Part shown: one piece after another, positions 1-64,000 of the stretch | Position numbering within the stretch: position 1 is the first letter of the stretch | How the letters are laid out: each line of letters begins with the position of its first letter | NCBI RefSeq assembly: GCF_000195085.1 | Contig: NC_015380.1 | Span: 544,001-608,000, forward strand | DNA: 64,000 nt | Origin: Candidatus Pelagibacter sp. IMCC9063 | GTDB lineage: Bacteria; Pseudomonadota; Alphaproteobacteria; Pelagibacterales; Pelagibacteraceae | Reading direction: 5' to 3' | Notes under the pieces: model-generated | What the model saw: the letters and a program-made list of their open reading frames with translations, nothing else | What the model was told of the DNA's origin: nothing | Database searches by the model: none | Translations under genes and position numbers: made by a program

Positions 1-1
1 T

Positions 2-1600
2 TATGATGCCAATAAGATATCTGGCAAGATTATTGTCAGAAGGTCAAAAAAGAGCGAACATTTTGAAGCACTAGATAATAAAAAATATGAACTTTCTGCT
101 GAAGACTGTGTTATTGCCGATCAATCAAAAGTTCTTGGACTTGGAGGAATTATTGGAGGAGTCTCTACTGGTACAGAGATGTCAACAACTGACATTATTT
201 TAGAAGCTGCAAGCTTCGATCCAATCACTATTGCAAAATCTTCTAAGAAACTTGGATTGTTAACAGATGCAAAATATAGATTTGAAAGAGGAGTTGATCC
301 TATGTCTATAGAAGAAGGGCTGGTCAAAGCTTCAAAGCTAATACATGAAATTTGTGGTGGAAAAATTAGTTCCATTAAAGTGGCTGGAAAGTCTAATTAT
401 AAAGAAAAAAAAATTGTTTTTACCATTGCTAACTTCAAAAAATTAATAGGTTTTGAGATTTCTAGCACAGAAAGCAAATCTATTTTAGAGGATTTGGGTT
501 TTGGGGTAAAGAACAAAAAAAATACATTAGAATTGATAGTACCTAGTTTTCGACCAGATATAAATCAAGAAGTAGATATTATTGAAGAACTTATTAGAAT
601 TAAGGGCTATGATAATATTCCTCTTACCGAACCTGACAGAGACATTTTAAAACCTACTTTAAACTTCCATCAAAAAATATTTCACCACACTCAAAGATCT
701 ATTGCTTCTTTAGGATATTTAGAGACAGTTACCTGGTCTTTTACCAACTCAAAAATAGATGATTTTTTTTCAGATAAGAAATTACGATTGATAAATCCAA
801 TATCTTCAGATCTTGACACTTTAAGAACATCTATATTTTCTAACTTATTAATTCATGCAAAGAACAATGTAGATAGGGGACATAAAGACTTAATGCTTTT
901 TGAGGTTGGCCCTGTGTTTAAAGGAAAGCAGCCAGGACAACAAAATATTTTTGCTTCAGGTATTGTCATGGGAGATAAGATAGAAAAAAATTGGATGATG
1001 AAAATCCAACCTTTTAATGCTTATGACTCTAAGTCCGATGTGGTTCAAATTTTGATAGATCTTGGGATAGATAGTTCTAATCTTATTGTTGAAAGCAAAA
1101 GCAATTCATCTTTTCATCCTGGTAGATCTGGTTCTTTTTATTTAGGATCAAACAAAGGACCATTACTTGCAAGCTTTGGAGAAATTAATCCAATTATTGT
1201 CAATCAATTAGAGTTGGATCATTATTCGCCCTGTGGGTTTGAAGTTTATTTAGACAACATTTCCGAACCAAAAAGAAACCAAAAAGATGCAAAACAAAAT
1301 TATGTAGTATCAAAGTTTCAAGCGGTTGATAGAGACTTTGCTTTTATTGTCGATAAGAGCATTAGTGCCAATGAGATCATCAAAGAGGTTAAAAAGTGTG
1401 ACCCATTATTAATAACCAATATTAATATTTTTGATGTATATGAGGGCGAGAATATTGAACAAGGAAAAAAATCAATCGCTTTTAGTATCAAACTGCAATC
1501 TATGGAAAAAACTTTAGATGAAAAAACAATCGAAGAAACCAGTCAAAAAATTATATCTGCAGTTCAATCTCATGTAGGTGGTACTTTAAGGAGCTCATGA
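2..1600 (+). CDS. pheT: Phenylalanyl-tRNA synthetase beta subunit, 5' end outside window
   Basis: This is the C-terminal two thirds of the beta subunit of the cytoplasmic alpha2-beta2 enzyme that charges tRNA-Phe. The frame is open from base 2. The B5 domain is followed by the catalytic-like module ([23 protein letters not shown], split here as '[13 protein letters not shown]' and '[10 protein letters not shown]'). The last ~95 residues are the FDX-ACB anticodon-binding domain, recognisable from '[10 protein letters not shown]' and 'FDVYEG' and ending 'HVGGTLRS'. The stop overlaps the lepA start (ATGA), so the two are translationally coupled. The start and probably pheS lie upstream of the window. 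Confidence 0.97.
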
Positions 1601-3405
1601 GCTCTACAGAACTAATAAGAAATTTTTCTATTGTAGCTCATATAGATCACGGAAAATCCACTCTTGCCGATCGACTTATTCAAACCTGCGGTGGATTGCA
1701 ATCTCGAGAGATGAAAGAGCAAGTTTTAGATTCTATGGATATTGAGCGTGAAAGAGGAATTACCATCAAGGCTCAGACAGTTCGCCTGAATTACAAGCAT
1801 AAGGATGGAAAAACTTATATTTTAAATATCATGGACACACCAGGCCATGTAGACTTCAGTTATGAAGTTAGCCGTTCATTAGCAGCGTGTGAAGGTTCTT
1901 TATTGATAGTAGATAGTACTCAGGGAGTAGAAGCCCAGACACTTGCAAACGTTTATCAGGCCATGGATAACAATCATGAAATCGTAGTCGTTTTAAACAA
2001 AGCTGATTTGCCAGCCTCTGAACCTGAATTAGTTAAGCAAGAGATTCAGGATGTTATTGGTCTAGACACCTCTAGTGCAATTTTAGCATCAGGAAAAACA
2101 GGGATAGGAATTGAAGATATTTTAACTGCTATTGTTGAAAAATTACCGGCGCCAATAAGTGAAAGCAATGATCAGCTAAAAGCTTTACTGGTAGATAGTT
2201 GGTATGACAGTTATTTAGGTGTCGTAATTTTAGTGAGAATTATAGATGGCTACATTAAAAGAGATGATGAAATTCTTATGATGTCCAATAGTGCAAAATA
2301 TAAAATTGACAAGGTTGGAGTTTTTACTCCGAAGCCTATAAATAAAGATGCTTTAGGTCCTGGAGAAATGGGTTTTATAGTTACAGGAATTAAAAGCGTT
2401 TCAGAAACAAAAGTAGGAGATACCATTACATTGTCAAAAAATCCTATTACAAAAGCGTTACCAGGATTCAAACCAAGTAAGCCAGTTGTGTTTTGCGGTT
2501 TATTTCCCGTAGACAGCTCAGATTATGGGTTGTTAAGAGATAGTTTGGGAAAACTATCCCTAAATGATTCTAGTTTAATTTATGAAGCAGAATCTTCCTC
2601 TGCCCTTGGGCTTGGTTTTAGATGCGGATTTTTAGGATTGCTACACCTTGAAATTGCAGTTCAAAGATTAGATAGAGAATATAATTTAAATTTAATAACC
2701 ACTACACCGGGCGTGGTTTACAAATTAGAAAAAACAGATGGAACTAAATCAGATTTGCAAAATCCTAGTAGCATGCCAGAGCCTAATTTTATTAAAACTA
2801 TTAAAGAGCCTTGGATAGATGCAACATTAATTACACCGGATGAATATTTGGGTTCTATAATCAAGCTTTGTGAAGAAAAAAGGGGCTTACAAAAAAATCT
2901 ATCTTATTCTGGAAATAGAGCAGTTTTAAAATATGAACTACCATTAAATGAGGTGGTTTTTGATTTTTATGATCGTTTAAAATCTATTTCTAGCGGTTAT
3001 GCTAGTTTTGATTATGAAATTAACGATTATAAAGATGGAGATTTAATTAAACTTTCAGTTCTAGTAAATGCAGAGCCTGTAGACGCATTATCTATGATTA
3101 TCCATAGGGAATTTGCAGTAAGACAAGGAAGATTAATATGCGAAAAATTAAAAGAGCTAATCCCAAGACATCAATTTCAAATACCCATTCAAGCAGCTAT
3201 AGGAGGAAAAGTTATAGCTAGAGAAACGATACAAGGTTTCAAAAAAGATGTTCTAACCAAAATTCATGGTGGCGGAGCAAGAGATAGAAAAAGAAAATTA
3301 TTAGATAAGCAGAAAAAAGGAAAGTCCAGAATGAAGCAATTTGGCAATGTGGAGATACCTCAAGAAGCCTTTATTGGAGTATTAAAGATTAACAAAGATA
3401 CATAA
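1597..3405 (+). CDS. lepA: Elongation factor 4 (LepA), ribosome back-translocase GTPase
   Basis: LepA is a translational GTPase that acts on ribosomes in assembly and at stalled translocation. Its 602 residues match the usual ~600. G1 'AHIDHGKST', G3 'DTPGHVDF' and G4 'NKAD' are intact. The EF-G-like domains II, III and V follow, then the LepA-specific C-terminal domain with '[11 protein letters not shown]'-like and '[12 protein letters not shown]' stretches and a basic tail. The start ATG overlaps the pheT stop by four bases. A perfect AT palindrome lies just after the stop. The assignment is not in doubt. Confidence 0.98.
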
Positions 3406-3422
3406 AAAAATTTAAATTTTTT
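3404..3422. terminator. AT-only palindrome between convergent lepA and glycosyltransferase
   Basis: The short spacer between the two convergent genes is a perfect palindrome: an A run, TTTAAA, and a T run. It gives a T-rich 3' end on both strands and could act as a weak bidirectional terminator. The stem has no G-C pair, so this is only a suggestion. Confidence 0.3.
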
Positions 3423-4648
3423 AGGAATAAATTTGAGCTACCAATGAATCTTTTTGAATTTTTAATTTATAATCAGTAGAAACTTTTTTCATTTCTTTTA
3501 AAATTTTTTCATAATTATTGCAAATATAGACAATTTCCTCGGCATATTCTTTTATTGTTGATGCATCTCTGTACGAATTAGAAATTAAATATGATTTTAA
3601 TTGAGAGGCTTCTCTTGGAATAATCATAGGTATTTCGTGAGTGATGCATGAAAAAAACAATCCTGAACCTACATGATTTACTTGATCAGAATCATATAAA
3701 ATTGGCATAATATTAATTTTTTTTAAAAGATTTCTATAAAATTGAAAATCAAGATATCCTTCAAATATATCAATGTCAGAATACTGTTTTGCCAATTCTA
3801 AAATTCTATTCTTTGCATTTTTTGTATTTGGGTATGTTTCTTTTGAAAACTGAATTGTAAAGGAAATATTTTTATTTATTTTTTTTAAAATTTCTATTAA
3901 GTCAGGAATTTTGTTAAAACCTTTATTTTCTCTAGATTCACCCAAAAAACCAACATTAATAAAGCTTGGAGTTTTGCGTTCATGAAAACAATAAATTTGA
4001 GTAAAGTTTTTTACTTTTAAATCAGAGGTATTGGAGATTATATTTTTTACAGAATCTACTTCAGTAAATAAATGCAATTTATTTTTCATGGACGCATTTT
4101 TTAATATGCTTTCGGTAAAATAATAAAAATTTTTTTCTTTTTTTTTTAGGGGGGTATAAAATTCTTATGATAATTTTTGGCAAAATTCCTTCAATTGACA
4201 ATAAGAAATTAATTAACTCAACATCTTTGGGTCTACAACTTTGAATTATAATAATGTCATTAGGATTTATTTTTAATTTTTTATAGCAATTGTAAAAATT
4301 AAAAAAATATTCAGGTATGGAAAAATAATTTTTAAAGAATGCTAAAAAATATTTTTTTAATATTTTCTTTTTAAAAAAAAGTATAGATAGTTTAAAAAAA
4401 TTTAAAATCTCAATAAACATCTTCATAATTTTTTCGAAAAGATTTTTTGATTTATAAGAATCTATAATTCTAAAATTTTTAACAAAATTAGGTAGCCACA
4501 AATTGGGGGCGTCAAACTTGTTATTAACAAGCCAGATTATTTCATGATTTTTTTCAAAATATATTGACGATTCAATTAAATTATCAAGATGATGACCCTT
4601 ACCACCCATCATTTCTGGTTCAAAAAAAATTATTTTCTTTTTGTTCAT
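3421..4648 (-). CDS. GT4-like glycosyltransferase, reading frame interrupted in a poly(A) tract
   Basis: Two overlapping minus-strand frames read as one protein of about 409 residues. The N-terminal half starts 'MNKKKIIFFEPEMMGGKGHH' at 4648, after an AGGTAG motif. The C-terminal half has the nucleotide-sugar-binding features of GT-B enzymes: 'NVGFLGESRENKGF', 'FEGYLDFQFYRNLL' and 'GSGLFFSCITHEIPMIIP'. The frame is lost around 4130-4147, where the minus strand has A10, G, A7. Removing one A, or adding one A to each tract, restores a continuous reading ('NFYYFTESILKNAS') into the second half. It probably adds a sugar to surface polysaccharide. The sequence is AT-richer and less conserved-looking than its neighbours. 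Acceptor and donor are unknown. Confidence 0.7.
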
Positions 4649-4695
4649 CAAATATCTACCTGTACTTGTTTGCAATATTAAACTATATAAAAAAT

Positions 4696-5562
4696 ATGAG
4701 AAAAAAAGTACTTATATTAGGTTCTGAAGGGCAGGTTGGGGCTCATTTAAAAGACTATTTAAAGAATAAAAATTATTCTGTTTTAGAGTTTGATATAGCA
4801 ACATCCAAATTCCAAGATCTTAGAAAGTTTAGAAACAAAAAACTGGCTAACTTGATTAGACAGTCCAGTTTTATTTATTTTTTAGCTTTTGATGTGGGTG
4901 GTTCTCGCTATTTAAACAAATATCAAAATACGTTCGGCTTCGTATCCAATAATATTTTACTTATGCAAAATACTTTTGAATTAATCAGAAAATATAAAAA
5001 AAAGTTCATTTTTGCTAGTAGCCAAATGTCAAATATGAATCATTCTAATTATGGTGTTCTCAAGAGCGTTGGTGAAAAATATACCAAAATCTTAGGTGGT
5101 ATAACTGTAAAGTTTTGGAATGTTTATGGAATTGAAAAAGATTTAACCAAGTCACACGTTATTACAGATTTTATTATTAAGGCATTAACCAAGAAAAAAA
5201 TATCAATGCTCACAAATGGTAATGAAGAAAGGGAGTTTTTGTATGCAGAAGATTGCTGTAGAGGATTAGAAATTATTATGAAAAAATTTGATAGTATTAT
5301 TAAGCAAAAAAATTATATTGATTTAACAACATTTAAGTCAACTAAAATTATTAATATTGCAAAAATTATCAAAACATTGTTAAAAAAAATGAACTTGGAG
5401 ATTTCAATCGTACCTTCAAAAAACAAAGATATTGTTCAAATGAATAAAAAAAATAAAGCAGATAAGTATTTTCTAAAATTTTGGAAACCTAAAAACTCTA
5501 TCCAAGAAGGAATTGAGGAAGTTTTAAAATACTATATTACGCAATATAAAAAAAATATCTAA
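4696..5562 (+). CDS. NAD-dependent epimerase/dehydratase (extended SDR)
   Basis: The protein has 288 residues from the ATG at 4696. An in-frame upstream extension exists, but the Rossmann motif 'LILGSEGQVG' sits directly after this start, so the shorter form is chosen. The SDR catalytic 'YGVLK' (YxxxK) follows a serine-rich 'ASSQMS'. A later 'EREFLYAEDCCRGLEI' is typical of nucleotide-sugar epimerases and reductases. It probably modifies an NDP-sugar for the neighbouring glycosyltransferases. It is divergent from the frameshifted glycosyltransferase with a 47-base spacer and immediately followed by a GT2 gene. The exact sugar cannot be told. Confidence 0.85.
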   Translation: MRKKVLILGSEGQVGAHLKDYLKNKNYSVLEFDIATSKFQDLRKFRNKKLANLIRQSSFIYFLAFDVGGSRYLNKYQNTFGFVSNNILLMQNTFELIRKYKKKFIFASSQMSNMNHSNYGVLKSVGEKYTKILGGITVKFWNVYGIEKDLTKSHVITDFIIKALTKKKISMLTNGNEEREFLYAEDCCRGLEIIMKKFDSIIKQKNYIDLTTFKSTKIINIAKIIKTLLKKMNLEISIVPSKNKDIVQMNKKNKADKYFLKFWKPKNSIQEGIEEVLKYYITQYKKNI

Positions 5563-6486
5563 TTGCAAAATTTAACTAACAAAAACTGCACTGTAGTTCT
5601 ACCCACTTATTTTCCGGGTGATGAAATATTTGATAATATTAAAAGTATTCCTAAAAATATTAAGATTTTAGTTGTAGATAATAGTTTTGACGACCGACTT
5701 TTACATAAGATTAGTAAATTTTCTAATTGTGCATACTTTAATATTGGTGATGTTGGCTTAGGGAAAACTTTTAACTTCGCATTGGAGAAAATAGAAACAG
5801 ATTATATGTTACTAACACAACCAGATGTTGTTTTAAGAGAGAATTGTTTAAGCAACTTAATTTTAGGAATGCAAAAATACCCAACTGCAGGAATGGTTGT
5901 GCCAATTGTCTATGATCTAGGAAATTATAGCCAATATGATTTTTATGACTTAAAGTATTCTAAAAAAAATAAAAAATTCAATCAGGACAAATTGAAAAAT
6001 AAAATAAATATAGAGCCGGCAGGAGATTTTTGCGTAGATGCTGTTAATGCCACTACCATGCTTATCAGAACTGAAGTTATGAAAAAGATTGGTGGATGGG
6101 ATAGTAAAATATATGTTTATTTAGAAGATATCGATATATGCCTAAGGCTGCATCTTAACAACTATTCTGTAATTAAAATAAAGAATGCAGTTGTAGACCA
6201 TAAGGGCTGGAGTTCACATTTTTCAGAAATTAAAGATACTATGAACGTAACAAGAATATGGCATTTTGCATGGTCATCAATGTATTTTAATTTTAAATTC
6301 TGCAATAAATTGATCGCTCTCAGTTTTTTATTTAAGATGATTTTAAAATCTTCAGTCAAACTTTTGTTTAGCCTCATTACGGCAAACAAAGAAAAGTATA
6401 AAGTAAATAGGACTAGGCTATCTGCGTGCCAATCTATAATTTTTAAAAAAGGTTCTTATTTTAGAATAAAACATAAAGTTGATTAG
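5563..6486 (+). CDS. Family 2 glycosyltransferase (rhamnosyltransferase-like)
   Basis: This is a 307-residue GT-A fold enzyme. The early strand 'CTVVLPTYFPGDE' is followed by the nucleotide-binding region, a 'QPDVVL' motif in the DxD position, and 'WDSKIYVYLEDIDICLRLH', the ED-containing acceptor motif of rhamnosyl/galactosyl GT2 enzymes. A hydrophobic segment near residue 250 suggests membrane association. The start is TTG directly after the stop of the epimerase gene, so it is probably translationally coupled; no ATG lies close to the conserved N-terminus. It likely builds a cell-surface polysaccharide together with the two genes before it. Confidence 0.85.
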   Translation: MQNLTNKNCTVVLPTYFPGDEIFDNIKSIPKNIKILVVDNSFDDRLLHKISKFSNCAYFNIGDVGLGKTFNFALEKIETDYMLLTQPDVVLRENCLSNLILGMQKYPTAGMVVPIVYDLGNYSQYDFYDLKYSKKNKKFNQDKLKNKINIEPAGDFCVDAVNATTMLIRTEVMKKIGGWDSKIYVYLEDIDICLRLHLNNYSVIKIKNAVVDHKGWSSHFSEIKDTMNVTRIWHFAWSSMYFNFKFCNKLIALSFLFKMILKSSVKLLFSLITANKEKYKVNRTRLSACQSIIFKKGSYFRIKHKVD

Positions 6487-6509
6487 TTTTTTGTGATTTT
6501 TTTACTTAT

Positions 6510-6599
6510 GGAGAGATGTGAGAGTGGTTTAATCAGCACGCTTGGAAAGTGTGTAAACTGTCAAAAGTTTCGAGGGTTCGAATCCCTCTCTCTCCGCCA
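6510..6599 (+). tRNA. tRNA-Ser(GGA)
   Basis: This is a class II tRNA of 90 bases with a long variable arm. The acceptor strands GGAGAGA and TCTCTCC pair perfectly, followed by discriminator G and an encoded CCA. The anticodon GGA is at about 6544-6546, and the T loop is TTCGAAT. It reads UCC and UCU. It lies at the end of the polysaccharide islet. Confidence 0.97.
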
Positions 6600-6614
6600 T
6601 AAATATAAACAATT

Positions 6615-7583
6615 ATGATTAAGACGATAATTATTGGGTCTGGGTTTTGTTCCGCAGTACTAACTAAGGTATTAAATCCAAATAATAACTTTTTGATATT
6701 TGACAAAAGTAGAGGTCCAGGTGGAAGATCATCCACGAGAAGAGTTGATGATGTGGGGTTTTTTGATCATGGTCTTCAATACATCTCTCCAACAACAAAA
6801 GAATTTGATTTTTTTTTAAATCAGTATTTAAAATCTTCAATTAAGGAGTGGAGTGGGGACTTCCGTTGTTTTGAAGATGGCAAAACAATGGATAGCAAAA
6901 AGTACATTGGAAAATCAGGAAACAATTGTTTTGTAAAAGATTTGGTGACTACAAAAGTAGAATATTTAAAAGAATTAGTGACAATTGACAGAAAAAATAG
7001 CAAATGGATTTTGCGATTTAAAGATAAGGAAGTTCAAGAGTGTGAAAGGCTAATTCTAACTATACCTTTGGAGCAATGTCAAAAGGTCACGAACTCTCTG
7101 AACTTAGAGCTAAATTTTGAAGGTTCAATGGAGCCAAACCTTACTGCAATGATTGCATTTAATAAGCCTTTAAAGCTCTCATCTTGTGGAATAAAGTTTC
7201 AAAACAATTCTACCTTGAGGTGGGCTGGAAATGAGAGTTCCAAGCTAAGAATAGGAAACAATGATAATCTTGAGCTATGGACCCTGCAAAGTAGTTTAGA
7301 GTTTGCAAAAAAATATTGTCACACTTATAGAGATCAAAAAGAAGAGGTTTTAAATTTTATGATACAGGAATTTACTACTTTACTTGAGATTCAAAATGTA
7401 GAAATATCTCATAAAGATATACATGGTTGGCTTTATGCATTTAAAAACAAAGATTTTTCAAGAAAATTTTATTGGAACAAGGATATTAATCTAGGTATTT
7501 GCGGGGATTGGATGTGTGGGCCAAAAGCGGAAGACGCTTGGAGAAGTGCAACATTGTTAGCCAATCAAATTAACAACTCATAG
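6615..7583 (+). CDS. Renalase-like FAD-dependent amine oxidase family protein
   Basis: This 322-residue flavoprotein carries an N-terminal FAD-binding motif 'IIIGSGFCSAVLTK', in which the usual third glycine is serine. It is followed by 'DKSRGPGGRSSTRR' and 'FDHGLQYI', hallmarks of the renalase/COG3380 group of small amine oxidase-like proteins. The C-terminus has the second FAD contact 'LGICGDWMCGPKAEDAWRSA'. The substrate is unknown; bacterial renalases oxidise isomeric forms of NAD(P)H. It ends convergent with, and overlapping by 19 bases, the beta-lactamase-fold gene. Confidence 0.85.
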   Translation: MIKTIIIGSGFCSAVLTKVLNPNNNFLIFDKSRGPGGRSSTRRVDDVGFFDHGLQYISPTTKEFDFFLNQYLKSSIKEWSGDFRCFEDGKTMDSKKYIGKSGNNCFVKDLVTTKVEYLKELVTIDRKNSKWILRFKDKEVQECERLILTIPLEQCQKVTNSLNLELNFEGSMEPNLTAMIAFNKPLKLSSCGIKFQNNSTLRWAGNESSKLRIGNNDNLELWTLQSSLEFAKKYCHTYRDQKEEVLNFMIQEFTTLLEIQNVEISHKDIHGWLYAFKNKDFSRKFYWNKDINLGICGDWMCGPKAEDAWRSATLLANQINNS

Positions 7584-8685
7584 AATTTTTTAACTAAGGC
7601 CAAAGCTCTTTGATCCATTCCCATGGTAGGGTTAATTTCTTTTGTTACGTAAGATATGCCTAACCCATTGATCGGATCTGCAAACCCCAATGATCCACCC
7701 CAACCGTTATGTCCAAAGGATTCTTTGTGTTTTCCAAACATCCACCCACCCCTCAAAATGAATCCTAGGTTGGTCCACCTAATTGGAAAATTTAAACTTA
7801 AATCTATTCTAGATTCTGTCTCTTCTAAACATTTAGTTAACAAATTATGGCTAATAATATTTTTTTGATCACTTCTAAAATCATTAGCTAGATAATCATA
7901 AATAGAGGCAATAGCATCTGAATTGCCATGACCGCCCATTGATGGTATTTCAGCTTTTCTCCAATCTTGGCTATTATAAAATTCAATGTTTTGTTCTGGA
8001 TTATTAAAGGCGTTAAAATCTTCATTGTCATATTTATTATTTTTTTGATTAGATTTTTGTAAAGAAAGGTCAGCAATATTTTTTATTTGAGAATTGTCCA
8101 CACCAAAATAAAAATTTAAATTCTCCTGTTTTGTAATATTTTTTCTTAAAAATTGACCAACACCTAGTCCGCTTACAATTCTAATTAAATTTCCTATTAG
8201 ATAACCATGAGTTTTTGCATGATAATATGTTTTTTCCCCAGCATTATGGTCTGGTTCTTGGTTTTCTAAAATAGAAATAATTTTTTTCCAGTCTAATAAA
8301 TCTTTATTTTCTAATTTTGTTTTAAAACGATACATCCCAGATTGATGAGAAAAAATATGCTTAATTAAAATAGAGGACTTGCTTGAGTGTTTAAAAGAGG
8401 GCCAATAATAAGAAACTGGTTTTTCCAAGTCTAGCAATTGTTCATTAATTAGTTTTGCAGCACAAGCCTCATAAATTCCCTTGCTCGCAGAAAAGGTGTT
8501 AACAATTGTCTTTTCATTCCATGGACTATTTTGAGAATTAGTTACTCCGCCATACAAACTAATAATTTTTTTTTATTTTGAACGATCGAAAATGCAGCTC
8601 CTGTTTCTGCAAGGTCTTCAAAGGAATTGTTAAAAATTTCCTTAATCTCTAAGAATTTTTTCTCACAAAATCCTTTTACCAACAT
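7565..8685 (-). CDS. Beta-lactamase-fold serine hydrolase (EstB/class C-like), frame interrupted at A9
   Basis: About 373 residues once a frameshift is repaired. The N-terminus begins at the ATG at 8685, one base beyond the E2 stop ('MLVKGFCEKKFLEIKEIFNN', then 'GAAFSIVQNKK'). The rest continues in another frame as 'SLYGGVTNSQNSPW'. Adding one A to the A9 tract at 8566-8574 joins them. It has the catalytic S-x-x-K 'FSASKG', the Tyr region 'YHAKTHGYLIG' and the third motif 'GHNGWGGSLGFADP'. Relatives are esterases and D-alanyl carboxypeptidase-like enzymes rather than antibiotic-resistance enzymes. No signal peptide is seen, so it is probably cytoplasmic. It lies last in the aceE-aceF transcription unit. 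Confidence 0.8.
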
Positions 8686-10008
8686 CTAGATAGCCAGATT
8701 CACAGCAAAGTTTCTTCCAAGACTAATCTTTAAGTCCTGACAAAATTTTGCAGCTTCAGCACCATCAATTATTCTGTGATCGTAAGATAAAGAAATTGGC
8801 ATCATCATTCTTGGCTCGAATTTTCCATTAATAAATACTGGTTTTATCTCGGATTTTCCCATTCCTATTATTGCGACTTCAGGAGAGTTAATAATGGGTG
8901 TAAAAAAACTTCCTCCGATACCTCCTAGACTAGAAATCGTCATCGAACCTCCAAAAAATTCCTTTTTATCAATCTTTAATTCTTTACAAAGTTTACTTAC
9001 GGACCTCACTTCTTTACTCAAGTCGGAAAGGCTTTTTGTGTTCACGTCTCGAATTTTTGGTACCATCAAGCCATGTGGAGTATCAACAGCAACTCCAATA
9101 TGAAAATATTTTTTATAAACAACTTTATCTTGGTCTAGGGAGCTATTGAAGTTTGTAAATCTTTGCATACCATTAACCAAGGCTTTCATCATAAAAGCTA
9201 ATGGTGTTATTGAAATTTTCTCTCTTGTATTTAAATTTACCAATCCTTTTCTAAAGCTTTCCATTTCTGTAATATCTAGCTCGTCGTGTTGAGTTACATG
9301 TGGAATTGTATTCCAGGCCCTAACCAAGTGTGGACCGGACATTTTTTTAATTCTAGGAATCGTTTGAACATCAACATCACCAAATTCATTATGTTGATAT
9401 GGAAGAGCATCTGAATCTACTTTTTCAGTTTTTGAGCTCAAAGTGTCATTTTCTTCAATTTTGTTTTTGTTTAAATTTTGGCCAACATAATTTTTAATAT
9501 CCTGCTCTAGAACTCTTCCTTGTCTACCACTTCCAGAAATATCATTGACAGAAATTCCCAGCTCTCTTGCAAACTTCATAATTTTTGGACTTGCTCCAGA
9601 AACACCTACACCATTATTAGAGAATACAACTGATTGGGCAGAAACTGTTCCCCCCCCAATCACATTTGTGGTAGGCTGGGTAATAATTGAATTTTTTAAC
9701 TCATCTACTTTATCTTTATCTTCTATATTTTTTTTATTTTCGGAATCGGGTAGATTTATTTTGGTAGATTCTATAGTACCTTCTAGCGAAGCTACTAAAC
9801 TTCCTTCAGAAACCTTGTCACCAATTTTTATATGAACGACTTTGACAATTCCAGAAATATTTGAAGGAACCTCTACACTTGACTTGTCACTTTCAAGCGT
9901 AATAACAGTATCTCCTTTTTCTATTTCTTGACCTTCTTTAATTAGAACCTCAATAATTTCAACATTATTAAAGTCACCAATATTAGGAACTAAAATATCA
10001 TTAGACAT
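8686..10008 (-). CDS. aceF: Pyruvate dehydrogenase E2, dihydrolipoamide acetyltransferase
   Basis: This 440-residue E2 transfers acetyl groups from lipoyl arms to CoA in the pyruvate dehydrogenase core. Domain order: one lipoyl domain (residues 1-78, lipoyl-lysine in 'ESDKSSVEV'), a flexible linker, the peripheral-subunit-binding domain ('SPKIMKFARELGISVNDISG'), then the catalytic domain ending with 'SYDHRIIDGAEAAKF', which holds the catalytic HxxxDG. Its start codon overlaps the aceE stop (TAATG). It has fewer lipoyl domains than the E. coli enzyme (three); the other two appear on the E1 subunit encoded just upstream. Confidence 0.96.
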   Translation of the reverse strand: MSNDILVPNIGDFNNVEIIEVLIKEGQEIEKGDTVITLESDKSSVEVPSNISGIVKVVHIKIGDKVSEGSLVASLEGTIESTKINLPDSENKKNIEDKDKVDELKNSIITQPTTNVIGGGTVSAQSVVFSNNGVGVSGASPKIMKFARELGISVNDISGSGRQGRVLEQDIKNYVGQNLNKNKIEENDTLSSKTEKVDSDALPYQHNEFGDVDVQTIPRIKKMSGPHLVRAWNTIPHVTQHDELDITEMESFRKGLVNLNTREKISITPLAFMMKALVNGMQRFTNFNSSLDQDKVVYKKYFHIGVAVDTPHGLMVPKIRDVNTKSLSDLSKEVRSVSKLCKELKIDKKEFFGGSMTISSLGGIGGSFFTPIINSPEVAIIGMGKSEIKPVFINGKFEPRMMMPISLSYDHRIIDGAEAAKFCQDLKISLGRNFAVNLAI

Positions 10009-13000
10009 TATAATTTTGTTGGTATCGGTTTTGTTTGATCAATATTATATTTTTTGAAAGCGTCTTGTGCAACTTTAGATGCTATTTTTTGTTCTTTTGC
10101 TAAAATACTCAAGGTATTTGCAACTATATATTCTTTATTAACCTCAAAGAAATCTCTTAATTTTTTTCTAGTATCACTTCTGCCGTATCCATCTGTTCCA
10201 AAAGCATAGTAACTTTCTTTGATATAAGGACTAATCTGTTCTGCATGAATTCTCATATAATCTGTTGCAGCAATGACAGGACCCGATCTTTCGTCCAAAC
10301 ATTTTTCTACAAAAGATTTCTGCTTTTCTTCAGTGGGGTTAAGTAGATTTTTTCTTTCAATTTCCATTCCATTTTTTTTCAACTCATTGAAGCTAGTTAC
10401 GCTCCATACATCAGAATCGACCCCATATTCATTGCTAAGAATTTCAGCTGCTTGCAACACTTCATTAAGAATAGTACCTGAACCCATGAGTTGAACTTTA
10501 GTTTTTCCCTGATTTTCGAATTTTTTTAACAAGTACATTCCTTGTAATACATCCTCTTTTTTTACATGATTTGGTAATTCAGGATGAATATAGTTTTCAT
10601 TCATGGTGGTAATATAATAAAAAATGTTTTCTTGTTTTTCATGCATTCTCTTCAAGCCATCTTCAACAATAATTGCAAGCTCATAAGCATAAGTGGGGTC
10701 ATAAGAAACACAATTTGGAATCATGGATGCCATAATTAAACTATGTCCATCTTGGTGTTGCAAGCCTTCTCCTGCTAATGTAGTTCTTCCAGCAGTTGCT
10801 CCTATTAAAAATCCTCTTGCTTGAGAATCTCCAGCAGCCCAAATGAGATCCATAACCCTTTGAAATCCAAACATAGAATAGAAAATATACAAAGGTAGCA
10901 TTTCAATATCGTGATTAGTGTAAGCTGTACCAGCTGCAATAAAAGAAGACATTGCACCGGCCTCATTAATACCCTCTTCTAAAACTTGTCCTTTTTTATC
11001 TTCCCTATAAGAACTTATTTGCTCAGAATCTACAGGTTCATATTTCTGACCTTCACTTGCATAAATTCCAACTTTTTGAAAAAATCCTTCCATACCAAAC
11101 GTTCTTGCCTCATCAGGTATAATGGGAACTAATCTAGCAGCTGTGTTTTTATCTCTTAATATTTTAGTAAGAATGGCGACCAAAGCCATGGTGGTTGAAA
11201 TTTGTCTTTCTCCAGACGACTTGTAAGAAGACTCAAATACAGATTTATCAATTTTAACAGGAGTAGCATTGGAAGATCTAGAAGGTATAGAGCCACCTAG
11301 AGATCTTCTTCTTTCTTTTAAATATTGAATTTCTTCTGATTTTTCATCAGGTTTATAAAATTCTAAATTCTCAACCTGCTTATTAGTCAATGGAATATCA
11401 AACCTATCTCTAAAGTAGAACATGTCATCTAGTCCTAATTTTTTTTGTTGGTGAGTGGTATTGATACTCTCTCCAGATTTACCCATCCCATAACCTTTAA
11501 TTGTCTTTGTTAAAATTACAGAAGGTTGTCCTTTATGTTTTGTGGCAGAGTCGTAAGCTGCATATACTTTGTTTGGGTCATGTCCTCCACGATTTAGACG
11601 CCATATATCCGAATCTGACATATTGGAAACTAGATTCGTTAATTCAGGGTATTTACCAAAAAAATTTTCTCTCACATAGGCACCACCCTTTGCCTTAAAC
11701 GCCTGGTATTCACCATCAACACACTCGTTCATTCTTTTCATTAGAAGACCTGATTTGTCTGCTTTTAACAAAGAATCCCAATACGATCCCCAAATTACTT
11801 TAATAACATTCCAGCCTGCACCTCTAAAAGTACCTTCTAGCTCCTGAATAATTTTTCCATTTCCACGGACAGGACCATCTAATCTTTGCAAATTACAATT
11901 AACAACAAAGATTAAATTATCTAATTTTTCTCTAGTGGCTAAACCAATTGCCCCTAAGGTTTCCACTTCATCCGTTTCTCCATCTCCAATAAAACACCAG
12001 ACTTTTCTATCTTGATGTGGAATCAGGCCTCTGTTTTCTAAATACTTCATAAACCTTGCTTGATAGATGGCTGTGATTGGACCAAGACCCATAGAGACAG
12101 TTGGAAACTGCCAGTAGTTTGGCATTAACCAAGGATGTGGATAGGAAGACAAGCCTCCACCTTTAGCTTCTTGTCTAAAGCCAATTAATTGTTCTTCAGA
12201 AATTCTTCCTTCAAGAAAAGATCTTGCATACATCCCAGGAGCAGCATGACCTTGATAGTAAATCATATCACCTAAAAAATTTTCATTTTTAGCTCTCCAA
12301 AAATGATTGCATCCAACATCATACAAAGTGGCAGCTGAAGCAAAAGTTGCAATATGCCCACCAAGTTCAGAAGAGACCTTGTTTGCTCTTACTACCATTG
12401 CAGCAGCATTCCATCTAACTAGAGATCTTATTTTTTTTTCAATTTCTTGGTTTCCTGGAGACTTTGCTTCTAGCTCTGTGGGAATAGTATTTACGTAAGG
12501 TGTTTTTTGAGTAAATGGAATAGTGGATCCAGCAATATACGCCTGATCAATTAATTGGGTTAATAAATAGTGAGCTCGTTCTGCCCCATCTCTTTTAACC
12601 ACTCCTTCCAAAGACTCAATCCATTCATTTGTTTCTTCAGGATCAATATCTTTACTGTTGGGTATTCCAGTATAAATTTTTTGGTTTTTAATTTCAATTC
12701 TTGGAGCTCTAGCTGTAGTTTTAGTCGAGACTGGATCAATCAATTTCTCTTTTTGATTATGTTCTACTTTTAAAACTTGATCTCGGCTTTCTGCAGTTCC
12801 TATTATACTTCCTTTAGAAACCTTATCTCCAACTTTTATTTTTATTTCTTTAACAATTCCAGAAATTGGAGACGGAACTTCCATGCTTGATTTGTCACTT
12901 TCTAGTGTAATGATAGGATCGCCTTTTTTAATTTCATTTCCCTGTTTTACAAGAACTTCTATAATTTCAATCTCTTTAAAGTCACCAATGTCCGGCACTT

Positions 13001-13352
13001 GAATTTCAACAATTCCAGATGAAGATTCTTGCGTTAAATTTTCTTCAGCATCTCTAATAATTCTTTCTGTTTCGGGTAAGACCTTCTCTGCGAGTGTAGA
13101 CTTGCTTTCAGCTTCACCCTCAATACCCATAAAGCCAACTAAATCACCTTGAGAAATTTTATCTCCAACTTTGATTTTTAGCTCAGATATTGTTCCAGAA
13201 AAGGGTGAGGGTACTTCCACACTTGATTTATCACTTTCAAGAGTGATGATAGGATCATTTTTATTAATTTGATCGCCTTCTTTCACCAACACTTCGATTA
13301 TTTCTACATTTTTAAAATCACCAATGTCAGGAACTCTAATTTCAGTACTCAT
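10008..13352 (-). CDS. aceE: Pyruvate dehydrogenase E1, homodimeric type, with two N-terminal lipoyl domains
   Basis: A 1114-residue fusion. Residues 1-78 and about 115-190 are two lipoyl domains, each with 'ESDKSS' around the lipoyl-lysine (K42 and K154). From about residue 235 to the end is a complete AceE-type thiamine-diphosphate E1 of ~880 residues, with 'GHAAPGMYARSFLEGR', the ThDP motif 'CFIGDGETDEVE...NLIFVVNCNLQRLDGPVRGNGK' region (shown in parts) and 'GEGLQHQDGHS'. It decarboxylates pyruvate and acetylates lipoyl arms. The ATG at 13352 is chosen because the lipoyl fold starts there; an in-frame TTG lies 33 bases upstream. Standard AceE lacks lipoyl domains, so the fusion is unusual. 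Confidence 0.95.
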   Translation of the reverse strand: MSTEIRVPDIGDFKNVEIIEVLVKEGDQINKNDPIITLESDKSSVEVPSPFSGTISELKIKVGDKISQGDLVGFMGIEGEAESKSTLAEKVLPETERIIRDAEENLTQESSSGIVEIQVPDIGDFKEIEIIEVLVKQGNEIKKGDPIITLESDKSSMEVPSPISGIVKEIKIKVGDKVSKGSIIGTAESRDQVLKVEHNQKEKLIDPVSTKTTARAPRIEIKNQKIYTGIPNSKDIDPEETNEWIESLEGVVKRDGAERAHYLLTQLIDQAYIAGSTIPFTQKTPYVNTIPTELEAKSPGNQEIEKKIRSLVRWNAAAMVVRANKVSSELGGHIATFASAATLYDVGCNHFWRAKNENFLGDMIYYQGHAAPGMYARSFLEGRISEEQLIGFRQEAKGGGLSSYPHPWLMPNYWQFPTVSMGLGPITAIYQARFMKYLENRGLIPHQDRKVWCFIGDGETDEVETLGAIGLATREKLDNLIFVVNCNLQRLDGPVRGNGKIIQELEGTFRGAGWNVIKVIWGSYWDSLLKADKSGLLMKRMNECVDGEYQAFKAKGGAYVRENFFGKYPELTNLVSNMSDSDIWRLNRGGHDPNKVYAAYDSATKHKGQPSVILTKTIKGYGMGKSGESINTTHQQKKLGLDDMFYFRDRFDIPLTNKQVENLEFYKPDEKSEEIQYLKERRRSLGGSIPSRSSNATPVKIDKSVFESSYKSSGERQISTTMALVAILTKILRDKNTAARLVPIIPDEARTFGMEGFFQKVGIYASEGQKYEPVDSEQISSYREDKKGQVLEEGINEAGAMSSFIAAGTAYTNHDIEMLPLYIFYSMFGFQRVMDLIWAAGDSQARGFLIGATAGRTTLAGEGLQHQDGHSLIMASMIPNCVSYDPTYAYELAIIVEDGLKRMHEKQENIFYYITTMNENYIHPELPNHVKKEDVLQGMYLLKKFENQGKTKVQLMGSGTILNEVLQAAEILSNEYGVDSDVWSVTSFNELKKNGMEIERKNLLNPTEEKQKSFVEKCLDERSGPVIAATDYMRIHAEQISPYIKESYYAFGTDGYGRSDTRKKLRDFFEVNKEYIVANTLSILAKEQKIASKVAQDAFKKYNIDQTKPIPTKL

Positions 13353-13465
13353 AAGATCATGGTTGTTTATTAATTTATTAAGCAACTGTAAATGCTTTAA
13401 AAGCTACAGCTATATTAGCAAATTTACTTTGAGTTGGGTATTAATTGCTTATATATAAGGCATTC

Positions 13466-14908
13466 ATGTATCAAAATTTTGGACAATTTATAGATGGCAA
13501 ATGGACACCTTCTTCGGATGAGGGCGTTTATGAAGTGGTAAACCCTTCGAATGAAGAAATTTTAGGTAATGCCTCAAAAGCCACAAGCAAAGATGTCGAG
13601 CAAGCCCTGCATTCTGCAAAAAAAGGATTGGAGATATGGAAAAAGACTCCTGCTTGGGAGCGTTCTGCAAAAATAAGAAAAATTGCCGATTTAATTAGAG
13701 ACAAGAAAGATATTATTGCCAATTGGATCGCATTAGAAGTGGGGAAGCCTTTTGCCCAAGGACAGGGCGAAGCGATGGGAGCAGCAGATATTTTTGAATG
13801 GAATGCGGAAGAAACAAAAAGAATTTACGGGCAAATTGTAGAAAGTAGGTTTGCAGATACTAGAGTTCAAATTAAATATGAACCTGTAGGAGTAGTTGCT
13901 GCTTTAACACCATGGAATTTTCCAACTATTTTAGCTGCGAGAAAAATATCTACAGCTTTGGCTGCTGGATGTTCAGTTATTTGCAAGCCTGATATGGTTA
14001 CCCCAGGCTCTGTCATGCAACTAGTTGATATAGCAAGAGAAGCAGGAATTCCTGCTGGTGTAGTAAATTTGTTGTCAGGAGATCCTGCTTCTATTTCTTC
14101 TCAGCTTCTATCATCAGATATTGTAAAAAAAATATCGATCACAGGATCTACAAGAGTGGGAAAAATAATTTTAAAACAAGCTGCAGAAAAAGTACAAAGA
14201 GTTACGATGGAACTTAGTGGTCACGCACCTTTTATTGTTCATGATGATGCCAATATACAAAAAGCAACTGATATGGCCATCATGGCAAAATACCGAAATA
14301 CTGGACAGGTTTGTATTTCTCCTAGTAGATTTTTTATTCACGAAAGTAAAAAAGAAGAATTTACAAAATTATTTGTAGAAAAAACATTAAAACTAAAAAT
14401 AGGAAGTGGACTAGATAAGAATACCGACCTAGGTCCAATCACTACCCAAAAAAGATTAAACGAAATTGAGGAGCTAGTAGAGCATACTAAAAAAGAAGGG
14501 GCTAAAATTTTGTGTGGAGGGAAACGACCTGCAGAATTTAACAAAGGTTATTTTTATGAAGCTACAGTTTTTGATAATGTAAAAGATGATTTTAAAATTA
14601 TGACCACTGAACCTTTTGGCCCCCTGTCTCCAATTCTTTCTTTTAAAGATTTTGATGAAGTAATTGAAAGGGCTAATAATCATGACGCAGGCTTAGCCGC
14701 TTATGTAGCTACTAGCTCTATGGAGAAAGCACACAAAACTTCAGATGCCCTGGAAACAGGAATGGTTGCAATCAACACTCCATTTGTTGCTTTTGCAGAA
14801 ACTCCATTCGGAGGAATTAAGCAAAGTGGCTACGGCAGAGAAGGTGGTTCGGAAGCAATTAAGGATTATCTTAACATCAAGTATACACACCTAGGTATTT
14901 CAGGCTAA
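13466..14908 (+). CDS. NAD(P)-dependent aldehyde dehydrogenase, succinate-semialdehyde dehydrogenase-like
   Basis: This 480-residue aldehyde dehydrogenase oxidises an aldehyde to the acid. 'TPWNFP' forms the cofactor pocket, 'ITGSTRVGK' the Rossmann loop, 'ELSGHAPFIV' holds the general-base Glu region, and 'NTGQVCISPSRF' carries the nucleophilic Cys. Sequence style resembles GabD, but substrate cannot be fixed from sequence. The ATG at 13466 follows an AAGG motif; an upstream ATG would add seven residues. The stop directly abuts the next start (TAA-ATG), so it is an operon with the hydroxyacid dehydrogenase. Divergent from the PDH operon. Confidence 0.88.
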   Translation: MYQNFGQFIDGKWTPSSDEGVYEVVNPSNEEILGNASKATSKDVEQALHSAKKGLEIWKKTPAWERSAKIRKIADLIRDKKDIIANWIALEVGKPFAQGQGEAMGAADIFEWNAEETKRIYGQIVESRFADTRVQIKYEPVGVVAALTPWNFPTILAARKISTALAAGCSVICKPDMVTPGSVMQLVDIAREAGIPAGVVNLLSGDPASISSQLLSSDIVKKISITGSTRVGKIILKQAAEKVQRVTMELSGHAPFIVHDDANIQKATDMAIMAKYRNTGQVCISPSRFFIHESKKEEFTKLFVEKTLKLKIGSGLDKNTDLGPITTQKRLNEIEELVEHTKKEGAKILCGGKRPAEFNKGYFYEATVFDNVKDDFKIMTTEPFGPLSPILSFKDFDEVIERANNHDAGLAAYVATSSMEKAHKTSDALETGMVAINTPFVAFAETPFGGIKQSGYGREGGSEAIKDYLNIKYTHLGISG

Positions 14909-15793
14909 ATGCCAGATCCAAAAATCAATGTAGCGTTTATCGGTACAGGATTGATGGGCTTGCCTATGGTTAAAAACCTTTCTAAAGGCGGCTATAAGAT
15001 TAAGGCTTTTAATAGGACTCTATCTAAAATGGATGAGCTAAAGAATAACAATAATATTATTATCTGTAGTTCTTTAAATGAGGCAATAACAGATGCTACT
15101 GTAATTATAACATCATTACCGGACGATGATTCTGTTGAAAAAATAATTAACGAAATTATTAACAAAGACCTACTGAATCAGGAAAGTATATTTATAGACA
15201 CAAGTTCTACAGAGTACGCGAGTGCAAAAAAATTTTATAATATTTTAAAAGAAAAAAAAATAAACTTTCTAGATGCCCCTATTTCAGGAGGACCTGAGGG
15301 AGCCAAATCAGCTAGCTTAGCAATTATGGTTGGAGGTGATAACGAAATATTTGATAGAGTAAAAGATATTTTAAAAACTATGGGCAATCCTACATTAGTT
15401 GGACCAGCAGGAAGTGGGCAGGTAGCAAAACTATGTAACCAAATTATTGTCGGAGTAACTATAGGAGCTGTTGCAGAAGCTATTATTCTTTGTGAAAAAG
15501 TTGGAGCCAATCCAGAAAATTTTATTAAAGCAGTAGCGGGAGGATTTGCAGATAGTAAAATATTGCAAAATCATGGTTCAAGAATGATAGAAAAAGATTT
15601 TGCGCCAAGAGGAAAGTCTATTACTCATTTAAAGGATATGAATAATATTTTAAAGTGCGCAGAAGATGTAAGTGTGAATCTTCCTATCTCCAAACTTATT
15701 CAAAGTATGTATCAAAGCATAGTAGATCGAGGGCTAGGCAACGATGATCATTGTGCTCTTTATAAAGAAATCCTAGAAAAGAATAAAAAATAG
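14909..15793 (+). CDS. 3-hydroxyisobutyrate dehydrogenase family NAD(P) oxidoreductase
   Basis: This 294-residue beta-hydroxyacid dehydrogenase (MmsB/GarR/GHB reductase family) has the Rossmann motif 'FIGTGLMGLPMVKNL', the substrate motif 'FLDAPISGGPEGAKSASLAI' and the catalytic-lysine helix 'GSGQVAKLCNQIIVG'. It interconverts a small hydroxyacid and its semialdehyde. Paired with an aldehyde dehydrogenase it could form a two-step route from a hydroxyacid (for example 4-hydroxybutyrate or 3-hydroxyisobutyrate) to the dicarboxylate or CoA level; which one is inference. It starts directly after the upstream stop. Confidence 0.9.
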   Translation: MPDPKINVAFIGTGLMGLPMVKNLSKGGYKIKAFNRTLSKMDELKNNNNIIICSSLNEAITDATVIITSLPDDDSVEKIINEIINKDLLNQESIFIDTSSTEYASAKKFYNILKEKKINFLDAPISGGPEGAKSASLAIMVGGDNEIFDRVKDILKTMGNPTLVGPAGSGQVAKLCNQIIVGVTIGAVAEAIILCEKVGANPENFIKAVAGGFADSKILQNHGSRMIEKDFAPRGKSITHLKDMNNILKCAEDVSVNLPISKLIQSMYQSIVDRGLGNDDHCALYKEILEKNKK

Positions 15794-15796
15794 TTT

Positions 15797-15872
15797 TGGT
15801 GCCCACAACCAGAATCGAACTGATGACCCCGTCCTTACCATGGACGTGCTCTACCAACTGAGCTATGTGGGC
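15797..15872 (-). tRNA. tRNA-Thr(GGT)
   Basis: 76 bases on the minus strand. The acceptor GCCCACA pairs with the 3' strand with one G-U wobble, followed by A73 and encoded CCA. The anticodon loop ATGGTAA sits between CGTCC and GGACG and gives anticodon GGT. The T loop is TTCGATT. It starts four bases after the convergent dehydrogenase gene. Confidence 0.97.
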
Positions 15873-15989
15873 TTCTTTGTGACTTTTTAAATTTATAATA
15901 GGTTTTTACAACTTTTTTATTTGAGAGCGCCTGAAATAAGTCTTTTTTTAAGCTAATGCTGATCGCATTTGTATTTTAAATGTACATCT

Positions 15990-16205
15990 ATGAAAAAAAT
16001 ATCACTTATATTTGTTATGTTTGCTCTAATTGCGCTAACTAACTGCACAACCCATACTGTTAAACTAGGAAAAAAATGTACTCAAATTGCTAGTGACAGT
16101 ACATATGAAAAATCATTTGTTTGGGTTGTTAAAAAAGAAACCGTTTCTGCTTTTGACAAGAAAATAAACAAAAGCAATTGCTCAAAAATTGAAGGAAAAG
16201 CGTAG
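15990..16205 (+). CDS. Small lipoprotein of unknown function
   Basis: A 71-residue protein with a lipoprotein signal: 'MKKISLIF' n-region, a hydrophobic core, and lipobox 'LTNC' at residues 18-21. The mature part has two further cysteines and 'KSFVWVVKKETVSAFDKKI'. The ATG at 15990 is preferred over one 21 bases upstream because the signal peptide begins there. No family is recognised. It stands alone between tRNA-Thr and the cold-shock gene. The 117 bases before it hold no gene. Confidence 0.7.
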   Translation: MKKISLIFVMFALIALTNCTTHTVKLGKKCTQIASDSTYEKSFVWVVKKETVSAFDKKINKSNCSKIEGKA

Positions 16206-16240
16206 GAATTTTTTTAATAAAAAAAACAAAACAAGAATTC

Positions 16241-16270
16241 TTGACAAAAATAGTGCTCATCTATTAAAAT
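16241..16270 (+). promoter_or_regulatory. Sigma-70-type promoter of the cold-shock gene
   Basis: TTGACA at 16241-16246 and TAAAAT at 16265-16270 are separated by 18 bases, a near-consensus housekeeping promoter. Transcription would start near 16277 and leave a 5' leader of about 45 bases before the cspA-like ATG at 16324. Confidence 0.65.
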
Positions 16271-16323
16271 ATTACCAACATTTAGATTGTATTTAAATGT
16301 CTTAATAATAATAGAAAGTTAAA

Positions 16324-16530
16324 ATGAGCATAAAAGGAAAAGTAAAATGGTTCAATGGCTCAAAAGGTTATGGATTTATTGAAAGAGATGACAAAGAAAA
16401 AGACGTTTTTGTTCACATGTCAGCAGTAAAAGATTCTGGCGTTGATTATTTAGATGAAGGAGATGTTCTTTCTTTTGATATCGAAGATGGGCAAAAGGGT
16501 CCATCTGCTGTAAACTTAAAAAAAGAATAG
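16324..16530 (+). CDS. cspA: Cold-shock domain protein (CspA family)
   Basis: A 68-residue single cold-shock domain that binds single-stranded RNA and DNA. RNP1 'KGYGFIER' and RNP2 'DVFVHMSA' are intact and the N-terminal '[14 protein letters not shown]' is canonical. Length is normal for the family. It has its own promoter upstream. A 9-bp A/T stem spans its stop codon, and a short conserved basic protein gene follows 35 bases later, so partial read-through is possible. Confidence 0.95.
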
Positions 16531-16539
16531 TTTTTTAAG
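16515..16539 (+). terminator. Hairpin over the cspA stop codon
   Basis: CTTAAAAAA at 16515-16523 and TTTTTTAAG at 16531-16539 form a perfect 9-bp inverted repeat with a 7-base loop containing the stop codon. It may slow or partly end transcription after the cold-shock gene. The stem is mostly A-T, so function is uncertain. Confidence 0.35.
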
Positions 16540-16565
16540 AAATATTAGTTTTGGGAGGCTCTGCC

Positions 16566-16766
16566 ATGGGTATTCATTATGATTATAAATCTAAGCGTGG
16601 TGAGAGAGCAATGTTAAAAGAAGCAAAGAAAAAAGACCGTCTTGCTTTAAAAAAGGCAAAAAGAGCCCCTACTAATATTGTAGAAAAAAAAATTGAAGAA
16701 TCTTCTGAAATGCATGATATTAGTAAGCCAATCACTCTTGATGATTTAACTAACCCTAATAAATAA
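16566..16766 (+). CDS. Small basic conserved-looking protein, function unknown
   Basis: A 66-residue protein starting 'MGIHYDYKSKRGERAMLKEA'. The ATG at 16566 is chosen because a strong GGGAGG lies at 16553-16558, eight bases before it; the in-frame TTG at 16551 would fall on that site. The first half is a lysine/arginine-rich helix, and the second half is more acidic. No catalytic motif is seen. It sits between the cold-shock gene and the dcd-murA group. The strong ribosome site supports real translation. Confidence 0.7.
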   Translation: MGIHYDYKSKRGERAMLKEAKKKDRLALKKAKRAPTNIVEKKIEESSEMHDISKPITLDDLTNPNK

Positions 16767-16783
16767 TTAATAATATTTTTCTG

Positions 16784-16897
16784 ATGGTTAATGAGACTAA
16801 AAATAAGAAACTTGCTAATGCGTTAAAAGAAAACTTAAAAAAAAGAAAAGATTTTCAAAAGAAAGAGAAAGAAAAAAATGAGCGTACTGTCGGATAA
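16784..16897 (+). CDS. Very small basic protein upstream of dcd (37 residues)
   Basis: The frame ATG 16784 to TAA 16895-16897 encodes '[20 protein letters not shown]' followed by a lysine-rich tail. The '[13 protein letters not shown]' core resembles a short helical protein that many alphaproteobacteria encode just upstream of murA-region genes ('LAxALKxNLxxRKxQ' pattern, from memory). It overlaps the dcd start by 20 bases, which suggests coupling. Function is unknown; a basic helix that binds RNA or a protein partner is only a guess. Confidence 0.6.
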
Positions 16898-17432
16898 ATG
16901 GATTAAAAAAATGTCTCTTGAAAAAGAGATGATAGCCCCATTTGTAGAAAATCAAAATAGAGGGGACAATATTTCTTTTGGACTTTCTTCTTATGGTTAT
17001 GATGCTAGAGTTTCTAATGAATTTAAAATTTTTACCAATGTGCACTCTACGGTAGTAGATCCCAAAAATTTTTCTCAAGAAAGCTTTGTTACTAAAAAAG
17101 AAGATGTTTGTATCATCCCTCCTAACTCTTTTGTTTTGGCGAGTACTGTAGAGTATTTTAAAATACCAAGAGATGTCCTTGTCATTTGTCTTGGCAAAAG
17201 TACATATGCAAGATGTGGAATTATTGTCAATGTCACTCCTCTTGAGCCAGAGTGGGAAGGTCACGTTACATTAGAATTCTCTAATACAACGCCTTTACCA
17301 GCTAAAATTTATGCAAATGAAGGTGCTTGTCAGTTTATCTTTTTAAAAGGAGATCAATCCCCAGAAGTTTCATACGCCGATAGGAAAGGCAAGTACATGA
17401 AGCAACTAGGAGTTACCCTTCCAAAAGTTTAA
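16878..17432 (+). CDS. dcd: dCTP deaminase
   Basis: A 184-residue trimeric enzyme that deaminates dCTP to dUTP in thymidylate supply. The motifs '[13 protein letters not shown]', '[24 protein letters not shown]' (given in two parts: '[10 protein letters not shown]' and '[15 protein letters not shown]') and 'EGACQFIF' are those of Dcd, including the catalytic Glu and the nucleotide-binding Ser/Arg residues. Length matches the family. The start overlaps the 37-residue gene by 20 bases, and murA follows after six bases. Confidence 0.97.
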
Positions 17433-17438
17433 CCTTCA

Positions 17439-18701
17439 ATGAAACAACTAATTATTCAAGGGGGTAAAAAACTCTTTGGCACTATTAATATTTCAGGATC
17501 TAAAAATGCTTCCCTGCCCATTCTGGCAGCTACATTGCTCGTAGACGAAAAGATAACTTTAAAAAATATCCCGGATGTAAAAGATATTTCAACTATGATT
17601 AATTTATTGGAGAGTATTGGTAAAAAAATAAAGTTTTCAAATTCTAGAAATCAGATTGTTATAACTTCTAAAAAAAATAAAAAATTAATAGCACCATACA
17701 ATCTCGTTAAAACTATGAGAGCAGGTGTCTTGGTGTTAGGACCTTTGCTAGCAAAATATGGGCAGGCTAGAGTTTCTTTGCCAGGAGGATGCGCTATCGG
17801 ATCTAGGCCAGTTGACTTGCACATAGAGATGTTAAAAAAAATGGGTGCAAAAATTAAAATTGACAAAGGATATATCGTTGCAAAAGTAATTAAAAAACTA
17901 AAACCAAATAAATTAAAATTTGAATCTATATCGGTAGGAGCAACAGAGAATTTAATTATGGCTGCTACATTGTGCAAAGGAAAAACAACTATTAAAAACA
18001 TTGCAATTGAGCCTGAAATTATAGATTTGATAAATTTTTTAAACAAATCTGGGGCAAAAATATTTTTTAACTCAAAACGAATTATAACAATTGAAGGTGT
18101 TGAAAGTCTTAAGGGTAGCACTCACTCCATTATTCCAGACAGAATAGAAGCAGGAACATATGCGGTTGCAAGTCTTATTTCTAATGGAAAAATTACATTG
18201 AATAGAATTGACACAAAGGCAATGAAAAATATATTTGATGTTTTAAAATTATCAGGAGCCAAATTAAATTCTAATAAAAAAAACTCCGTCACAGTTTCTA
18301 GAAAAAAAATAAAATCATTAAACGCCAAAACGATTCCTTACCCTGGCTTTCCAACAGATATGCAAGCTCAGTTAATGAGCTTATTGTGCTTAGGTAACGG
18401 GAAATCTATTATCAAAGAAGATATTTTTGAAAATAGATTTTTGCATGTATCTGAGCTTAAAAGAATGGGTGCTAATATTAAAATAAAAAATAAAAGCGCA
18501 TATATACAGGGTATAAAAAATTTCACAGGAGCTGAAGTTATGGCAACAGATTTGAGAGCGTCTGTTTCCCTTGTTTTGGCTGGATTGGCTGCAAAAGGAA
18601 TTACCATTGTGAATAGAATTTATCATTTGGAAAGAGGTTATGAAGATTTGGTAAAAAAATTAAAGAAATGTGGAGCATCGATTATTACAAAGAATGTCTA
18701 A
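17439..18701 (+). CDS. murA: UDP-N-acetylglucosamine 1-carboxyvinyltransferase
   Basis: MurA adds enolpyruvate to UDP-GlcNAc in the first committed step of peptidoglycan synthesis in the cytoplasm. The 420 residues are full length. The N-terminal 'SGSKNASLPILAA' and the fosfomycin-target loop 'LPGGCAIGSRPVDLH' with its catalytic Cys are present, so the enzyme is predicted fosfomycin-sensitive. 'DRIEAGTYAVA', 'YPGFPTDMQAQ' and 'ATDLRASVSLVLAGL' are typical. Its stop overlaps the start of the DUF2948 gene. Confidence 0.98.
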   Translation: MKQLIIQGGKKLFGTINISGSKNASLPILAATLLVDEKITLKNIPDVKDISTMINLLESIGKKIKFSNSRNQIVITSKKNKKLIAPYNLVKTMRAGVLVLGPLLAKYGQARVSLPGGCAIGSRPVDLHIEMLKKMGAKIKIDKGYIVAKVIKKLKPNKLKFESISVGATENLIMAATLCKGKTTIKNIAIEPEIIDLINFLNKSGAKIFFNSKRIITIEGVESLKGSTHSIIPDRIEAGTYAVASLISNGKITLNRIDTKAMKNIFDVLKLSGAKLNSNKKNSVTVSRKKIKSLNAKTIPYPGFPTDMQAQLMSLLCLGNGKSIIKEDIFENRFLHVSELKRMGANIKIKNKSAYIQGIKNFTGAEVMATDLRASVSLVLAGLAAKGITIVNRIYHLERGYEDLVKKLKKCGASIITKNV

Positions 18702-19140
18702 AATACAATCTAACTTAAAATTATTAGCTAATGACGAAAAAGACCTCTCCGTTTTTTCTGCTTACCTTCAAGATGCTATAATTATTGCGCAAGATATTAA
18801 ATTCCTATTAAAGAATAAAACATTTGCTTGTATTTTTAATCGGTTCATGTGGGAAGATGCCGAACAGGGAGTATTTAGAGACAATCGAAGAATTAGGTCT
18901 GCTCTAGTCTTTAAAAATGTACTTAATGTTAAATCTCAAAATATTAATGTAAAAAAAAAATCAACAATACTAGAGTTTTTGGCAATTAAGATTAGTAAAT
19001 TAAAAAACGATAATTACAATTTGAAGTTGATATTTTCTGGTGGAGGAGTAATTTCATTGGAAATAGAATTTATCGAATCAACTCTTGAAGATTTTTCTAA
19101 AAGTTGGACAACAAAGCACAAACCAAAACATAAGATTTAA
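18694..19140 (+). CDS. DUF2948 family protein
   Basis: A 148-residue protein beginning 'MSKIQSNLKLLANDEKDLSV'. It contains 'LSVFSAYLQDAI', 'NRFMWED' and 'RIRSALVFKNV', the signature of DUF2948, a family found in alphaproteobacteria between murA and hisD. The ATG at 18694 overlaps the murA stop; an upstream in-frame start would extend into murA. An uninterrupted A10 run at 18951-18960 lies inside the frame. No biochemical function is known. Stop and hisD start overlap (TAATG). Confidence 0.85.
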   Translation: MSKIQSNLKLLANDEKDLSVFSAYLQDAIIIAQDIKFLLKNKTFACIFNRFMWEDAEQGVFRDNRRIRSALVFKNVLNVKSQNINVKKKSTILEFLAIKISKLKNDNYNLKLIFSGGGVISLEIEFIESTLEDFSKSWTTKHKPKHKI

Positions 19141-20438
19141 TGAAATATATATTAAGCACTAAAGATAAAAATTTTCAAAATAATTTTAAAAAAGTACTAA
19201 ATTCAAAACGCCGGCAATCAGAAATAAACAGAGCTGTAGTTTTAAAAATTATAAAAGATGTTCAAAAAAATGGAGATCAGTCTTTAATTAAATATTCAAA
19301 GAAATTTGATAAAATTTCATTAAATAAAAAAAATATTCAATTAAGTCAAAAAGAAATAGTTTCAATAACGAAAAAACTAGATCCTAAAATTAAACAAGCT
19401 ATTAACCTTGCGTACGCTAGAGTTAAGTCATTTCACTTAAGGCAAGTTAATAAGTCTTTTAAATTTAATGATAAATATGGAAATCAATTAGCTTACAAAT
19501 ATACACCACTAGACAAGGTAGGAATTTATGTTCCAGGTGGAAAAGCTAGTTATCCAAGCACTGTAATTATGAATTCGGTTCCAGCGATTGTGGCGGGTGT
19601 TAAAAATATTTATGCAACCGTACCAGCTCCTAACAATACAATTAATGCTGGAGTGATTTATGCTGCTAAAGTATGTGGAATTAAGAAAATTTTTAAAGTT
19701 GGAGGAGCACAGGCTATTGCTGCCTTGACTTATGGAACTAAGACTATTGATAAAGTTGATAAAATTGTTGGTCCTGGCAATATATTTGTAGCAACGGCTA
19801 AAAAAGAAGTATTTGGACAAGTTGGAATTGACATGATTGCAGGACCGTCAGAAATAACTGTAATTGCAGGACCAGAAAATAATCCCACATGGACAGCCCT
19901 TGATCTTTTATCCCAAGCAGAACACGATGAATTATCTCAAAGTATTCTGATAACTAAAAACTCATCATTTGCAAATAAAGTAAATAATGAAGTTAAAAAA
20001 ATTATTCAAATTTTACCTAGAGCTAAAATTGCAAAATTAAGTATAAAAAATTATGGAACAATCGTTGTCTGCAAAAGTGACAAAGAAATAATCGATATTA
20101 CTAATCAAATTGCTCCTGAGCATTTAGAGATAAAAGTTAAAAACTATAATTCGATTGAAAAAAGAATTATTAATGCTGGATCTATTTTTTTAGGAGACTA
20201 CAGTCCGGAGGCAATCGGAGATTATATAGCTGGTCCAAATCATGTACTACCCACATCGGGAACAGCCAGGTTTGCATCGGGGTTGTCTGTTGCTGACTTT
20301 TATAAAAAAACATCTGTAATCAAGTGTTCTAAGCTTGGTATAAAAAAAATAGGACCAGCTGCTATAAGACTTGCAAATTATGAAGGCTTGCAAGCCCACG
20401 CTCTTTCAATTAAGACACGTATTATTAATAATAAGTAA
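19140..20438 (+). CDS. hisD: Histidinol dehydrogenase
   Basis: HisD oxidises L-histidinol to histidine through the aldehyde, the last two steps of histidine synthesis. The 432 residues are full length. '[15 protein letters not shown]', '[15 protein letters not shown]', '[15 protein letters not shown]' and the zinc-site region '[16 protein letters not shown]' are present, as is '[20 protein letters not shown]' near the C-terminus. Translationally coupled to the DUF2948 gene; infA follows after five bases. hisZG lie about 2.6 kb downstream. Confidence 0.98.
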
Positions 20439-20443
20439 AATTT

Positions 20444-20662
20444 ATGGCAAAAGAAGAAATGTTAGAATTTAATGGGGTAGTTACAGAGCTACTACCCAAT
20501 GCTACATTTAGAGTAAAATTAGAAAATAATCATGAGATCCTAGCACACAGTTCAGGAAAACTTAGAAAGAACCGAATAAGAGTTTTAACAGGAGATAAAG
20601 TTTTAGTTGAAGTTACCCCTTACGATTTAACTAAAGGTAGAATTACTTTTCGACTTAAATAA
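20444..20662 (+). CDS. infA: Translation initiation factor IF-1
   Basis: A 72-residue S1/OB-fold protein that binds the 30S A site and helps IF-2 and IF-3. '[20 protein letters not shown]' and '[20 protein letters not shown]' are canonical. The length is the usual 72. It lies between hisD and maf, the usual alphaproteobacterial order. Confidence 0.98.
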
Positions 20663-20666
20663 GCAA

Positions 20667-21244
20667 ATGGTTGAAATCACCAAGGGACTCATTTTAGCTA
20701 GCGCATCCCCTCGAAGATTAGAGCTTTTAAAAAAGATTAATATTATTCCAGAGAGAGTTGAGCCTGCAGAAATAGACGAAACCCCAAAAAAAAAGAAAAA
20801 CCAACTGAATATTGCAAAAGACTTGCAAAAGAAAAAGGAGAGTTAATTTTTAAAAAATTTCCTGAAAAGACTATTCTTTCAGCTGATACGATTGTTATTT
20901 GTAGAAATAAAATTTTTGGAAAAGCTAAAACAGAAGATGAGGCAAGAGAGTTTTTAACGTTTTTTTCTGGAAGGAAGCATAAAGTGTTAACCTCCATTTA
21001 TATTAAAAACAAAGATAAGAGTAAATTGATACAAGCTACTACCAAGGTTACTTTTAACAGACTTGAAAAAAGGGATATTGATCTATACTTGAAAACAAAA
21101 GAATGGGAAAATAAAGCAGGGGCTTATGCGATACAAGGCTATGCCGATAGGTTTGTTAAAACTATAAATGGATCTTATTCAAATATTGTTGGATTATCTC
21201 TCAATCAGGCTTTCAATTTGCTCAAAACTGTAAATTTAGTTTAG
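20667..21244 (+). CDS. maf: Maf-like nucleotide pyrophosphatase, frame interrupted at A9
   Basis: About 192 residues after repair. The start 'MVEITKGLILASASPRRLEL' carries the Maf phosphate-binding 'ASASPRR' motif. Reading then runs off frame at the A9 tract 20786-20794. One added A gives 'ETPKKKEKPTEYCKRLAKEK', then 'ILSADTIVIC' with the catalytic Asp, and 'GAYAIQGYADRFVKTINGSY', the C-terminal Maf motif. It hydrolyses modified or bulk nucleoside triphosphates and is linked to septum control in other bacteria. It directly follows infA. Confidence 0.85.
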
Positions 21245-21289
21245 TTTTTAATTGATTATTCAAATAAATTGTGGAAAAAGACTGTGCGT

Positions 21290-21365
21290 GGTCTGATAGC
21301 TCAGTTGGTAGAGCAGAGCCCTGAAAAGGCTTGTGTCGGTGGTTCAAGTCCACCTCAGACCACCA
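21290..21365 (+). tRNA. tRNA-Phe(GAA)
   Basis: 76 bases. The acceptor GGTCTGA pairs with TCAGACC, followed by A73 and encoded CCA. The anticodon stem GAGCC/GGCTT encloses CTGAAAA, giving anticodon GAA. The T loop is TTCAAGT. The following 163 bases hold no gene; they contain an (AT) run near 21421 and a short CATGC-TAG-GCATG inverted repeat. Confidence 0.97.
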
Positions 21366-21528
21366 GTTTTTGTTTGCATTTTTATTGTCGAATTGCTAAT
21401 CAACCTGAAATTGAAATGAAATATATATATATATCTACACACAGATACCATCCTCATGCTAGGCATGTGCTTAGCTAATTGAATTATATATTTAAAACAA
21501 AAATACTATTATAAACAAAAAATATTAT

Positions 21529-21605
21529 GCAGCTGTAGCTCAGTTGGTTAGAGCGCTGGTTTGTGGAACCAGATGTCGGTGGTTCGAATCCACCCAGCTG
21601 TACCA
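21529..21605 (+). tRNA. tRNA-His(GTG), no encoded G-1
   Basis: 77 bases. The anticodon stem CTGGT/ACCAG encloses TTGTGGA, giving GTG. Acceptor positions 1-7 are GCAGCTG and positions 66-72 are CAGCTGT, so the first pair is G1-U72; base 73 is A and CCA is encoded. The base before position 1 is T, so the G-1:C73 pair normal for tRNA-His is absent, a known feature of part of the Alphaproteobacteria. It is five bases upstream of hisS, the gene for its own synthetase. Confidence 0.96.
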
Positions 21606-21610
21606 AAACA

Positions 21611-23047
21611 ATGAATAAAAAATTTTTTAAACCCACTTGTGAATTACCCAATGGGTTTACAGATAGACAAGAAGAAGAGCTTTTAATTCGTGATCTTTTA
21701 ATTTCGAATATTAAAAAAATCATGTCTAAATATGGATTCCAATATCTCGAGACTCCGAGCTTTGAGTATACGGATAGTATTGGAAAATTTTTGCCTGACA
21801 AAGATAGACCGTCCGAAGGAGTATTTTCGTTTGAGGATGAAAAAAAATGGCTTTCTTTAAGATATGATCTAACAGCCCCTTTAGCTAGATACGCCGCTAA
21901 AAATTTTGATAGTCTTCCAAGACCCTTTAAGAGATTTCAATTAGGAACTGTTTGGAGAAATGAAAAGCCAGGTCCAGGTAGATTTAGAGAGTTTTTACAA
22001 TTTGATGCAGATTATATAGGAACTAGTAATTTATTTTCCGATGCCGAACTTTGCTTTCTTATTTCAGAAATTTTAAAAAGCTGTGGTTTAGGGACAAGTG
22101 AGTTTAATATAAAAATTTCAAATCGAAAACTTTCTAAAGGGCTATTAGAAAAATTAAATATTACCGACGAACAAAAGCAATCAATCACGCTAAGAGCGAT
22201 AGATAAGCTAGATCGAGTAGGAGCTGAAGGTGTTCAGTATTTATTAGGAAAAGGAAGAAAAGATAAGTCAGGTGACTTTACCAAAGGAGCCGAATTAGAA
22301 GAGGCTCAAATAAAAGAAATTATAAACTTTTTAAATATTAAAAATCTTTCAGAAAAAAATTTTGAGAGAATAAGGGAAATTGCTGCAGATAATGAAAGTA
22401 TGAATGATGGAATTAAAGAACTTGAATTAATGGAAAAATATTTTTCATTATTTAATTTTACAAATTATATTTTTGATCCTACGGTGGTTAGAGGGTTGGA
22501 GTATTACACTGGGCCTATCTTTGAAGCTAATTTAACTTTTGGAGTAAAAAATAACAAAGGACAAGAAATTGAATTTGGATCTGTCGGTGGTGGGGGTAGA
22601 TATGACGATCTAGTCAAGAGGTTTAACAACCAAGACTGCCCTTCCACAGGAATATCTGTTGGATTAGACAGATTAATTTATGCAATTTTACAAAAAAATA
22701 CAATTAAAGCAGAGAAGAAAAGTCCAGTTTTAATATGTGTATTCGATGAAAAATATATGGATTTTTATATAAAAATTCTAAATATGCTTAGGTCTGAAAA
22801 TATTAGTGCTGAAATTTACTCAGGATCTTCCAATATTAAATCACAATTTAAATATGCAGACAAAAGAGGCTGCGACTTCGTAATTTTATGCGGAGATGAC
22901 GAGGTAAGTAAGAATGTTGTTACTATCAAGAATTTAAATATTGGAAAGCAGATGTCTGAAAATATTAAAGATAGAAGTGAATGGAAGCAATCTACAGACG
23001 CTCAAAAAACAGTAGCTTTTGATCAGCTTTTAAACGAAATTAAATAA
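21611..23047 (+). CDS. hisS: Histidyl-tRNA synthetase
   Basis: A 478-residue class II synthetase. Motif 1 region 'ETPSFEYTDSIGKFLPD' leads into motif 2 'PFKRFQLGTVWRNEKPGPGR' (ending 'FREFLQFDADYIG'). The histidine-binding 'RGLEYYTGPIFEA' and motif 3 'GISVGLDRLI' follow, then the anticodon-binding domain ('VLICVFDEKYMDF'). The ATG at 21611 is chosen because an in-frame upstream ATG lies inside tRNA-His. Its stop overlaps the hisZ start. Confidence 0.97.
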   Translation: MNKKFFKPTCELPNGFTDRQEEELLIRDLLISNIKKIMSKYGFQYLETPSFEYTDSIGKFLPDKDRPSEGVFSFEDEKKWLSLRYDLTAPLARYAAKNFDSLPRPFKRFQLGTVWRNEKPGPGRFREFLQFDADYIGTSNLFSDAELCFLISEILKSCGLGTSEFNIKISNRKLSKGLLEKLNITDEQKQSITLRAIDKLDRVGAEGVQYLLGKGRKDKSGDFTKGAELEEAQIKEIINFLNIKNLSEKNFERIREIAADNESMNDGIKELELMEKYFSLFNFTNYIFDPTVVRGLEYYTGPIFEANLTFGVKNNKGQEIEFGSVGGGGRYDDLVKRFNNQDCPSTGISVGLDRLIYAILQKNTIKAEKKSPVLICVFDEKYMDFYIKILNMLRSENISAEIYSGSSNIKSQFKYADKRGCDFVILCGDDEVSKNVVTIKNLNIGKQMSENIKDRSEWKQSTDAQKTVAFDQLLNEIK

Positions 23048-24133
23048 TGAAGGAGGGCTTGGAAAAAAAGAAATTAAAAGAGAACTTTTCTAAAGAAATT
23101 TTAAATTTTTTTAGAAAAAGAAAATTTAACTTTACTGATCTAGATTTGCTTATTGACACCAATCTACTAACCGAAAGATCAGGAGAGCAATTTAAAAAAT
23201 CTGCTTTAACTTATAAAGATTTATTAGGTAAAGAAATCAGCTTAAGACCAGATCTTACCGTTTCAACTGCTTTAAAATATATCCAGGAAAAAAAGTCAAA
23301 GAAGAAAAATATTGTTATTATGGAGCAGCGTATCGACTAGATAAGAAGGGAGACCTGAATGTATTCGATCAATTGGGTTGTGAGATAATTAATCCATCTA
23401 ATAACAACTCTTCATTGCTTTTAATTGATTCAATACTAGAACCAATAAAAAAAATTAAAAGGTTAGAAATTATTGTAGGTGATATTGGTTTGTTTAAAAT
23501 TTTAATAGATGGATTGGATCTCCCTGAAAGATGGAAATTAAGATTAGTCAGACACTTTTCAAGAAGAGAATATTTTATAGATTTGTTAAAAAGATTAGAA
23601 ACTAATTATGATTTAGATCAAGAGACAATCGATGTTGATACTAAAAGACTTCAAGATCTAATCAAAATAGACCAAAGTAAGATAATTGGAGGGCGAACTG
23701 TTGCTGAGATAGTAAAAAGGTTTAAAAAAAATTAAAAGATCCCAGAGATGACTATAAAGGAAAATTGAACGTTAAAATTATTAAGAATTATTTAAAAATA
23801 AACCTTCCCTTACAAAAAGCAGAAAAAACGATCATTGCATTTTTTAATAAAAACAAATTACCTACTAAAAATATTAAAAACTATTTTAAAAAAATTATTT
23901 TAATTGATAAAAAAATTGGAAAAAAGTACTCTATTTCTTTCAAAACTGATTTCGGAAGAAATGCAGAATATTACACAGGAATCGTTTTCTTGGCTTATAC
24001 AAAGAAAAAAGGCCAAGTAGTTGAGCTAGCTAGGGGAGGTGAGTATAGTAACTTACTTAAAACCCTCGGCTATAAAAAAGATATTCCTGCACTAGGTGGT
24101 GCAATTAACCTAAATCAATTAATTAATTTATAA
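23047..24133 (+). CDS. hisZ: ATP phosphoribosyltransferase regulatory subunit, two frame breaks in poly(A)
   Basis: HisZ is a catalytically inactive HisS paralogue needed by short-form HisG. Three consecutive frames join into about 362 residues if one A is added to the A7 at 23288-23294 and one to the A8 at 23724-23731. The first join reads 'EKYCYYGAAYRLDKKGDLNV'; the second reads 'RFKKKLKDPRDDYKGKLNVK'. Class II remnants are visible: 'EISLRPDLTVSTALKY' and 'GRNAEYYTGIVFLAY'. It overlaps hisS by one base and is followed after one base by hisG, as expected for a HisZG pair. Confidence 0.85.
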
Positions 24134-24134
24134 A

Positions 24135-24803
24135 ATGAATAAAATTAAAATAGGCTTGCCTAGCAAAGGAAGATTAAGAGATGATTCTATCAATTTTTTT
24201 CAAAGTAAAAATCTAAAAGTAGTAAACTCTTTTGGTGATAGAAATTATTTTTTTAACATTGAAAAAAATAATGAAGCAGAAGGAATTTTTTTACATGCCA
24301 GAGAAATCATTGAAAGAATTAATGATGGAACCCTAGATATGGGAATATCTGGACTAGATCTACTAAAAGAGTTTCCAGAAGTTTATTCTGAGAATGTAAA
24401 AACTTTTCAAAAATTAGATTTTGGTTTTGCTGATTTGGTAGTAGCTGCGCCAAAAGATTGGTTAGATGTGCAAAATATGGCTGATCTTGAGGAGGTTAGT
24501 TTTGATTTCAGAGAAAAGTATGCCCGTAGAATGAGGGTCGCAACTAAGTATCCAAATTTAACGGAAAGTTTTTTTCTGTCTAAAGGAGTTAGTCAATTCA
24601 GAGTAGTACCAAGTTTAGGAGCAACAGAATCTTATCCATTTACAGGATCTGCAGAATTAATTACGGATATCACTTCAACAGGATCCACTTTAAAAGCTAA
24701 TAATTTACGCATTATTAATGATGGAAGTATTCTCAAAAGCTCTGCCTGTATTTTTGTTTCTAAGAAATTTTTAAAAAATAAATTTCTTAGAAATTTTAAT
24801 TAA
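24135..24803 (+). CDS. hisG: ATP phosphoribosyltransferase catalytic subunit, short form
   Basis: HisG condenses ATP and PRPP in the first, feedback-regulated step of histidine synthesis. Its 222 residues are the short form lacking the C-terminal histidine-sensing domain, so it depends on HisZ, encoded directly before it. 'IGLPSKGRLRDDS', 'DMGISGLDLLKE' and the PRPP motif 'ELITDITSTGSTLKANNLRI' are present. An intrinsic terminator overlaps its last codons. Confidence 0.97.
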   Translation: MNKIKIGLPSKGRLRDDSINFFQSKNLKVVNSFGDRNYFFNIEKNNEAEGIFLHAREIIERINDGTLDMGISGLDLLKEFPEVYSENVKTFQKLDFGFADLVVAAPKDWLDVQNMADLEEVSFDFREKYARRMRVATKYPNLTESFFLSKGVSQFRVVPSLGATESYPFTGSAELITDITSTGSTLKANNLRIINDGSILKSSACIFVSKKFLKNKFLRNFN

Positions 24804-24823
24804 TTGCGATTAATTTTTTTTTT
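24798..24823 (+). terminator. Intrinsic terminator after hisG
   Basis: AATTAAT and ATTAATT form a 7-bp stem with a TGCG loop, followed by ten T. The stem starts in the last hisG codons and would end the hisS-hisZ-hisG transcript. The stem lacks G-C pairs, so efficiency is uncertain. Confidence 0.6.
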
Positions 24824-24840
24824 GTTAAAAGATTGTTATA

Positions 24841-25227
24841 ATGACATCTTTTTACGCTTCTTTAATTTCTATATGGTTAATTATTTTGTCCACCAGAGTA
24901 ATTGCACTAAGGGGGAATCCCATATTTAAATTTTTTAAATTTGAAAAAGATGATGAAAATTCGACGGAAAGAGCAATTAGAGGTCATTCTAATTTAATTG
25001 AATATTCACCAATATTTTTAATACTTTTCTATCTAGCAGAAATAAGTAGTTTTAATATTATCTATATGCATTGCTTAGGTTCTGCCTTTTTTTTAGGTAG
25101 ATTAATGCATGGTTTTTGTTTTGCTTTTTTAAAAAGTAATATGTTTTTAAGAGTGGGCGGAACAGCTATTACTTTGGGAACACTTGGAATAATATCAACT
25201 CATTTATTGGTCAATTATATATTTTAA
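24841..25227 (+). CDS. MAPEG family membrane protein
   Basis: A 128-residue protein with about four hydrophobic segments. 'ERAIRGHSNLIEYSPIFLIL' matches the MAPEG pattern (RA-x-R-x-H-x-N-x-x-E) in which the Arg and Asn bind glutathione in the eukaryotic enzymes. 'LGSAFFLGRLMHGFCF' is the second conserved stretch. Bacterial members are inner-membrane proteins of mostly unknown substrate, possibly glutathione-dependent. It ends convergent with the next gene with one base between. Confidence 0.88.
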   Translation: MTSFYASLISIWLIILSTRVIALRGNPIFKFFKFEKDDENSTERAIRGHSNLIEYSPIFLILFYLAEISSFNIIYMHCLGSAFFLGRLMHGFCFAFLKSNMFLRVGGTAITLGTLGIISTHLLVNYIF

Positions 25228-25228
25228 A

Positions 25229-25918
25229 TTATTCAAATCTATGCTCATAATAATGGGTAAAATATTTTGACAATAATTGATCTATTTTGTAAGCATTTGG
25301 AACTTTAAAAGGTCTTCTTGCATGAATTCTATCATTAACCCAATAAGGCGACCATTCTTTAGTAGTCTCAATGCATTGATTTGCAAAATTTTTAATTTTA
25401 TATTTTGTTTGAATTTGAATGCATCCATTCATAAAAATATCTACATATGATTGTGCAATAGGATGGTTTTGGCTTGGAATCTTTAATCTTTTAGGATTAG
25501 CTGCATAAACCCAAAAATTAGAATTATTTATTTTAATTTTTTTATTATAAAAATTCAAATCTTTAGGAAGAACTTTTATCCTACAATAACTACTCTCTCT
25601 TTCATCTAATTTTTTTAATCCCTTGATAGATATTGGATAATAAACAGCATTAACCTTTGAATTTTTTCTTTTGATAATTGTTAAGAAGGTAATTTTGTAA
25701 TTTCCACCATTATGACCCCAAGTTCTTTGGAATCCCTTAACCATTATAGGCTTTGCGATGTAAGCTGTTGGATTAGTTCTTGTTCTAGATTCTTTCTCCA
25801 TTAAGGACCCATAACCGATAATGTAGTTCTTTGATCCTTGAAGTGGGTCTAAATTACAATTATCTGCATATGCAAAAGATGCATTAAGAAAAAAGATAAA
25901 AAAAAATATTTTTTTCAT
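25229..25918 (-). CDS. Secreted gamma-glutamylcyclotransferase-fold protein
   Basis: A 229-residue protein with a signal peptide ('MKKIFFFIFFLNASFAYAD', cleavage after AYA likely). The mature part starts with the GGCT signature 'IIGYGSLMEKES', and 'LKKLDERESSYCRIKV' fits the LDxxE...YxR motif that holds the catalytic Glu. GGCT-fold enzymes release 5-oxoproline from gamma-glutamyl compounds. Export to the periplasm is unusual for the fold, and the C-terminal 110 residues are not recognised. Substrate unknown. Confidence 0.75.
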   Translation of the reverse strand: MKKIFFFIFFLNASFAYADNCNLDPLQGSKNYIIGYGSLMEKESRTRTNPTAYIAKPIMVKGFQRTWGHNGGNYKITFLTIIKRKNSKVNAVYYPISIKGLKKLDERESSYCRIKVLPKDLNFYNKKIKINNSNFWVYAANPKRLKIPSQNHPIAQSYVDIFMNGCIQIQTKYKIKNFANQCIETTKEWSPYWVNDRIHARRPFKVPNAYKIDQLLSKYFTHYYEHRFE

Positions 25919-25926
25919 TTCCTTAA

Positions 25927-26112
25927 TTAAATCATATATCGGTGTGAAATATATCCTAGCATACCTAAAACAATTATTAGAACAAAGAATACTTTAAACC
26001 AAAATTTTACTAAAAATGTAAAAGGTGATTTAGTAAAGTTTTCCCAGGGTATTAGATAATAACTCAAAAGTGTAACTAAGATTAAAAAAAGTAATAAATT
26101 TGTCATCATCAT
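25927..26112 (-). CDS. Small two-helix membrane protein, unknown function
   Basis: Up to 61 residues; the true start may be the third Met ('MTNLLLFLILVTLLSYYLIP'). Two hydrophobic helices are separated by 'WENFTKSPFTFLVKFW'. No family is recognised. It is eight bases upstream of the GGCT-like gene and in the same direction, so the two are probably cotranscribed. Confidence 0.55.
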   Translation of the reverse strand: MMMTNLLLFLILVTLLSYYLIPWENFTKSPFTFLVKFWFKVFFVLIIVLGMLGYISHRYMI

Positions 26113-26135
26113 AACTTAATTATCCTACATTTTTT

Positions 26136-26176
26136 TAGTAAAAAAAAAACCCTCGAAATTTTTGTTCCGAGGGTTT
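26136..26176 (-). terminator. Intrinsic terminator of groESL
   Basis: AAACCCTCG at 26147-26155 and CGAGGGTTT at 26168-26176 form a 9-bp stem. On the minus strand it is followed by a T run (A run on the plus strand from about 26138). This is the strongest intrinsic terminator seen in the window and ends the groES-groEL transcript. Confidence 0.85.
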
Positions 26177-26212
26177 AAATTTTTCTAGGTAACTAGACTG
26201 TTTGGAAGGGGA

Positions 26213-27880
26213 TTACATTCCCATTCCACCCATACCGCCCATACCGCCCATACCACCCATTGGAGGCATACCACCACCAGCTGGACCAGCATCTTTATCG
26301 TCAGGCTTATCTGCAATCATTGCTTCTGTTGTAATTAACAATCCAGAAATAGATGCAGCATCTTGCAAAGCAGTTCTTACCACTTTAGTGGGATCAATGA
26401 TTCCTTTAGCAATCATGTCTACGTACTCTTCATTTTGAGCATCATAACCATAATTACCTTTTTTACCTTCTAGCAATTTACCAACAACTACTGATGCATC
26501 TACACCAGCATTGTTAATAATTTGTCGAATAGGAGCCTGTAGAGCTTTTCTAATTAGCTCAACACCAGCTTTTTGATCATCACCCTTAACCTTAATGGTA
26601 TCAAGAGCATCCAGAGCATAAAGTAATGCACATCCACCACCTGTAACAACACCTTCTTGTACTGCTGCTTTGGTAGCATTTAATGCATCATCCACCCTGT
26701 CTTTTCTTTCTTTAACTTCAACTTCTGTTGCACCACCAACTTTAATAACTGCAACTCCCCCTGCTAATTTAGCAAGTCTCTCTTGAAGTTTTTCTTTATC
26801 ATAATCAGAAGTACTCTCATCAATTTGCTTTTTGATAGAAGCGCATCTTGATTCAATGTCAGCTTTTTTACCAGAGCCATCTACAATAGTAGTATTGTCT
26901 TTATCTACTTTAATAGACTTGCAAGAACCAAGGTCTTTAATAGTTACGTTTTCAAGTTTAATTCCAAGATCTTCAGAAATCACTTGTCCACCTGTAAGAA
27001 TGGCAATGTCTTCTAACATTGATTTTCTACGGTCACCAAATCCAGGTGCTTTAACAGCACAAACCTTTAGACCGCCTCTTAATTTATTAACCACTAAAGT
27101 TGCAAGAGCTTCTCCCTCAACTTCTTCAGCAATAATCAACAAAGGTCTAGAAGCTTGAACTACAGATTCTAACAAAGGAACAATTGATTGTAAGTTTGAT
27201 AATTTTTTATCGCACAATAAAATCAAAGGATTATTTAACTCTGTAGTCATTTTATCCGCATTAGTAATAAAGTATGGAGATAAAAATCCTCTATCAAATT
27301 GCATACCTTCAACCACATCAAGTTCAGTTTGAAGACCTTTAGCTTCTTCAACTGTGATAACTCCTTCGTTACCAACTTTTTGCATTGCTTTAGCAATCAT
27401 ATCTCCAATTTCTTTTTCACCATTTGCAGAAATTGTTCCAACTTGAGCAATCTCTTCGGTGGTTTTGACTTTTTTGGAGTTATCTTTGATTCTCTGGATT
27501 ACAGCTGTAACCGCAAGATCCATTCCTCTTTTCAAATCCATTGGGTTCATTCCAGCCGCAACAAATTTACAACCTTCTTTTGCAATTGCTTGCGCTAAAA
27601 CAGTTGCAGTCGTAGTTCCATCACCAGCTTCATCATTTGTTTTGCTAGCAACTTCCTTAACCATTTGAGCTCCCATATTTTCAAATTTATCTTCAAGCTC
27701 AATTTCCTTTGCAACAGTAACACCATCTTTTGTAATTCTTGGTGCTCCATATGATTTATCTATTACTACGTTACGTCCTTTAGGACCCAAAGTAACTTTT
27801 ACTGCATTCGCCAAAATATCAACACCTCTTAGCATTGCATTTCTAGCTTCAGTATCAAATTTTACTATTTTACCTACCAT
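26213..27880 (-). CDS. groEL: Chaperonin GroEL
   Basis: A 555-residue 60-kDa chaperonin that forms the double-ring folding chamber with GroES. '[17 protein letters not shown]' is the nucleotide motif, and '[18 protein letters not shown]' and '[18 protein letters not shown]' are canonical. The C-terminus ends in the usual Gly-Gly-Met repeats. It follows groES after 27 bases, with a GGAGG site. Confidence 0.99.
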
Positions 27881-27907
27881 TTTTATTTCCTCCTAAATTA
27901 TTTAATA

Positions 27908-28198
27908 TTATTTTCCTACCACGCCCATGATGTCACTTTCTTTCATGATGCTATATTCTTTGCCATCCACTTTAACTTCAGTGCCTGACCACTTTCCAAA
28001 AAGAACTCGATCACCAACTTCAACATCCATAGGAATAGCTTTGCCATCCTCTGACTTTGCTCCAGGTCCAACAGCAATTACCTTGCCTTCCTGAGGTTTT
28101 TCCTTTGCTGTATCTGGAATAATGATTCCACCAGCTGTTTTTTCTTCGCTTTCCAGGGATTCTATCAATACCCTGTCATGTAAAGGTCTAAATTTCAT
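27908..28198 (-). CDS. groES: Co-chaperonin GroES
   Basis: A 96-residue lid of the GroEL chamber. '[20 protein letters not shown]' is followed by the mobile loop '[15 protein letters not shown]', then '[21 protein letters not shown]' (the last 20 residues of that stretch shown as '[18 protein letters not shown]'). An AAGGAG site precedes the ATG. A candidate heat-shock promoter lies upstream. Confidence 0.98.
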
Positions 28199-28232
28199 AA
28201 TAATGCTCCTTGTATCGTTAATTGTGGGTTGT

Positions 28233-28261
28233 TATATGACTATCAATTATAAAATTTCAAG
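28233..28261 (-). promoter_or_regulatory. Candidate RpoH (sigma-32) promoter of groESL
   Basis: On the minus strand CTTGAAA (plus 28255-28261) is followed after 16 bases by CATATA (plus 28233-28238). The first box matches the alphaproteobacterial RpoH -35 element; the second is a weak match. No CIRCE inverted repeat (TTAGCACTC-N9-GAGTGCTAA) is present, so RpoH rather than HrcA control is inferred. Confidence 0.5.
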
Positions 28262-28318
28262 ACCCTAAAAAACCTAAAAACCTATGTTTTTCAAAGGCTT
28301 TATTGTAAATACCTTTGT

Positions 28319-29194
28319 ATGAACTCAAACGAGCCTCAAAAACTTAAAGGAATAAGTAAAATATCTGACAAGTATGATGTTTATTTTGTAGATTTATGGG
28401 GAGTTGTTCATAATGGTGTGCAGTGTTATTCAGAAGCATTAAAGGTATTAGAAAAACTTAAAGAACAAAATAAAAAAATTGTTTTAATTTCAAACGCTCC
28501 AAGACCTTCAGCAGTAGTTAAAGTATTCTTGGAAACTATCGGCCTTCAGAGTTCTTGTTATGATTTTTTAGTTACCTCTGGTGACATAACTAGAGAATAC
28601 ATTTCGCTAAATTCTAGTAAAAAAAATTTTTACCATTTGGGCCCAACTAAAGATATTGATTTATTTAAAGATTTAAATGTTGCACTAACTAGCAAAGAAG
28701 AATGCGATGAAATTATTTGCACAGGACTTGTGTCGGATGAAGAAGAGACATTACAAGATTATAAAATTCTATTAGATTTTTTCTTAAATAAAAAGATACC
28801 GCTCATTTGTGCGAATCCAGACGAGGTAGCCGCAAGAGGAGAAAAGATAATATTTTGCGCAGGAGCGTTAGCCAACCAGTACAAACAAGAAGGGGGAATG
28901 GTTCGCTATTTTGGAAAGCCCTATTCAGATATATATAGTTTTGCTTTAAAAAAAGTTAGAGCCCATAAAGATTTTAAAGACAAAAAAGAAATTAACACAC
29001 TAGTAATTGGAGATAATATAAAAACTGATATCAAGGGAGCTAATTTGTTTAATTTAGATTCTGTTTTGATATTAAACGGTATTTATAAGGATTTTTTTAG
29101 AGATGGCACTGTCAATTTTGACCAATTAAGAGATTCTGTTAATTTAAAAAATGTCAAGATTAATTACTTTCAAGAAGAGTTAGCATGGCATTAA
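28319..29194 (+). CDS. HAD superfamily class IIA hydrolase (TIGR01459-like)
   Basis: A 291-residue phosphatase-fold protein. Motif I 'VYFVDLWGVVHNG', motif II 'IVLISNAPRPSAVV' and motif III/IV 'TLVIGDNIKTDIKGANLFN' place it in class IIA HADs, in the subgroup found in alphaproteobacteria next to ribF. The usual second Asp of motif I is replaced by Gly (D-L-W-G), a known variation in this subgroup. Substrate unknown. It overlaps ribF by ten bases. Confidence 0.88.
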   Translation: MNSNEPQKLKGISKISDKYDVYFVDLWGVVHNGVQCYSEALKVLEKLKEQNKKIVLISNAPRPSAVVKVFLETIGLQSSCYDFLVTSGDITREYISLNSSKKNFYHLGPTKDIDLFKDLNVALTSKEECDEIICTGLVSDEEETLQDYKILLDFFLNKKIPLICANPDEVAARGEKIIFCAGALANQYKQEGGMVRYFGKPYSDIYSFALKKVRAHKDFKDKKEINTLVIGDNIKTDIKGANLFNLDSVLILNGIYKDFFRDGTVNFDQLRDSVNLKNVKINYFQEELAWH

Positions 29195-30087
29195 ATAAAA
29201 TTGTTAGAAATGCAGTTATTGCTATTGGAAACTTTGATGGAGTTCACAAAGGTCATCAAAGTATTTTTAAGTTAGGAAAAAAAATTGCAAAACGTAATAA
29301 ACAGAAATTTGGCGTTATTACCTTTGCTCCCCTACCTTATGAATTCTTTCAAAAAAATAAAAAAAATATTCGTATAACGCTTGACGATTTGAAAGTTGAT
29401 TTAATTAAAAAAAATGACGTAGATTTTGTTTTTATTTGCAAATTTAACAAAAAATTTTCAATGATATCAGCAGAAAATTTTATTACAGAAATTGTGATTA
29501 AAAAATTAAATCCAGCTCACATTATAGTAGGTAAAAATTTTAGGTTTGGAAATAAAAGAAAAGGTAATATTGCTTTATTAAGAAAGTTTGGAAAAGTACA
29601 TAACTTTAAGGTAAGTGATTTACGCTTAGCTAAAGAAAACAAAACCAAGATATCTTCGACCAGAATCAGGCTTGCTATAGAGAAAGGCAATGTGGATCTT
29701 GCAGGTCGCTTACTGGGAAGAAATTGGAGCATTAGAGAAAAAGTTATACCAGGAAGAAAAGTTGGAAGGCAGCTGGGGTTTAGAACTGCCAACATTATCA
29801 TTAAAAACAATATTGCTCCAAAAACAGGAGTGTATGCAGTTAAAGCTAAGATTAAGAATAAAATTTATAATGGTGTTGCCAATTTTGGCTTAGCCCCAAC
29901 ATTTTCTAGAAACAAGCTAGTATTAGAAATAAATTTATTTAAAAAAATACCTTCATTCTATGGGCAATTCGCCGAGATTGCATTTGTAAAGAGGTTAAGA
30001 AATGAAAAGAGTTTTAAAAATAAAATTTTATTAATTAGACAGATAAAAAAAGATATAACAACTGCAAAAGAAATTCTTAAAAAATGA
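29185..30087 (+). CDS. ribF: Bifunctional riboflavin kinase / FAD synthetase
   Basis: A 300-residue enzyme that makes FMN and FAD. The N-terminal nucleotidyltransferase half has 'AIGNFDGVHKGHQSIF', 'IVGKNFRFG' and 'SSTRIR'; the C-terminal kinase half has 'LGFRTANIII' and 'YAVKAKI...YNGVANFGLAPTF'-type motifs. The sequence after 'GRLLGRNW' is the kinase start. It overlaps both neighbours: the HAD gene before and ileS after. Confidence 0.96.
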   Translation: MALNKIVRNAVIAIGNFDGVHKGHQSIFKLGKKIAKRNKQKFGVITFAPLPYEFFQKNKKNIRITLDDLKVDLIKKNDVDFVFICKFNKKFSMISAENFITEIVIKKLNPAHIIVGKNFRFGNKRKGNIALLRKFGKVHNFKVSDLRLAKENKTKISSTRIRLAIEKGNVDLAGRLLGRNWSIREKVIPGRKVGRQLGFRTANIIIKNNIAPKTGVYAVKAKIKNKIYNGVANFGLAPTFSRNKLVLEINLFKKIPSFYGQFAEIAFVKRLRNEKSFKNKILLIRQIKKDITTAKEILKK

Positions 30088-32837
30088 GCGAAACAAAAGT
30101 AAATCTTCCTAAAACCCAATTGGGAATGAAAGCAAATCTGCCAACGAAAGAGCCAGAGTTTCTAAAGCTGTGGAGTGATATAAATTTATATGAGCAGCAA
30201 CGATCTCAATCTCTAGATAAAGAAAAATTTATTCTTCATGACGGACCCCCTTACGCCAATGGCAATATTCACATTGGAACTGCGCTTAATAAAATTTTAA
30301 AAGACGTAATTATTAGGTATCAGCAATTACTTGGAAAAAATGCAGTTTATGTACCAGGTTGGGACTGCCATGGCTTACCCATTGAGTGGAAAATAGAAGA
30401 AGAATTTAAAAAAAAAGGAAAGGATAAAAAAAATATTTCTATTATTGAGTTTAGGAAAGAATGTAGAGATTTTGCATCCTCTTGGATTTTAAAACAAAAA
30501 GAACAATTTAAAAGATTGGGTGTAGAGGGCGATTGGAATAATCCATACACCACTATGAGCACGGAGGCGGAAGCACAAATCGCAGTTGAGATATTAAAAT
30601 TCTTAAAAAATGGAGGTTTGTATAATGGTTTTAAGCCAGTTCTATGGTCCGTGGTAGAGGCTACTGCATTAGCGGATGCAGAAGTTGAATATGCAGATCA
30701 TAAGTCTAATACTATTTTTACTAAATTTCCCATCCAAGGAACATTTGAAAGTTTAGACAATGTGAAAGTTGTTATTTGGACAACTACACCATGGACAATA
30801 CCTTGCAATCGGGCTTTAGCATTTAGTAGTAACTATGAGTATTCATTAGTTGAAGTCACACAGCATGGAGAAAAAGACACAGTTGTTCTTGCTACCAAAT
30901 TAATAAGTGAGGTGATGAATTCTTGTGAAATCGAAGATTTTAAAATTATCAAATCATTTCTAGGATCTAATCTTAAGAATGTAAAATGTTCACATCCTTT
31001 TCAATTGTATGGATACGATTTTGATGTTCCATTGTTAGAAGCTGATTTTGTAACATTAGAGCAGGGAACGGGAATTGTTCATATTGCTCCCAGTCATGGA
31101 CCTGATGACTTTAATTTAGGATTAAAAAATAATATCAAAGCAGAAAATACAATAAATGATCATGGCCATTACACAAATGTAATCAAAAAATTTGAGGGTA
31201 TTCATATATTTAAAGCTGATAAAATTATTATCGAAGAGCTGAACCTTAATAAAAAACTTTTAGGGTCTGGAACTTTAGTACATAGCTACCCTCATTCATG
31301 GAGATCTAAAGCTCCATTGGTTCATAGAGCAACGCCTCAGTGGTTTATCTCTATGGAGTCTAATGATTTAAGAAATGTTGCCTTAAAAGCTATAGACAAC
31401 ACAAAGTTTTACCCCCCTGTCGGTCAAAACAGATTAAGATCTATGATTGAAACAAGACCAGACTGGTGTATTTCACGCCAAAGATTCTGGGGAGTTCCAA
31501 TACCCATTTTTGTAAATAAAAAAACGCATGAGCCATTAATTGATGAGGATGTATTTAAGAGAATAGAAAATATTTTCTTAAAAGAAGGAAGCGATGCTTG
31601 GTTTGTAAAAAAAGATGAAGAGTTCTTAGGACCAAAATATAAAAGAGAAGATTATAAAAAAGTTAACGATATTGTGGAAGTTTGGTTTGATAGTGGTTCT
31701 AGCCACTCTTATGTTCTTGAAAAAAGAAAAGATTTAAAATGGCCTGCAGACATGTACCTTGAAGGATCAGATCAGCATCGAGGTTGGTTTCATTCCTCTT
31801 TGCTACAATCGTGCGGTACTAGAGGTCAAGCACCCTATAAAAGCATTCTATGTCATGGATTTGTTGTGGATGGGAAGGGGCAGAAAATGTCTAAGTCTTT
31901 AGGGAATGTAGTTTCTCCAGATGAAGTAATTAAAAAATACGGCGCGGATATCCTAAGACTCTGGGTGATCGCATCTGATTACTCAGATGATTTAAAAATT
32001 GACAATGCAATATTAGAACAACACTCTCAATCTTATAGAAAAATTAGAAATACCTTTAGGTTTTTGCTAGGTAATTTAAATGACCAATTAAATTTAGAAG
32101 AAACAGTAAAGCTTTCAGAGTGTGAAGAAATTGAAAAATATATTTTGCATAAAATTTCATCTTTAGATTCCGAGTTTAAAAATTTGAACAAAAGCTACGA
32201 CTTCCATAAAATTTTTATAGATATATTAAATTTTTGCACTATTGATCTTTCAGCTCTCTACTTCGATATTCGAAAAGACAGTTTGTATTGCGATGATCTA
32301 GATTCTGCCAAAAGAATTAATTGTACAAAAGTTCTTTCAATTGTAGCAAGATTTCTCTTAAAGTGGCTTTCCCCAATCCTAGTTTTTACATGTGAAGAAA
32401 TATATCAAATTGTAAAAAAAGAAAAATTTAAAGAAAGTATTTTTCTTCATGATTTTGGGACATTTCCCCAAGAGTGGGTTGATGAAAAAGTTCAAGAGAA
32501 GTGGAATTTTCTAAAGAAAATAAGATCAGAAGTTAACAATGCAATTGAATTAAAAAGAAATAAAAAATTAGTTGGGTCTGGTCTTGATACGAATGTGCAT
32601 ATTTCTTTAGACGAGAAGCACTTGTTTAATTTTAATAAGATCAATCTTTCAGAGCTACTCATTTGTTCTAGTAGCTCATTAAATCAAAAAAATTTAAATT
32701 TTGAAGACTTTCAAATAGCTAACAGTTCATTAGAAAGTTTAAAAATTATTGTAAATAAAGCAGAGGGATTTAAGTGCCCACACTGTTGGAAAATTTTACC
32801 TAATAAATGCGACCGGTCTAATTGTGGAATTAATTAA
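30084..32837 (+). CDS. ileS: Isoleucyl-tRNA synthetase
   Basis: A 917-residue class I synthetase. The HIGH motif is 'DGPPYANGNIHIGTA', the editing domain follows ('VVIWTTTPWTIPCNRALAFS'), and 'QKMSKSLGNVV' is KMSKS. The C-terminus keeps a zinc ribbon ('CPHCW' and a final C-x5-C), the bacterial type. It overlaps ribF by four bases and lspA by fourteen. Confidence 0.98.
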   Translation: MSETKVNLPKTQLGMKANLPTKEPEFLKLWSDINLYEQQRSQSLDKEKFILHDGPPYANGNIHIGTALNKILKDVIIRYQQLLGKNAVYVPGWDCHGLPIEWKIEEEFKKKGKDKKNISIIEFRKECRDFASSWILKQKEQFKRLGVEGDWNNPYTTMSTEAEAQIAVEILKFLKNGGLYNGFKPVLWSVVEATALADAEVEYADHKSNTIFTKFPIQGTFESLDNVKVVIWTTTPWTIPCNRALAFSSNYEYSLVEVTQHGEKDTVVLATKLISEVMNSCEIEDFKIIKSFLGSNLKNVKCSHPFQLYGYDFDVPLLEADFVTLEQGTGIVHIAPSHGPDDFNLGLKNNIKAENTINDHGHYTNVIKKFEGIHIFKADKIIIEELNLNKKLLGSGTLVHSYPHSWRSKAPLVHRATPQWFISMESNDLRNVALKAIDNTKFYPPVGQNRLRSMIETRPDWCISRQRFWGVPIPIFVNKKTHEPLIDEDVFKRIENIFLKEGSDAWFVKKDEEFLGPKYKREDYKKVNDIVEVWFDSGSSHSYVLEKRKDLKWPADMYLEGSDQHRGWFHSSLLQSCGTRGQAPYKSILCHGFVVDGKGQKMSKSLGNVVSPDEVIKKYGADILRLWVIASDYSDDLKIDNAILEQHSQSYRKIRNTFRFLLGNLNDQLNLEETVKLSECEEIEKYILHKISSLDSEFKNLNKSYDFHKIFIDILNFCTIDLSALYFDIRKDSLYCDDLDSAKRINCTKVLSIVARFLLKWLSPILVFTCEEIYQIVKKEKFKESIFLHDFGTFPQEWVDEKVQEKWNFLKKIRSEVNNAIELKRNKKLVGSGLDTNVHISLDEKHLFNFNKINLSELLICSSSSLNQKNLNFEDFQIANSSLESLKIIVNKAEGFKCPHCWKILPNKCDRSNCGIN

Positions 32838-33312
32838 GCAAAGAATAAAAGAAAATTGGATTTTTTTAGTTATTATTATAATTACGTTTTTGACTGATAG
32901 GACAAGCAAAAACTATGTAATTAATTTTTTTTTAACTCATGGATCTGATAGTTACTATTTTAATTCATTCTTAAACTTTGTTTTATTATGGAATACCGGA
33001 ATGGCCTTTGGTATTTTTGAAAGCGACAGTTACACATATCATGCGTTTAGTTTTTTAATTTTTTTAGTTATTATATTTCTAATAGTTTGGCTATTTAGAT
33101 CGAACAGAAAATTCGAAAAAATATCAATAGCCCTTATAATTGGAGGGGCGTTAGGAAATTGGTTTGATAGAATTGTTTATAATGCAGTACCAGATTTTAT
33201 AGACTTGCATTATTTGGATTTTCACTGGTTTGTGTTTAATGTATCGGATATTATAATCTCTGTAGGGATTTTATTATTAATATTAAGTGATTTTTTCTTA
33301 AAAAACAAATGA
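32824..33312 (+). CDS. lspA: Lipoprotein signal peptidase II
   Basis: A 162-residue inner-membrane aspartyl peptidase that cleaves prolipoproteins after lipid addition. Four transmembrane helices are visible. Conserved motifs: 'NTGMAFGIF', 'GGALGNWFDRIVYNAVPDFI' with the first catalytic Asp, and 'FNVSDIIISVG' with the second. The GTG start inside ileS is chosen because the first helix begins soon after it. Targets in the window include the two lipoproteins described. Confidence 0.95.
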   Translation: MELIKQRIKENWIFLVIIIITFLTDRTSKNYVINFFLTHGSDSYYFNSFLNFVLLWNTGMAFGIFESDSYTYHAFSFLIFLVIIFLIVWLFRSNRKFEKISIALIIGGALGNWFDRIVYNAVPDFIDLHYLDFHWFVFNVSDIIISVGILLLILSDFFLKNK

Positions 33313-33632
33313 ACAATAAAAATTTATTTATCATCGTACTGTTGCTTATATTTGGTCTTAGCTCATGTACATCTGTTAAGAAAACGCTAGGTTTAGAAAA
33401 AGATGTTCCTAACGAGTTTTTGATTGAAAAAAGAGATCCTTTAACTTTGCCTCCAGATTATAATATTTTACCTCCTGACAGCAATGCTAAGATTAACGAA
33501 AATAAAGAGCCTACTAGCTCTCTAAAATCAATTTTTGACAAAAGCCTTGGTAGTCAAAAAAAATCTTCTAGTGCAAACGTTCCTAGCAATACAAGAAGTA
33601 TTGAAAATGATATTTTAAAACAAATCAAATAA
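33309..33632 (+). CDS. bamF: DUF3035 lipoprotein (BamF-like)
   Basis: A 107-residue lipoprotein: signal 'MNNKNLFIIVLLLIFGL' with lipobox 'LSSC'. The mature region 'VPNEFLIEKRDPLTLPPDY' matches the DUF3035 motif (PDEF-x-V-x-x-R-x-PL-x-x-PP). In Caulobacter this family is BamF of the outer-membrane beta-barrel assembly machine. Directly follows lspA with a four-base overlap. Confidence 0.85.
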   Translation: MNNKNLFIIVLLLIFGLSSCTSVKKTLGLEKDVPNEFLIEKRDPLTLPPDYNILPPDSNAKINENKEPTSSLKSIFDKSLGSQKKSSSANVPSNTRSIENDILKQIK

Positions 33633-34862
33633 ATGAGTCTTGATATTAATCTAGAATATTTTGTTGATGGAAGCATGGGATACAATTTAAAATCTACAGA
33701 AGAGTATAAAAAAAATATAGATCTTTGCAGTGTAGCCTCTGAAAAAGTATCTAAAGAAATAAAAGAACAGTCTAATGAAATCTTTAACTCCTTTACTCTT
33801 AACTACCAGAATTCAACAAAATTAATTAGAGATAAAATTATTAAAAAAAAATACCAATTAGTAGTTGGTATGGGAGGATCTTCTGCGGGAGCCAAAGCAA
33901 TCAACATGCGTATTGAAGGCAATGTTTTTTTTCTCGATAATTACGATCCCGCATATCTTCAGAATTTTTTTATGAATTATAATTTAAAAGACTTTACAAT
34001 TTATATTATTTCAAAATCTGGGAATACTTTCGAGACTTTAGCAATGTGTAATTTGCTGTTCCAGTATTTGCTAAAAATATCTAGGATTGAAGAAATTGTA
34101 AAACATGTAATTGTTATAACGGAAGAATCCCAAAGCATGTTAAGTGATTTTGCTAGAAAAAATAATCTTCAAATAATTCATCATAATAAAAAAATTGGAG
34201 GAAGATTCTCTGTTTTTTCAGAGACTTCTATGATTTTATTTGATTTTGATCCTGATACAATTTCTAATAGCGCTCAGTCTATAGTTCTAAAATTAACAAA
34301 AAAAAATCTAGAGGATGATACCAATCCAACGATTAATGCGGCGGTCATATTAACCTTACAAGAACGATACGGTATAAATTACAATATTAATCTTTTGTAC
34401 GATTATACTTTAAAAAACTATTCTTATTGGTTTCACCAGTTGTTTGCAGAAAGTTTGGGAAAAAATGAAAAAGCTCTTACTCCAATGACCTCTATTTGCC
34501 CAAAAGATCATCATAGTTTAATGCAGCTGTTTATCGATGGATCCAAAAACAAATTATTTAATATTTACCAACCTCTTTTAACAGAAGACTCTTTAAAATT
34601 TTCTTCTTTAGGGTTAGGCAGCATTGAAACAAAAACCCCCAACGACCTTTTAAAATCACAGTTTTTAGGTGTTATTAAAACTTTTAAAAATTTAAAAATT
34701 CCTCATAGAATCGTGACTAGCACAGGTGATAAAATTTCAAATATTTTTGAACTTTTCTCTTATAATATTTTAGAAACAGTAATTCTTGGATATGCTCAAA
34801 ATTTAAATCCATACGACCAGCCAGCAGTTGAACAAATTAAAGTAAATACTTTTAGTTCTTAA
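33633..34862 (+). CDS. pgi: Glucose-6-phosphate isomerase
   Basis: A 409-residue isomerase, shorter than the ~550 residues of E. coli but like several alphaproteobacterial short forms. Sugar-phosphate motifs 'VVGMGGSSAGAKAIN', 'IISKSGNTFETLA', 'GGRFSVFSETS' and the C-terminal catalytic-Lys motif 'NPYDQPAVEQIKVNTF' are present. Acts in glycolysis or gluconeogenesis in the cytoplasm. Starts directly after the BamF-like stop; ends with an eleven-base convergent overlap with rsmD. Confidence 0.95.
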   Translation: MSLDINLEYFVDGSMGYNLKSTEEYKKNIDLCSVASEKVSKEIKEQSNEIFNSFTLNYQNSTKLIRDKIIKKKYQLVVGMGGSSAGAKAINMRIEGNVFFLDNYDPAYLQNFFMNYNLKDFTIYIISKSGNTFETLAMCNLLFQYLLKISRIEEIVKHVIVITEESQSMLSDFARKNNLQIIHHNKKIGGRFSVFSETSMILFDFDPDTISNSAQSIVLKLTKKNLEDDTNPTINAAVILTLQERYGINYNINLLYDYTLKNYSYWFHQLFAESLGKNEKALTPMTSICPKDHHSLMQLFIDGSKNKLFNIYQPLLTEDSLKFSSLGLGSIETKTPNDLLKSQFLGVIKTFKNLKIPHRIVTSTGDKISNIFELFSYNILETVILGYAQNLNPYDQPAVEQIKVNTFSS

Positions 34863-35415
34863 TTTTACCAAAAAGAACAATGGATCGACCATATTTTTTT
34901 CTTAAAATTTCATCTAGGTAATCACTAAAATTAAATTTCTCTCCTTCTTCGTAATGAATCATTATTATAGAATCTGACAAATTTTTCTTATTTTCAGATA
35001 ACTTTTCAAATACTTGTCTCAAAAATTTAAACTGAAAAGGTGGGTCTAAAAATATCAAATTAGGTTTTGTTAAAGAAAAGTCTAATTGAATTTTTAAAAA
35101 ATCTCCAAAAATTAAGTTACCTTCATTTAGAATTGAAAAATTTTGAATATTATTTTTTAGTACTTCAAATGATTTTTTATCATTTTCTATAAATGTTACA
35201 TGTGAAGCGCCTCGTGATAAACATTCTATTCCAAAAGAACCGCTACCAGAGAAAATATCAAGAATAGAACTTTTTCCAAACTGGAATTGTAATAAAGGAG
35301 AGTGTACTAGCAAATTGAACAAACTCTCTTTTACATAGTCTCTTAGAGGCCTGGTAATTTTGGGGTCTGGCAATATAAGCTTTTGTTTTTTAAATTTTCC
35401 GGAGATAATCCTCAT
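34852..35415 (-). CDS. rsmD: 16S rRNA (guanine966-N2)-methyltransferase
   Basis: A 187-residue SAM-dependent methyltransferase. 'MRIISGKFKKQKL', 'TRPLRDYVKESLFNLL', the SAM motif 'LDIFSGSGSFGIECLSRGA' and the amino-methylase motif 'LIFLDPPF' are typical of RsmD. It modifies G966 of 16S rRNA during 30S assembly. Its start overlaps the upstream pseudouridine synthase gene by 26 bases. Confidence 0.95.
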   Translation of the reverse strand: MRIISGKFKKQKLILPDPKITRPLRDYVKESLFNLLVHSPLLQFQFGKSSILDIFSGSGSFGIECLSRGASHVTFIENDKKSFEVLKNNIQNFSILNEGNLIFGDFLKIQLDFSLTKPNLIFLDPPFQFKFLRQVFEKLSENKKNLSDSIIMIHYEEGEKFNFSDYLDEILRKKYGRSIVLFGKIKN

Positions 35416-36130
35416 ATTGTCTTATTTCTTTAGGTTCAGCTGTTTTTATTTCACCAGGTTTTAAGTTGGAAATTTTAAAAGGTCCAAACTCTAATCTGGT
35501 AAGTTTGTTTACTCGCAAATCAATACTCCGCATCAATTCTCTTATTTCTCTATTTTTTCCCTCCTTTAGTTCCATTTCTATCCAGAAATTTTTTTTATCT
35601 TTGTTAAATAGCTTATAATTAAATGGTCTATATTGAATTCCATCAATCTTTCTTCCTTTGCTCAAATTGTCAATTTTTTGCTCTTCACAAACTCCATAGA
35701 CTCGTACTCTATATTTTCTTACAAATTTATTTTTCGGCAGCTCCAGACTTCTTGCCACCTCTCCATCATTGGTAACAATCAGCAGTCCTTCAGAGTTTAC
35801 ATCCAATCTACCCGCAAAAATAAAATTTTTAAATCTTTTTGGAAGGAGATCGTAAACAATTTTTCTCTCATCTTGTTTATTCTTAGAACAGATACAATCA
35901 GTTGGTTTGTAAAATTTATAAATTTGTTTGAATTTTTTGAAAAGCAACAATTTACCATCTAACTTTATAGAATCAGTCTTATTCACAAAATGAACAGGTG
36001 TGGTAAGAATCTCTCCGTTTAAGTAAATTCTCCCATTTTCAATCATTCGTTCGATTTCTCTTCTAGATCCTACATTGTAAGATGCTAAAAATTTTGAAAT
36101 TCTAACTTTTTCAGGTAATTCTTTCTTCAT
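35390..36130 (-). CDS. rluB: rRNA pseudouridine synthase, RluB/RsuA family
   Basis: A 246-residue enzyme. An N-terminal S4 domain ('RISKFLASYNVGSRREIERM') is followed by the synthase domain, with catalytic Asp in 'FAGRLDVNSEGLLIVTNDG' and 'EGKNREIRELM'. It isomerises a uridine in 23S (RluB) or 16S (RsuA) rRNA; the exact site is inferred from family only. Its ATG directly abuts the divergent tadA ATG (sequence CATATG), so no spacer remains for promoters. Confidence 0.9.
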   Translation of the reverse strand: MKKELPEKVRISKFLASYNVGSRREIERMIENGRIYLNGEILTTPVHFVNKTDSIKLDGKLLLFKKFKQIYKFYKPTDCICSKNKQDERKIVYDLLPKRFKNFIFAGRLDVNSEGLLIVTNDGEVARSLELPKNKFVRKYRVRVYGVCEEQKIDNLSKGRKIDGIQYRPFNYKLFNKDKKNFWIEMELKEGKNREIRELMRSIDLRVNKLTRLEFGPFKISNLKPGEIKTAEPKEIRQYEDYLRKI

Positions 36131-36589
36131 ATGAATAGTTTTAAACTCTACATAGATACTCTATTGAAATTGTGCAACCAAGCAATAAAGAGAAACGAAG
36201 TGCCAGTTAGTGCTATAATTGTAGATCCTAAGAGTAAAAAAATTATTGCCAGAGCTCACAATCTATCTATTCGCAACAAAGACCCATTAGCACACGCGGA
36301 GATATTGGTTATTAGAAAAGCGCTTAAATTTTTAAACAAAAAAAGACTAGACGGCATGGATATTTATTGTTCACTTGAACCTTGTGTTATGTGTACGTCA
36401 GCCATTGCCTTTTCGCAGCTGAGAAATATTTATTTCTGCGCCGAAGATAAAGCTAGTGGAGGTTTGATTAATGGTCCAAAATTGGGTTTCTCCAAATACT
36501 TAAAATATAAATTTTCTTTTTACTATGGCTTTGAAGAAAATAAGTTTTCCAAAATATTGGTTGATTTTTTTAAACAAAAAAGAAAATAG
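36131..36589 (+). CDS. tadA: tRNA-specific adenosine-34 deaminase
   Basis: A 152-residue zinc deaminase that makes inosine-34 in tRNA-Arg(ACG). Zinc and proton-shuttle motif 'LAHAEILVI' (HAE) and 'SLEPCVMCTSAI' (PCxxC) are intact, and the 'YFCAEDKASGG' region follows. It abuts the divergent rluB start codon exactly and ends three bases before convergent purD. Confidence 0.95.
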   Translation: MNSFKLYIDTLLKLCNQAIKRNEVPVSAIIVDPKSKKIIARAHNLSIRNKDPLAHAEILVIRKALKFLNKKRLDGMDIYCSLEPCVMCTSAIAFSQLRNIYFCAEDKASGGLINGPKLGFSKYLKYKFSFYYGFEENKFSKILVDFFKQKRK

Positions 36590-36592
36590 TAT

Positions 36593-37855
36593 TTACCTAA
36601 TTGCTCTCCAAGCAATATCTCGTCTAAAGTATTTATCTTCCCAATCCACAAGATCTAACATTTGATGAGCTTTATCTCTTGCCTCCTGCAAGCTAGACGC
36701 TACCGCAGTTGCGTTGAGAACTCTACCACCATTAGCTAAAATTTTTTTATCTACCTCTATAGTTCCAGCATGGAAAAGTTGTTGTGTAAAATTATTCTCA
36801 ATATTCTCTAAATTTTTAATATGCGTTTTAGTTTGATATTCTTCTGGGTAACCCTTCGCTGAAGCTACCACTGTAATGCAAGGGTCTTTTTTCCAAAAAA
36901 TTTTTTGATCATCTAAATTTTTATTTTTTACTGAAAGAATTAAATCAAGTAAATCGTTTTCTAATCTCATCATAATTACTTGGCATTCGGGATCCCCAAA
37001 CCTGATATTGTATTCTATAAGTTTTGGTTCATTATTTTTTATCATCAACCCCGCATATAATATTCCAACAAAAGAACAGCCAATTGTATTAAGACTTTTT
37101 ATAGTTGGTTCAATAATCTTTTTATTTATTTTTTCTTGCATATCATTGGTAATTAATAATGATGGAGAGTATGCGCCCATTCCCCCTGTGTTAAGGCCGG
37201 TATCATTTTCACCAATTCTTTTATGGTCTTGAGCAGTGCCAATGGGTAAATAATTTTCTCCATCTGTAATGACAAAGTAGCTAGCTTCTTCACCCTCCAA
37301 AAACTCTTCAATAACCACTTTACTAGATGTTTTAAATTTTCCTTCTAATATTTCTTTGGCGCATTTAGTAGATTCTTCTACATTGTTAGATATGGTAACA
37401 CCCTTTCCAGCAGCCAAACCATCTGACTTAATAACAAGCGGATGTTTGGATTTTTTAATAAAATCCTGTGCCTTTAAAAGATTGTCAAAACTTTCATATT
37501 CCGCAGTAGGAATATTAAAATCTTTACATAGTTTTTTCATAAAATCTTTTGATCCCTCAAGCTGAGAAGCTTCTTTACTAGGGCCAAATGTAAAAATATT
37601 TTTTTCAGATAAAAAGTCGACAATCCCCTTAACCAAAGGAATTTCAGGACCTACTATTACGGTCGAAATATTCTTTTTCAACAAAACTGAATAAAGCAAA
37701 TCAAAATTTAAAGGATCAATTTCTATATTTTCGCAGATAGAATCGGTTCCAGGATTGCCGGGAATACAAAAAAGTTTAGATATTTTTTTGGATAAGCTCA
37801 ATTTAAAACAAAGAGCATGTTCTCTTCCACCACTTCCAATTACAGCTACGTTCAT
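36593..37855 (-). CDS. purD: Phosphoribosylamine-glycine ligase (GARS)
   Basis: A 420-residue ATP-grasp enzyme, second step of purine synthesis. 'VIGSGGREHALCFKLS', 'KSDGLAAGKGVTI', 'EEFLEGEEASYFVI' and 'GDPECQVIMMRLENDLLDL' are standard. It is divergent from xseA with only 23 bases between the two start codons. Confidence 0.98.
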   Translation of the reverse strand: MNVAVIGSGGREHALCFKLSLSKKISKLFCIPGNPGTDSICENIEIDPLNFDLLYSVLLKKNISTVIVGPEIPLVKGIVDFLSEKNIFTFGPSKEASQLEGSKDFMKKLCKDFNIPTAEYESFDNLLKAQDFIKKSKHPLVIKSDGLAAGKGVTISNNVEESTKCAKEILEGKFKTSSKVVIEEFLEGEEASYFVITDGENYLPIGTAQDHKRIGENDTGLNTGGMGAYSPSLLITNDMQEKINKKIIEPTIKSLNTIGCSFVGILYAGLMIKNNEPKLIEYNIRFGDPECQVIMMRLENDLLDLILSVKNKNLDDQKIFWKKDPCITVVASAKGYPEEYQTKTHIKNLENIENNFTQQLFHAGTIEVDKKILANGGRVLNATAVASSLQEARDKAHQMLDLVDWEDKYFRRDIAWRAIR

Positions 37856-37857
37856 GT

Positions 37858-37876
37858 TAATATATTTAGTATATTA
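37858..37876. promoter_or_regulatory. Inverted repeat in the purD-xseA divergent spacer
   Basis: TAATATA-TTTAG-TATATTA is a perfect 7-bp inverted repeat that fills almost all of the 23-base space between the two divergent start codons. It also contains TATAAT-like -10 sequences on both strands. It may be a shared core promoter or an operator; no regulator is evident. Confidence 0.35.
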
Positions 37877-37878
37877 TA

Positions 37879-39074
37879 ATGCAAAATATTCCAGAGTTTT
37901 CAGTATCGGAGATTACTAACTTAACCAAAAGTATTTTAGAAGATAATTTTGGCTTGATAAGAGTTAAGGGTGAAATATCAAAGGTTAAAGATTTTAAAGG
38001 TCATTACTATTTTTCACTCAAGGACGAGAATTTTGTTTTAAATTCTGTATGCTGGTCAAGAAACGTCCCATTTTTAAATATGAAGCCAGAAGAAGGAATG
38101 GAAGTATTTGCCCAAGGTAAGCTAACTACTTACGCCAAGGGAAGTATTTCTAATTACCAGTTACAAGTTGATCAAATTGATGCCCAAGGCGAGGGAGCCC
38201 TACTAAAAATTTTTGAGCAAAGAAAAAAAAATTAAAAGATGAGGGTTTATTTGATGATCAGCATAAAAAAAAACTACCGTTTCTTCCAAAAAAAATTGGA
38301 GTGATTACATCTCCCACAGGAGCCGTTATTATGGATATTGTGGATCGTATTAAAAATAGATTTTCTACACATTTAGAATTATTTCCAATTTCAGTTCAGG
38401 GCGCTAAGTCTGCAGAAGAAATTGTCCTAGGAGTTAATTTTTTTAACAATCATTCCGATGTGGACCTTGTCATTATTGCAAGGGGTGGTGGAGGGGCAGA
38501 AGACTTTCTTCCCTTTAATGACGAGAATGTAGTTAGAGCAGTTTTTCAATCTAAAATTCCAATTATATCAGCTATTGGACATGAAACAGATTTTACTCTT
38601 CTGGACTTTGTCGCTGATGTTAGAGCCGCAACTCCAACTGCAGCAGCAGAAATGGCAGTACCCGAAATGAGAAATTTACAAAGACAACTTAATGATTTAT
38701 TTAAAAATTTAAAATTTACTATTGAGTTAGTGTTTAAAAGTGCAAATGAAGAGCTTCATGGCCTGAGTAAGTTTTTAAATAAAAAATCATTAGAAAATTT
38801 TATTAAAGATAATAAAAAAACATTACTGATGTTATCTAAAAACTTACAATATTTTGCTCACAATTTAATAAAAGAAAAAAATGTAAAAATTAATAATTAT
38901 TTTTTAAGATTGGATAATTTAAGTATTCAAAAGGTTTTAAAAAGAGGATTTGCAATAGTAAGAGGCGCTAAAGACAAAAAGATAATAAAATCTAGCAATG
39001 TTAACAAAGAGCATCTTGTAAATATTGAGTTTTGCGATGGGGTATTAACTGCTAAAATACAAAAAAAACAATGA
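37879..39074 (+). CDS. xseA: Exodeoxyribonuclease VII large subunit, frame interrupted at A9
   Basis: About 398 residues after repair. The N-terminal OB domain is clear ('VKGEISKVKDFKGHYYFSLK'). The frame then breaks at the A9 tract 38223-38231; one added A gives 'FEQRKKKLKDEGLFD' and then 'LPKKIGVITSPTGAVIMDIV'. The catalytic region keeps 'VIIARGGGGAEDFLPFND' and 'SAIGHETDFTLLDFVADVRA'. The enzyme degrades single-stranded DNA in repair, with a small XseB subunit not seen here. DUF2093 overlaps its stop by four bases. Confidence 0.88.
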
Positions 39075-39253
39075 AAGAAGCTAAGTTAAAATATTATGCA
39101 GGTGGTTTTGATGTTATCACTCAAGGAAATTATGTTCTTTGTGTTATATCCAAAAAAAAAATTGACTTGCAAGATTTGAGGTATTGGAGTGTTGAATTGC
39201 AAGAGGCGTATTCTTCTCCAATAGAAGTAGCTAAAAAAATTTCAAATGATTAA
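39071..39253 (+). CDS. DUF2093 family small protein
   Basis: A 60-residue protein 'MKEAKLKYYAGGFDVITQGN' followed by 'YVLCVISKKKIDLQDLRYWS' and 'VELQEAYSSP'. This is the DUF2093 pattern (one Cys, 'L-x-x-LRYWSVExQEAY'), an alphaproteobacterial family usually located behind xseA. Function unknown. Overlaps xseA and the following peptidase. Confidence 0.85.
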   Translation: MKEAKLKYYAGGFDVITQGNYVLCVISKKKIDLQDLRYWSVELQEAYSSPIEVAKKISND

Positions 39254-40046
39254 AAAAATATTTTTATCTTGTTTTGTATTGTTTTATTTAAACACAGGCG
39301 CACTTGGTATTGAGTTTTTTGGAAAATTTACCGAAGGAGGAATCATCAAAGGAAAAACTTCTTTTAATAGTAAATTGTTTTTAGATAAAAAAAAATTAAA
39401 AGTTTCAAAAAATGGTTACTTTATTTTTGGTATTAAAAAAGGAAGGACCAAAGATATTGAAATTAAAGTTTTAACTAAGGGAGGATCTCAAATTTTTAAT
39501 AAAAAAATTGAAAAAAGGGATTTCTTAATCCAAAAAATTAATGGACTGCCAAAAAAAATGGTTACACCAGGAAAAAAAGCACTAGAACGAATTAAAAAAG
39601 AACAGGTTTTTTTCAATCAAATGAGATCCGTAAATTCTAATAATGAATTCTTTTATTCTAAATTTTTGAAGCCAACAACTGGAATTACTTCAGGAAAATA
39701 CGGAAGTCAAAGAGTCTTAAATGGAAAGCCTAGAAGGCCCCATATGGGATTAGATATTGCAAATAAAAAAGGTACTAGTATTCTAGCAACGGCAGAAGGA
39801 CTTGTAACCCTTGCCCAAAAAAATTTATATTTTACTGGTGGTACAATTGGTATTGATCATGGGCATGGCATAACATCAGTATATTATCATCTTAATTCTC
39901 TAAATGTAAACAAGGGTCAGCAAGTTTCACAGGGGGAGGTGATAGGAACCATGGGATCTACAGGAAGATCAACGGGAGATCATTTGCATTTTGGAATTTA
40001 TTGGAAACAAATAGCTCTAGATCCTGAGCTGGCTTTAAAAAACTAG
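39246..40046 (+). CDS. Periplasmic M23 family metallopeptidase (LytM domain)
   Basis: A 266-residue protein with a signal peptide ('MIKKIFLSCFVLFYLNTGAL'). The C-terminal ~110 residues form the M23 domain: zinc ligands in 'RRPHMGLDIA' (HxxxD) and 'GDHLHFGIYW' (HxH), and 'GIDHGHGITSVYYHLNSL' between. It probably cuts peptidoglycan cross-bridges or activates amidases. It overlaps DUF2093 by eight bases at the start and ends with a four-base convergent overlap. Confidence 0.92.
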   Translation: MIKKIFLSCFVLFYLNTGALGIEFFGKFTEGGIIKGKTSFNSKLFLDKKKLKVSKNGYFIFGIKKGRTKDIEIKVLTKGGSQIFNKKIEKRDFLIQKINGLPKKMVTPGKKALERIKKEQVFFNQMRSVNSNNEFFYSKFLKPTTGITSGKYGSQRVLNGKPRRPHMGLDIANKKGTSILATAEGLVTLAQKNLYFTGGTIGIDHGHGITSVYYHLNSLNVNKGQQVSQGEVIGTMGSTGRSTGDHLHFGIYWKQIALDPELALKN

Positions 40047-40921
40047 ACTTTCCACCTGTTGTGAGTCCATATCCACTGCCCGGGATTTTTTAAAATTATC
40101 TCTTCTATTTTTTCATTAATTTTTTTTCCAATAGAAAGTTCATCATCTTTTTTTTTATCTATAGAAATAGGATTAAAAATATCCATAGTGAATTCGTACT
40201 TTTTCACTCTTCTAATGGCAATGGGAACAATTTGATAATTGTACTTTAGGGCTAATTGAGAAGGTATCGAAGTGGTAAATGCCTTTTCACCAAAAAAATC
40301 AATCCTTTTACCTTGTGTAATGCTTTGATCTACCATTACCGCTATATTAGTTTGAATTTGAATAGCTTTTATAAATTGACGAGTACCATCAGCACTCTTT
40401 CCAGGTATTTTTTTTGGAATTTGAAAATTGCAAATATATTTTTTTCTCCAGTATTCCATTAGCGGGTTAAGAAAAAAGTTATTTAAAGGTCGGTAAATAG
40501 CAGCTATGTTAAGATTTTTTCTATCTAGCTCCATTGCCATTAATTCAAAATTAGCAAAATGACCCGAAACAAAAACTGTAGGTACATTGCTTGATTTAAT
40601 TAAGTCTAGAATTTCACTACCATTAATTACTATATGATTTTTTTTATTCTCTCTAAATTCTTTTAAATAAACATATTCAGCAAAAGTTCTTCCAAAATTA
40701 CACCACATTTCTCTAGTATATTTATTTTCTTCCTCCTTACTCAGTCTTGGAAAGGCTTTTTTAAAGTTAGTTGATATTCTTTTTTTAGATCTAAAATTAA
40801 ATCCTACGTAATTAGAAATTAGACACGCTAAATCAGAAGATAATTTTCTACCCAATAACTTAAATACAAAAAATAAAAAAATTATAATAATAAATTCAAA
40901 AAAATATTTAATTATTTTCAT
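40043..40921 (-). CDS. lpxL: Lipid A biosynthesis lauroyl/myristoyl acyltransferase family
   Basis: A 292-residue LpxL/HtrB-family protein with one N-terminal membrane helix. 'VFVSGHFANFELMAMEL' is the catalytic HX4(D/E) motif, 'AIYRPLNNFFLNPLM' and 'VMVDQSITQGKRIDFFG' are conserved blocks. It adds a secondary acyl chain to Kdo-lipid A at the inner face of the membrane. Which chain is unknown. Overlaps lpxK by fourteen bases. Confidence 0.88.
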   Translation of the reverse strand: MKIIKYFFEFIIIIFLFFVFKLLGRKLSSDLACLISNYVGFNFRSKKRISTNFKKAFPRLSKEEENKYTREMWCNFGRTFAEYVYLKEFRENKKNHIVINGSEILDLIKSSNVPTVFVSGHFANFELMAMELDRKNLNIAAIYRPLNNFFLNPLMEYWRKKYICNFQIPKKIPGKSADGTRQFIKAIQIQTNIAVMVDQSITQGKRIDFFGEKAFTTSIPSQLALKYNYQIVPIAIRRVKKYEFTMDIFNPISIDKKKDDELSIGKKINEKIEEIILKNPGQWIWTHNRWKV

Positions 40922-41840
40922 AAGACATAATTTGCTTCACTAGCTTTTCTTCATCATTAATAATTAATTGAATCTTAACATGCTCTATATTTTCTTTATT
41001 TTGTTCGCTAAGTCTCGAATAGTCTTTTTCTGTTGTTAGTAAATGTAACTTATTTTTTAGAGCATGATTTTTGAGTTTACTAATATCATGATCGCTATAA
41101 TCGTAATGATCAGGAAAAAATTTATAATCACTTACGTTAATTTTGTTTTTTTTTAAAAGATTTAAAAAATTAATATTATTTCCTATCCCAGAAAATACAA
41201 AATAATTTTTACCTTTAAAATAATTTTCATCTAATAAATGATAAGTTGAGTAAAATATTTTTATATCCTCTTTGTAAAATTTTATTTTTTTCTCTAACTC
41301 AGGATTCAAATCTCCATTAATACACACAATATCTGAAAATTTAATTCTATCTAAGCTCTCTCTTAAAGGACCACTAGGAATTACGAATCCATTTCCTACA
41401 GATTGGGCTGAACTAAAGCACAGAATAGAGACATCTTTTTTAATCTCCTCATCTTGAAATCCATCATCCATTATAGCAAGATTGTAATTTTCTTTTATAG
41501 CTTGTTCGATGGCTGATGATCGTGATTTGTGAGTAATGACTTTACAATTATGTTTGATCATAGCTATCTCATCTTTTTGATCTGAGTATTCTTTTTTAAC
41601 AATTACTAAATTAAATTTGTCCTGCAATAGAGAGGCCATCTTAATTGCTAAAGGGGTTTTTCCAGTTCCTCCTAAGTAAATATTTCCAATACAAATAGTT
41701 TTGATATTGAATTTCTTAGAGCTTTTAATCACTCTTCTTGCAGCTAAGATTAAGCAGTACAATGCTGTCACAGGCAACAGTAGCATAGCCCATAGAGATA
41801 CTTGCTTAGAATCCCAAAAGGCAGGCTTGTTAAGATTCAT
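40908..41840 (-). CDS. lpxK: Tetraacyldisaccharide 4'-kinase
   Basis: A 310-residue membrane-associated kinase that phosphorylates the lipid A disaccharide. An N-terminal hydrophobic helix precedes 'NIYLGGTGKTPLAIKMA', the P-loop. 'AIMDDGFQDEEIKKDVSIL' is the signature DDGFQ. Start overlaps the waaA stop. With waaA and the acyltransferase it forms a lipid A completion operon. Confidence 0.95.
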   Translation of the reverse strand: MNLNKPAFWDSKQVSLWAMLLLPVTALYCLILAARRVIKSSKKFNIKTICIGNIYLGGTGKTPLAIKMASLLQDKFNLVIVKKEYSDQKDEIAMIKHNCKVITHKSRSSAIEQAIKENYNLAIMDDGFQDEEIKKDVSILCFSSAQSVGNGFVIPSGPLRESLDRIKFSDIVCINGDLNPELEKKIKFYKEDIKIFYSTYHLLDENYFKGKNYFVFSGIGNNINFLNLLKKNKINVSDYKFFPDHYDYSDHDISKLKNHALKNKLHLLTTEKDYSRLSEQNKENIEHVKIQLIINDEEKLVKQIMSYENN

Positions 41841-43075
41841 TATTTAATGAAAGAGTTAAGATAATTGATGTGATCCAGCAATATTTTTTGACTGTATTCC
41901 TTCATAATTGCTTTAAGTTTATCATTATTTTTGATGTTTTTAAAATTTGAAATTAATTCTTGTGATAGCAATGTCTCGGAAGTTACAAGCTTAGAGACAT
42001 TATTCTTTGTTAAAAATTCAAAAATTTCAGTAAAATTGTAAATGTTAGGACCGTGAAATAAATAACATCCCTCTCTTGCTGGCTCTAGAGGATTTTGACC
42101 CCCATGAGGAATTATTGATCCTCCCAAAAAAACTAGATTTATTTTTTTAAAAACTTCTCCAGCATCACCGAAAGAATCCACAATATAAAAGTCTTTACTT
42201 GCAAGCGGTAGAGCTTCTTTGCTTTTTAATTGGTAGGTTAGATTGTTAGCTTTAATTATATCTGTTAATTCTTTAATTTTATTAAGATGCCTAGGTATCC
42301 AAATGCACTGAGATTCAATTTGTTCTTTTTTAATTTTTTTGACCGTCTCTATAATAAAAGTTTCTTCTCCCTTGTGAATACTCATTGCTACCCACGAATT
42401 TTCAGCTGCTTTTTTAAAAACAAAACTATTGTTATTTGAAATATTGTCAGGAGAGATAAATTTAAGATTTCCTAAAAAATTTACATTTTTTATGCCAAAA
42501 AATTCTATAAAAGATTTAACTTCCTTGCTTTGTACTGTAATTGAATTAAATTGGTTCAAAAGTTTTTGAGCAACTTTTTTTACTAATTTCCATCTTGAGA
42601 ATGACTTGTTAGACAACCTTGCATTTAGCAAAATTAATTTAGATATTTTTTTGGTCTGCAAAATAAGATTAGGCCAAATTTCAGATTCTACAAAAATAGA
42701 TATTTGGGGCTTCCAGTGATCTAAAAATTTTTTTACTATCATGGGGGTATCAAGGGGAGCAAATTGATGAGTAATATTTTCTGTGTGTTTGAATATTTGA
42801 TGGCAGTATTCCGAAGAACTGAGAGTGACTGTAGTAATTAATATTTTATAATTTTTATTTTTACTAAAGTAAGAAATTAATGGTACCACAGATTTAATTT
42901 CGCCTAGGCTAGAAGCGTGAAACCATACTGTCGGATTATTATTTTTAACTTCATATAATCCTAACTTTTCTTTAAATCGTACTGGGTGTTCTTTTTTTTT
43001 TAAAACTCTTATATTTAAAAAAATATTAGCAAAAAAATGAAATACGTAACTTGCGTATATATAAAAAGTAAGCAT
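41840..43075 (-). CDS. waaA: 3-deoxy-D-manno-octulosonic acid transferase
   Basis: A 411-residue GT-B glycosyltransferase that attaches Kdo to lipid IVA. An N-terminal membrane anchor ('YASYVFHFFANIF'), 'WFHASSLGEIKSVVPLI', the 'FVESEIWPNLIL' motif and the C-terminal 'LGGSIIPHGGQNPLEPA' are all present. Number of Kdo units added cannot be told. Upstream neighbour is msbA. Confidence 0.95.
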   Translation of the reverse strand: MLTFYIYASYVFHFFANIFLNIRVLKKKEHPVRFKEKLGLYEVKNNNPTVWFHASSLGEIKSVVPLISYFSKNKNYKILITTVTLSSSEYCHQIFKHTENITHQFAPLDTPMIVKKFLDHWKPQISIFVESEIWPNLILQTKKISKLILLNARLSNKSFSRWKLVKKVAQKLLNQFNSITVQSKEVKSFIEFFGIKNVNFLGNLKFISPDNISNNNSFVFKKAAENSWVAMSIHKGEETFIIETVKKIKKEQIESQCIWIPRHLNKIKELTDIIKANNLTYQLKSKEALPLASKDFYIVDSFGDAGEVFKKINLVFLGGSIIPHGGQNPLEPAREGCYLFHGPNIYNFTEIFEFLTKNNVSKLVTSETLLSQELISNFKNIKNNDKLKAIMKEYSQKILLDHINYLNSFIK

Positions 43076-43080
43076 AGAAA

Positions 43081-44814
43081 CTAGCCAGCAATTTCTTGAG
43101 TGTATAATTTTTTATAAGTATCCGATTCAGCCAAAAGCTCTTCATGATTTCCTTCCCCAACCAAGGACCCTTCGGAAAGAACAATGATTTTATCAGCATT
43201 CTTAATAGTAGATAGTCTATGAGCTATAACAATTGTTGTTCTATTTTTAATTAAATTATCTATGGCATGTTTAACTTTTGCTTCTGACTCCGAATCTAAA
43301 GCAGATGTGGCCTCATCTAATAAAATAATAGAACTATTTTTTAGCATGGCTCTAGCAATAGATATTCTCTGTTTTTGGCCCCCTGATAGTTTTACACCAT
43401 TTTCTCCAACGATAGTGTCGTAGCCATTTGGAAGTTCTCGAATAAACTCATCCGCAGCTGCATTTTGGCTAGCTAAAATTACCTCTTCTTTGGTAGCATC
43501 TACTCTTCCATACGCTATATTAGCTTCAATAGTATCGTCAAATAAAATTACCTCTTGAGAAACAACAGCAATTTCTTTTCGAAGAGAAGCAAGACTGACT
43601 TCATTAATATTTTGCGAATCGATAGTAATGGATCCGTTATTAATATTGTAAAGTTTTGGAATAAGATTGATAAAGCTAGATTTTCCAGAACCACTTTTTC
43701 CTACTAGTGCAGTTGTTTGGCCTCCTTTAATTTTGGTAGAAAGATTTTTTATTGCTTGAGTGCCATCAGGGTATTGGAAGCCCACATCTTTAAATTGGAT
43801 ATCTTTATTTTGAATAATTAAATCTTTTTTATTAGAATTTTCAGAAATATTATCTTTGTTATCGAGGAGTTGATAAATTCTTTGTGCTGCGGTAAGTCCT
43901 TCATTGATTGCAATATTAACACCGGACAAGGCTCGGACTGGTTGATACGCAAGCATCAGAGCGGTCAAAAATGAAAAGAAACTACCTATTTCAATTTCAT
44001 TTCGAATACTTAAATAGCCACCTGCCAAAACAACAATACCAATAGCCATTCCTGTAATTGTTTCCATAATTGGATTGGCACCAAATCTAGTTCTTTCAAC
44101 CCTGGTCAATTTGTCGATTCTATTTTCTATAACTTTCCTAAATTTATTTAATTCCTCGTCCTCTTTCTGGAAAATTTTAATAACAGAGGTAGCCTTCAGA
44201 ATTTCAGATAAAAATTTTGTAAATACCTCGCTAGCTTGCAAGCTTTGATTTACGATTTTACCCATTTTTTTACCAATTCTTTTTGAAAAGTAGCCTGCCA
44301 CAGGAATCATTATTATTGCTAAAATACTTAATTTCCAATTTTGGTAGAACATTAGACTCATTAGAGCAATGAGTGTAACGAACTCTTTTATTACTGAAAT
44401 TGCCGTACCATTAATTACGTTTAATAGGATTTGCGTATCATTTGTAAAATTGGAAATAAACCTTCCAGAATGTTTATTAGCCAAGAAAGCCGTATCAGAT
44501 TTTAAAATCTTTTCAGCCATAAGAATTTGAATATTTTTAGTAACGTTAAATGAAATTTTAATTGTTTTAATTCTTATGATGTAAATTGAAATTGATTTAA
44601 TCACAAAAGCCAAGACAATTAAGCCAGGTATTACAAATAATAATGTTACATCTTTTTCGATAAATATTTTTTTAATAGCTGGGTCTAGTAACCAGGCCAC
44701 ACCAGCAGTCGCTATAGCAGAGATAAAAATAAATAAAAAAATTACTAAAATTTGAGATATGTATCTTTTAACTTGTGTTCTAAAAATTCTTTTAATTAGC
44801 TCTATTTTGTCCAT
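43081..44814 (-). CDS. msbA: ABC transporter, MsbA-type lipid flippase
   Basis: A 577-residue half-transporter with six N-terminal membrane helices and a C-terminal ATPase: Walker A 'ALVGKSGSGKSSFINLI', signature 'LSGGQKQRISIARAML', Walker B 'SIILLDEATSALD'. Its place between waaA and pmbA and beside lpxK supports lipid A flipping, although other substrates are possible in this family. The start overlaps the pmbA stop. Confidence 0.9.
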   Translation of the reverse strand: MDKIELIKRIFRTQVKRYISQILVIFLFIFISAIATAGVAWLLDPAIKKIFIEKDVTLLFVIPGLIVLAFVIKSISIYIIRIKTIKISFNVTKNIQILMAEKILKSDTAFLANKHSGRFISNFTNDTQILLNVINGTAISVIKEFVTLIALMSLMFYQNWKLSILAIIMIPVAGYFSKRIGKKMGKIVNQSLQASEVFTKFLSEILKATSVIKIFQKEDEELNKFRKVIENRIDKLTRVERTRFGANPIMETITGMAIGIVVLAGGYLSIRNEIEIGSFFSFLTALMLAYQPVRALSGVNIAINEGLTAAQRIYQLLDNKDNISENSNKKDLIIQNKDIQFKDVGFQYPDGTQAIKNLSTKIKGGQTTALVGKSGSGKSSFINLIPKLYNINNGSITIDSQNINEVSLASLRKEIAVVSQEVILFDDTIEANIAYGRVDATKEEVILASQNAAADEFIRELPNGYDTIVGENGVKLSGGQKQRISIARAMLKNSSIILLDEATSALDSESEAKVKHAIDNLIKNRTTIVIAHRLSTIKNADKIIVLSEGSLVGEGNHEELLAESDTYKKLYTQEIAG

Positions 44815-46133
44815 TATTTACCAGCAATAGTCATTTGATTAATAATTATAGAAGGGGCATTGGTAGTGTAAGTGAATTCAAGATCATTAGCCAAATCTAA
44901 ATTTTTGTACATATCCAAAAGGTTTCCTGCAATTGTTATTTCGTTAACGGCATATCCTAACTCACCATTTTCTATAAGAATACCAGAAGCACCCACGCTA
45001 TAATCTCCAGTAATTGTGTCAGAACCACGACCAATTAGATCTGTTATATAAAGTGTTTTTTTTTGTGCTTGAATTATTTCCTTAAGTGTATTTTTTCCAT
45101 TTTCAAAATATAAATTTGTGCTACCCCCACTTCTGCCATTAGTTTCTACTCCTAAAATATTAGAATTGTAGGTATCTAAAAAAATATTTTGCAATTTTCC
45201 ATTTTCAACCAAAGACAATTTATTGCTAGTCACTCCCTCAGAATCAAAAGGCTGAGATCCCAAACCCTTTTGAATTAAAGGGTCATCAAATACATTTATG
45301 GAACTTGAAAAAACTTCCTCTTTTAGTTTATTTTTTAAAAAAGTGGTTCCTCTCGAGAATGCGGAGCCTGAAATTGCACTAGCAAAACTTGACAATAAGC
45401 TTTTTGAAATACGCTTATCGAATATAACTGGAATTTTTGTACTTTCTATTTTTTTTGCATTAAGCCGCCTGACTGCTCTGTTAGCAGCCGAAGATCCAAT
45501 TTTTTTTGAGTTTAGTAACTCATTTGAAAATCTTTTTGTTGAGTATTCATAGTCTGTTTCCATTAATCCCTTGTCTTCAGCCACTACCGCACAACCAGCG
45601 GAGAACATGGAGGTTTCATACCCTTTTGAAAAACCCAAACTATTAGTTAGAATAAAATTAGACTTTGCCTCTGAAAAAGAACATCCATTTGAATTAGTAA
45701 TTTTGCTATTAGAAAAGGCTTCCTCTTCCATTTCTTGTAAAAAATTAATCTTATAGTTATTATCGAGCTCTATTTTGTCAAATAAATTTAAAGAAATATC
45801 CTTTGTCGCTAGAAAACTTTCTTTGGGCATAGAAGAATATTTATCTTCAGGAGTTATTTTTGTCATTGCGATACATCTTTCAATCAGTTCGAAAATATCA
45901 TCCTTTTTTATATTGGAGGATGACACATTAGATTTTTTATTGTCAATATATGTAGTTAGGCCAATAGAAAAATTATCGGATCTGTCAGATTGTTCAACTT
46001 GCTTATTACGATAAGAAATACTTTCTGAGATAGAATTGCCAACGGCAATCTCACAATCTGTTGCACCAAGTTTTTTTGCCTTATCTAGACAAAATTGAGA
46101 GATTTTTTCTAAAAATGCTTTGTCTTTAATCAT
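44814..46133 (-). CDS. pmbA: TldE/PmbA family metalloprotease subunit
   Basis: A 439-residue protein of the TldD/TldE pair that degrades peptides such as unfolded or modified leader peptides. 'AVGNSISESISYRNKQVEQS', 'EGVTSNKLSLVENGKLQNIF' and 'GNLLDMYKNLDLANDL' match TldE. It lacks the HExxxH metal site, as expected for the non-catalytic partner. The catalytic TldD is encoded at 48.4-49.8 kb. Overlaps ubiA by eight bases. Confidence 0.94.
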   Translation of the reverse strand: MIKDKAFLEKISQFCLDKAKKLGATDCEIAVGNSISESISYRNKQVEQSDRSDNFSIGLTTYIDNKKSNVSSSNIKKDDIFELIERCIAMTKITPEDKYSSMPKESFLATKDISLNLFDKIELDNNYKINFLQEMEEEAFSNSKITNSNGCSFSEAKSNFILTNSLGFSKGYETSMFSAGCAVVAEDKGLMETDYEYSTKRFSNELLNSKKIGSSAANRAVRRLNAKKIESTKIPVIFDKRISKSLLSSFASAISGSAFSRGTTFLKNKLKEEVFSSSINVFDDPLIQKGLGSQPFDSEGVTSNKLSLVENGKLQNIFLDTYNSNILGVETNGRSGGSTNLYFENGKNTLKEIIQAQKKTLYITDLIGRGSDTITGDYSVGASGILIENGELGYAVNEITIAGNLLDMYKNLDLANDLEFTYTTNAPSIIINQMTIAGK

Positions 46134-46983
46134 TGTTTATTGTTACCATTAACGTCAAAAAGATAGATAAACCATAATAATTATTTAATGCAAATAATTT
46201 AAAATTTTTTTCTGGCTTGTCTTTTTCATATACCAAAATTTGAAAAAATAAGATTCCAGAGGACAATATTGCCAATATATAGGTATAAATATTTGTATTT
46301 AAGACTTTTAGTGAAACTAATAAAAAACTAATCGAAGTCAGGTAGCAAAATAATAAAAAAAATTTTATTTTTTTTTCAAATTTAATTGATGTAGATTTAA
46401 TCCCTATTTTGAGATCATCTTTAATATCCTGCATCCCATAAATAGTGTCGTAGCCTAAAGTCCATAAAATTGCCGAGATGTATAATAATACAGGAGCAAA
46501 AGAAAATTCGCCTTCAAAAGCAAGCCAGGCTAAAATCACACCCCAATTAAAAGTAATACCTAAAAATAATTGAGGCCAGTAAGTTATTCTCTTCATAAAA
46601 GGATAGATGGCAACCAAAATTCCAGAGCTTAGTCCAAAAATAATAGAATTTAAATTAAATTGAAAAAGTATAATTAAAGATAAAAAAATTAATAAAAAAA
46701 TTACAGACCAAGCCTGAGAAACTGAAACACTTCCTATGGCTACAGGCCTTGCACTAGTTCGTTTTACTTTTTGATCTATTTTTCGATCAATAATGTCATT
46801 ATATACGCAACCAGCGCTTCTCATCAGAACAGATCCAAAAAAAAATAAAATTAAATATTTGTAAAATAATATGTCATTATTGATACTAGAGTTGGCTATA
46901 ACAAGGCCCCAGGCGCAAGGCCAAAAAAGTAGAAAAATACCAGCAGGCTTATCTAAGCGAATAAGTTTAAAATATTTTCTCAT
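46126..46983 (-). CDS. ubiA: 4-hydroxybenzoate polyprenyltransferase
   Basis: An intramembrane prenyltransferase of ubiquinone synthesis. Eight or more hydrophobic helices and two Asp-rich motifs, 'NDIIDRKIDQKVKRTSARP' and 'DIKDDLKIG', identify UbiA. The ATG at 46983 ('MRKYFKLIRLDKPAGIF') is chosen; a TTG nine bases upstream is possible. It feeds the respiratory quinone used ahead of the cytochrome oxidases. Confidence 0.94.
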   Translation of the reverse strand: MRKYFKLIRLDKPAGIFLLFWPCAWGLVIANSSINNDILFYKYLILFFFGSVLMRSAGCVYNDIIDRKIDQKVKRTSARPVAIGSVSVSQAWSVIFLLIFLSLIILFQFNLNSIIFGLSSGILVAIYPFMKRITYWPQLFLGITFNWGVILAWLAFEGEFSFAPVLLYISAILWTLGYDTIYGMQDIKDDLKIGIKSTSIKFEKKIKFFLLFCYLTSISFLLVSLKVLNTNIYTYILAILSSGILFFQILVYEKDKPEKNFKLFALNNYYGLSIFLTLMVTINND

Positions 46984-47002
46984 TAGATACAATTGCAGCC
47001 TA

Positions 47003-47676
47003 TTAAATTAATTTTTTTAACTGTGCTAAGTCAGAAATAGTTTTTTTCGGCTTGAAGTCCAAAACATCAAAATTTTTATTTATACGATTGACCCATATAG
47101 ACTGAAATCCAAACGATCTTGATCCTACCACATCCCAACTATTAGAGCTTAAAAAACAAACTTCACTTGGTTTGCAAGAATATTTATTTGTTACGAGTTT
47201 GTACACTCTTGGGTCGGGCTTATAAATTTTTATTTTTTCAATAGAGATTAGAGAGTCAAAGAGCTTTTCTACTTTTGCTTTTTTTGTCAGCTGATCTAAT
47301 AGTTTTGGAGTGCCATTAGAAAGAATACAGGTTTTTATTTTTTTTTCTTTAGATATAAAAGTGTTTCTTTTAATTCAGGATACACCTCTAACTCTTTATA
47401 AAGTTTCAAAAGTTCATTTGTGTATTTCTTATTAATATTGTGTTCTTTCATTGCGTAATTTAAAGAATCTTTAGTAATTTTCCAAAAATCAGCATGATTC
47501 CTCATTAAGCTTCTTAACCATGTATATTCAAGCTGGGTAGCTCTCCAAGTATTTGAAAACGCTAGCCATGACTTTCCAATTTTATTTTTAATAACTTTAG
47601 CGGCAGAATTAATATCAAAACACGTGCCATAAGCATCAAAAGCGCAGACTTTGATATTTGTAATTTTACTTTTCAT
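47003..47676 (-). CDS. Haloacid dehalogenase type II-like HAD hydrolase, frame interrupted at A9
   Basis: About 224 residues after repair. Motif I is 'KVCAFDAYGTCFD'. The frame stops after 'LLYLKKKK' at the A9 run (plus strand T9, 47338-47346). One added A gives 'KIKTCILSNGTPKLLDQL' (motif II, SNG) and continues to 'YKPDPRVYKLVTNKY' (motif III Lys) and 'EVCFLSSNSWDVVGSRSFGF' (motif IV). These motifs and length fit L-2-haloacid dehalogenase type II proteins; substrate is unknown and may not be halogenated. Confidence 0.82.
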
Positions 47677-47692
47677 ATATACAGTTTAATTT

Positions 47693-48409
47693 ATGCAGAA
47701 AAAAATTAGAATATTTCTGAGTGAAAGACTAGAAGAAAATAATAAAATTGAACTAGGTAAGGACCAGTCTCATTATATATCGAATGTGATGCGTTTAAAA
47801 AGTGGAGATGAATTATTGTTATTCAACGGAATAGATGGAGAATTCCTTGGAAAAGTTGCTGGGAGTGAAAAAAAACAAACAATCATTCAAGTTCATGCAA
47901 AACAGAGAGATCAGTCTAAGCCTTCAAATATTTCCTTAGCCTTTTGTCCACTCAAAGGACAACGACTAGATTTTTTAATTCAAAAATGCACAGAAGTGGG
48001 GTTAAAAAGTTTTATCCCTGTCATTTCAGACCATACTATTGTCAGGAATGTTAATGAAAATAGATTAAAAAAAATTATTATAGAATCTAGCGAACAGTCA
48101 GATCAACTACATATTCCTCAGGTATTAAGTGCTTTAAATTTAGAAGAATTTTTACATTTCTTGAAAAAAGAGGATGTGGTTTTGTTTGGGGATATTAGCT
48201 CTAAAAATAATGATTTAACCCAACTCATAGAAGATAAGAGTAAAAACTATATTTTATTTATAGGTCCTGAAGGAGATTTTTCCCCAAAAGAAAGAGAGAT
48301 CATTTTAAAAAATGTTAAGTTTAAAAGTTTCTCATTAGGCAAAAATATTTTAAGATCTGAAACTGCTGCAATAGCAGGTTTAGTTTTGCTAAATTTCTTA
48401 TTAAATTAA
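47693..48409 (+). CDS. rsmE: 16S rRNA (uracil1498-N3)-methyltransferase
   Basis: A 238-residue SPOUT methyltransferase. The N-terminal PUA-like part contains 'HYISNVMRLKSGDELLLFNG'; the knot has 'IQKCTEVGLKSFIPV', 'SEQSDQLHIP' and 'LFIGPEGDFSPKEREII' with 'LRSETAAIAGL'. It methylates U1498 in the decoding region of 16S rRNA. Divergent from the HAD gene with 16 bases between starts; ends overlapping tldD by four bases. Confidence 0.96.
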   Translation: MQKKIRIFLSERLEENNKIELGKDQSHYISNVMRLKSGDELLLFNGIDGEFLGKVAGSEKKQTIIQVHAKQRDQSKPSNISLAFCPLKGQRLDFLIQKCTEVGLKSFIPVISDHTIVRNVNENRLKKIIIESSEQSDQLHIPQVLSALNLEEFLHFLKKEDVVLFGDISSKNNDLTQLIEDKSKNYILFIGPEGDFSPKEREIILKNVKFKSFSLGKNILRSETAAIAGLVLLNFLLN

Positions 48410-49818
48410 AGTTGAGTTCCACCCACGGTTATTTCATCTACCAATATAGAAGGCTGACCAACACCGACAGGAACCCATTGCCCATTTTTTCCACAAGTTC
48501 CAATTCCCGGATCTAGCTTCATGTCATTTCCAACCATGGATACTTTAGTTAAAATGTCCGGCCCATTTCCAATAATTGTAGCACCCTTCACCGGAGAACC
48601 TATTTTTCCATTATTAATTTCATATGCCTCTGTGCATGAAAAAACAAATTTTCCATTTGTTATATCTACTTGCCCACCACCAAATGAAACTGCAAAGATA
48701 CCCTTGTCTACTGATTTGATCATATCTTCCTGGGAGTGTTTTCCGTTAAGCATAAAAGTATTGGTCATTCTTGGCATTGGTGCACATTCAAAACTTTCTC
48801 TTCTGCCATTTCCAGTGGATGTTGTTTTCATTAAACGAGCATTAAGTCTGTCTTGCATATAATTTTTTAATATTCCATTCTCTATAAGAACCGTATTGGA
48901 AGAAGGAGTTCCTTCATCATCAATTGTAATAGACCCTCTTCTGTTAGAGATTGTTCCATCATCTACTATTGTGACATGTTCACTTGCTACCTTTTGATTC
49001 ATCAGATTGTGAAAAGCTGAAGTTTTTTTTCGATTAAAATCTCCTTCCAATCCATGACCGATTGCTTCGTGTAATAAAATTCCAGGCCATCCAGGTCCTA
49101 ATACAACTTTCATTTCCCCGGCAGGAGCCTCTTTACTTTCCAAATTAATCATAGCTTGTCGGTAAGCTTCATCACAAACTTTTTTCCAATCATTATTCGC
49201 AATGTAATCATCGTAATTCATCCGCCCGCCTGTTCCGTAGGATCCAGTTTCCCTTCGACCGTTTTTCTCAACCATAACAGTAACATTAAATCTTATTAAG
49301 GGCCTGACATCCTGAAAGCTTTGTGAATCTGATTTTATAATTTCAATTTCTTGATACTCACCTGAGATAGATGCAGAAACTTGCTTAATTAAAGAATCTT
49401 TTTTTCTCAAATATTCGTCAACATTTTTTAAAATAGAAACTTTTTCCCCAAATGGTTTTGCTTCAATTGGATTAACGTCAGAATACATTTTAGAATTAGA
49501 TCTTTGTGGAGAGGTAGAAATTTTTCCATTTTTATTTTTTAAACTTGAAAGCAAACTCTTAGAAGCCTCAGTAAGAGATTTTTTTGAAATCTCATTCGAA
49601 TGTGAATAGGCAGTAACATCATCAGTAACAGCTCTTAATCCGTAACCTAAAGAGGTGTCGTAACTAGTATTTTTTATCTTGTTGTCGTCGAGAACAAACG
49701 ACTCATTTTTAGAGCTTTCAAAAAACAGCTCACCATCATCACAATTTTTTAGAGTTTCTGACACCAGACGGTCAGCTTCTTGTCGAGTAAGGTCTGTATC
49801 TTTAAAAAAAGTACTCAT
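48406..49818 (-). CDS. tldD: Metalloprotease TldD
   Basis: A 470-residue catalytic partner of TldE/PmbA. The metal-binding 'LLHEAIGHGLEGDF' (HExxxH) is intact, and 'DDEGTPSSNTVLIENGILKN' follows. Together TldD/E cleave peptides after ring or unfolded-state recognition. tldD next to coxB is the usual alphaproteobacterial order. Divergent from coxB with a ~100-base spacer that must hold both promoters. Confidence 0.96.
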   Translation of the reverse strand: MSTFFKDTDLTRQEADRLVSETLKNCDDGELFFESSKNESFVLDDNKIKNTSYDTSLGYGLRAVTDDVTAYSHSNEISKKSLTEASKSLLSSLKNKNGKISTSPQRSNSKMYSDVNPIEAKPFGEKVSILKNVDEYLRKKDSLIKQVSASISGEYQEIEIIKSDSQSFQDVRPLIRFNVTVMVEKNGRRETGSYGTGGRMNYDDYIANNDWKKVCDEAYRQAMINLESKEAPAGEMKVVLGPGWPGILLHEAIGHGLEGDFNRKKTSAFHNLMNQKVASEHVTIVDDGTISNRRGSITIDDEGTPSSNTVLIENGILKNYMQDRLNARLMKTTSTGNGRRESFECAPMPRMTNTFMLNGKHSQEDMIKSVDKGIFAVSFGGGQVDITNGKFVFSCTEAYEINNGKIGSPVKGATIIGNGPDILTKVSMVGNDMKLDPGIGTCGKNGQWVPVGVGQPSILVDEITVGGTQL

Positions 49819-49920
49819 TATTTCTATAATTTTTTTTTATTTTTGTTTAAGTTGTATACTTTTTGTCAAAGTGTCGCAAAGTTAACATTGCTAAATTTTG
49901 ATACAAGGTTGATTACAATT

Positions 49921-50730
49921 ATGAAACATTTTTTATTATCTATCTTTACTTTTTTGCTTGGGAGTAGTGCATTGGCAGAACAGCCAAAAAATTGGCAACT
50001 AGGATATCAAAACAGCGTAACACCTGTCATGAACGATCTTGTTTTTATGCATGATTATATTTTACTTCCTATCATTACAGCAATTTCAGTATTTGTTTTG
50101 TTTTTAATTCTGTATGCTGTCTGGAAGTTTAGGGCTTCTAAGAATCCAAACCCCTCAAAGACTTCTCACAATACTTTAATAGAAGTTTTGTGGACAGTGA
50201 TACCATGTTTAATACTGGTGGTGATTGCAATTCCTTCTTTTAAGCTATTGTACAAACAGGATATAATTCCGAAAGCTGACATTACAATCAAAGCAATTGG
50301 CTATCAGTGGTATTGGGGCTACGAATATCCTGATCAAAAAATAGCTTTTGAAGCTTCAATGATTGAAACAAAAGATTTGAAACCAGGTCAACCTAGATTA
50401 TTAGCTACGGATAGACATGTAGTTGTCCCCGTGAATAAAGTTGTAAAAGTTTTGATTACTGCAAATGATGTCTTGCATGCTTGGGCACTACCTGCATTTG
50501 GAGTGAAAAGAGATGCGGTTCCGGGACGAATAAATGAAACTTGGTTTAGAGCTGAAAAAGAAGGAATTTTTTACGGACAATGTTCAGAATTGTGCGGAAT
50601 AAAACATGCTTTTATGCCAATTACAGTTGAGGTTGTTTCTGAACAAAAATACAAAGAGTGGGTGGAGATGGCAAAAGTAAAATACGCAATGTACCCAGAG
50701 AAAAAATTTTTAGCTAAAAAAGAACAATAG
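49921..50730 (+). CDS. coxB: Cytochrome c oxidase subunit II (main enzyme)
   Basis: 269 residues. A signal peptide ('MKHFLLSIFTFLLGSSALAE') is followed by two membrane helices and a periplasmic cupredoxin domain. The CuA site is complete: 'DVLHAWALP', and 'GQCSELCGIKHAFM' with both Cys, Glu, His and Met. 'AIGYQWYWGYEYP' is the aromatic electron-entry patch. The ATG at 49921 is chosen because it begins the signal peptide. coxA follows after eleven bases. Confidence 0.97.
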   Translation: MKHFLLSIFTFLLGSSALAEQPKNWQLGYQNSVTPVMNDLVFMHDYILLPIITAISVFVLFLILYAVWKFRASKNPNPSKTSHNTLIEVLWTVIPCLILVVIAIPSFKLLYKQDIIPKADITIKAIGYQWYWGYEYPDQKIAFEASMIETKDLKPGQPRLLATDRHVVVPVNKVVKVLITANDVLHAWALPAFGVKRDAVPGRINETWFRAEKEGIFYGQCSELCGIKHAFMPITVEVVSEQKYKEWVEMAKVKYAMYPEKKFLAKKEQ

Positions 50731-50738
50731 GATTTTAA

Positions 50739-52352
<1,614 letters not shown>

Positions 52353-52362
52353 ATTTAATAAT

Positions 52363-52992
52363 TTAATTAGGGGTGATCTTGTCGTAATCAACATCTTTTT
52401 TTGCAGTTATTACTGTAGCTATACCTATCGTTAATAAGGCAAATGATAAAACAACATAGAGGTATTTTGAATCAAAAAGATTAAACGCATACATAAATAC
52501 TGCTGTAACTATTAATGTAGTTGGAATTAAGAGCTGTAGTCTAACAATTTTGGACTGTTTTTTTATAAGATCTTTATTTATCTCCAACCCAGCGACTAAA
52601 AAATCTCTAAGTGATAGAAAGTTAATTACCTTTTTATCTTCAGACAGGATTGTAATATGCCTAGCTTTCTTTTGTTTAATTTGTTCTATTGCATAATCAA
52701 TTGAATGATGTTCATAAGCATGGGCTAAATTTTCCGTTCTCATTATTTCTTTTGCCTCTACTAAATCCGAATCTCTTCCTGCAGCAACAAGTTTAATAGC
52801 CATATCTCTCTCTGAGAGCACTCCTAGAAAGTTATTATCCTCATCAACTATTGGTGTAGACCCGATATTTTTATCTTTAAAACTCAGGGCTATTTCAGAA
52901 ATGGTAGTATTTGGTAAAAATCTTATTGGCCCATTAGGTCTTTCGTCTATTATTCCGAGCTTAGCTAAATCACCAATTGCTATTTTTTTCAT
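52363..52992 (-). CDS. CBS-domain protein with C-terminal membrane anchor
   Basis: A 209-residue protein. Residues ~15-130 form two CBS repeats ('GSTPIVDEDNNFLGVLSERD' and 'ARHITILSEDKKVINFLSLR'), which bind adenosine nucleotides in other proteins. The last ~70 residues form two hydrophobic helices, 'LLIPTTLIVTAVFMYAF' and 'YLYVVLSFALLTIGIATVIT'. It ends eleven bases from convergent coxA and shares the block with the second oxidase. An energy-sensing role near the oxidases is inference. Confidence 0.8.
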   Translation of the reverse strand: MKKIAIGDLAKLGIIDERPNGPIRFLPNTTISEIALSFKDKNIGSTPIVDEDNNFLGVLSERDMAIKLVAAGRDSDLVEAKEIMRTENLAHAYEHHSIDYAIEQIKQKKARHITILSEDKKVINFLSLRDFLVAGLEINKDLIKKQSKIVRLQLLIPTTLIVTAVFMYAFNLFDSKYLYVVLSFALLTIGIATVITAKKDVDYDKITPN

Positions 52993-53062
52993 AAATACTT
53001 AATATTTAAAAGCTATTTAACAGTAGCATAATCTATGCTAATATCGCATAGCAATTTAAATT

Positions 53063-53308
53063 ATGAGCTCTGAATACAGTGTTTTATCAACAATAATCAT
53101 ACTCCTCGCCTTATTCCTGTATTTTTCTTGGTTTATAAGTTCTGTGAGATTTAATACTCAAAAACTTAAAGAAAGAAATTTAAATGAAAAATTTAAAGAA
53201 AAATCTTTTTTAAAAAGTTTTATAGATCCTGACCTAAGTAGCAAAAGTATTTCATTTTTTTTAATTATGCTAAGTCTTTTTTTGATTTATAAATTTGTCT
53301 TTTTATAA
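53063..53308 (+). CDS. Small two-helix membrane protein, unknown
   Basis: An 81-residue protein: an N-terminal helix ('TIIILLALFLYFSWFISSV'), a charged middle ('QKLKERNLNEKFKEKSFLKS') and a C-terminal helix ('SISFFLIMLSLFLIYKFVF'). No family recognised. It lies alone on the plus strand between the CBS gene and the second oxidase operon, ending 16 bases from it. Confidence 0.6.
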   Translation: MSSEYSVLSTIIILLALFLYFSWFISSVRFNTQKLKERNLNEKFKEKSFLKSFIDPDLSSKSISFFLIMLSLFLIYKFVFL

Positions 53309-53324
53309 AAATTTTATAAAATTA

Positions 53325-53660
53325 TTAGCTGCTTCCTGCGACAAAATAAAATAATCTTGTAAATACAGTATATTGAGATTCAGCAGCCATCATAAAAATA
53401 AATGCAGCAATAGCTGTCATCGGCCATAATAAAACATTAATTAATGCATATCTTTCCCAAAGCAAATGCATAAAAAAAGCCATAATCAATCCGGCCTTAG
53501 CAAACATAAAGAATATTATTAATGACCATCTCAACAATCCTTGAAATTGATAATAGTCAACTGCATAAGAGAAACCACTTATTATAAATAAAAGACCCCA
53601 AATCCAAAGGTAAGTGCCCAGTCCGTGAGTTGTTGTTTTATTTTTAGTTTCTTCAGCCAT
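53325..53660 (-). CDS. Cytochrome c oxidase subunit IV-like protein (alternative oxidase)
   Basis: A 111-residue protein with three membrane helices. 'LRWSLIIFFMFAKAGLIMAF' followed by 'FMHLLWER' is typical of the prokaryotic subunit IV family (K in the middle helix, 'MHLxWE'). Last gene of the second oxidase operon, eight bases after the preceding subunit III gene. It probably stabilises the CuB centre in subunit I, as inferred from the family. Confidence 0.82.
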   Translation of the reverse strand: MAEETKNKTTTHGLGTYLWIWGLLFIISGFSYAVDYYQFQGLLRWSLIIFFMFAKAGLIMAFFMHLLWERYALINVLLWPMTAIAAFIFMMAAESQYTVFTRLFYFVAGSS

Positions 53661-53668
53661 AATTCAAA

Positions 53669-54373
53669 TTACCATAAGTAAAAAAATGCAAAAATAAAAA
53701 CCCATACCAAGTCCACAAAGTGCCAATACAGTCCCAATATTTCAATTGCTACATAATCGGATTTCATACTGGTAAAGAATCCTCTTTTCCCGGATTCAAA
53801 ATCACCCCTCCAAGTTTTTCTTGCAAAGATAAATAGAAAAATTACTCCAATAGTAACATGCGTTCCATGAAAGCCTGTTACCATAAAAAAAATTGCACCA
53901 AACTGATTTGCCCCCATAGGGTTAGACCATGGTCTAATCCCTTCCTCAAAAATTAATTTTGACCATTCAAAAGCCTGCATGCCAACAAAAGTAAGTCCAC
54001 CTATTGCAGTTAAAAAAATAAATAAGGCACAAAGTTTTCTTTTTTTTTCATAGCCAAATTTAACAGCAAGGGCCATAGTTCCACTACTTGTAATTAATAC
54101 AAAGGTCATAATTGCAATTAGCAAGAGAGGAACGTGCACTCCAAACACCTCAAGAGCAAAAACTTCGCTGGCATTAGGCCATGGTATGGGTGTTGAGCTA
54201 CGGGCCGACATGTAAGAAATTAAAAAACAACTAAAAATGAATGTGTCGCTAAGCAGAAATATCCACATCATTGCTTTCCCCCACTTAACACCCTTAAAAG
54301 TAACTTGATCAGATGAGAAATCGTGAGTCAGACCTTTAAAACCTTTTGGTAAATTAGATAGGTTATTGCTCAT
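53669..54373 (-). CDS. coxP: Heme-copper oxidase subunit III, second copy (CoxP-like)
   Basis: A 234-residue subunit III-family protein with about seven helices. 'KWGKAMMWIFLLSDTFIFSC' near the start, 'GMQAFEWSKLI', 'VTGFHGTHVTIG' and 'DYVAIEILGLYWHFVDLVWV' are conserved subunit III blocks, with the lipid-binding His/Glu residues. Symbol follows position in the coxMNOP-type operon. Precedes the subunit IV-like gene. Confidence 0.85.
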   Translation of the reverse strand: MSNNLSNLPKGFKGLTHDFSSDQVTFKGVKWGKAMMWIFLLSDTFIFSCFLISYMSARSSTPIPWPNASEVFALEVFGVHVPLLLIAIMTFVLITSSGTMALAVKFGYEKKRKLCALFIFLTAIGGLTFVGMQAFEWSKLIFEEGIRPWSNPMGANQFGAIFFMVTGFHGTHVTIGVIFLFIFARKTWRGDFESGKRGFFTSMKSDYVAIEILGLYWHFVDLVWVFIFAFFYLW

Positions 54374-54382
54374 TTTTTTTCA

Positions 54383-55021
54383 TCAGCTGTTAATCATAAG
54401 TCCAAATAGCACTACCCAAACTAAAAATAAAAAATGCCAATAAATTCCGCACAGTTTAACACTACTCTGTATAGATGGGGCTCTAATATTTTCATTGTAA
54501 ACTTTTTGAGTTGCTTTTTTTAAAAAAAATAAACCACCAACTAAATGCAACACATGCAAAGTTGTAAAAAGATAGAAATAGGAATTTGCAATATTAGAAT
54601 TGAAAAAATAACCTTGCGCTATTAATTGTCTCCATGCAATTACTTGACCAATAATAAAAACGACTGCAAGAAAGGCAATTATAAGAAGTAAAAATTTAAC
54701 TTTCTTAAAATCTAGAATGTCAGATTTGTTTTTTGCCAAGTGAAACAATACGCTACTTAAAAACAATACAAAAGTATTAAACCATAATAGTTTTGGTTCT
54801 GGCATTTTTTCCCAATCATGAAGCAACATTCGGTCTGCATAAGTCACTATAAATAATGAAAAAAAAATTATACTAACTGTCATTATTCCTTTAAGTCCCA
54901 AATGAGCTTTCGTTAAATTTATAGTTTTTCCACTATGTAAGTTATCTTGATTTGATTGTTCTAGGTCCCAAGGTTTTTCACTCAAAAGGTCAAATAAATT
55001 TTTTTCTTTTTTAATCATCAA
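54383..55021 (-). CDS. coxO: Heme-copper oxidase subunit III, first copy (CoxO-like)
   Basis: A 212-residue protein of the same superfamily but divergent: a ~40-residue soluble N-terminus ('NLFDLLSEKPWDLEQ'), then five helices with 'QVIAWRQLIAQGYFF', 'TTLHVLHLVGGLFF' and the C-terminal 'LCGIYWHFLFLVWVVLFGLM'. Starts inside the subunit I stop (ATGA), so translation is coupled. Two tandem subunit III genes are typical for coxMNOP. Confidence 0.83.
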   Translation of the reverse strand: MMIKKEKNLFDLLSEKPWDLEQSNQDNLHSGKTINLTKAHLGLKGIMTVSIIFFSLFIVTYADRMLLHDWEKMPEPKLLWFNTFVLFLSSVLFHLAKNKSDILDFKKVKFLLLIIAFLAVVFIIGQVIAWRQLIAQGYFFNSNIANSYFYLFTTLHVLHLVGGLFFLKKATQKVYNENIRAPSIQSSVKLCGIYWHFLFLVWVVLFGLMINS

Positions 55022-56856
55022 GTCTTCTCTACTTTTGCTCCCAAAACCTCACTCGGTGGAACATTTTGGGGAATGTAATCTTCTTTTGCTCCTGGAACAC
55101 TATAATCATAAGCCCAGCGATAAACTATGGGCAAGTCCTTACCAAAGTTCCCATGCTGCGGGGGAACATGCTCTGTTTGCCATTCTAAGGAGCATGCTTG
55201 CCAAGGATTTCTACCAGCAACTTTTCCAAGACGGATGCTAGAAATAATATTATACAAAAATATCAATTGGGCAAATCCAACAACTAATGCTGCTATGGTA
55301 ATAAATTGATTCAATCCTTCTGCAGAAGTTGGAATATAAGGGCTATTGTACATTTCGTAATATCTTCTAGGAACTCCTATAAATCCTAGATAATGCATTG
55401 GAAAGTAAATCGCATAAGATCCTAAAAAAGTTACCCAAAAATGAAATTTACCCATAGCCTCATTTAAAAACCTACCAGTTACTAAAGGATACCAGTGGTA
55501 AATAGCACCAAAAATTACAAGCACAGGAGCAATTCCCATTACCATATGAAAGTGAGCAACAACAAAATATGTATCAGATAAAGGAACATCGACTATAACA
55601 TTTCCCAAAAAGAGACCAGTTATTCCACCGTTAACAAATGTTAAAATAAAAGCTAGAGAGAATAACATCGGTAAATTGAGTCTTATATTCCCCCTCCATA
55701 ATGTTAAAATCCAATTATAAACTTTAATAGCAGTTGGGACTGCAATAATTAATGTGGTAGTGGCAAAGAAAAAGCCAAACCAAGGATTCATTCCACTTAC
55801 ATACATGTGGTGAGCCCAAACAAAAAAACTTAACGCTCCTATAATTACAATTGCCCAAACCATCATTCTATAGCCAAAAATATTTTTCCTAGCATGAATC
55901 GAAATTAAATCTGAAACGATTCCGAAGGCAGGAAGAGCAACAATATAAACTTCTGGATGTCCAAAAAACCAAAAAAGATGCTGAAATAAAATAGGACTTC
56001 CTCCTCCATATTTTAGATGCTCCCCCATTTGAACCATGGCAGGCATAAAAAAACTTGTGCCAAGCAAGCTATCAAGAGTCATCATTATACAACTGACAAT
56101 TAAAGCGGGAAAAGCCAACATAGCTAAAATAGTAGCTGTAAAAATCCCCCAAATTGTTAAAGGCATTCTCATTAAGGTCATACCCCTAGTTCGCGCTTGA
56201 AGAATTGTTATAATATAGTTAAGTCCACCCATAGTGAATCCGATAACAAAAAGAGAAAGTGACAAAAGCATTAACACTATTCCACTTTCAGAACCGGGTG
56301 TACCAGATGTTATTGCTTGTGGTGGATAAAGAGTCCAACCAGCCCCTGTGGGTCCTCCAGGAACAAAAAAGCTTGCTACCAAAACTACAACAGCAATAAA
56401 ATACATCCAGAAACTAAGCATGTTTAAATAAGGGAAAACCATATCTCTTGACCCAACCATCAGAGGTATTAAAAAATTTCCAAAACCACCTAGGAATAAA
56501 GCAGTCAAAAGATATACAACCATAATCATTCCATGCATGGTTACAAATTGATAATACCCAGCTGGACCTAAAAATGAAAAAACTTCAGGAAACCCAAGTT
56601 GCAGTCTCATTAGCCAAGACAACACCAGAGCTAACAATCCAATAGAGATTGCTGTTATGGAATACTGAATGCCAATTACTTTTGCATCTTGGCAAAAAAT
56701 CCATTTTGTTATGAAACTTTTGGGATGATATAAATCCTGTTCTGGAATTTCAGATTCAACTTGTTCTTCTGTTTTTGACGTAATGTGCCCACCGTCGGAT
56801 ACTTCAGATGACTTGGCCTCAATCCCAAACTTTTGTTCAGGAAAATCGTCAGACAT
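55018..56856 (-). CDS. coxN: Heme-copper oxidase subunit I of the alternative oxidase (CoxN-like)
   Basis: About 612 residues. The ATG at 56856 follows a GGGAGG site; the in-frame start 15 bases upstream is less likely. A ~75-residue soluble N-terminus precedes twelve helices. Ligand motifs are intact: 'VTMHGMIMVVYLLT', '[17 protein letters not shown]' (A1-type), 'VWAHHMYVSGM' and 'VVAHFHMVMG'. 'FVNGGITGLFLGNVIVDVPL' replaces the usual 'GVTGVVLAN'-like segment seen in coxA. A second terminal oxidase distinct from coxA. Confidence 0.93.
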   Translation of the reverse strand: MSDDFPEQKFGIEAKSSEVSDGGHITSKTEEQVESEIPEQDLYHPKSFITKWIFCQDAKVIGIQYSITAISIGLLALVLSWLMRLQLGFPEVFSFLGPAGYYQFVTMHGMIMVVYLLTALFLGGFGNFLIPLMVGSRDMVFPYLNMLSFWMYFIAVVVLVASFFVPGGPTGAGWTLYPPQAITSGTPGSESGIVLMLLSLSLFVIGFTMGGLNYIITILQARTRGMTLMRMPLTIWGIFTATILAMLAFPALIVSCIMMTLDSLLGTSFFMPAMVQMGEHLKYGGGSPILFQHLFWFFGHPEVYIVALPAFGIVSDLISIHARKNIFGYRMMVWAIVIIGALSFFVWAHHMYVSGMNPWFGFFFATTTLIIAVPTAIKVYNWILTLWRGNIRLNLPMLFSLAFILTFVNGGITGLFLGNVIVDVPLSDTYFVVAHFHMVMGIAPVLVIFGAIYHWYPLVTGRFLNEAMGKFHFWVTFLGSYAIYFPMHYLGFIGVPRRYYEMYNSPYIPTSAEGLNQFITIAALVVGFAQLIFLYNIISSIRLGKVAGRNPWQACSLEWQTEHVPPQHGNFGKDLPIVYRWAYDYSVPGAKEDYIPQNVPPSEVLGAKVEKT

Positions 56857-56937
56857 TGATTCCTCCCTCAAAGCTAAACATAACCCAGATAAGGCTATCT
56901 ATGCAAATATTAGATAGTTTTAAAAGCAATGGAAAAT

Positions 56938-56956
56938 ATAAGAATTTTTATATAGT
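56938..56956. promoter_or_regulatory. Possible promoter/operator region between coxM and coxN
   Basis: The 160-base gap between the alternative oxidase subunit II and I genes has no ORF. On the minus strand it contains TATATA at about 56948-56953, just downstream of an imperfect palindrome TTGTCATAACATGTGTCAA (plus 56968-56986, six of nine pairs match). A second promoter for coxNOP or an operator is possible; no regulator is known here. Confidence 0.25.
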
Positions 56957-57016
56957 TAGAGCTTTATTGACACATGTTATGACAACTTTTTAAAAAATTA
57001 CTTAAATTAATAACTT

Positions 57017-57814
57017 TTAAGATTTCGAGGCAATTTGCTCGTATGATTTTTGCTTGGAAAGCCATTCGTTGTAATTTTTTTGATCAACCACCACCACTTT
57101 ACCTCTCATGGCATAGTGTCCTGTTCCGCAAAACTCAGCACACAAAACTTCAAACGTGCCTAATTTAGTTGGTTCAAACCAATAATAAGTTATTGAACCA
57201 GGAAGCATATCCATCTTTGCCCTAAACTGAGGAATGTAAAAATTATGCAAAACATCCGTTGACCTTAAAAGAACTTTTACAGGTTGGTTTTTTAAAAGAT
57301 GAAGAGGACCATTTGCAATAACAATATCATCGTTACCATTTTTGTCCTTTGAGCTAATTCCAAATGGATTTTTATCGTTAATATTTTTTATATTTGTTTT
57401 TCCAAGTTTACCGTCTTTACCAGGAAGTCTATAGCCCCAACCCCACTGATAAGCTAGCACTTCAATTTTATAAGCATTTTTTGGAACAGTGACATATTGA
57501 TTCCATACAAAAAGTCCAGGAGCAAGGAGAGCTGCAATACCCAATGTGGTAATAAGAGTTAGTCTGAACTCAAGCTTACTATCTTCGGGTTTGTACTCTG
57601 ATCTTTTTTCTTTTTGATATCTAAACTTCCAAACGCAGTAAACCATAAATAATCCCACAGCTATAAAAACAAATCCAGTAACCCAGAACGTTAGAATTAT
57701 TGTATCGTCAATACTCCCCCAGTTTGAAGCAATAGGAGTCCACCACCAAGGCGTTAAAATATGAAAAACAACTGAGCCAATTAAAACTAAAAGAAAAACA
57801 ATTACTACTGTCAT
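57017..57814 (-). CDS. coxM: Cytochrome c oxidase subunit II of the alternative oxidase (CoxM-like)
   Basis: 265 residues. Two N-terminal membrane helices without a clear cleaved signal, then the CuA cupredoxin domain: 'VLAYQWGWGYRLP', 'STDVLHNFYIPQFRAK' and 'LCAEFCGTGHYAMRG' with both Cys, Glu, His and Met. A ~40-residue insert rich in Asn/Lys/Asp follows the aromatic patch and is absent from coxB. Its ATG overlaps the stop of the 50-residue microprotein (ATGA). Confidence 0.92.
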   Translation of the reverse strand: MTVVIVFLLVLIGSVVFHILTPWWWTPIASNWGSIDDTIILTFWVTGFVFIAVGLFMVYCVWKFRYQKEKRSEYKPEDSKLEFRLTLITTLGIAALLAPGLFVWNQYVTVPKNAYKIEVLAYQWGWGYRLPGKDGKLGKTNIKNINDKNPFGISSKDKNGNDDIVIANGPLHLLKNQPVKVLLRSTDVLHNFYIPQFRAKMDMLPGSITYYWFEPTKLGTFEVLCAEFCGTGHYAMRGKVVVVDQKNYNEWLSKQKSYEQIASKS

Positions 57815-57963
57815 AGATTCTTTCTATTAAAATATTTGTTTAAATATTCTTTAAAATATTTTTGGTAGTAGTATTTCGCAAAAAAGAAAAAAATAAAAGA
57901 AAAGCATATGACCGCCACTGCAATCTTTGCTCCAGAATTGTCACTGACACAAACTGCGCACAT
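57811..57963 (-). CDS. Fifty-residue membrane microprotein with N-terminal C-x-x-C, head of the alternative oxidase operon
   Basis: ATG at 57963 to TGA at 57811-57813. The protein begins 'MCAVCVSDNSGAKIAVAV', has one membrane helix ('AVAVICFSFIFFFFAKYY') and a basic/aromatic tail ending 'YFNRKNL'. A strong GGGGAGG at 57970-57976 lies six bases before the ATG, and the stop overlaps the coxM start, so it is almost certainly translated with the oxidase. The paired Cys could bind copper or a heme/thiol partner; that is inference. No family is recognised. Confidence 0.72.
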   Translation of the reverse strand: MCAVCVSDNSGAKIAVAVICFSFIFFFFAKYYYQKYFKEYLNKYFNRKNL

Positions 57964-57969
57964 ACTTAA

Positions 57970-57976
57970 CCTCCCC
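57970..57976 (-). promoter_or_regulatory. Strong ribosome-binding site of the C-x-x-C microprotein
   Basis: GGGGAGG on the minus strand, six bases before the ATG at 57963. It is one of the best Shine-Dalgarno matches in the window and is the main support for this short gene. It also marks the first gene of the alternative oxidase operon. Confidence 0.75.
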
Positions 57977-58124
57977 ATGTACTCTAGAATTTTGAGACCA
58001 TTAGTCTTACTTATTCTTTCAGCAATATATGCTAAATTGGTCTTACTTGTAAATTTTAGTTATTGTTATAATTATTGAACTATTGATGTGCTATTATGTA
58101 GCGTATTTTAAATAAGGAGTGAAT

Positions 58125-59045
58125 TTGTCTAATATTAAGAGCGCTTATAAGAAGAAAGAAAAGTTTGATTTCTTTTTTTATATAAATTCACTTTTTTTGT
58201 TAATGAAGCCAAGAGTTATGTCTCTTGTTATCTTCACTTGCCTTGTCGGGCTTATTATTGCTCCTGGAAATATAGATTTATATAGAAATTTTGTATCCTT
58301 AATTTTAGTAGCAATTGGGGCAGGAGCTTCTGGCATGCTTAATATGTGGTATGATTCTGACATTGATGCGATTATGTCCAGAACATGCTTAAGGCCAATT
58401 CCCAGTGGAAAGTTAAAAAGACAAGAAGCTTTATTTTATGGAATTGCACTTTCTGCTTTTTCTGTTTCATTCCTGCATTATTTTGCAAATTTTTTATCAG
58501 CAGCACTGTTAGCTTTTACAATTTTTTTCTACGTATTTATTTATACAATCTGGCTAAAAAGAAAAACTCCACAAAATATAGTTATTGGAGGTGCGGCAGG
58601 AGCTTTCCCCCCCGTAATTGGATGGACTATTTCTACCAACACTATTGGCATTGAGCCAATCATTCTATTTTTAATTATTTTTCTTTGGACCCCATCTCAT
58701 TTTTGGGCCCTTAGTTTATATAAAAATGAAGATTATAAAAAAGCAAAAATACCCATGCTTTCGGTTGTAAGTGGAGAAGAGGTAACAAAAAAAAATATTT
58801 TATTCTATTCGATAATTCTATGGCCATTTACGCTAGCACCATATTTTTTAAATTTTGCTAGTTATTCCAATTTCGTATTTGTGGTAATTTTTGGATTTTT
58901 TTATATTTTTTTATCTTTTAAACTTTTAATTACCAAAACAAAATCTGCTTCTAATAAAATAGCTAGAAATATTTTTATATATTCAATATTTTATCTTTTT
59001 TTTATTTTCTCAACTATTTTAATAGATAATTATTTCTTTATATAA
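58125..59045 (+). CDS. ctaB: Protoheme IX farnesyltransferase (heme O synthase)
   Basis: About 306 residues with nine helices. It farnesylates heme b to heme o, the precursor of heme a for the oxidases. The UbiA-like motifs are 'NMWYDSDIDAIMSRTCLRP' and 'YKNEDYKKAKIPMLSVV'. AAGGAG at 58114-58119 is spaced five bases from TTG 58125, so TTG is preferred over the GTG at 58119 that overlaps the site. It starts a plus-strand operon with the small gene, ctaG, coxC and surf1. Confidence 0.93.
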   Translation: MSNIKSAYKKKEKFDFFFYINSLFLLMKPRVMSLVIFTCLVGLIIAPGNIDLYRNFVSLILVAIGAGASGMLNMWYDSDIDAIMSRTCLRPIPSGKLKRQEALFYGIALSAFSVSFLHYFANFLSAALLAFTIFFYVFIYTIWLKRKTPQNIVIGGAAGAFPPVIGWTISTNTIGIEPIILFLIIFLWTPSHFWALSLYKNEDYKKAKIPMLSVVSGEEVTKKNILFYSIILWPFTLAPYFLNFASYSNFVFVVIFGFFYIFLSFKLLITKTKSASNKIARNIFIYSIFYLFFIFSTILIDNYFFI

Positions 59046-59048
59046 ACT

Positions 59049-59165
59049 ATGAAACTTAAAACAAAAAATAAATTAGTTGCTTGGGTACTGGTTGGGTGTA
59101 TGATTTTTTTCTTCCTTTATACCATTCACAATATTACTGGCGGAATTTTTAATCGAGTATTATGA
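59049..59165 (+). CDS. CoxF-like small membrane protein between ctaB and ctaG (38 residues)
   Basis: The frame from ATG 59049 to TGA 59163-59165 encodes 'MKLKTKNKLVAWVLVGCMIF' then 'FFLYTIHNITGGIFNRVL': a basic N-terminus and one membrane helix. It begins three bases after the ctaB stop and overlaps the ctaG start (ATGA). Alphaproteobacterial cox operons often carry a short single-helix protein (CoxF) exactly here. Assembly or structural role is inferred from position only. Confidence 0.7.
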   Translation: MKLKTKNKLVAWVLVGCMIFFFLYTIHNITGGIFNRVL

Positions 59166-59701
59166 TTAAAATAAAAGAAAGAAAATTAAACCCCTGGTAT
59201 TTGGTTGGAATTTTTTTTATTATGCTTGGATTATCCTTTGCATCTGTTCCTCTTTACGATCTTTTTTGTAGAGTTACTGGATTTGGCGGCACTACCCAAA
59301 AATCCACTCAATTACCAAAAGTAATTATTAATAAAAATATTAGCATGAGGTTTGATACAAATGTTGGAGGAAACCTGCCGATAAGTTTTGAAGTAAAAAA
59401 TAATAAAACAGATATTAAGCCAGGAGAGCTTAAAAATAGTACTTTTGTTGTAACCAACGAAAGTAATTTGCCTTTAAAAATGGTTGCTACTTTTAATGTT
59501 ACCCCCGATTCGGTTGGTAAGTACTTTAATAAACTTGAGTGTTTTTGTTTTGAACAGCAGCCGCTTTCAGGTGGAGAAATAAAAGAATTCAACCTATCTT
59601 ACTACATAGACCCCGAAATAACCAAAGACCCAGCGACGAAAAATGTCAAAGATATAACTTTATCTTATACTTTATTTGAGTTAGATAAGTTTCAAAAATA
59701 A
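59162..59701 (+). CDS. ctaG: Cytochrome c oxidase copper chaperone CtaG/Cox11
   Basis: 179 residues: one N-terminal membrane helix ('WYLVGIFFIMLGLSFASVPL'), then the periplasmic Ig-like domain. 'YDLFCRVTGFGGTTQ' holds the first conserved Cys, and 'LECFCFEQQPLSGGE' holds the Cu(I)-binding C-F-C-F. It delivers copper to CuB of subunit I. Whether it also serves the alternative oxidase is unknown; no second copy is present here. Confidence 0.96.
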   Translation: MIKIKERKLNPWYLVGIFFIMLGLSFASVPLYDLFCRVTGFGGTTQKSTQLPKVIINKNISMRFDTNVGGNLPISFEVKNNKTDIKPGELKNSTFVVTNESNLPLKMVATFNVTPDSVGKYFNKLECFCFEQQPLSGGEIKEFNLSYYIDPEITKDPATKNVKDITLSYTLFELDKFQK

Positions 59702-59703
59702 TT

Positions 59704-60495
59704 ATGTCATCAGCAGAAAAAAAACACGATTACCACTTAGTTGACCCAAGTCCTTGGCCAATCTTTTGTTCCTTTGCTAGTTTAATAGTATGTTTTGGAG
59801 CTGTTTATTATTTCACGACTAAAAATCTTTGGCTAACTTTTGTTGGCTTGGCTGTCCTGTTCTACGGGGTATTTATGTGGTTTCGAGAAGTAGTTATTGA
59901 AGCAGAGCATAAGGGAGATCACACGCCTGTTGTTCAAATCAGTCATCGTTATGGAATGGTTTTGTTTATCGCTTCAGAGGTAATGTTTTTTGTTGCTTGG
60001 TTTTGGGCATATTTTGATGCTAGTTTATTTCCAGATCAAGCGATCGGCGGAGTGTGGCCTCCAAAAGATATTCAAACGTTAGATCCTTGGCATATTCCAC
60101 TAATTAATACGCTTATTTTATTGTTATCAGGAACAACTGTTACTTGGGCGCACCATGCGATGTTAGAAAATGACAGGAAGAGTTTAGTTCAGGGTCTAGT
60201 GCTAACAGTAATTCTTGGTGCAATTTTTACTATGTTTCAAGCATACGAATATATGGTGGCATCATTTACAATGAGTAGCGGAATTTATGGATCTACTTTT
60301 TACATGGCCACTGGTTTTCATGGGTTTCATGTATTAATAGGTACCATCTTTTTAGCAGTATGTTTATTTAGAGCTAAACGTGGTCACTATACACCAGACC
60401 ATCATTTTGGATTTGAGGCGGCTGCTTGGTACTGGCATTTTGTGGATGTGGTTTGGTTATTTCTTTTTGCATCAATATACATCTGGGGAAGTTAA
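59704..60495 (+). CDS. coxC: Cytochrome c oxidase subunit III (main enzyme)
   Basis: 263 residues with seven helices. 'HDYHLVDPSPWPIFCSFAS' at the start, 'FIASEVMFFVAWFWAYF' with the conserved Glu, 'ATGFHGFHVLIGTIFL' and the C-terminal 'AAWYWHFVDVVWLFLFASIY' are canonical. Much closer to the mitochondrial-type subunit III than the two copies in the alternative operon. Follows ctaG after two bases. Confidence 0.97.
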   Translation: MSSAEKKHDYHLVDPSPWPIFCSFASLIVCFGAVYYFTTKNLWLTFVGLAVLFYGVFMWFREVVIEAEHKGDHTPVVQISHRYGMVLFIASEVMFFVAWFWAYFDASLFPDQAIGGVWPPKDIQTLDPWHIPLINTLILLLSGTTVTWAHHAMLENDRKSLVQGLVLTVILGAIFTMFQAYEYMVASFTMSSGIYGSTFYMATGFHGFHVLIGTIFLAVCLFRAKRGHYTPDHHFGFEAAAWYWHFVDVVWLFLFASIYIWGS

Positions 60496-60501
60496 TTCTC
60501 T

Positions 60502-61152
60502 TTGAAAAAATTTTTTTTTAACCTTTTTTCTATCTCAATTATTTTTTTACTTCTAAGTCTAGGAACATGGCAGCTTATTCGCTTGCAATGGAAGCAAGAA
60601 CTTATCTTTGAAATTGAAAACTCTGCAAATAAAAAAGCTAGAGTTTTTCAATCACGCAACCATAAAAATTTTCAAAAAGTAAAATTGGAAGGAAAATTAT
60701 TAAAGCAGAATTATTTTATTTACCGCTTAAGCGAAAAAGGAAAGTATGGTTTTGATTTACTATCAATTCTTCAATTAGATTCTTCAAATTTGATACTTAT
60801 AAAAAGAGGCTGGACAAGAAAAATAGACGATACACTAAAACTTAACAATACTGAGGAAACGTCTGTGTTTGAAGGAGTGCTGTATCCATTAAAAGAAAAA
60901 GGCCTGTTTACTCCTGATAATAGTCCCAAAGAAAATTTTCTTTATTATTTTGATAAAAAAAAGTTGGAACATGAGCTAAATAATAAGTTTTATCCCTATA
61001 TATTAGTACAAGACCAAAAAGACCTAAAATTTTCAAATCTAGAAAATAAACAAATAGTAACAATATCTAATAATCACCTTCAATATGCAGTCACTTGGTT
61101 TGTTTTGGCGATTGGTATAATAATTGCTTTTTGGTTTTATAAAAGAAAGTAG
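60502..61152 (+). CDS. surf1: SURF1 family oxidase assembly protein
   Basis: 216 residues with one helix at each end. 'LLSLGTWQLIRLQWKQELI' (GxWQxxRxxWK) at the N-terminus and 'NNHLQYAVTWFVLAIGIIIA' (NNHLQYA-x-TWF) at the C-terminus are the two SURF1 signatures. It helps insert heme a into subunit I. The start is TTG at 60502, six bases after coxC; no ATG lies near the conserved N-terminus. Confidence 0.93.
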   Translation: MKKFFFNLFSISIIFLLLSLGTWQLIRLQWKQELIFEIENSANKKARVFQSRNHKNFQKVKLEGKLLKQNYFIYRLSEKGKYGFDLLSILQLDSSNLILIKRGWTRKIDDTLKLNNTEETSVFEGVLYPLKEKGLFTPDNSPKENFLYYFDKKKLEHELNNKFYPYILVQDQKDLKFSNLENKQIVTISNNHLQYAVTWFVLAIGIIIAFWFYKRK

Positions 61153-61154
61153 CT

Positions 61155-62558
61155 ATGCTGTATTTTAGTACAAGAGACAAACAAAGAACTTTTTCATTCA
61201 AAGAAGTGTTCCTTAATGCTTTGGCGTCAGATGGTGGTCTTTATGTACCAACAAGTATTCCTAAATTCAGTCCAGAAAAAATTCAATCAATGAAAAATTA
61301 TACATTTCAAGAAATGTCGTACGAAATTTTCAATGTATTTGTTGGAGATGCCTTTTCCCCAGAGGAACTTAAAGGCATTATCAGTAAATCATATTCAGTT
61401 TTCAGAAACGAAAAAATTGTTGATCTAAAATTAATAGATAATATTTCTTGTGTAGAACTCTTTCATGGACCAACTCTCGCATTCAAAGATATCGCAATGC
61501 AAGTGCTAGGTAATATGTATGAGAATCTATTGAATAAAAGTAAAAATAAAATGAACTTAATTACAGCCACTTCTGGTGATACAGGAGCTGCAGCTATTGA
61601 TGCCCTGAAAAGTAAAAAATATTTAAATATTTTTGTTTTGCATCCTGAAAATAAGATTTCAGAAACACAAAGAAGACTTATGACGACAGTGCTAGACAAG
61701 AATGTCTACAATATTGCAATTAAAGGAACATTTGATGATTGCCAGTATTTGGTCAAAGAAATGTTTAATGATCAAAAATTTAGAAGCAATATTCAGATGT
61801 CTGGAGTTAATTCAATTAACTGGGCAAGGATAGTAGCTCAAATAGTTTATTATTTTTTTATTTATTTAAGTCAGAAAGAAACAGAAAAGAGAATGGTAGT
61901 TTCTGTTCCTACAGGAAACTTTGGTGATATTTATGCAGGGTATATTGCCAAACAAATGGGGCTTCCTATAGAAAAGTTAATCATAGCAAGTAATCATAAC
62001 AACTTATTAGAAAAGTGTTTAAGTACAGGATTGTATCAACCTTCCAAAGTGAACCCCTCCGTTTCACCTAGTATGGACATTCAAGTGGCGAGCAATTTTG
62101 AAAGAATATTATTTGAAATATGCAATCAAGATGAATCTAGAGTAGTAGCTCTGATGAAAAACTTAAAAAATAAAAAAGAATTTCAATTGAATAAAACTGA
62201 ACTTTCTAACCTTCAGGAAAATTTTTTAGCGCACAGTGTATCTGAAGAAGAAACATTACAAACAATTAAACAGGTTTATCAAGAACACAATTCTGTTTTA
62301 GATCCACATTCAGCCATCGGATTTAAAGCATTAAAAAAGTTAAGTAGTTTATCTAATAATTTTTCATATTTTTGCTTTGAAACAGCCCATCCTTGCAAAT
62401 TTCCTGATGCAATCGTGAGTGCTATAGGCAAGGAACCACCCATGCCAGATTTTGTGAAAAAAATATTTTCAAAAGAAGAGAGTTTTGTAGTCTTGGACGG
62501 TAATTTAGAAATATTAAAAAGTTATATAGAAAAAAAAGTTAGCAACAACTCTAGCTGA
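61155..62558 (+). CDS. thrC: Threonine synthase
   Basis: A 467-residue PLP enzyme that makes threonine from O-phosphohomoserine. Motifs: 'MLYFSTRDKQRTFSFKEV', the PLP-lysine in 'GPTLAFKDIAMQVLG', 'TSGDTGAAAIDAL' and 'VPTGNFGDIYAGYIAKQMGL'. Starts two bases after surf1, so it may share the cox transcript. Convergent with rnhA (eight-base overlap); thrB, the preceding enzyme, is two genes away. Confidence 0.97.
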   Translation: MLYFSTRDKQRTFSFKEVFLNALASDGGLYVPTSIPKFSPEKIQSMKNYTFQEMSYEIFNVFVGDAFSPEELKGIISKSYSVFRNEKIVDLKLIDNISCVELFHGPTLAFKDIAMQVLGNMYENLLNKSKNKMNLITATSGDTGAAAIDALKSKKYLNIFVLHPENKISETQRRLMTTVLDKNVYNIAIKGTFDDCQYLVKEMFNDQKFRSNIQMSGVNSINWARIVAQIVYYFFIYLSQKETEKRMVVSVPTGNFGDIYAGYIAKQMGLPIEKLIIASNHNNLLEKCLSTGLYQPSKVNPSVSPSMDIQVASNFERILFEICNQDESRVVALMKNLKNKKEFQLNKTELSNLQENFLAHSVSEEETLQTIKQVYQEHNSVLDPHSAIGFKALKKLSSLSNNFSYFCFETAHPCKFPDAIVSAIGKEPPMPDFVKKIFSKEESFVVLDGNLEILKSYIEKKVSNNSS

Positions 62559-62976
62559 TAGCTTTTCTAGCCGCTTCATCCACAATAGTATTGTAGTGGT
62601 CGTTAGAATGACCCTTGACCCACTTCCATCCAATTGCCTTTTCGCTTACCAGAGTGTCTAGTTCAAGCCACAAATCTTTGTTTTTTACAGGTTGTTTTGC
62701 AGCTGTCATCCATCCATTTATTTTCCAATTTTTAATCCAGCTTTCAATTCCATTTTTTACATACTTCGAATCTGTATAGATATCGAGTTCAGCTGAGGCA
62801 ACTTCTCTTAAGGCATTAATAACAGCGGATAATTCCATGCGATTATTGGTAGTTAGCTGTTCAGACCCAGAGATAGTCTTTTCGTTTTTGTCTTCTATAA
62901 TCACAGCTGCCCACCCACCCTTACCCGGGTTTCCAGAGCATGCCCCGTCTGTATAAATAGTAATTTTTTTTCCCAT
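62551..62976 (-). CDS. rnhA: Ribonuclease HI
   Basis: 141 residues. The catalytic acids are in 'IYTDGACSGNPGKGGW', 'NRMELSAVINAL', 'ELDIYTDSKYVKNGI' and 'TIVDEAARKA'; 'WVKGHSNDHYN' has the catalytic His loop. Degrades RNA in RNA-DNA hybrids. The ATG overlaps the thrB stop by one base. Confidence 0.97.
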   Translation of the reverse strand: MGKKITIYTDGACSGNPGKGGWAAVIIEDKNEKTISGSEQLTTNNRMELSAVINALREVASAELDIYTDSKYVKNGIESWIKNWKINGWMTAAKQPVKNKDLWLELDTLVSEKAIGWKWVKGHSNDHYNTIVDEAARKAIS

Positions 62977-63935
62977 TAATAAAATAATTTATTCACACTA
63001 TTTGTATTAATGTAAAATTGTATTCTCTTTAAGAATTCTTTTGGGTTTTTAACTTTAACAATGGCACTTTTTTGCCTATTAATAGAATCGTGTAATCTCG
63101 TTAGAAAAAATCTAATCGACGCTCCCAATAATAGCTGAGGTAAAGCAGTAAATTCTTTTTTCGAAATTTTTCTTTGTGAAGAGTATCCTTTAAGTAAAGC
63201 GTTTGCTTTTAATTTATTAAACTTAATTTTTTTATTAAAGCACATGGCATTTATACAAATTGCAATATCGTAGATTAAAAAGTCTGAGCAGGAGAAGTAG
63301 AAGTCAATAAAACCAGCAAATTTTGTTTTATTAAAAAAAATGTTATCAGGAAAAAGATCACCATGAATAATTCCTGTAGGAAGTTGAGACGGCCATTTTT
63401 TTTTCAAATCCAATAAAAGAGTATTGATAAAACCATAAATATTTGGAATTTTTTTATTAGCTTTAGTTTTGATAGATTGATTAAGAGCAATCCACGATTT
63501 TATGGAAAGATTATTTACTCTGTGTAATTTTATTTTTCTCCCAACCATATGTAGTTTAGCTATATTTTTTCCAATTAACCGACATTCAGAAAGTGTGTGA
63601 TTGGTTTTTTCTTTGCCATAAACAAAGCTACAAATAGCTGCTTGTCTGTTTTTAATTTGAAATAAAGTTTTTTTATTTTTATTTTTTATAGGCTTTGGAC
63701 AAAGAATTTTTCTATCATTCAAGCTAAGCATTAAGTTCATAAAAAAAGGGAGTTCTTTTGTTTTAACTCTTTTTTCAAATAGTGTGAGAATGAATTTTCC
63801 AGTAGTAGTAATTAATAAGTAGTTTGTATTTTCAATACCTTTCTTGATTCCTTGAATTTTTTTCAATTCCCCAAGATTAAAATTTTCAAGAATAGATTTA
63901 GCCTCATGAGTATCGACTTTAGTATAAATGGCCAT
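62976..63935 (-). CDS. thrB: Homoserine kinase, aminoglycoside-phosphotransferase fold
   Basis: 319 residues. This is the APH-fold ThrB of alphaproteobacteria, not the GHMP-type of E. coli. 'GIENTNYLLITTTGKFILTLF' (first 20: 'GIENTNYLLITTTGKFILTL') is the N-lobe, 'TGIIHGDLFPDNIFFNKTK' the catalytic HGDxxxxN loop and 'GFIDFYFSCSDFLIYDIAI' the DFG-equivalent. It makes O-phosphohomoserine for ThrC. The start overlaps the ispH stop (TAATG). Confidence 0.95.
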   Translation of the reverse strand: MAIYTKVDTHEAKSILENFNLGELKKIQGIKKGIENTNYLLITTTGKFILTLFEKRVKTKELPFFMNLMLSLNDRKILCPKPIKNKNKKTLFQIKNRQAAICSFVYGKEKTNHTLSECRLIGKNIAKLHMVGRKIKLHRVNNLSIKSWIALNQSIKTKANKKIPNIYGFINTLLLDLKKKWPSQLPTGIIHGDLFPDNIFFNKTKFAGFIDFYFSCSDFLIYDIAICINAMCFNKKIKFNKLKANALLKGYSSQRKISKKEFTALPQLLLGASIRFFLTRLHDSINRQKSAIVKVKNPKEFLKRIQFYINTNSVNKLFY

Positions 63936-64000
63936 TACTGCAGATCTCTTGGAAGTTTAAATGATACATTTTCTTCAACGGTAGAAATCTCCTCTACCTT
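63935..64000 (-). CDS. ispH: 4-hydroxy-3-methylbut-2-enyl diphosphate reductase, C-terminal end only
   Basis: Only the last 21 codons lie in the window: 'KVEEISTVEENVSFKLPRDL' then Q and stop. The pattern 'EE...VEENVxFxLPR-L' is the usual IspH (LytB) C-terminus, and ispH-thrB-rnhA is a common alphaproteobacterial order. The iron-sulfur enzyme of the MEP isoprenoid pathway would extend beyond the window. Confidence 0.85.
   Translation of the reverse strand, partial: KVEEISTVEENVSFKLPRDLQ

Follow-up and report, generated by a model that had tools for sequence, protein, structure and literature searches.

Among the described systems closest to the one reported here, Sco/SenC is a periplasmic protein that is anchored in the membrane and has a Cys pair serving copper sites, and CcmH consists of a signal peptide, a periplasmic CxxC and then a membrane helix, includes a larger domain, and sits with the cytochrome c maturation genes. 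Cox11/CtaG (PF04442) combines a single helix with periplasmic thiols and serves CuB assembly. As set out in the passages of PMC9232578 drawn on here, the third Cox11 cysteine stands directly above the membrane surface, close to both the copper site and a pair of CuB histidines, and acts in copper transfer to COX1; the path of copper from Cox11 to the buried CuB is described as poorly understood in the corresponding part of PMC6696091. The excerpted account in PMC9145763 describes CtaM (DUF420) and CtaK of Bacillus and Staphylococcus as accessory proteins of heme a oxidases, CtaM with four to five transmembrane segments and CtaK as a lipoprotein with conserved His and Met, with ctaM adjoining ctaB in S. 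aureus and forming the last operon gene in B. firmus. Regarding the oxidases themselves, the portions of the literature used here report COX operon subtype a-III from Pelagibacterales clades near or in oxygen-minimum zones and from Inquilinus (PMC8879329), credit SAR11 with a type b operon only (PMC4013037), and mention a heme/copper oxidase in LD12 (PMC6018831). The coxMNOPQ operon described below probably corresponds to subtype a-III.

Next to this operon, the window (the whole stretch of 64,000 nucleotides that was analysed) encodes a 50-residue membrane microprotein, hereafter X, and the features of the locus are collected in the table. The window belongs to a genome of a single 1.28-Mb contig (G000), whose coxM is 80% identical to that of Candidatus Fonsibacter. 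The same genome also has a canonical aa3 oxidase, with ctaC and ctaD on one side of coxMNOPQ and ctaB, cox11, coxC and surf1 on the other, the two oxidase clusters thus being interleaved.

Table. Features of the coxMNOPQ locus; positions are those of the window unless a relative's locus is named.
Feature	Position	Strand	Basis or remark
ctaC, ctaD (canonical aa3 oxidase)	49780-52352	+	
Second small gene	53063-53308	+	
Second small gene, L084	4583-4843		
Second small gene, L087	3776-4036		
Second small gene, L150	4318-4560		
Second small gene, L151	18774-19013		
coxQ, subunit IV	53325..53660	-	COX4_pro, PF03626, E 1.7e-11
coxP, COX3-like	53669..54373	-	Profile match
coxO, COX3-like	54383..55021	-	Profile match; Pfam match slightly under cut-off
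coxN, subunit I (HPEVY, HHMY)	55018..56871	-	Profile match, motif
coxM, oxidase subunit II, CuA motif CAEFCGTGHYAM	57017..57814	-	Profile match, motif
ATGA overlap, X TGA stop with coxM ATG (57814)	57811..57814	-	Sequence
X, 50-aa microprotein, M-C-A-V-C and one helix	57811..57963	-	ORF, start, alignment, AlphaFold2
Shine-Dalgarno GGGGAGG of X	57970..57976	-	6 bases before X ATG
ctaB, heme O synthase	58119..59045	+	Divergent neighbour of X in the window
ctaB, cox11, coxC, surf1	58119-61152	+	
cox11, full-length, FCRVTGFGGTT (third cysteine) and CFCF	59162..59701	+	Profile, sequence

Read on the minus strand from 57963 to 57811, the gene translates as MCAVCVSDNSGAKIAVAVICFSFIFFFFAKYYYQKYFKEYLNKYFNRKNL followed by a stop, with Cys at positions 2 and 5, a third Cys inside the helix, and a basic C-terminus. 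The original prediction had singled out an unusually strong ribosome-binding site and an overlap of the X stop with the coxM start, and both were borne out: GGAGG lies no more than 18 bases from an early ATG in only 2 of the 57 window frames (frames of at least 120 codons), so the remark on the strength of the X site holds. A second in-frame ATG at 57978, five codons upstream of the X start, has no Shine-Dalgarno sequence, and in a relative from Baikal (L011, on the same contig as G047:C52) a TAA immediately precedes the same ATG-TGT, which together make the start at MC very likely right. The window and Baikal copies differ by about 16 synonymous and 14 nonsynonymous changes (dS 0.82, dN 0.13, dN/dS 0.16), and pN was lower than pS in 876 of the 903 pairs formed by 43 X sequences, pairs that are non-independent and in many cases near saturation. 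Judged from sequence, X is thus confirmed as a real protein-coding gene, more than a chance ORF.

With a relative's X as query, matches at E ≤ 0.001 were found in 37 of 99 genomes sampled from the window's family, probably Pelagibacteraceae, including the window genome (36 of the 98 others), and coxM was found at E ≤ 1e-40 in 38 of the same 99. Both genes occurred together in 36 genomes, X without coxM in 1, coxM without X in 2, and neither in 60 (Fisher p 2e-23, uncorrected for kinship). The genome with X only (G097) is 63% complete; coxM without X was found in G098 and G111, and since the G111 contig ends inside ctaB, G098 is the single clear case of a coxM operon without X. In G098 the operon (L148) encodes a long-branch CoxN and has a Sco gene nearby, and no Cox11 was found. 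X was also found in 13 small MarineAlpha5-type genomes (L198-L210), a label that is the name of L018 and L045, the other members bearing other names, two of them Pelagibacteraceae.

Of the 71 genomes that carry the coxM loci L012-L082, 50 were searched with the X profile: 15 of these, each with 0.8-1.6 Mb of sequence, matched at E ≤ 3.3e-6, and the other 35 (1.9-7.5 Mb) gave nothing below E 0.05. Twenty coxMNOPQ loci of larger, mostly alphaproteobacterial genomes (L217-L236) had no X and no ctaB directly after coxQ; a number of them stop shortly past coxQ, but the X search covered the entire genome for 19 of the 20. In two overlapping samples, one of 385 genomes from the class and one of 398 from the phylum, the profile found no convincing relative outside the group: matches besides the window's own reached E 5.8e-4 or weaker, many of them spanning the helix only, and none of the loci inspected, in sets of 11 and 5, was a small gene of the X kind. 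Four of them (L287, L289, L292, L194) have C-x-x-C stretches in frames opposite or across longer frames. An order sample of 147 genomes gave matches in G000, G006, and G171, and the G171 frame is situated opposite a 448-codon response-regulator-like gene. Small membrane proteins of the CAVCFG type exist in other phyla.

Neither Pfam nor NCBIfam had a credible match for, or a name for, the window X or its homologues, and no protein of this kind was described in the titles and opening abstract text among the matches listed in the literature search. In a tree of CoxN, the X-linked oxidases viewed, both Fonsibacter-like ones included, form one clade with those of G098 and G111 (19 rows, support 100/100), a topology compatible with a single arrival of X. 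The window X has the CxxC, the G-[AG]-x-x-[AT] motif, and the single helix that define the family and lies beside coxM, and CxxC-G-[AG]-x-x-[AT] was present in all 22 rows of one alignment (A2) and all 29 of another (A1). The existence of this apparently unnamed gene family is well supported; on this pattern of occurrence its members are accessory genes that go with the SAR11-type coxMNOPQ oxidase, absent from the family libraries searched, and what their product does we infer below.

The position of X within the operon varies. X was seen before coxM and divergent from ctaB only in the window genome and G047, both Fonsibacter-like, and in both it adjoins the canonical cox11-coxC-surf1-thrC row. 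In the remaining X operons viewed, ctaB is the upstream neighbor of X or of cox11-X: the order coxM-coxN-coxO-coxP-coxQ-ctaB-cox11-X-thrC was seen in L083, L084, and L087, X follows ctaB without cox11 in L150, L247, and L243, and MarineAlpha5-type genomes have coxMNOPQ-ctaB-X with cox11 divergent upstream of coxM. The X start lies inside the ctaB stop (1 or 4 bases) in all seven annotated MarineAlpha5-type operons (L237-L242, L244). Of the 13 operons in which X follows ctaB or cox11, 12 have the X start no more than 20 bases from the end of that gene. The stretches viewed of the window genome and G047 contain no second ctaB, bar a 23%-identical relative in L085.

The linkage of X to the alternative oxidase is therefore strongly supported by co-occurrence, operon membership, and translational coupling, whereas the proposal that X leads the operon holds for the window genome and L011 and gives way to a terminal position of X in the remaining operons viewed. 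The same holds for the expectation that the Cys pair and frame would be conserved upstream of coxM: the pair and the protein are conserved, but the position recurs in only one of 72 coxM loci. In a scan of the 400 bases upstream of each of these loci (only 46 in L014), an M-C-x-x-C of the right sequence lay directly upstream of coxM in L011, and the other [MVL]C..C matches (L019, L032, L063, L067, L068, L070) were unrelated to X in sequence. Taken literally, conservation upstream of coxM fails because X otherwise closes the operon instead of opening it. On its own the upstream scan would have refuted the prediction; the protein search of whole genomes located X elsewhere in the operon.

The X proteins viewed have 50-67 residues, and the predicted pair at positions 2 and 5 and the single helix were both found, with the CxxC present in 45 of the 46 sequences viewed and lost in L197 only. 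These 46 comprise 44 rows gathered by patterns demanding C..C, which all 30 loci of the family set passed, together with L201 (at a contig edge) and L197 (without cysteines), the two of the 15 wider-search loci that failed the pattern and were viewed apart; L196 is a duplicate of L095, since G232 and G016 appear to be one genome. The coxM contig of G016 bears a second, MarineAlpha5-type Cox11, and G016 may for that reason be a mixed assembly. The third Cys in the helix is present in the window X as predicted but is not conserved, occurring in 1 of 44 sequences, which rules it out as a ligand. MarineAlpha5-type forms have, by eye, an apparent signal peptide whose end, [AVG]-x-A, directly adjoins (R)-C-[AV]-[VI]-C-Y-T and would leave the CxxC at the N-terminus of the mature periplasmic chain; Pelagibacteraceae forms have 13-18 residues ahead of the first Cys, and Fonsibacter-like forms start with M-C. 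The flank that follows the helix is more basic than the mature N-terminal flank in each of the 44 sequences. Given the apparent signal peptide and the basic C-flank, X should be anchored by one helix in an N-out/C-in orientation, with the CxxC standing at the periplasmic membrane face. AlphaFold2 modelled the window X as one helix (residues 10-48) with a loose N-terminus, at a mean pLDDT of 75.1.

Comparison with the described systems leaves X distinct from each. X would share with Cox11/CtaG a single helix, periplasmic thiols, and, as proposed below, a role in CuB assembly, but it lacks the CFCF domain, has the opposite topology (N-out), and gave no match to PF04442 at E ≤ 10 (window X and seven homologues). 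CtaM and CtaK differ from X in that X has one helix and no credible Pfam match, and the known bacterial oxidase assembly proteins surveyed in the part of PMC9145763 used here include none like X. The Sco/SenC profile (PF02630) covers 134 positions, whereas X has only about nine residues before its helix and no match to that profile. The order of signal peptide, CxxC, and helix recalls CcmH, but X matched no CcmH family in Pfam or NCBIfam. Unlike in a c-type cytochrome, the second Cys is followed in the sequences viewed by Y, V, I, or A, never by H, and the residue before the first Cys is, by eye, R, M, L, or I, unlike that of a lipoprotein; L199 alone has A before the first Cys, in an imperfect lipobox (GLAC).

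We also compared the occurrence of X with the form of Cox11, which was found by PF04442 in 85 of the 99 family genomes. Among the 37 genomes with X, 33 have only a short Cox11, with a match that starts somewhere from position 26 to position 35 of the 148-position profile (G016 has a pair of these), 2 have none (G048, G059), and 2 have one full Cox11 each (G000, G047), whereas the 62 genomes without X comprise 50 with a full Cox11 and 12 with none, several of the latter being incomplete; these counts use all 99 genomes. The segment absent from the short forms includes LYxxFCxxTGxGGT, the membrane-proximal stretch with the third cysteine. FCxxT was present in all 30 full Cox11 sequences viewed, the best-scoring 30 of the 85 (28 from genomes without X and the 2 Fonsibacter-like ones), and in none of two sets of 24 and 8 X-side Cox11 sequences; the X-side sequences viewed retain CFC[FY]. 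The set of 24 derives from the 30 X loci L088-L117, leaving out L091 and L093, which have no Cox11, and L094, L095, L101, and L103, whose Cox11 begins at profile position 29-31. In larger coxMNOPQ genomes without X, Cox11 was full in 6 of 7, and none was found in G225. The Cox11 proteins of L237-L242, L244, L083, L084, and L087 take two forms, with the FCxxTGxGGT segment altered or missing. In one single metagenome-derived genome, G213, X (L197, the X of L243, 4206-4373) has lost both cysteines and retained the helix, and no Cox11 was found.

In a Cox11 tree of 46 chosen rows (L276 and L278 left out), the full forms cluster together (95/100) on a long branch opposite the short forms, whose inner order is unresolved. 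A single ancestral change may lie behind the shortened forms, and the association of X with the oxidase may have arisen once, so the counts for X and Cox11 are not independent. X would set its CxxC in much the same place as the third Cox11 cysteine, from a separate chain.

From these sequence-based observations (the presence and conservation of the X gene, its Cys pair and topology signals, the co-occurrence, the operon membership, and the shortened Cox11), we infer copper or thiol chemistry for X, contact with Cox11 and CoxN, and a step at CuB. X would be an accessory protein dedicated to the SAR11-type coxMNOPQ cytochrome c oxidase, held by its single helix so that the thiol pair is presented at the periplasmic membrane face, where it would hand on Cu(I), or keep thiols reduced, between the CFCF copper site of Cox11 and CoxN. 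The destination of the copper would be the CuB site of CoxN, and X would act in trans in place of the third, membrane-proximal cysteine that an ordinary Cox11 supplies in cis. The original prediction had named a metal- or heme-handling subunit or assembly factor; metal-handling assembly appears to fit best, and little speaks for heme, with no CxxCH in X, though X often adjoins ctaB. That X assists the assembly of this oxidase as a periplasmic thiol or copper factor, most likely for CuB delivery, is the reading we prefer, with a probability of roughly 0.4. The G213 protein, cysteine-free in a genome with no Cox11 found, speaks for it, though as a lone metagenome-derived case. A narrower version, in which Cox11 lost its membrane-proximal cysteine, the task passed to a separate 50-67-residue X with a periplasmic CxxC, and X joined the structural-gene operon in Fonsibacter, we regard as doubtful. 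Both estimates are kept at this level by the Fonsibacter-like genomes, by the X genomes without Cox11, and by the possible single change in Cox11. Since G000 and G047 have X beside a full-length Cox11, X does not serve solely to make good a short Cox11, and in these two genomes, the first of which also has the canonical aa3 oxidase, X should do something that a full Cox11 does not. G048 and G059, in which X keeps its CxxC, Cox11 was not found, and Sco is present, argue against a CuB factor. Genomes that appear to combine a Cox11 without the third cysteine with a nearby gene for a periplasmic CxxC protein make the role of that cysteine testable by complementation.

The chief rival, possible but on balance unlikely, is that X is a small structural subunit whose helix packs on CoxN or CoxM and whose Cys pair forms a structural disulfide in the periplasm. 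The coupling of X to ctaB and coxM would be just as natural for a subunit, and close co-occurrence with coxM, translational coupling to it in the window, the retention of X with coxMNOPQ in the two Fonsibacter-like genomes though no shortened Cox11 was found there, and the cysteine-free helix of the G213 protein would all be expected of one. Against this, the remaining X operons viewed have X after the assembly genes ctaB and cox11 and outside the row of subunit genes, coxMNOPQ operons outside the group do without it, and of the five columns that are invariant across the 29-row alignment, four fall at residues 2-15, before or at the start of the helix, the first ten residues being modelled at low confidence.

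It is improbable that X serves CuA instead of CuB, reducing or loading the CuA cysteines of CoxM in bacteria without Sco. Sco was found in only 9 of the 99 family genomes, and in none of 15 small X genomes against all 7 larger ones of the same comparison, and CoxM keeps its CuA motif in the X loci viewed and is coupled to X in the window; however, G048 and G059 have X and Sco together, and most SAR11 genomes without X are also without Sco, so that the absence of Sco does not track X. A role alongside CtaB in the handling of heme O or heme a at the membrane, to which the overlap of X with the end of ctaB in the seven annotated MarineAlpha5-type operons and its place beside ctaB in both Fonsibacter-like genomes would point, is very improbable, given the missing CxxCH, the cox11 gene that separates ctaB from X in L083, L084, and L087, and the family genomes without coxM and X in which ctaB apparently serves the canonical oxidase. 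Although X is short and leads coxM in the window, a chance ORF or a leader peptide with no function as a protein is refuted by the family-wide and wider profile matches, the purifying selection (dN/dS), and the 46 homologous sequences with the same protein at different operon positions.

Two further features of these loci were observed. More than one coxM set per genome occurs in L150 (G048) and L245-L247 (G059), and the second set in L150 is without coxO. A second conserved small gene, whose window and L087 copies matched no Pfam family above cut-off, encodes 79-86 residues with two hydrophobic stretches beside coxMNOPQ, and it lies directly before coxM in several relatives and at the far end of the operon in the window.
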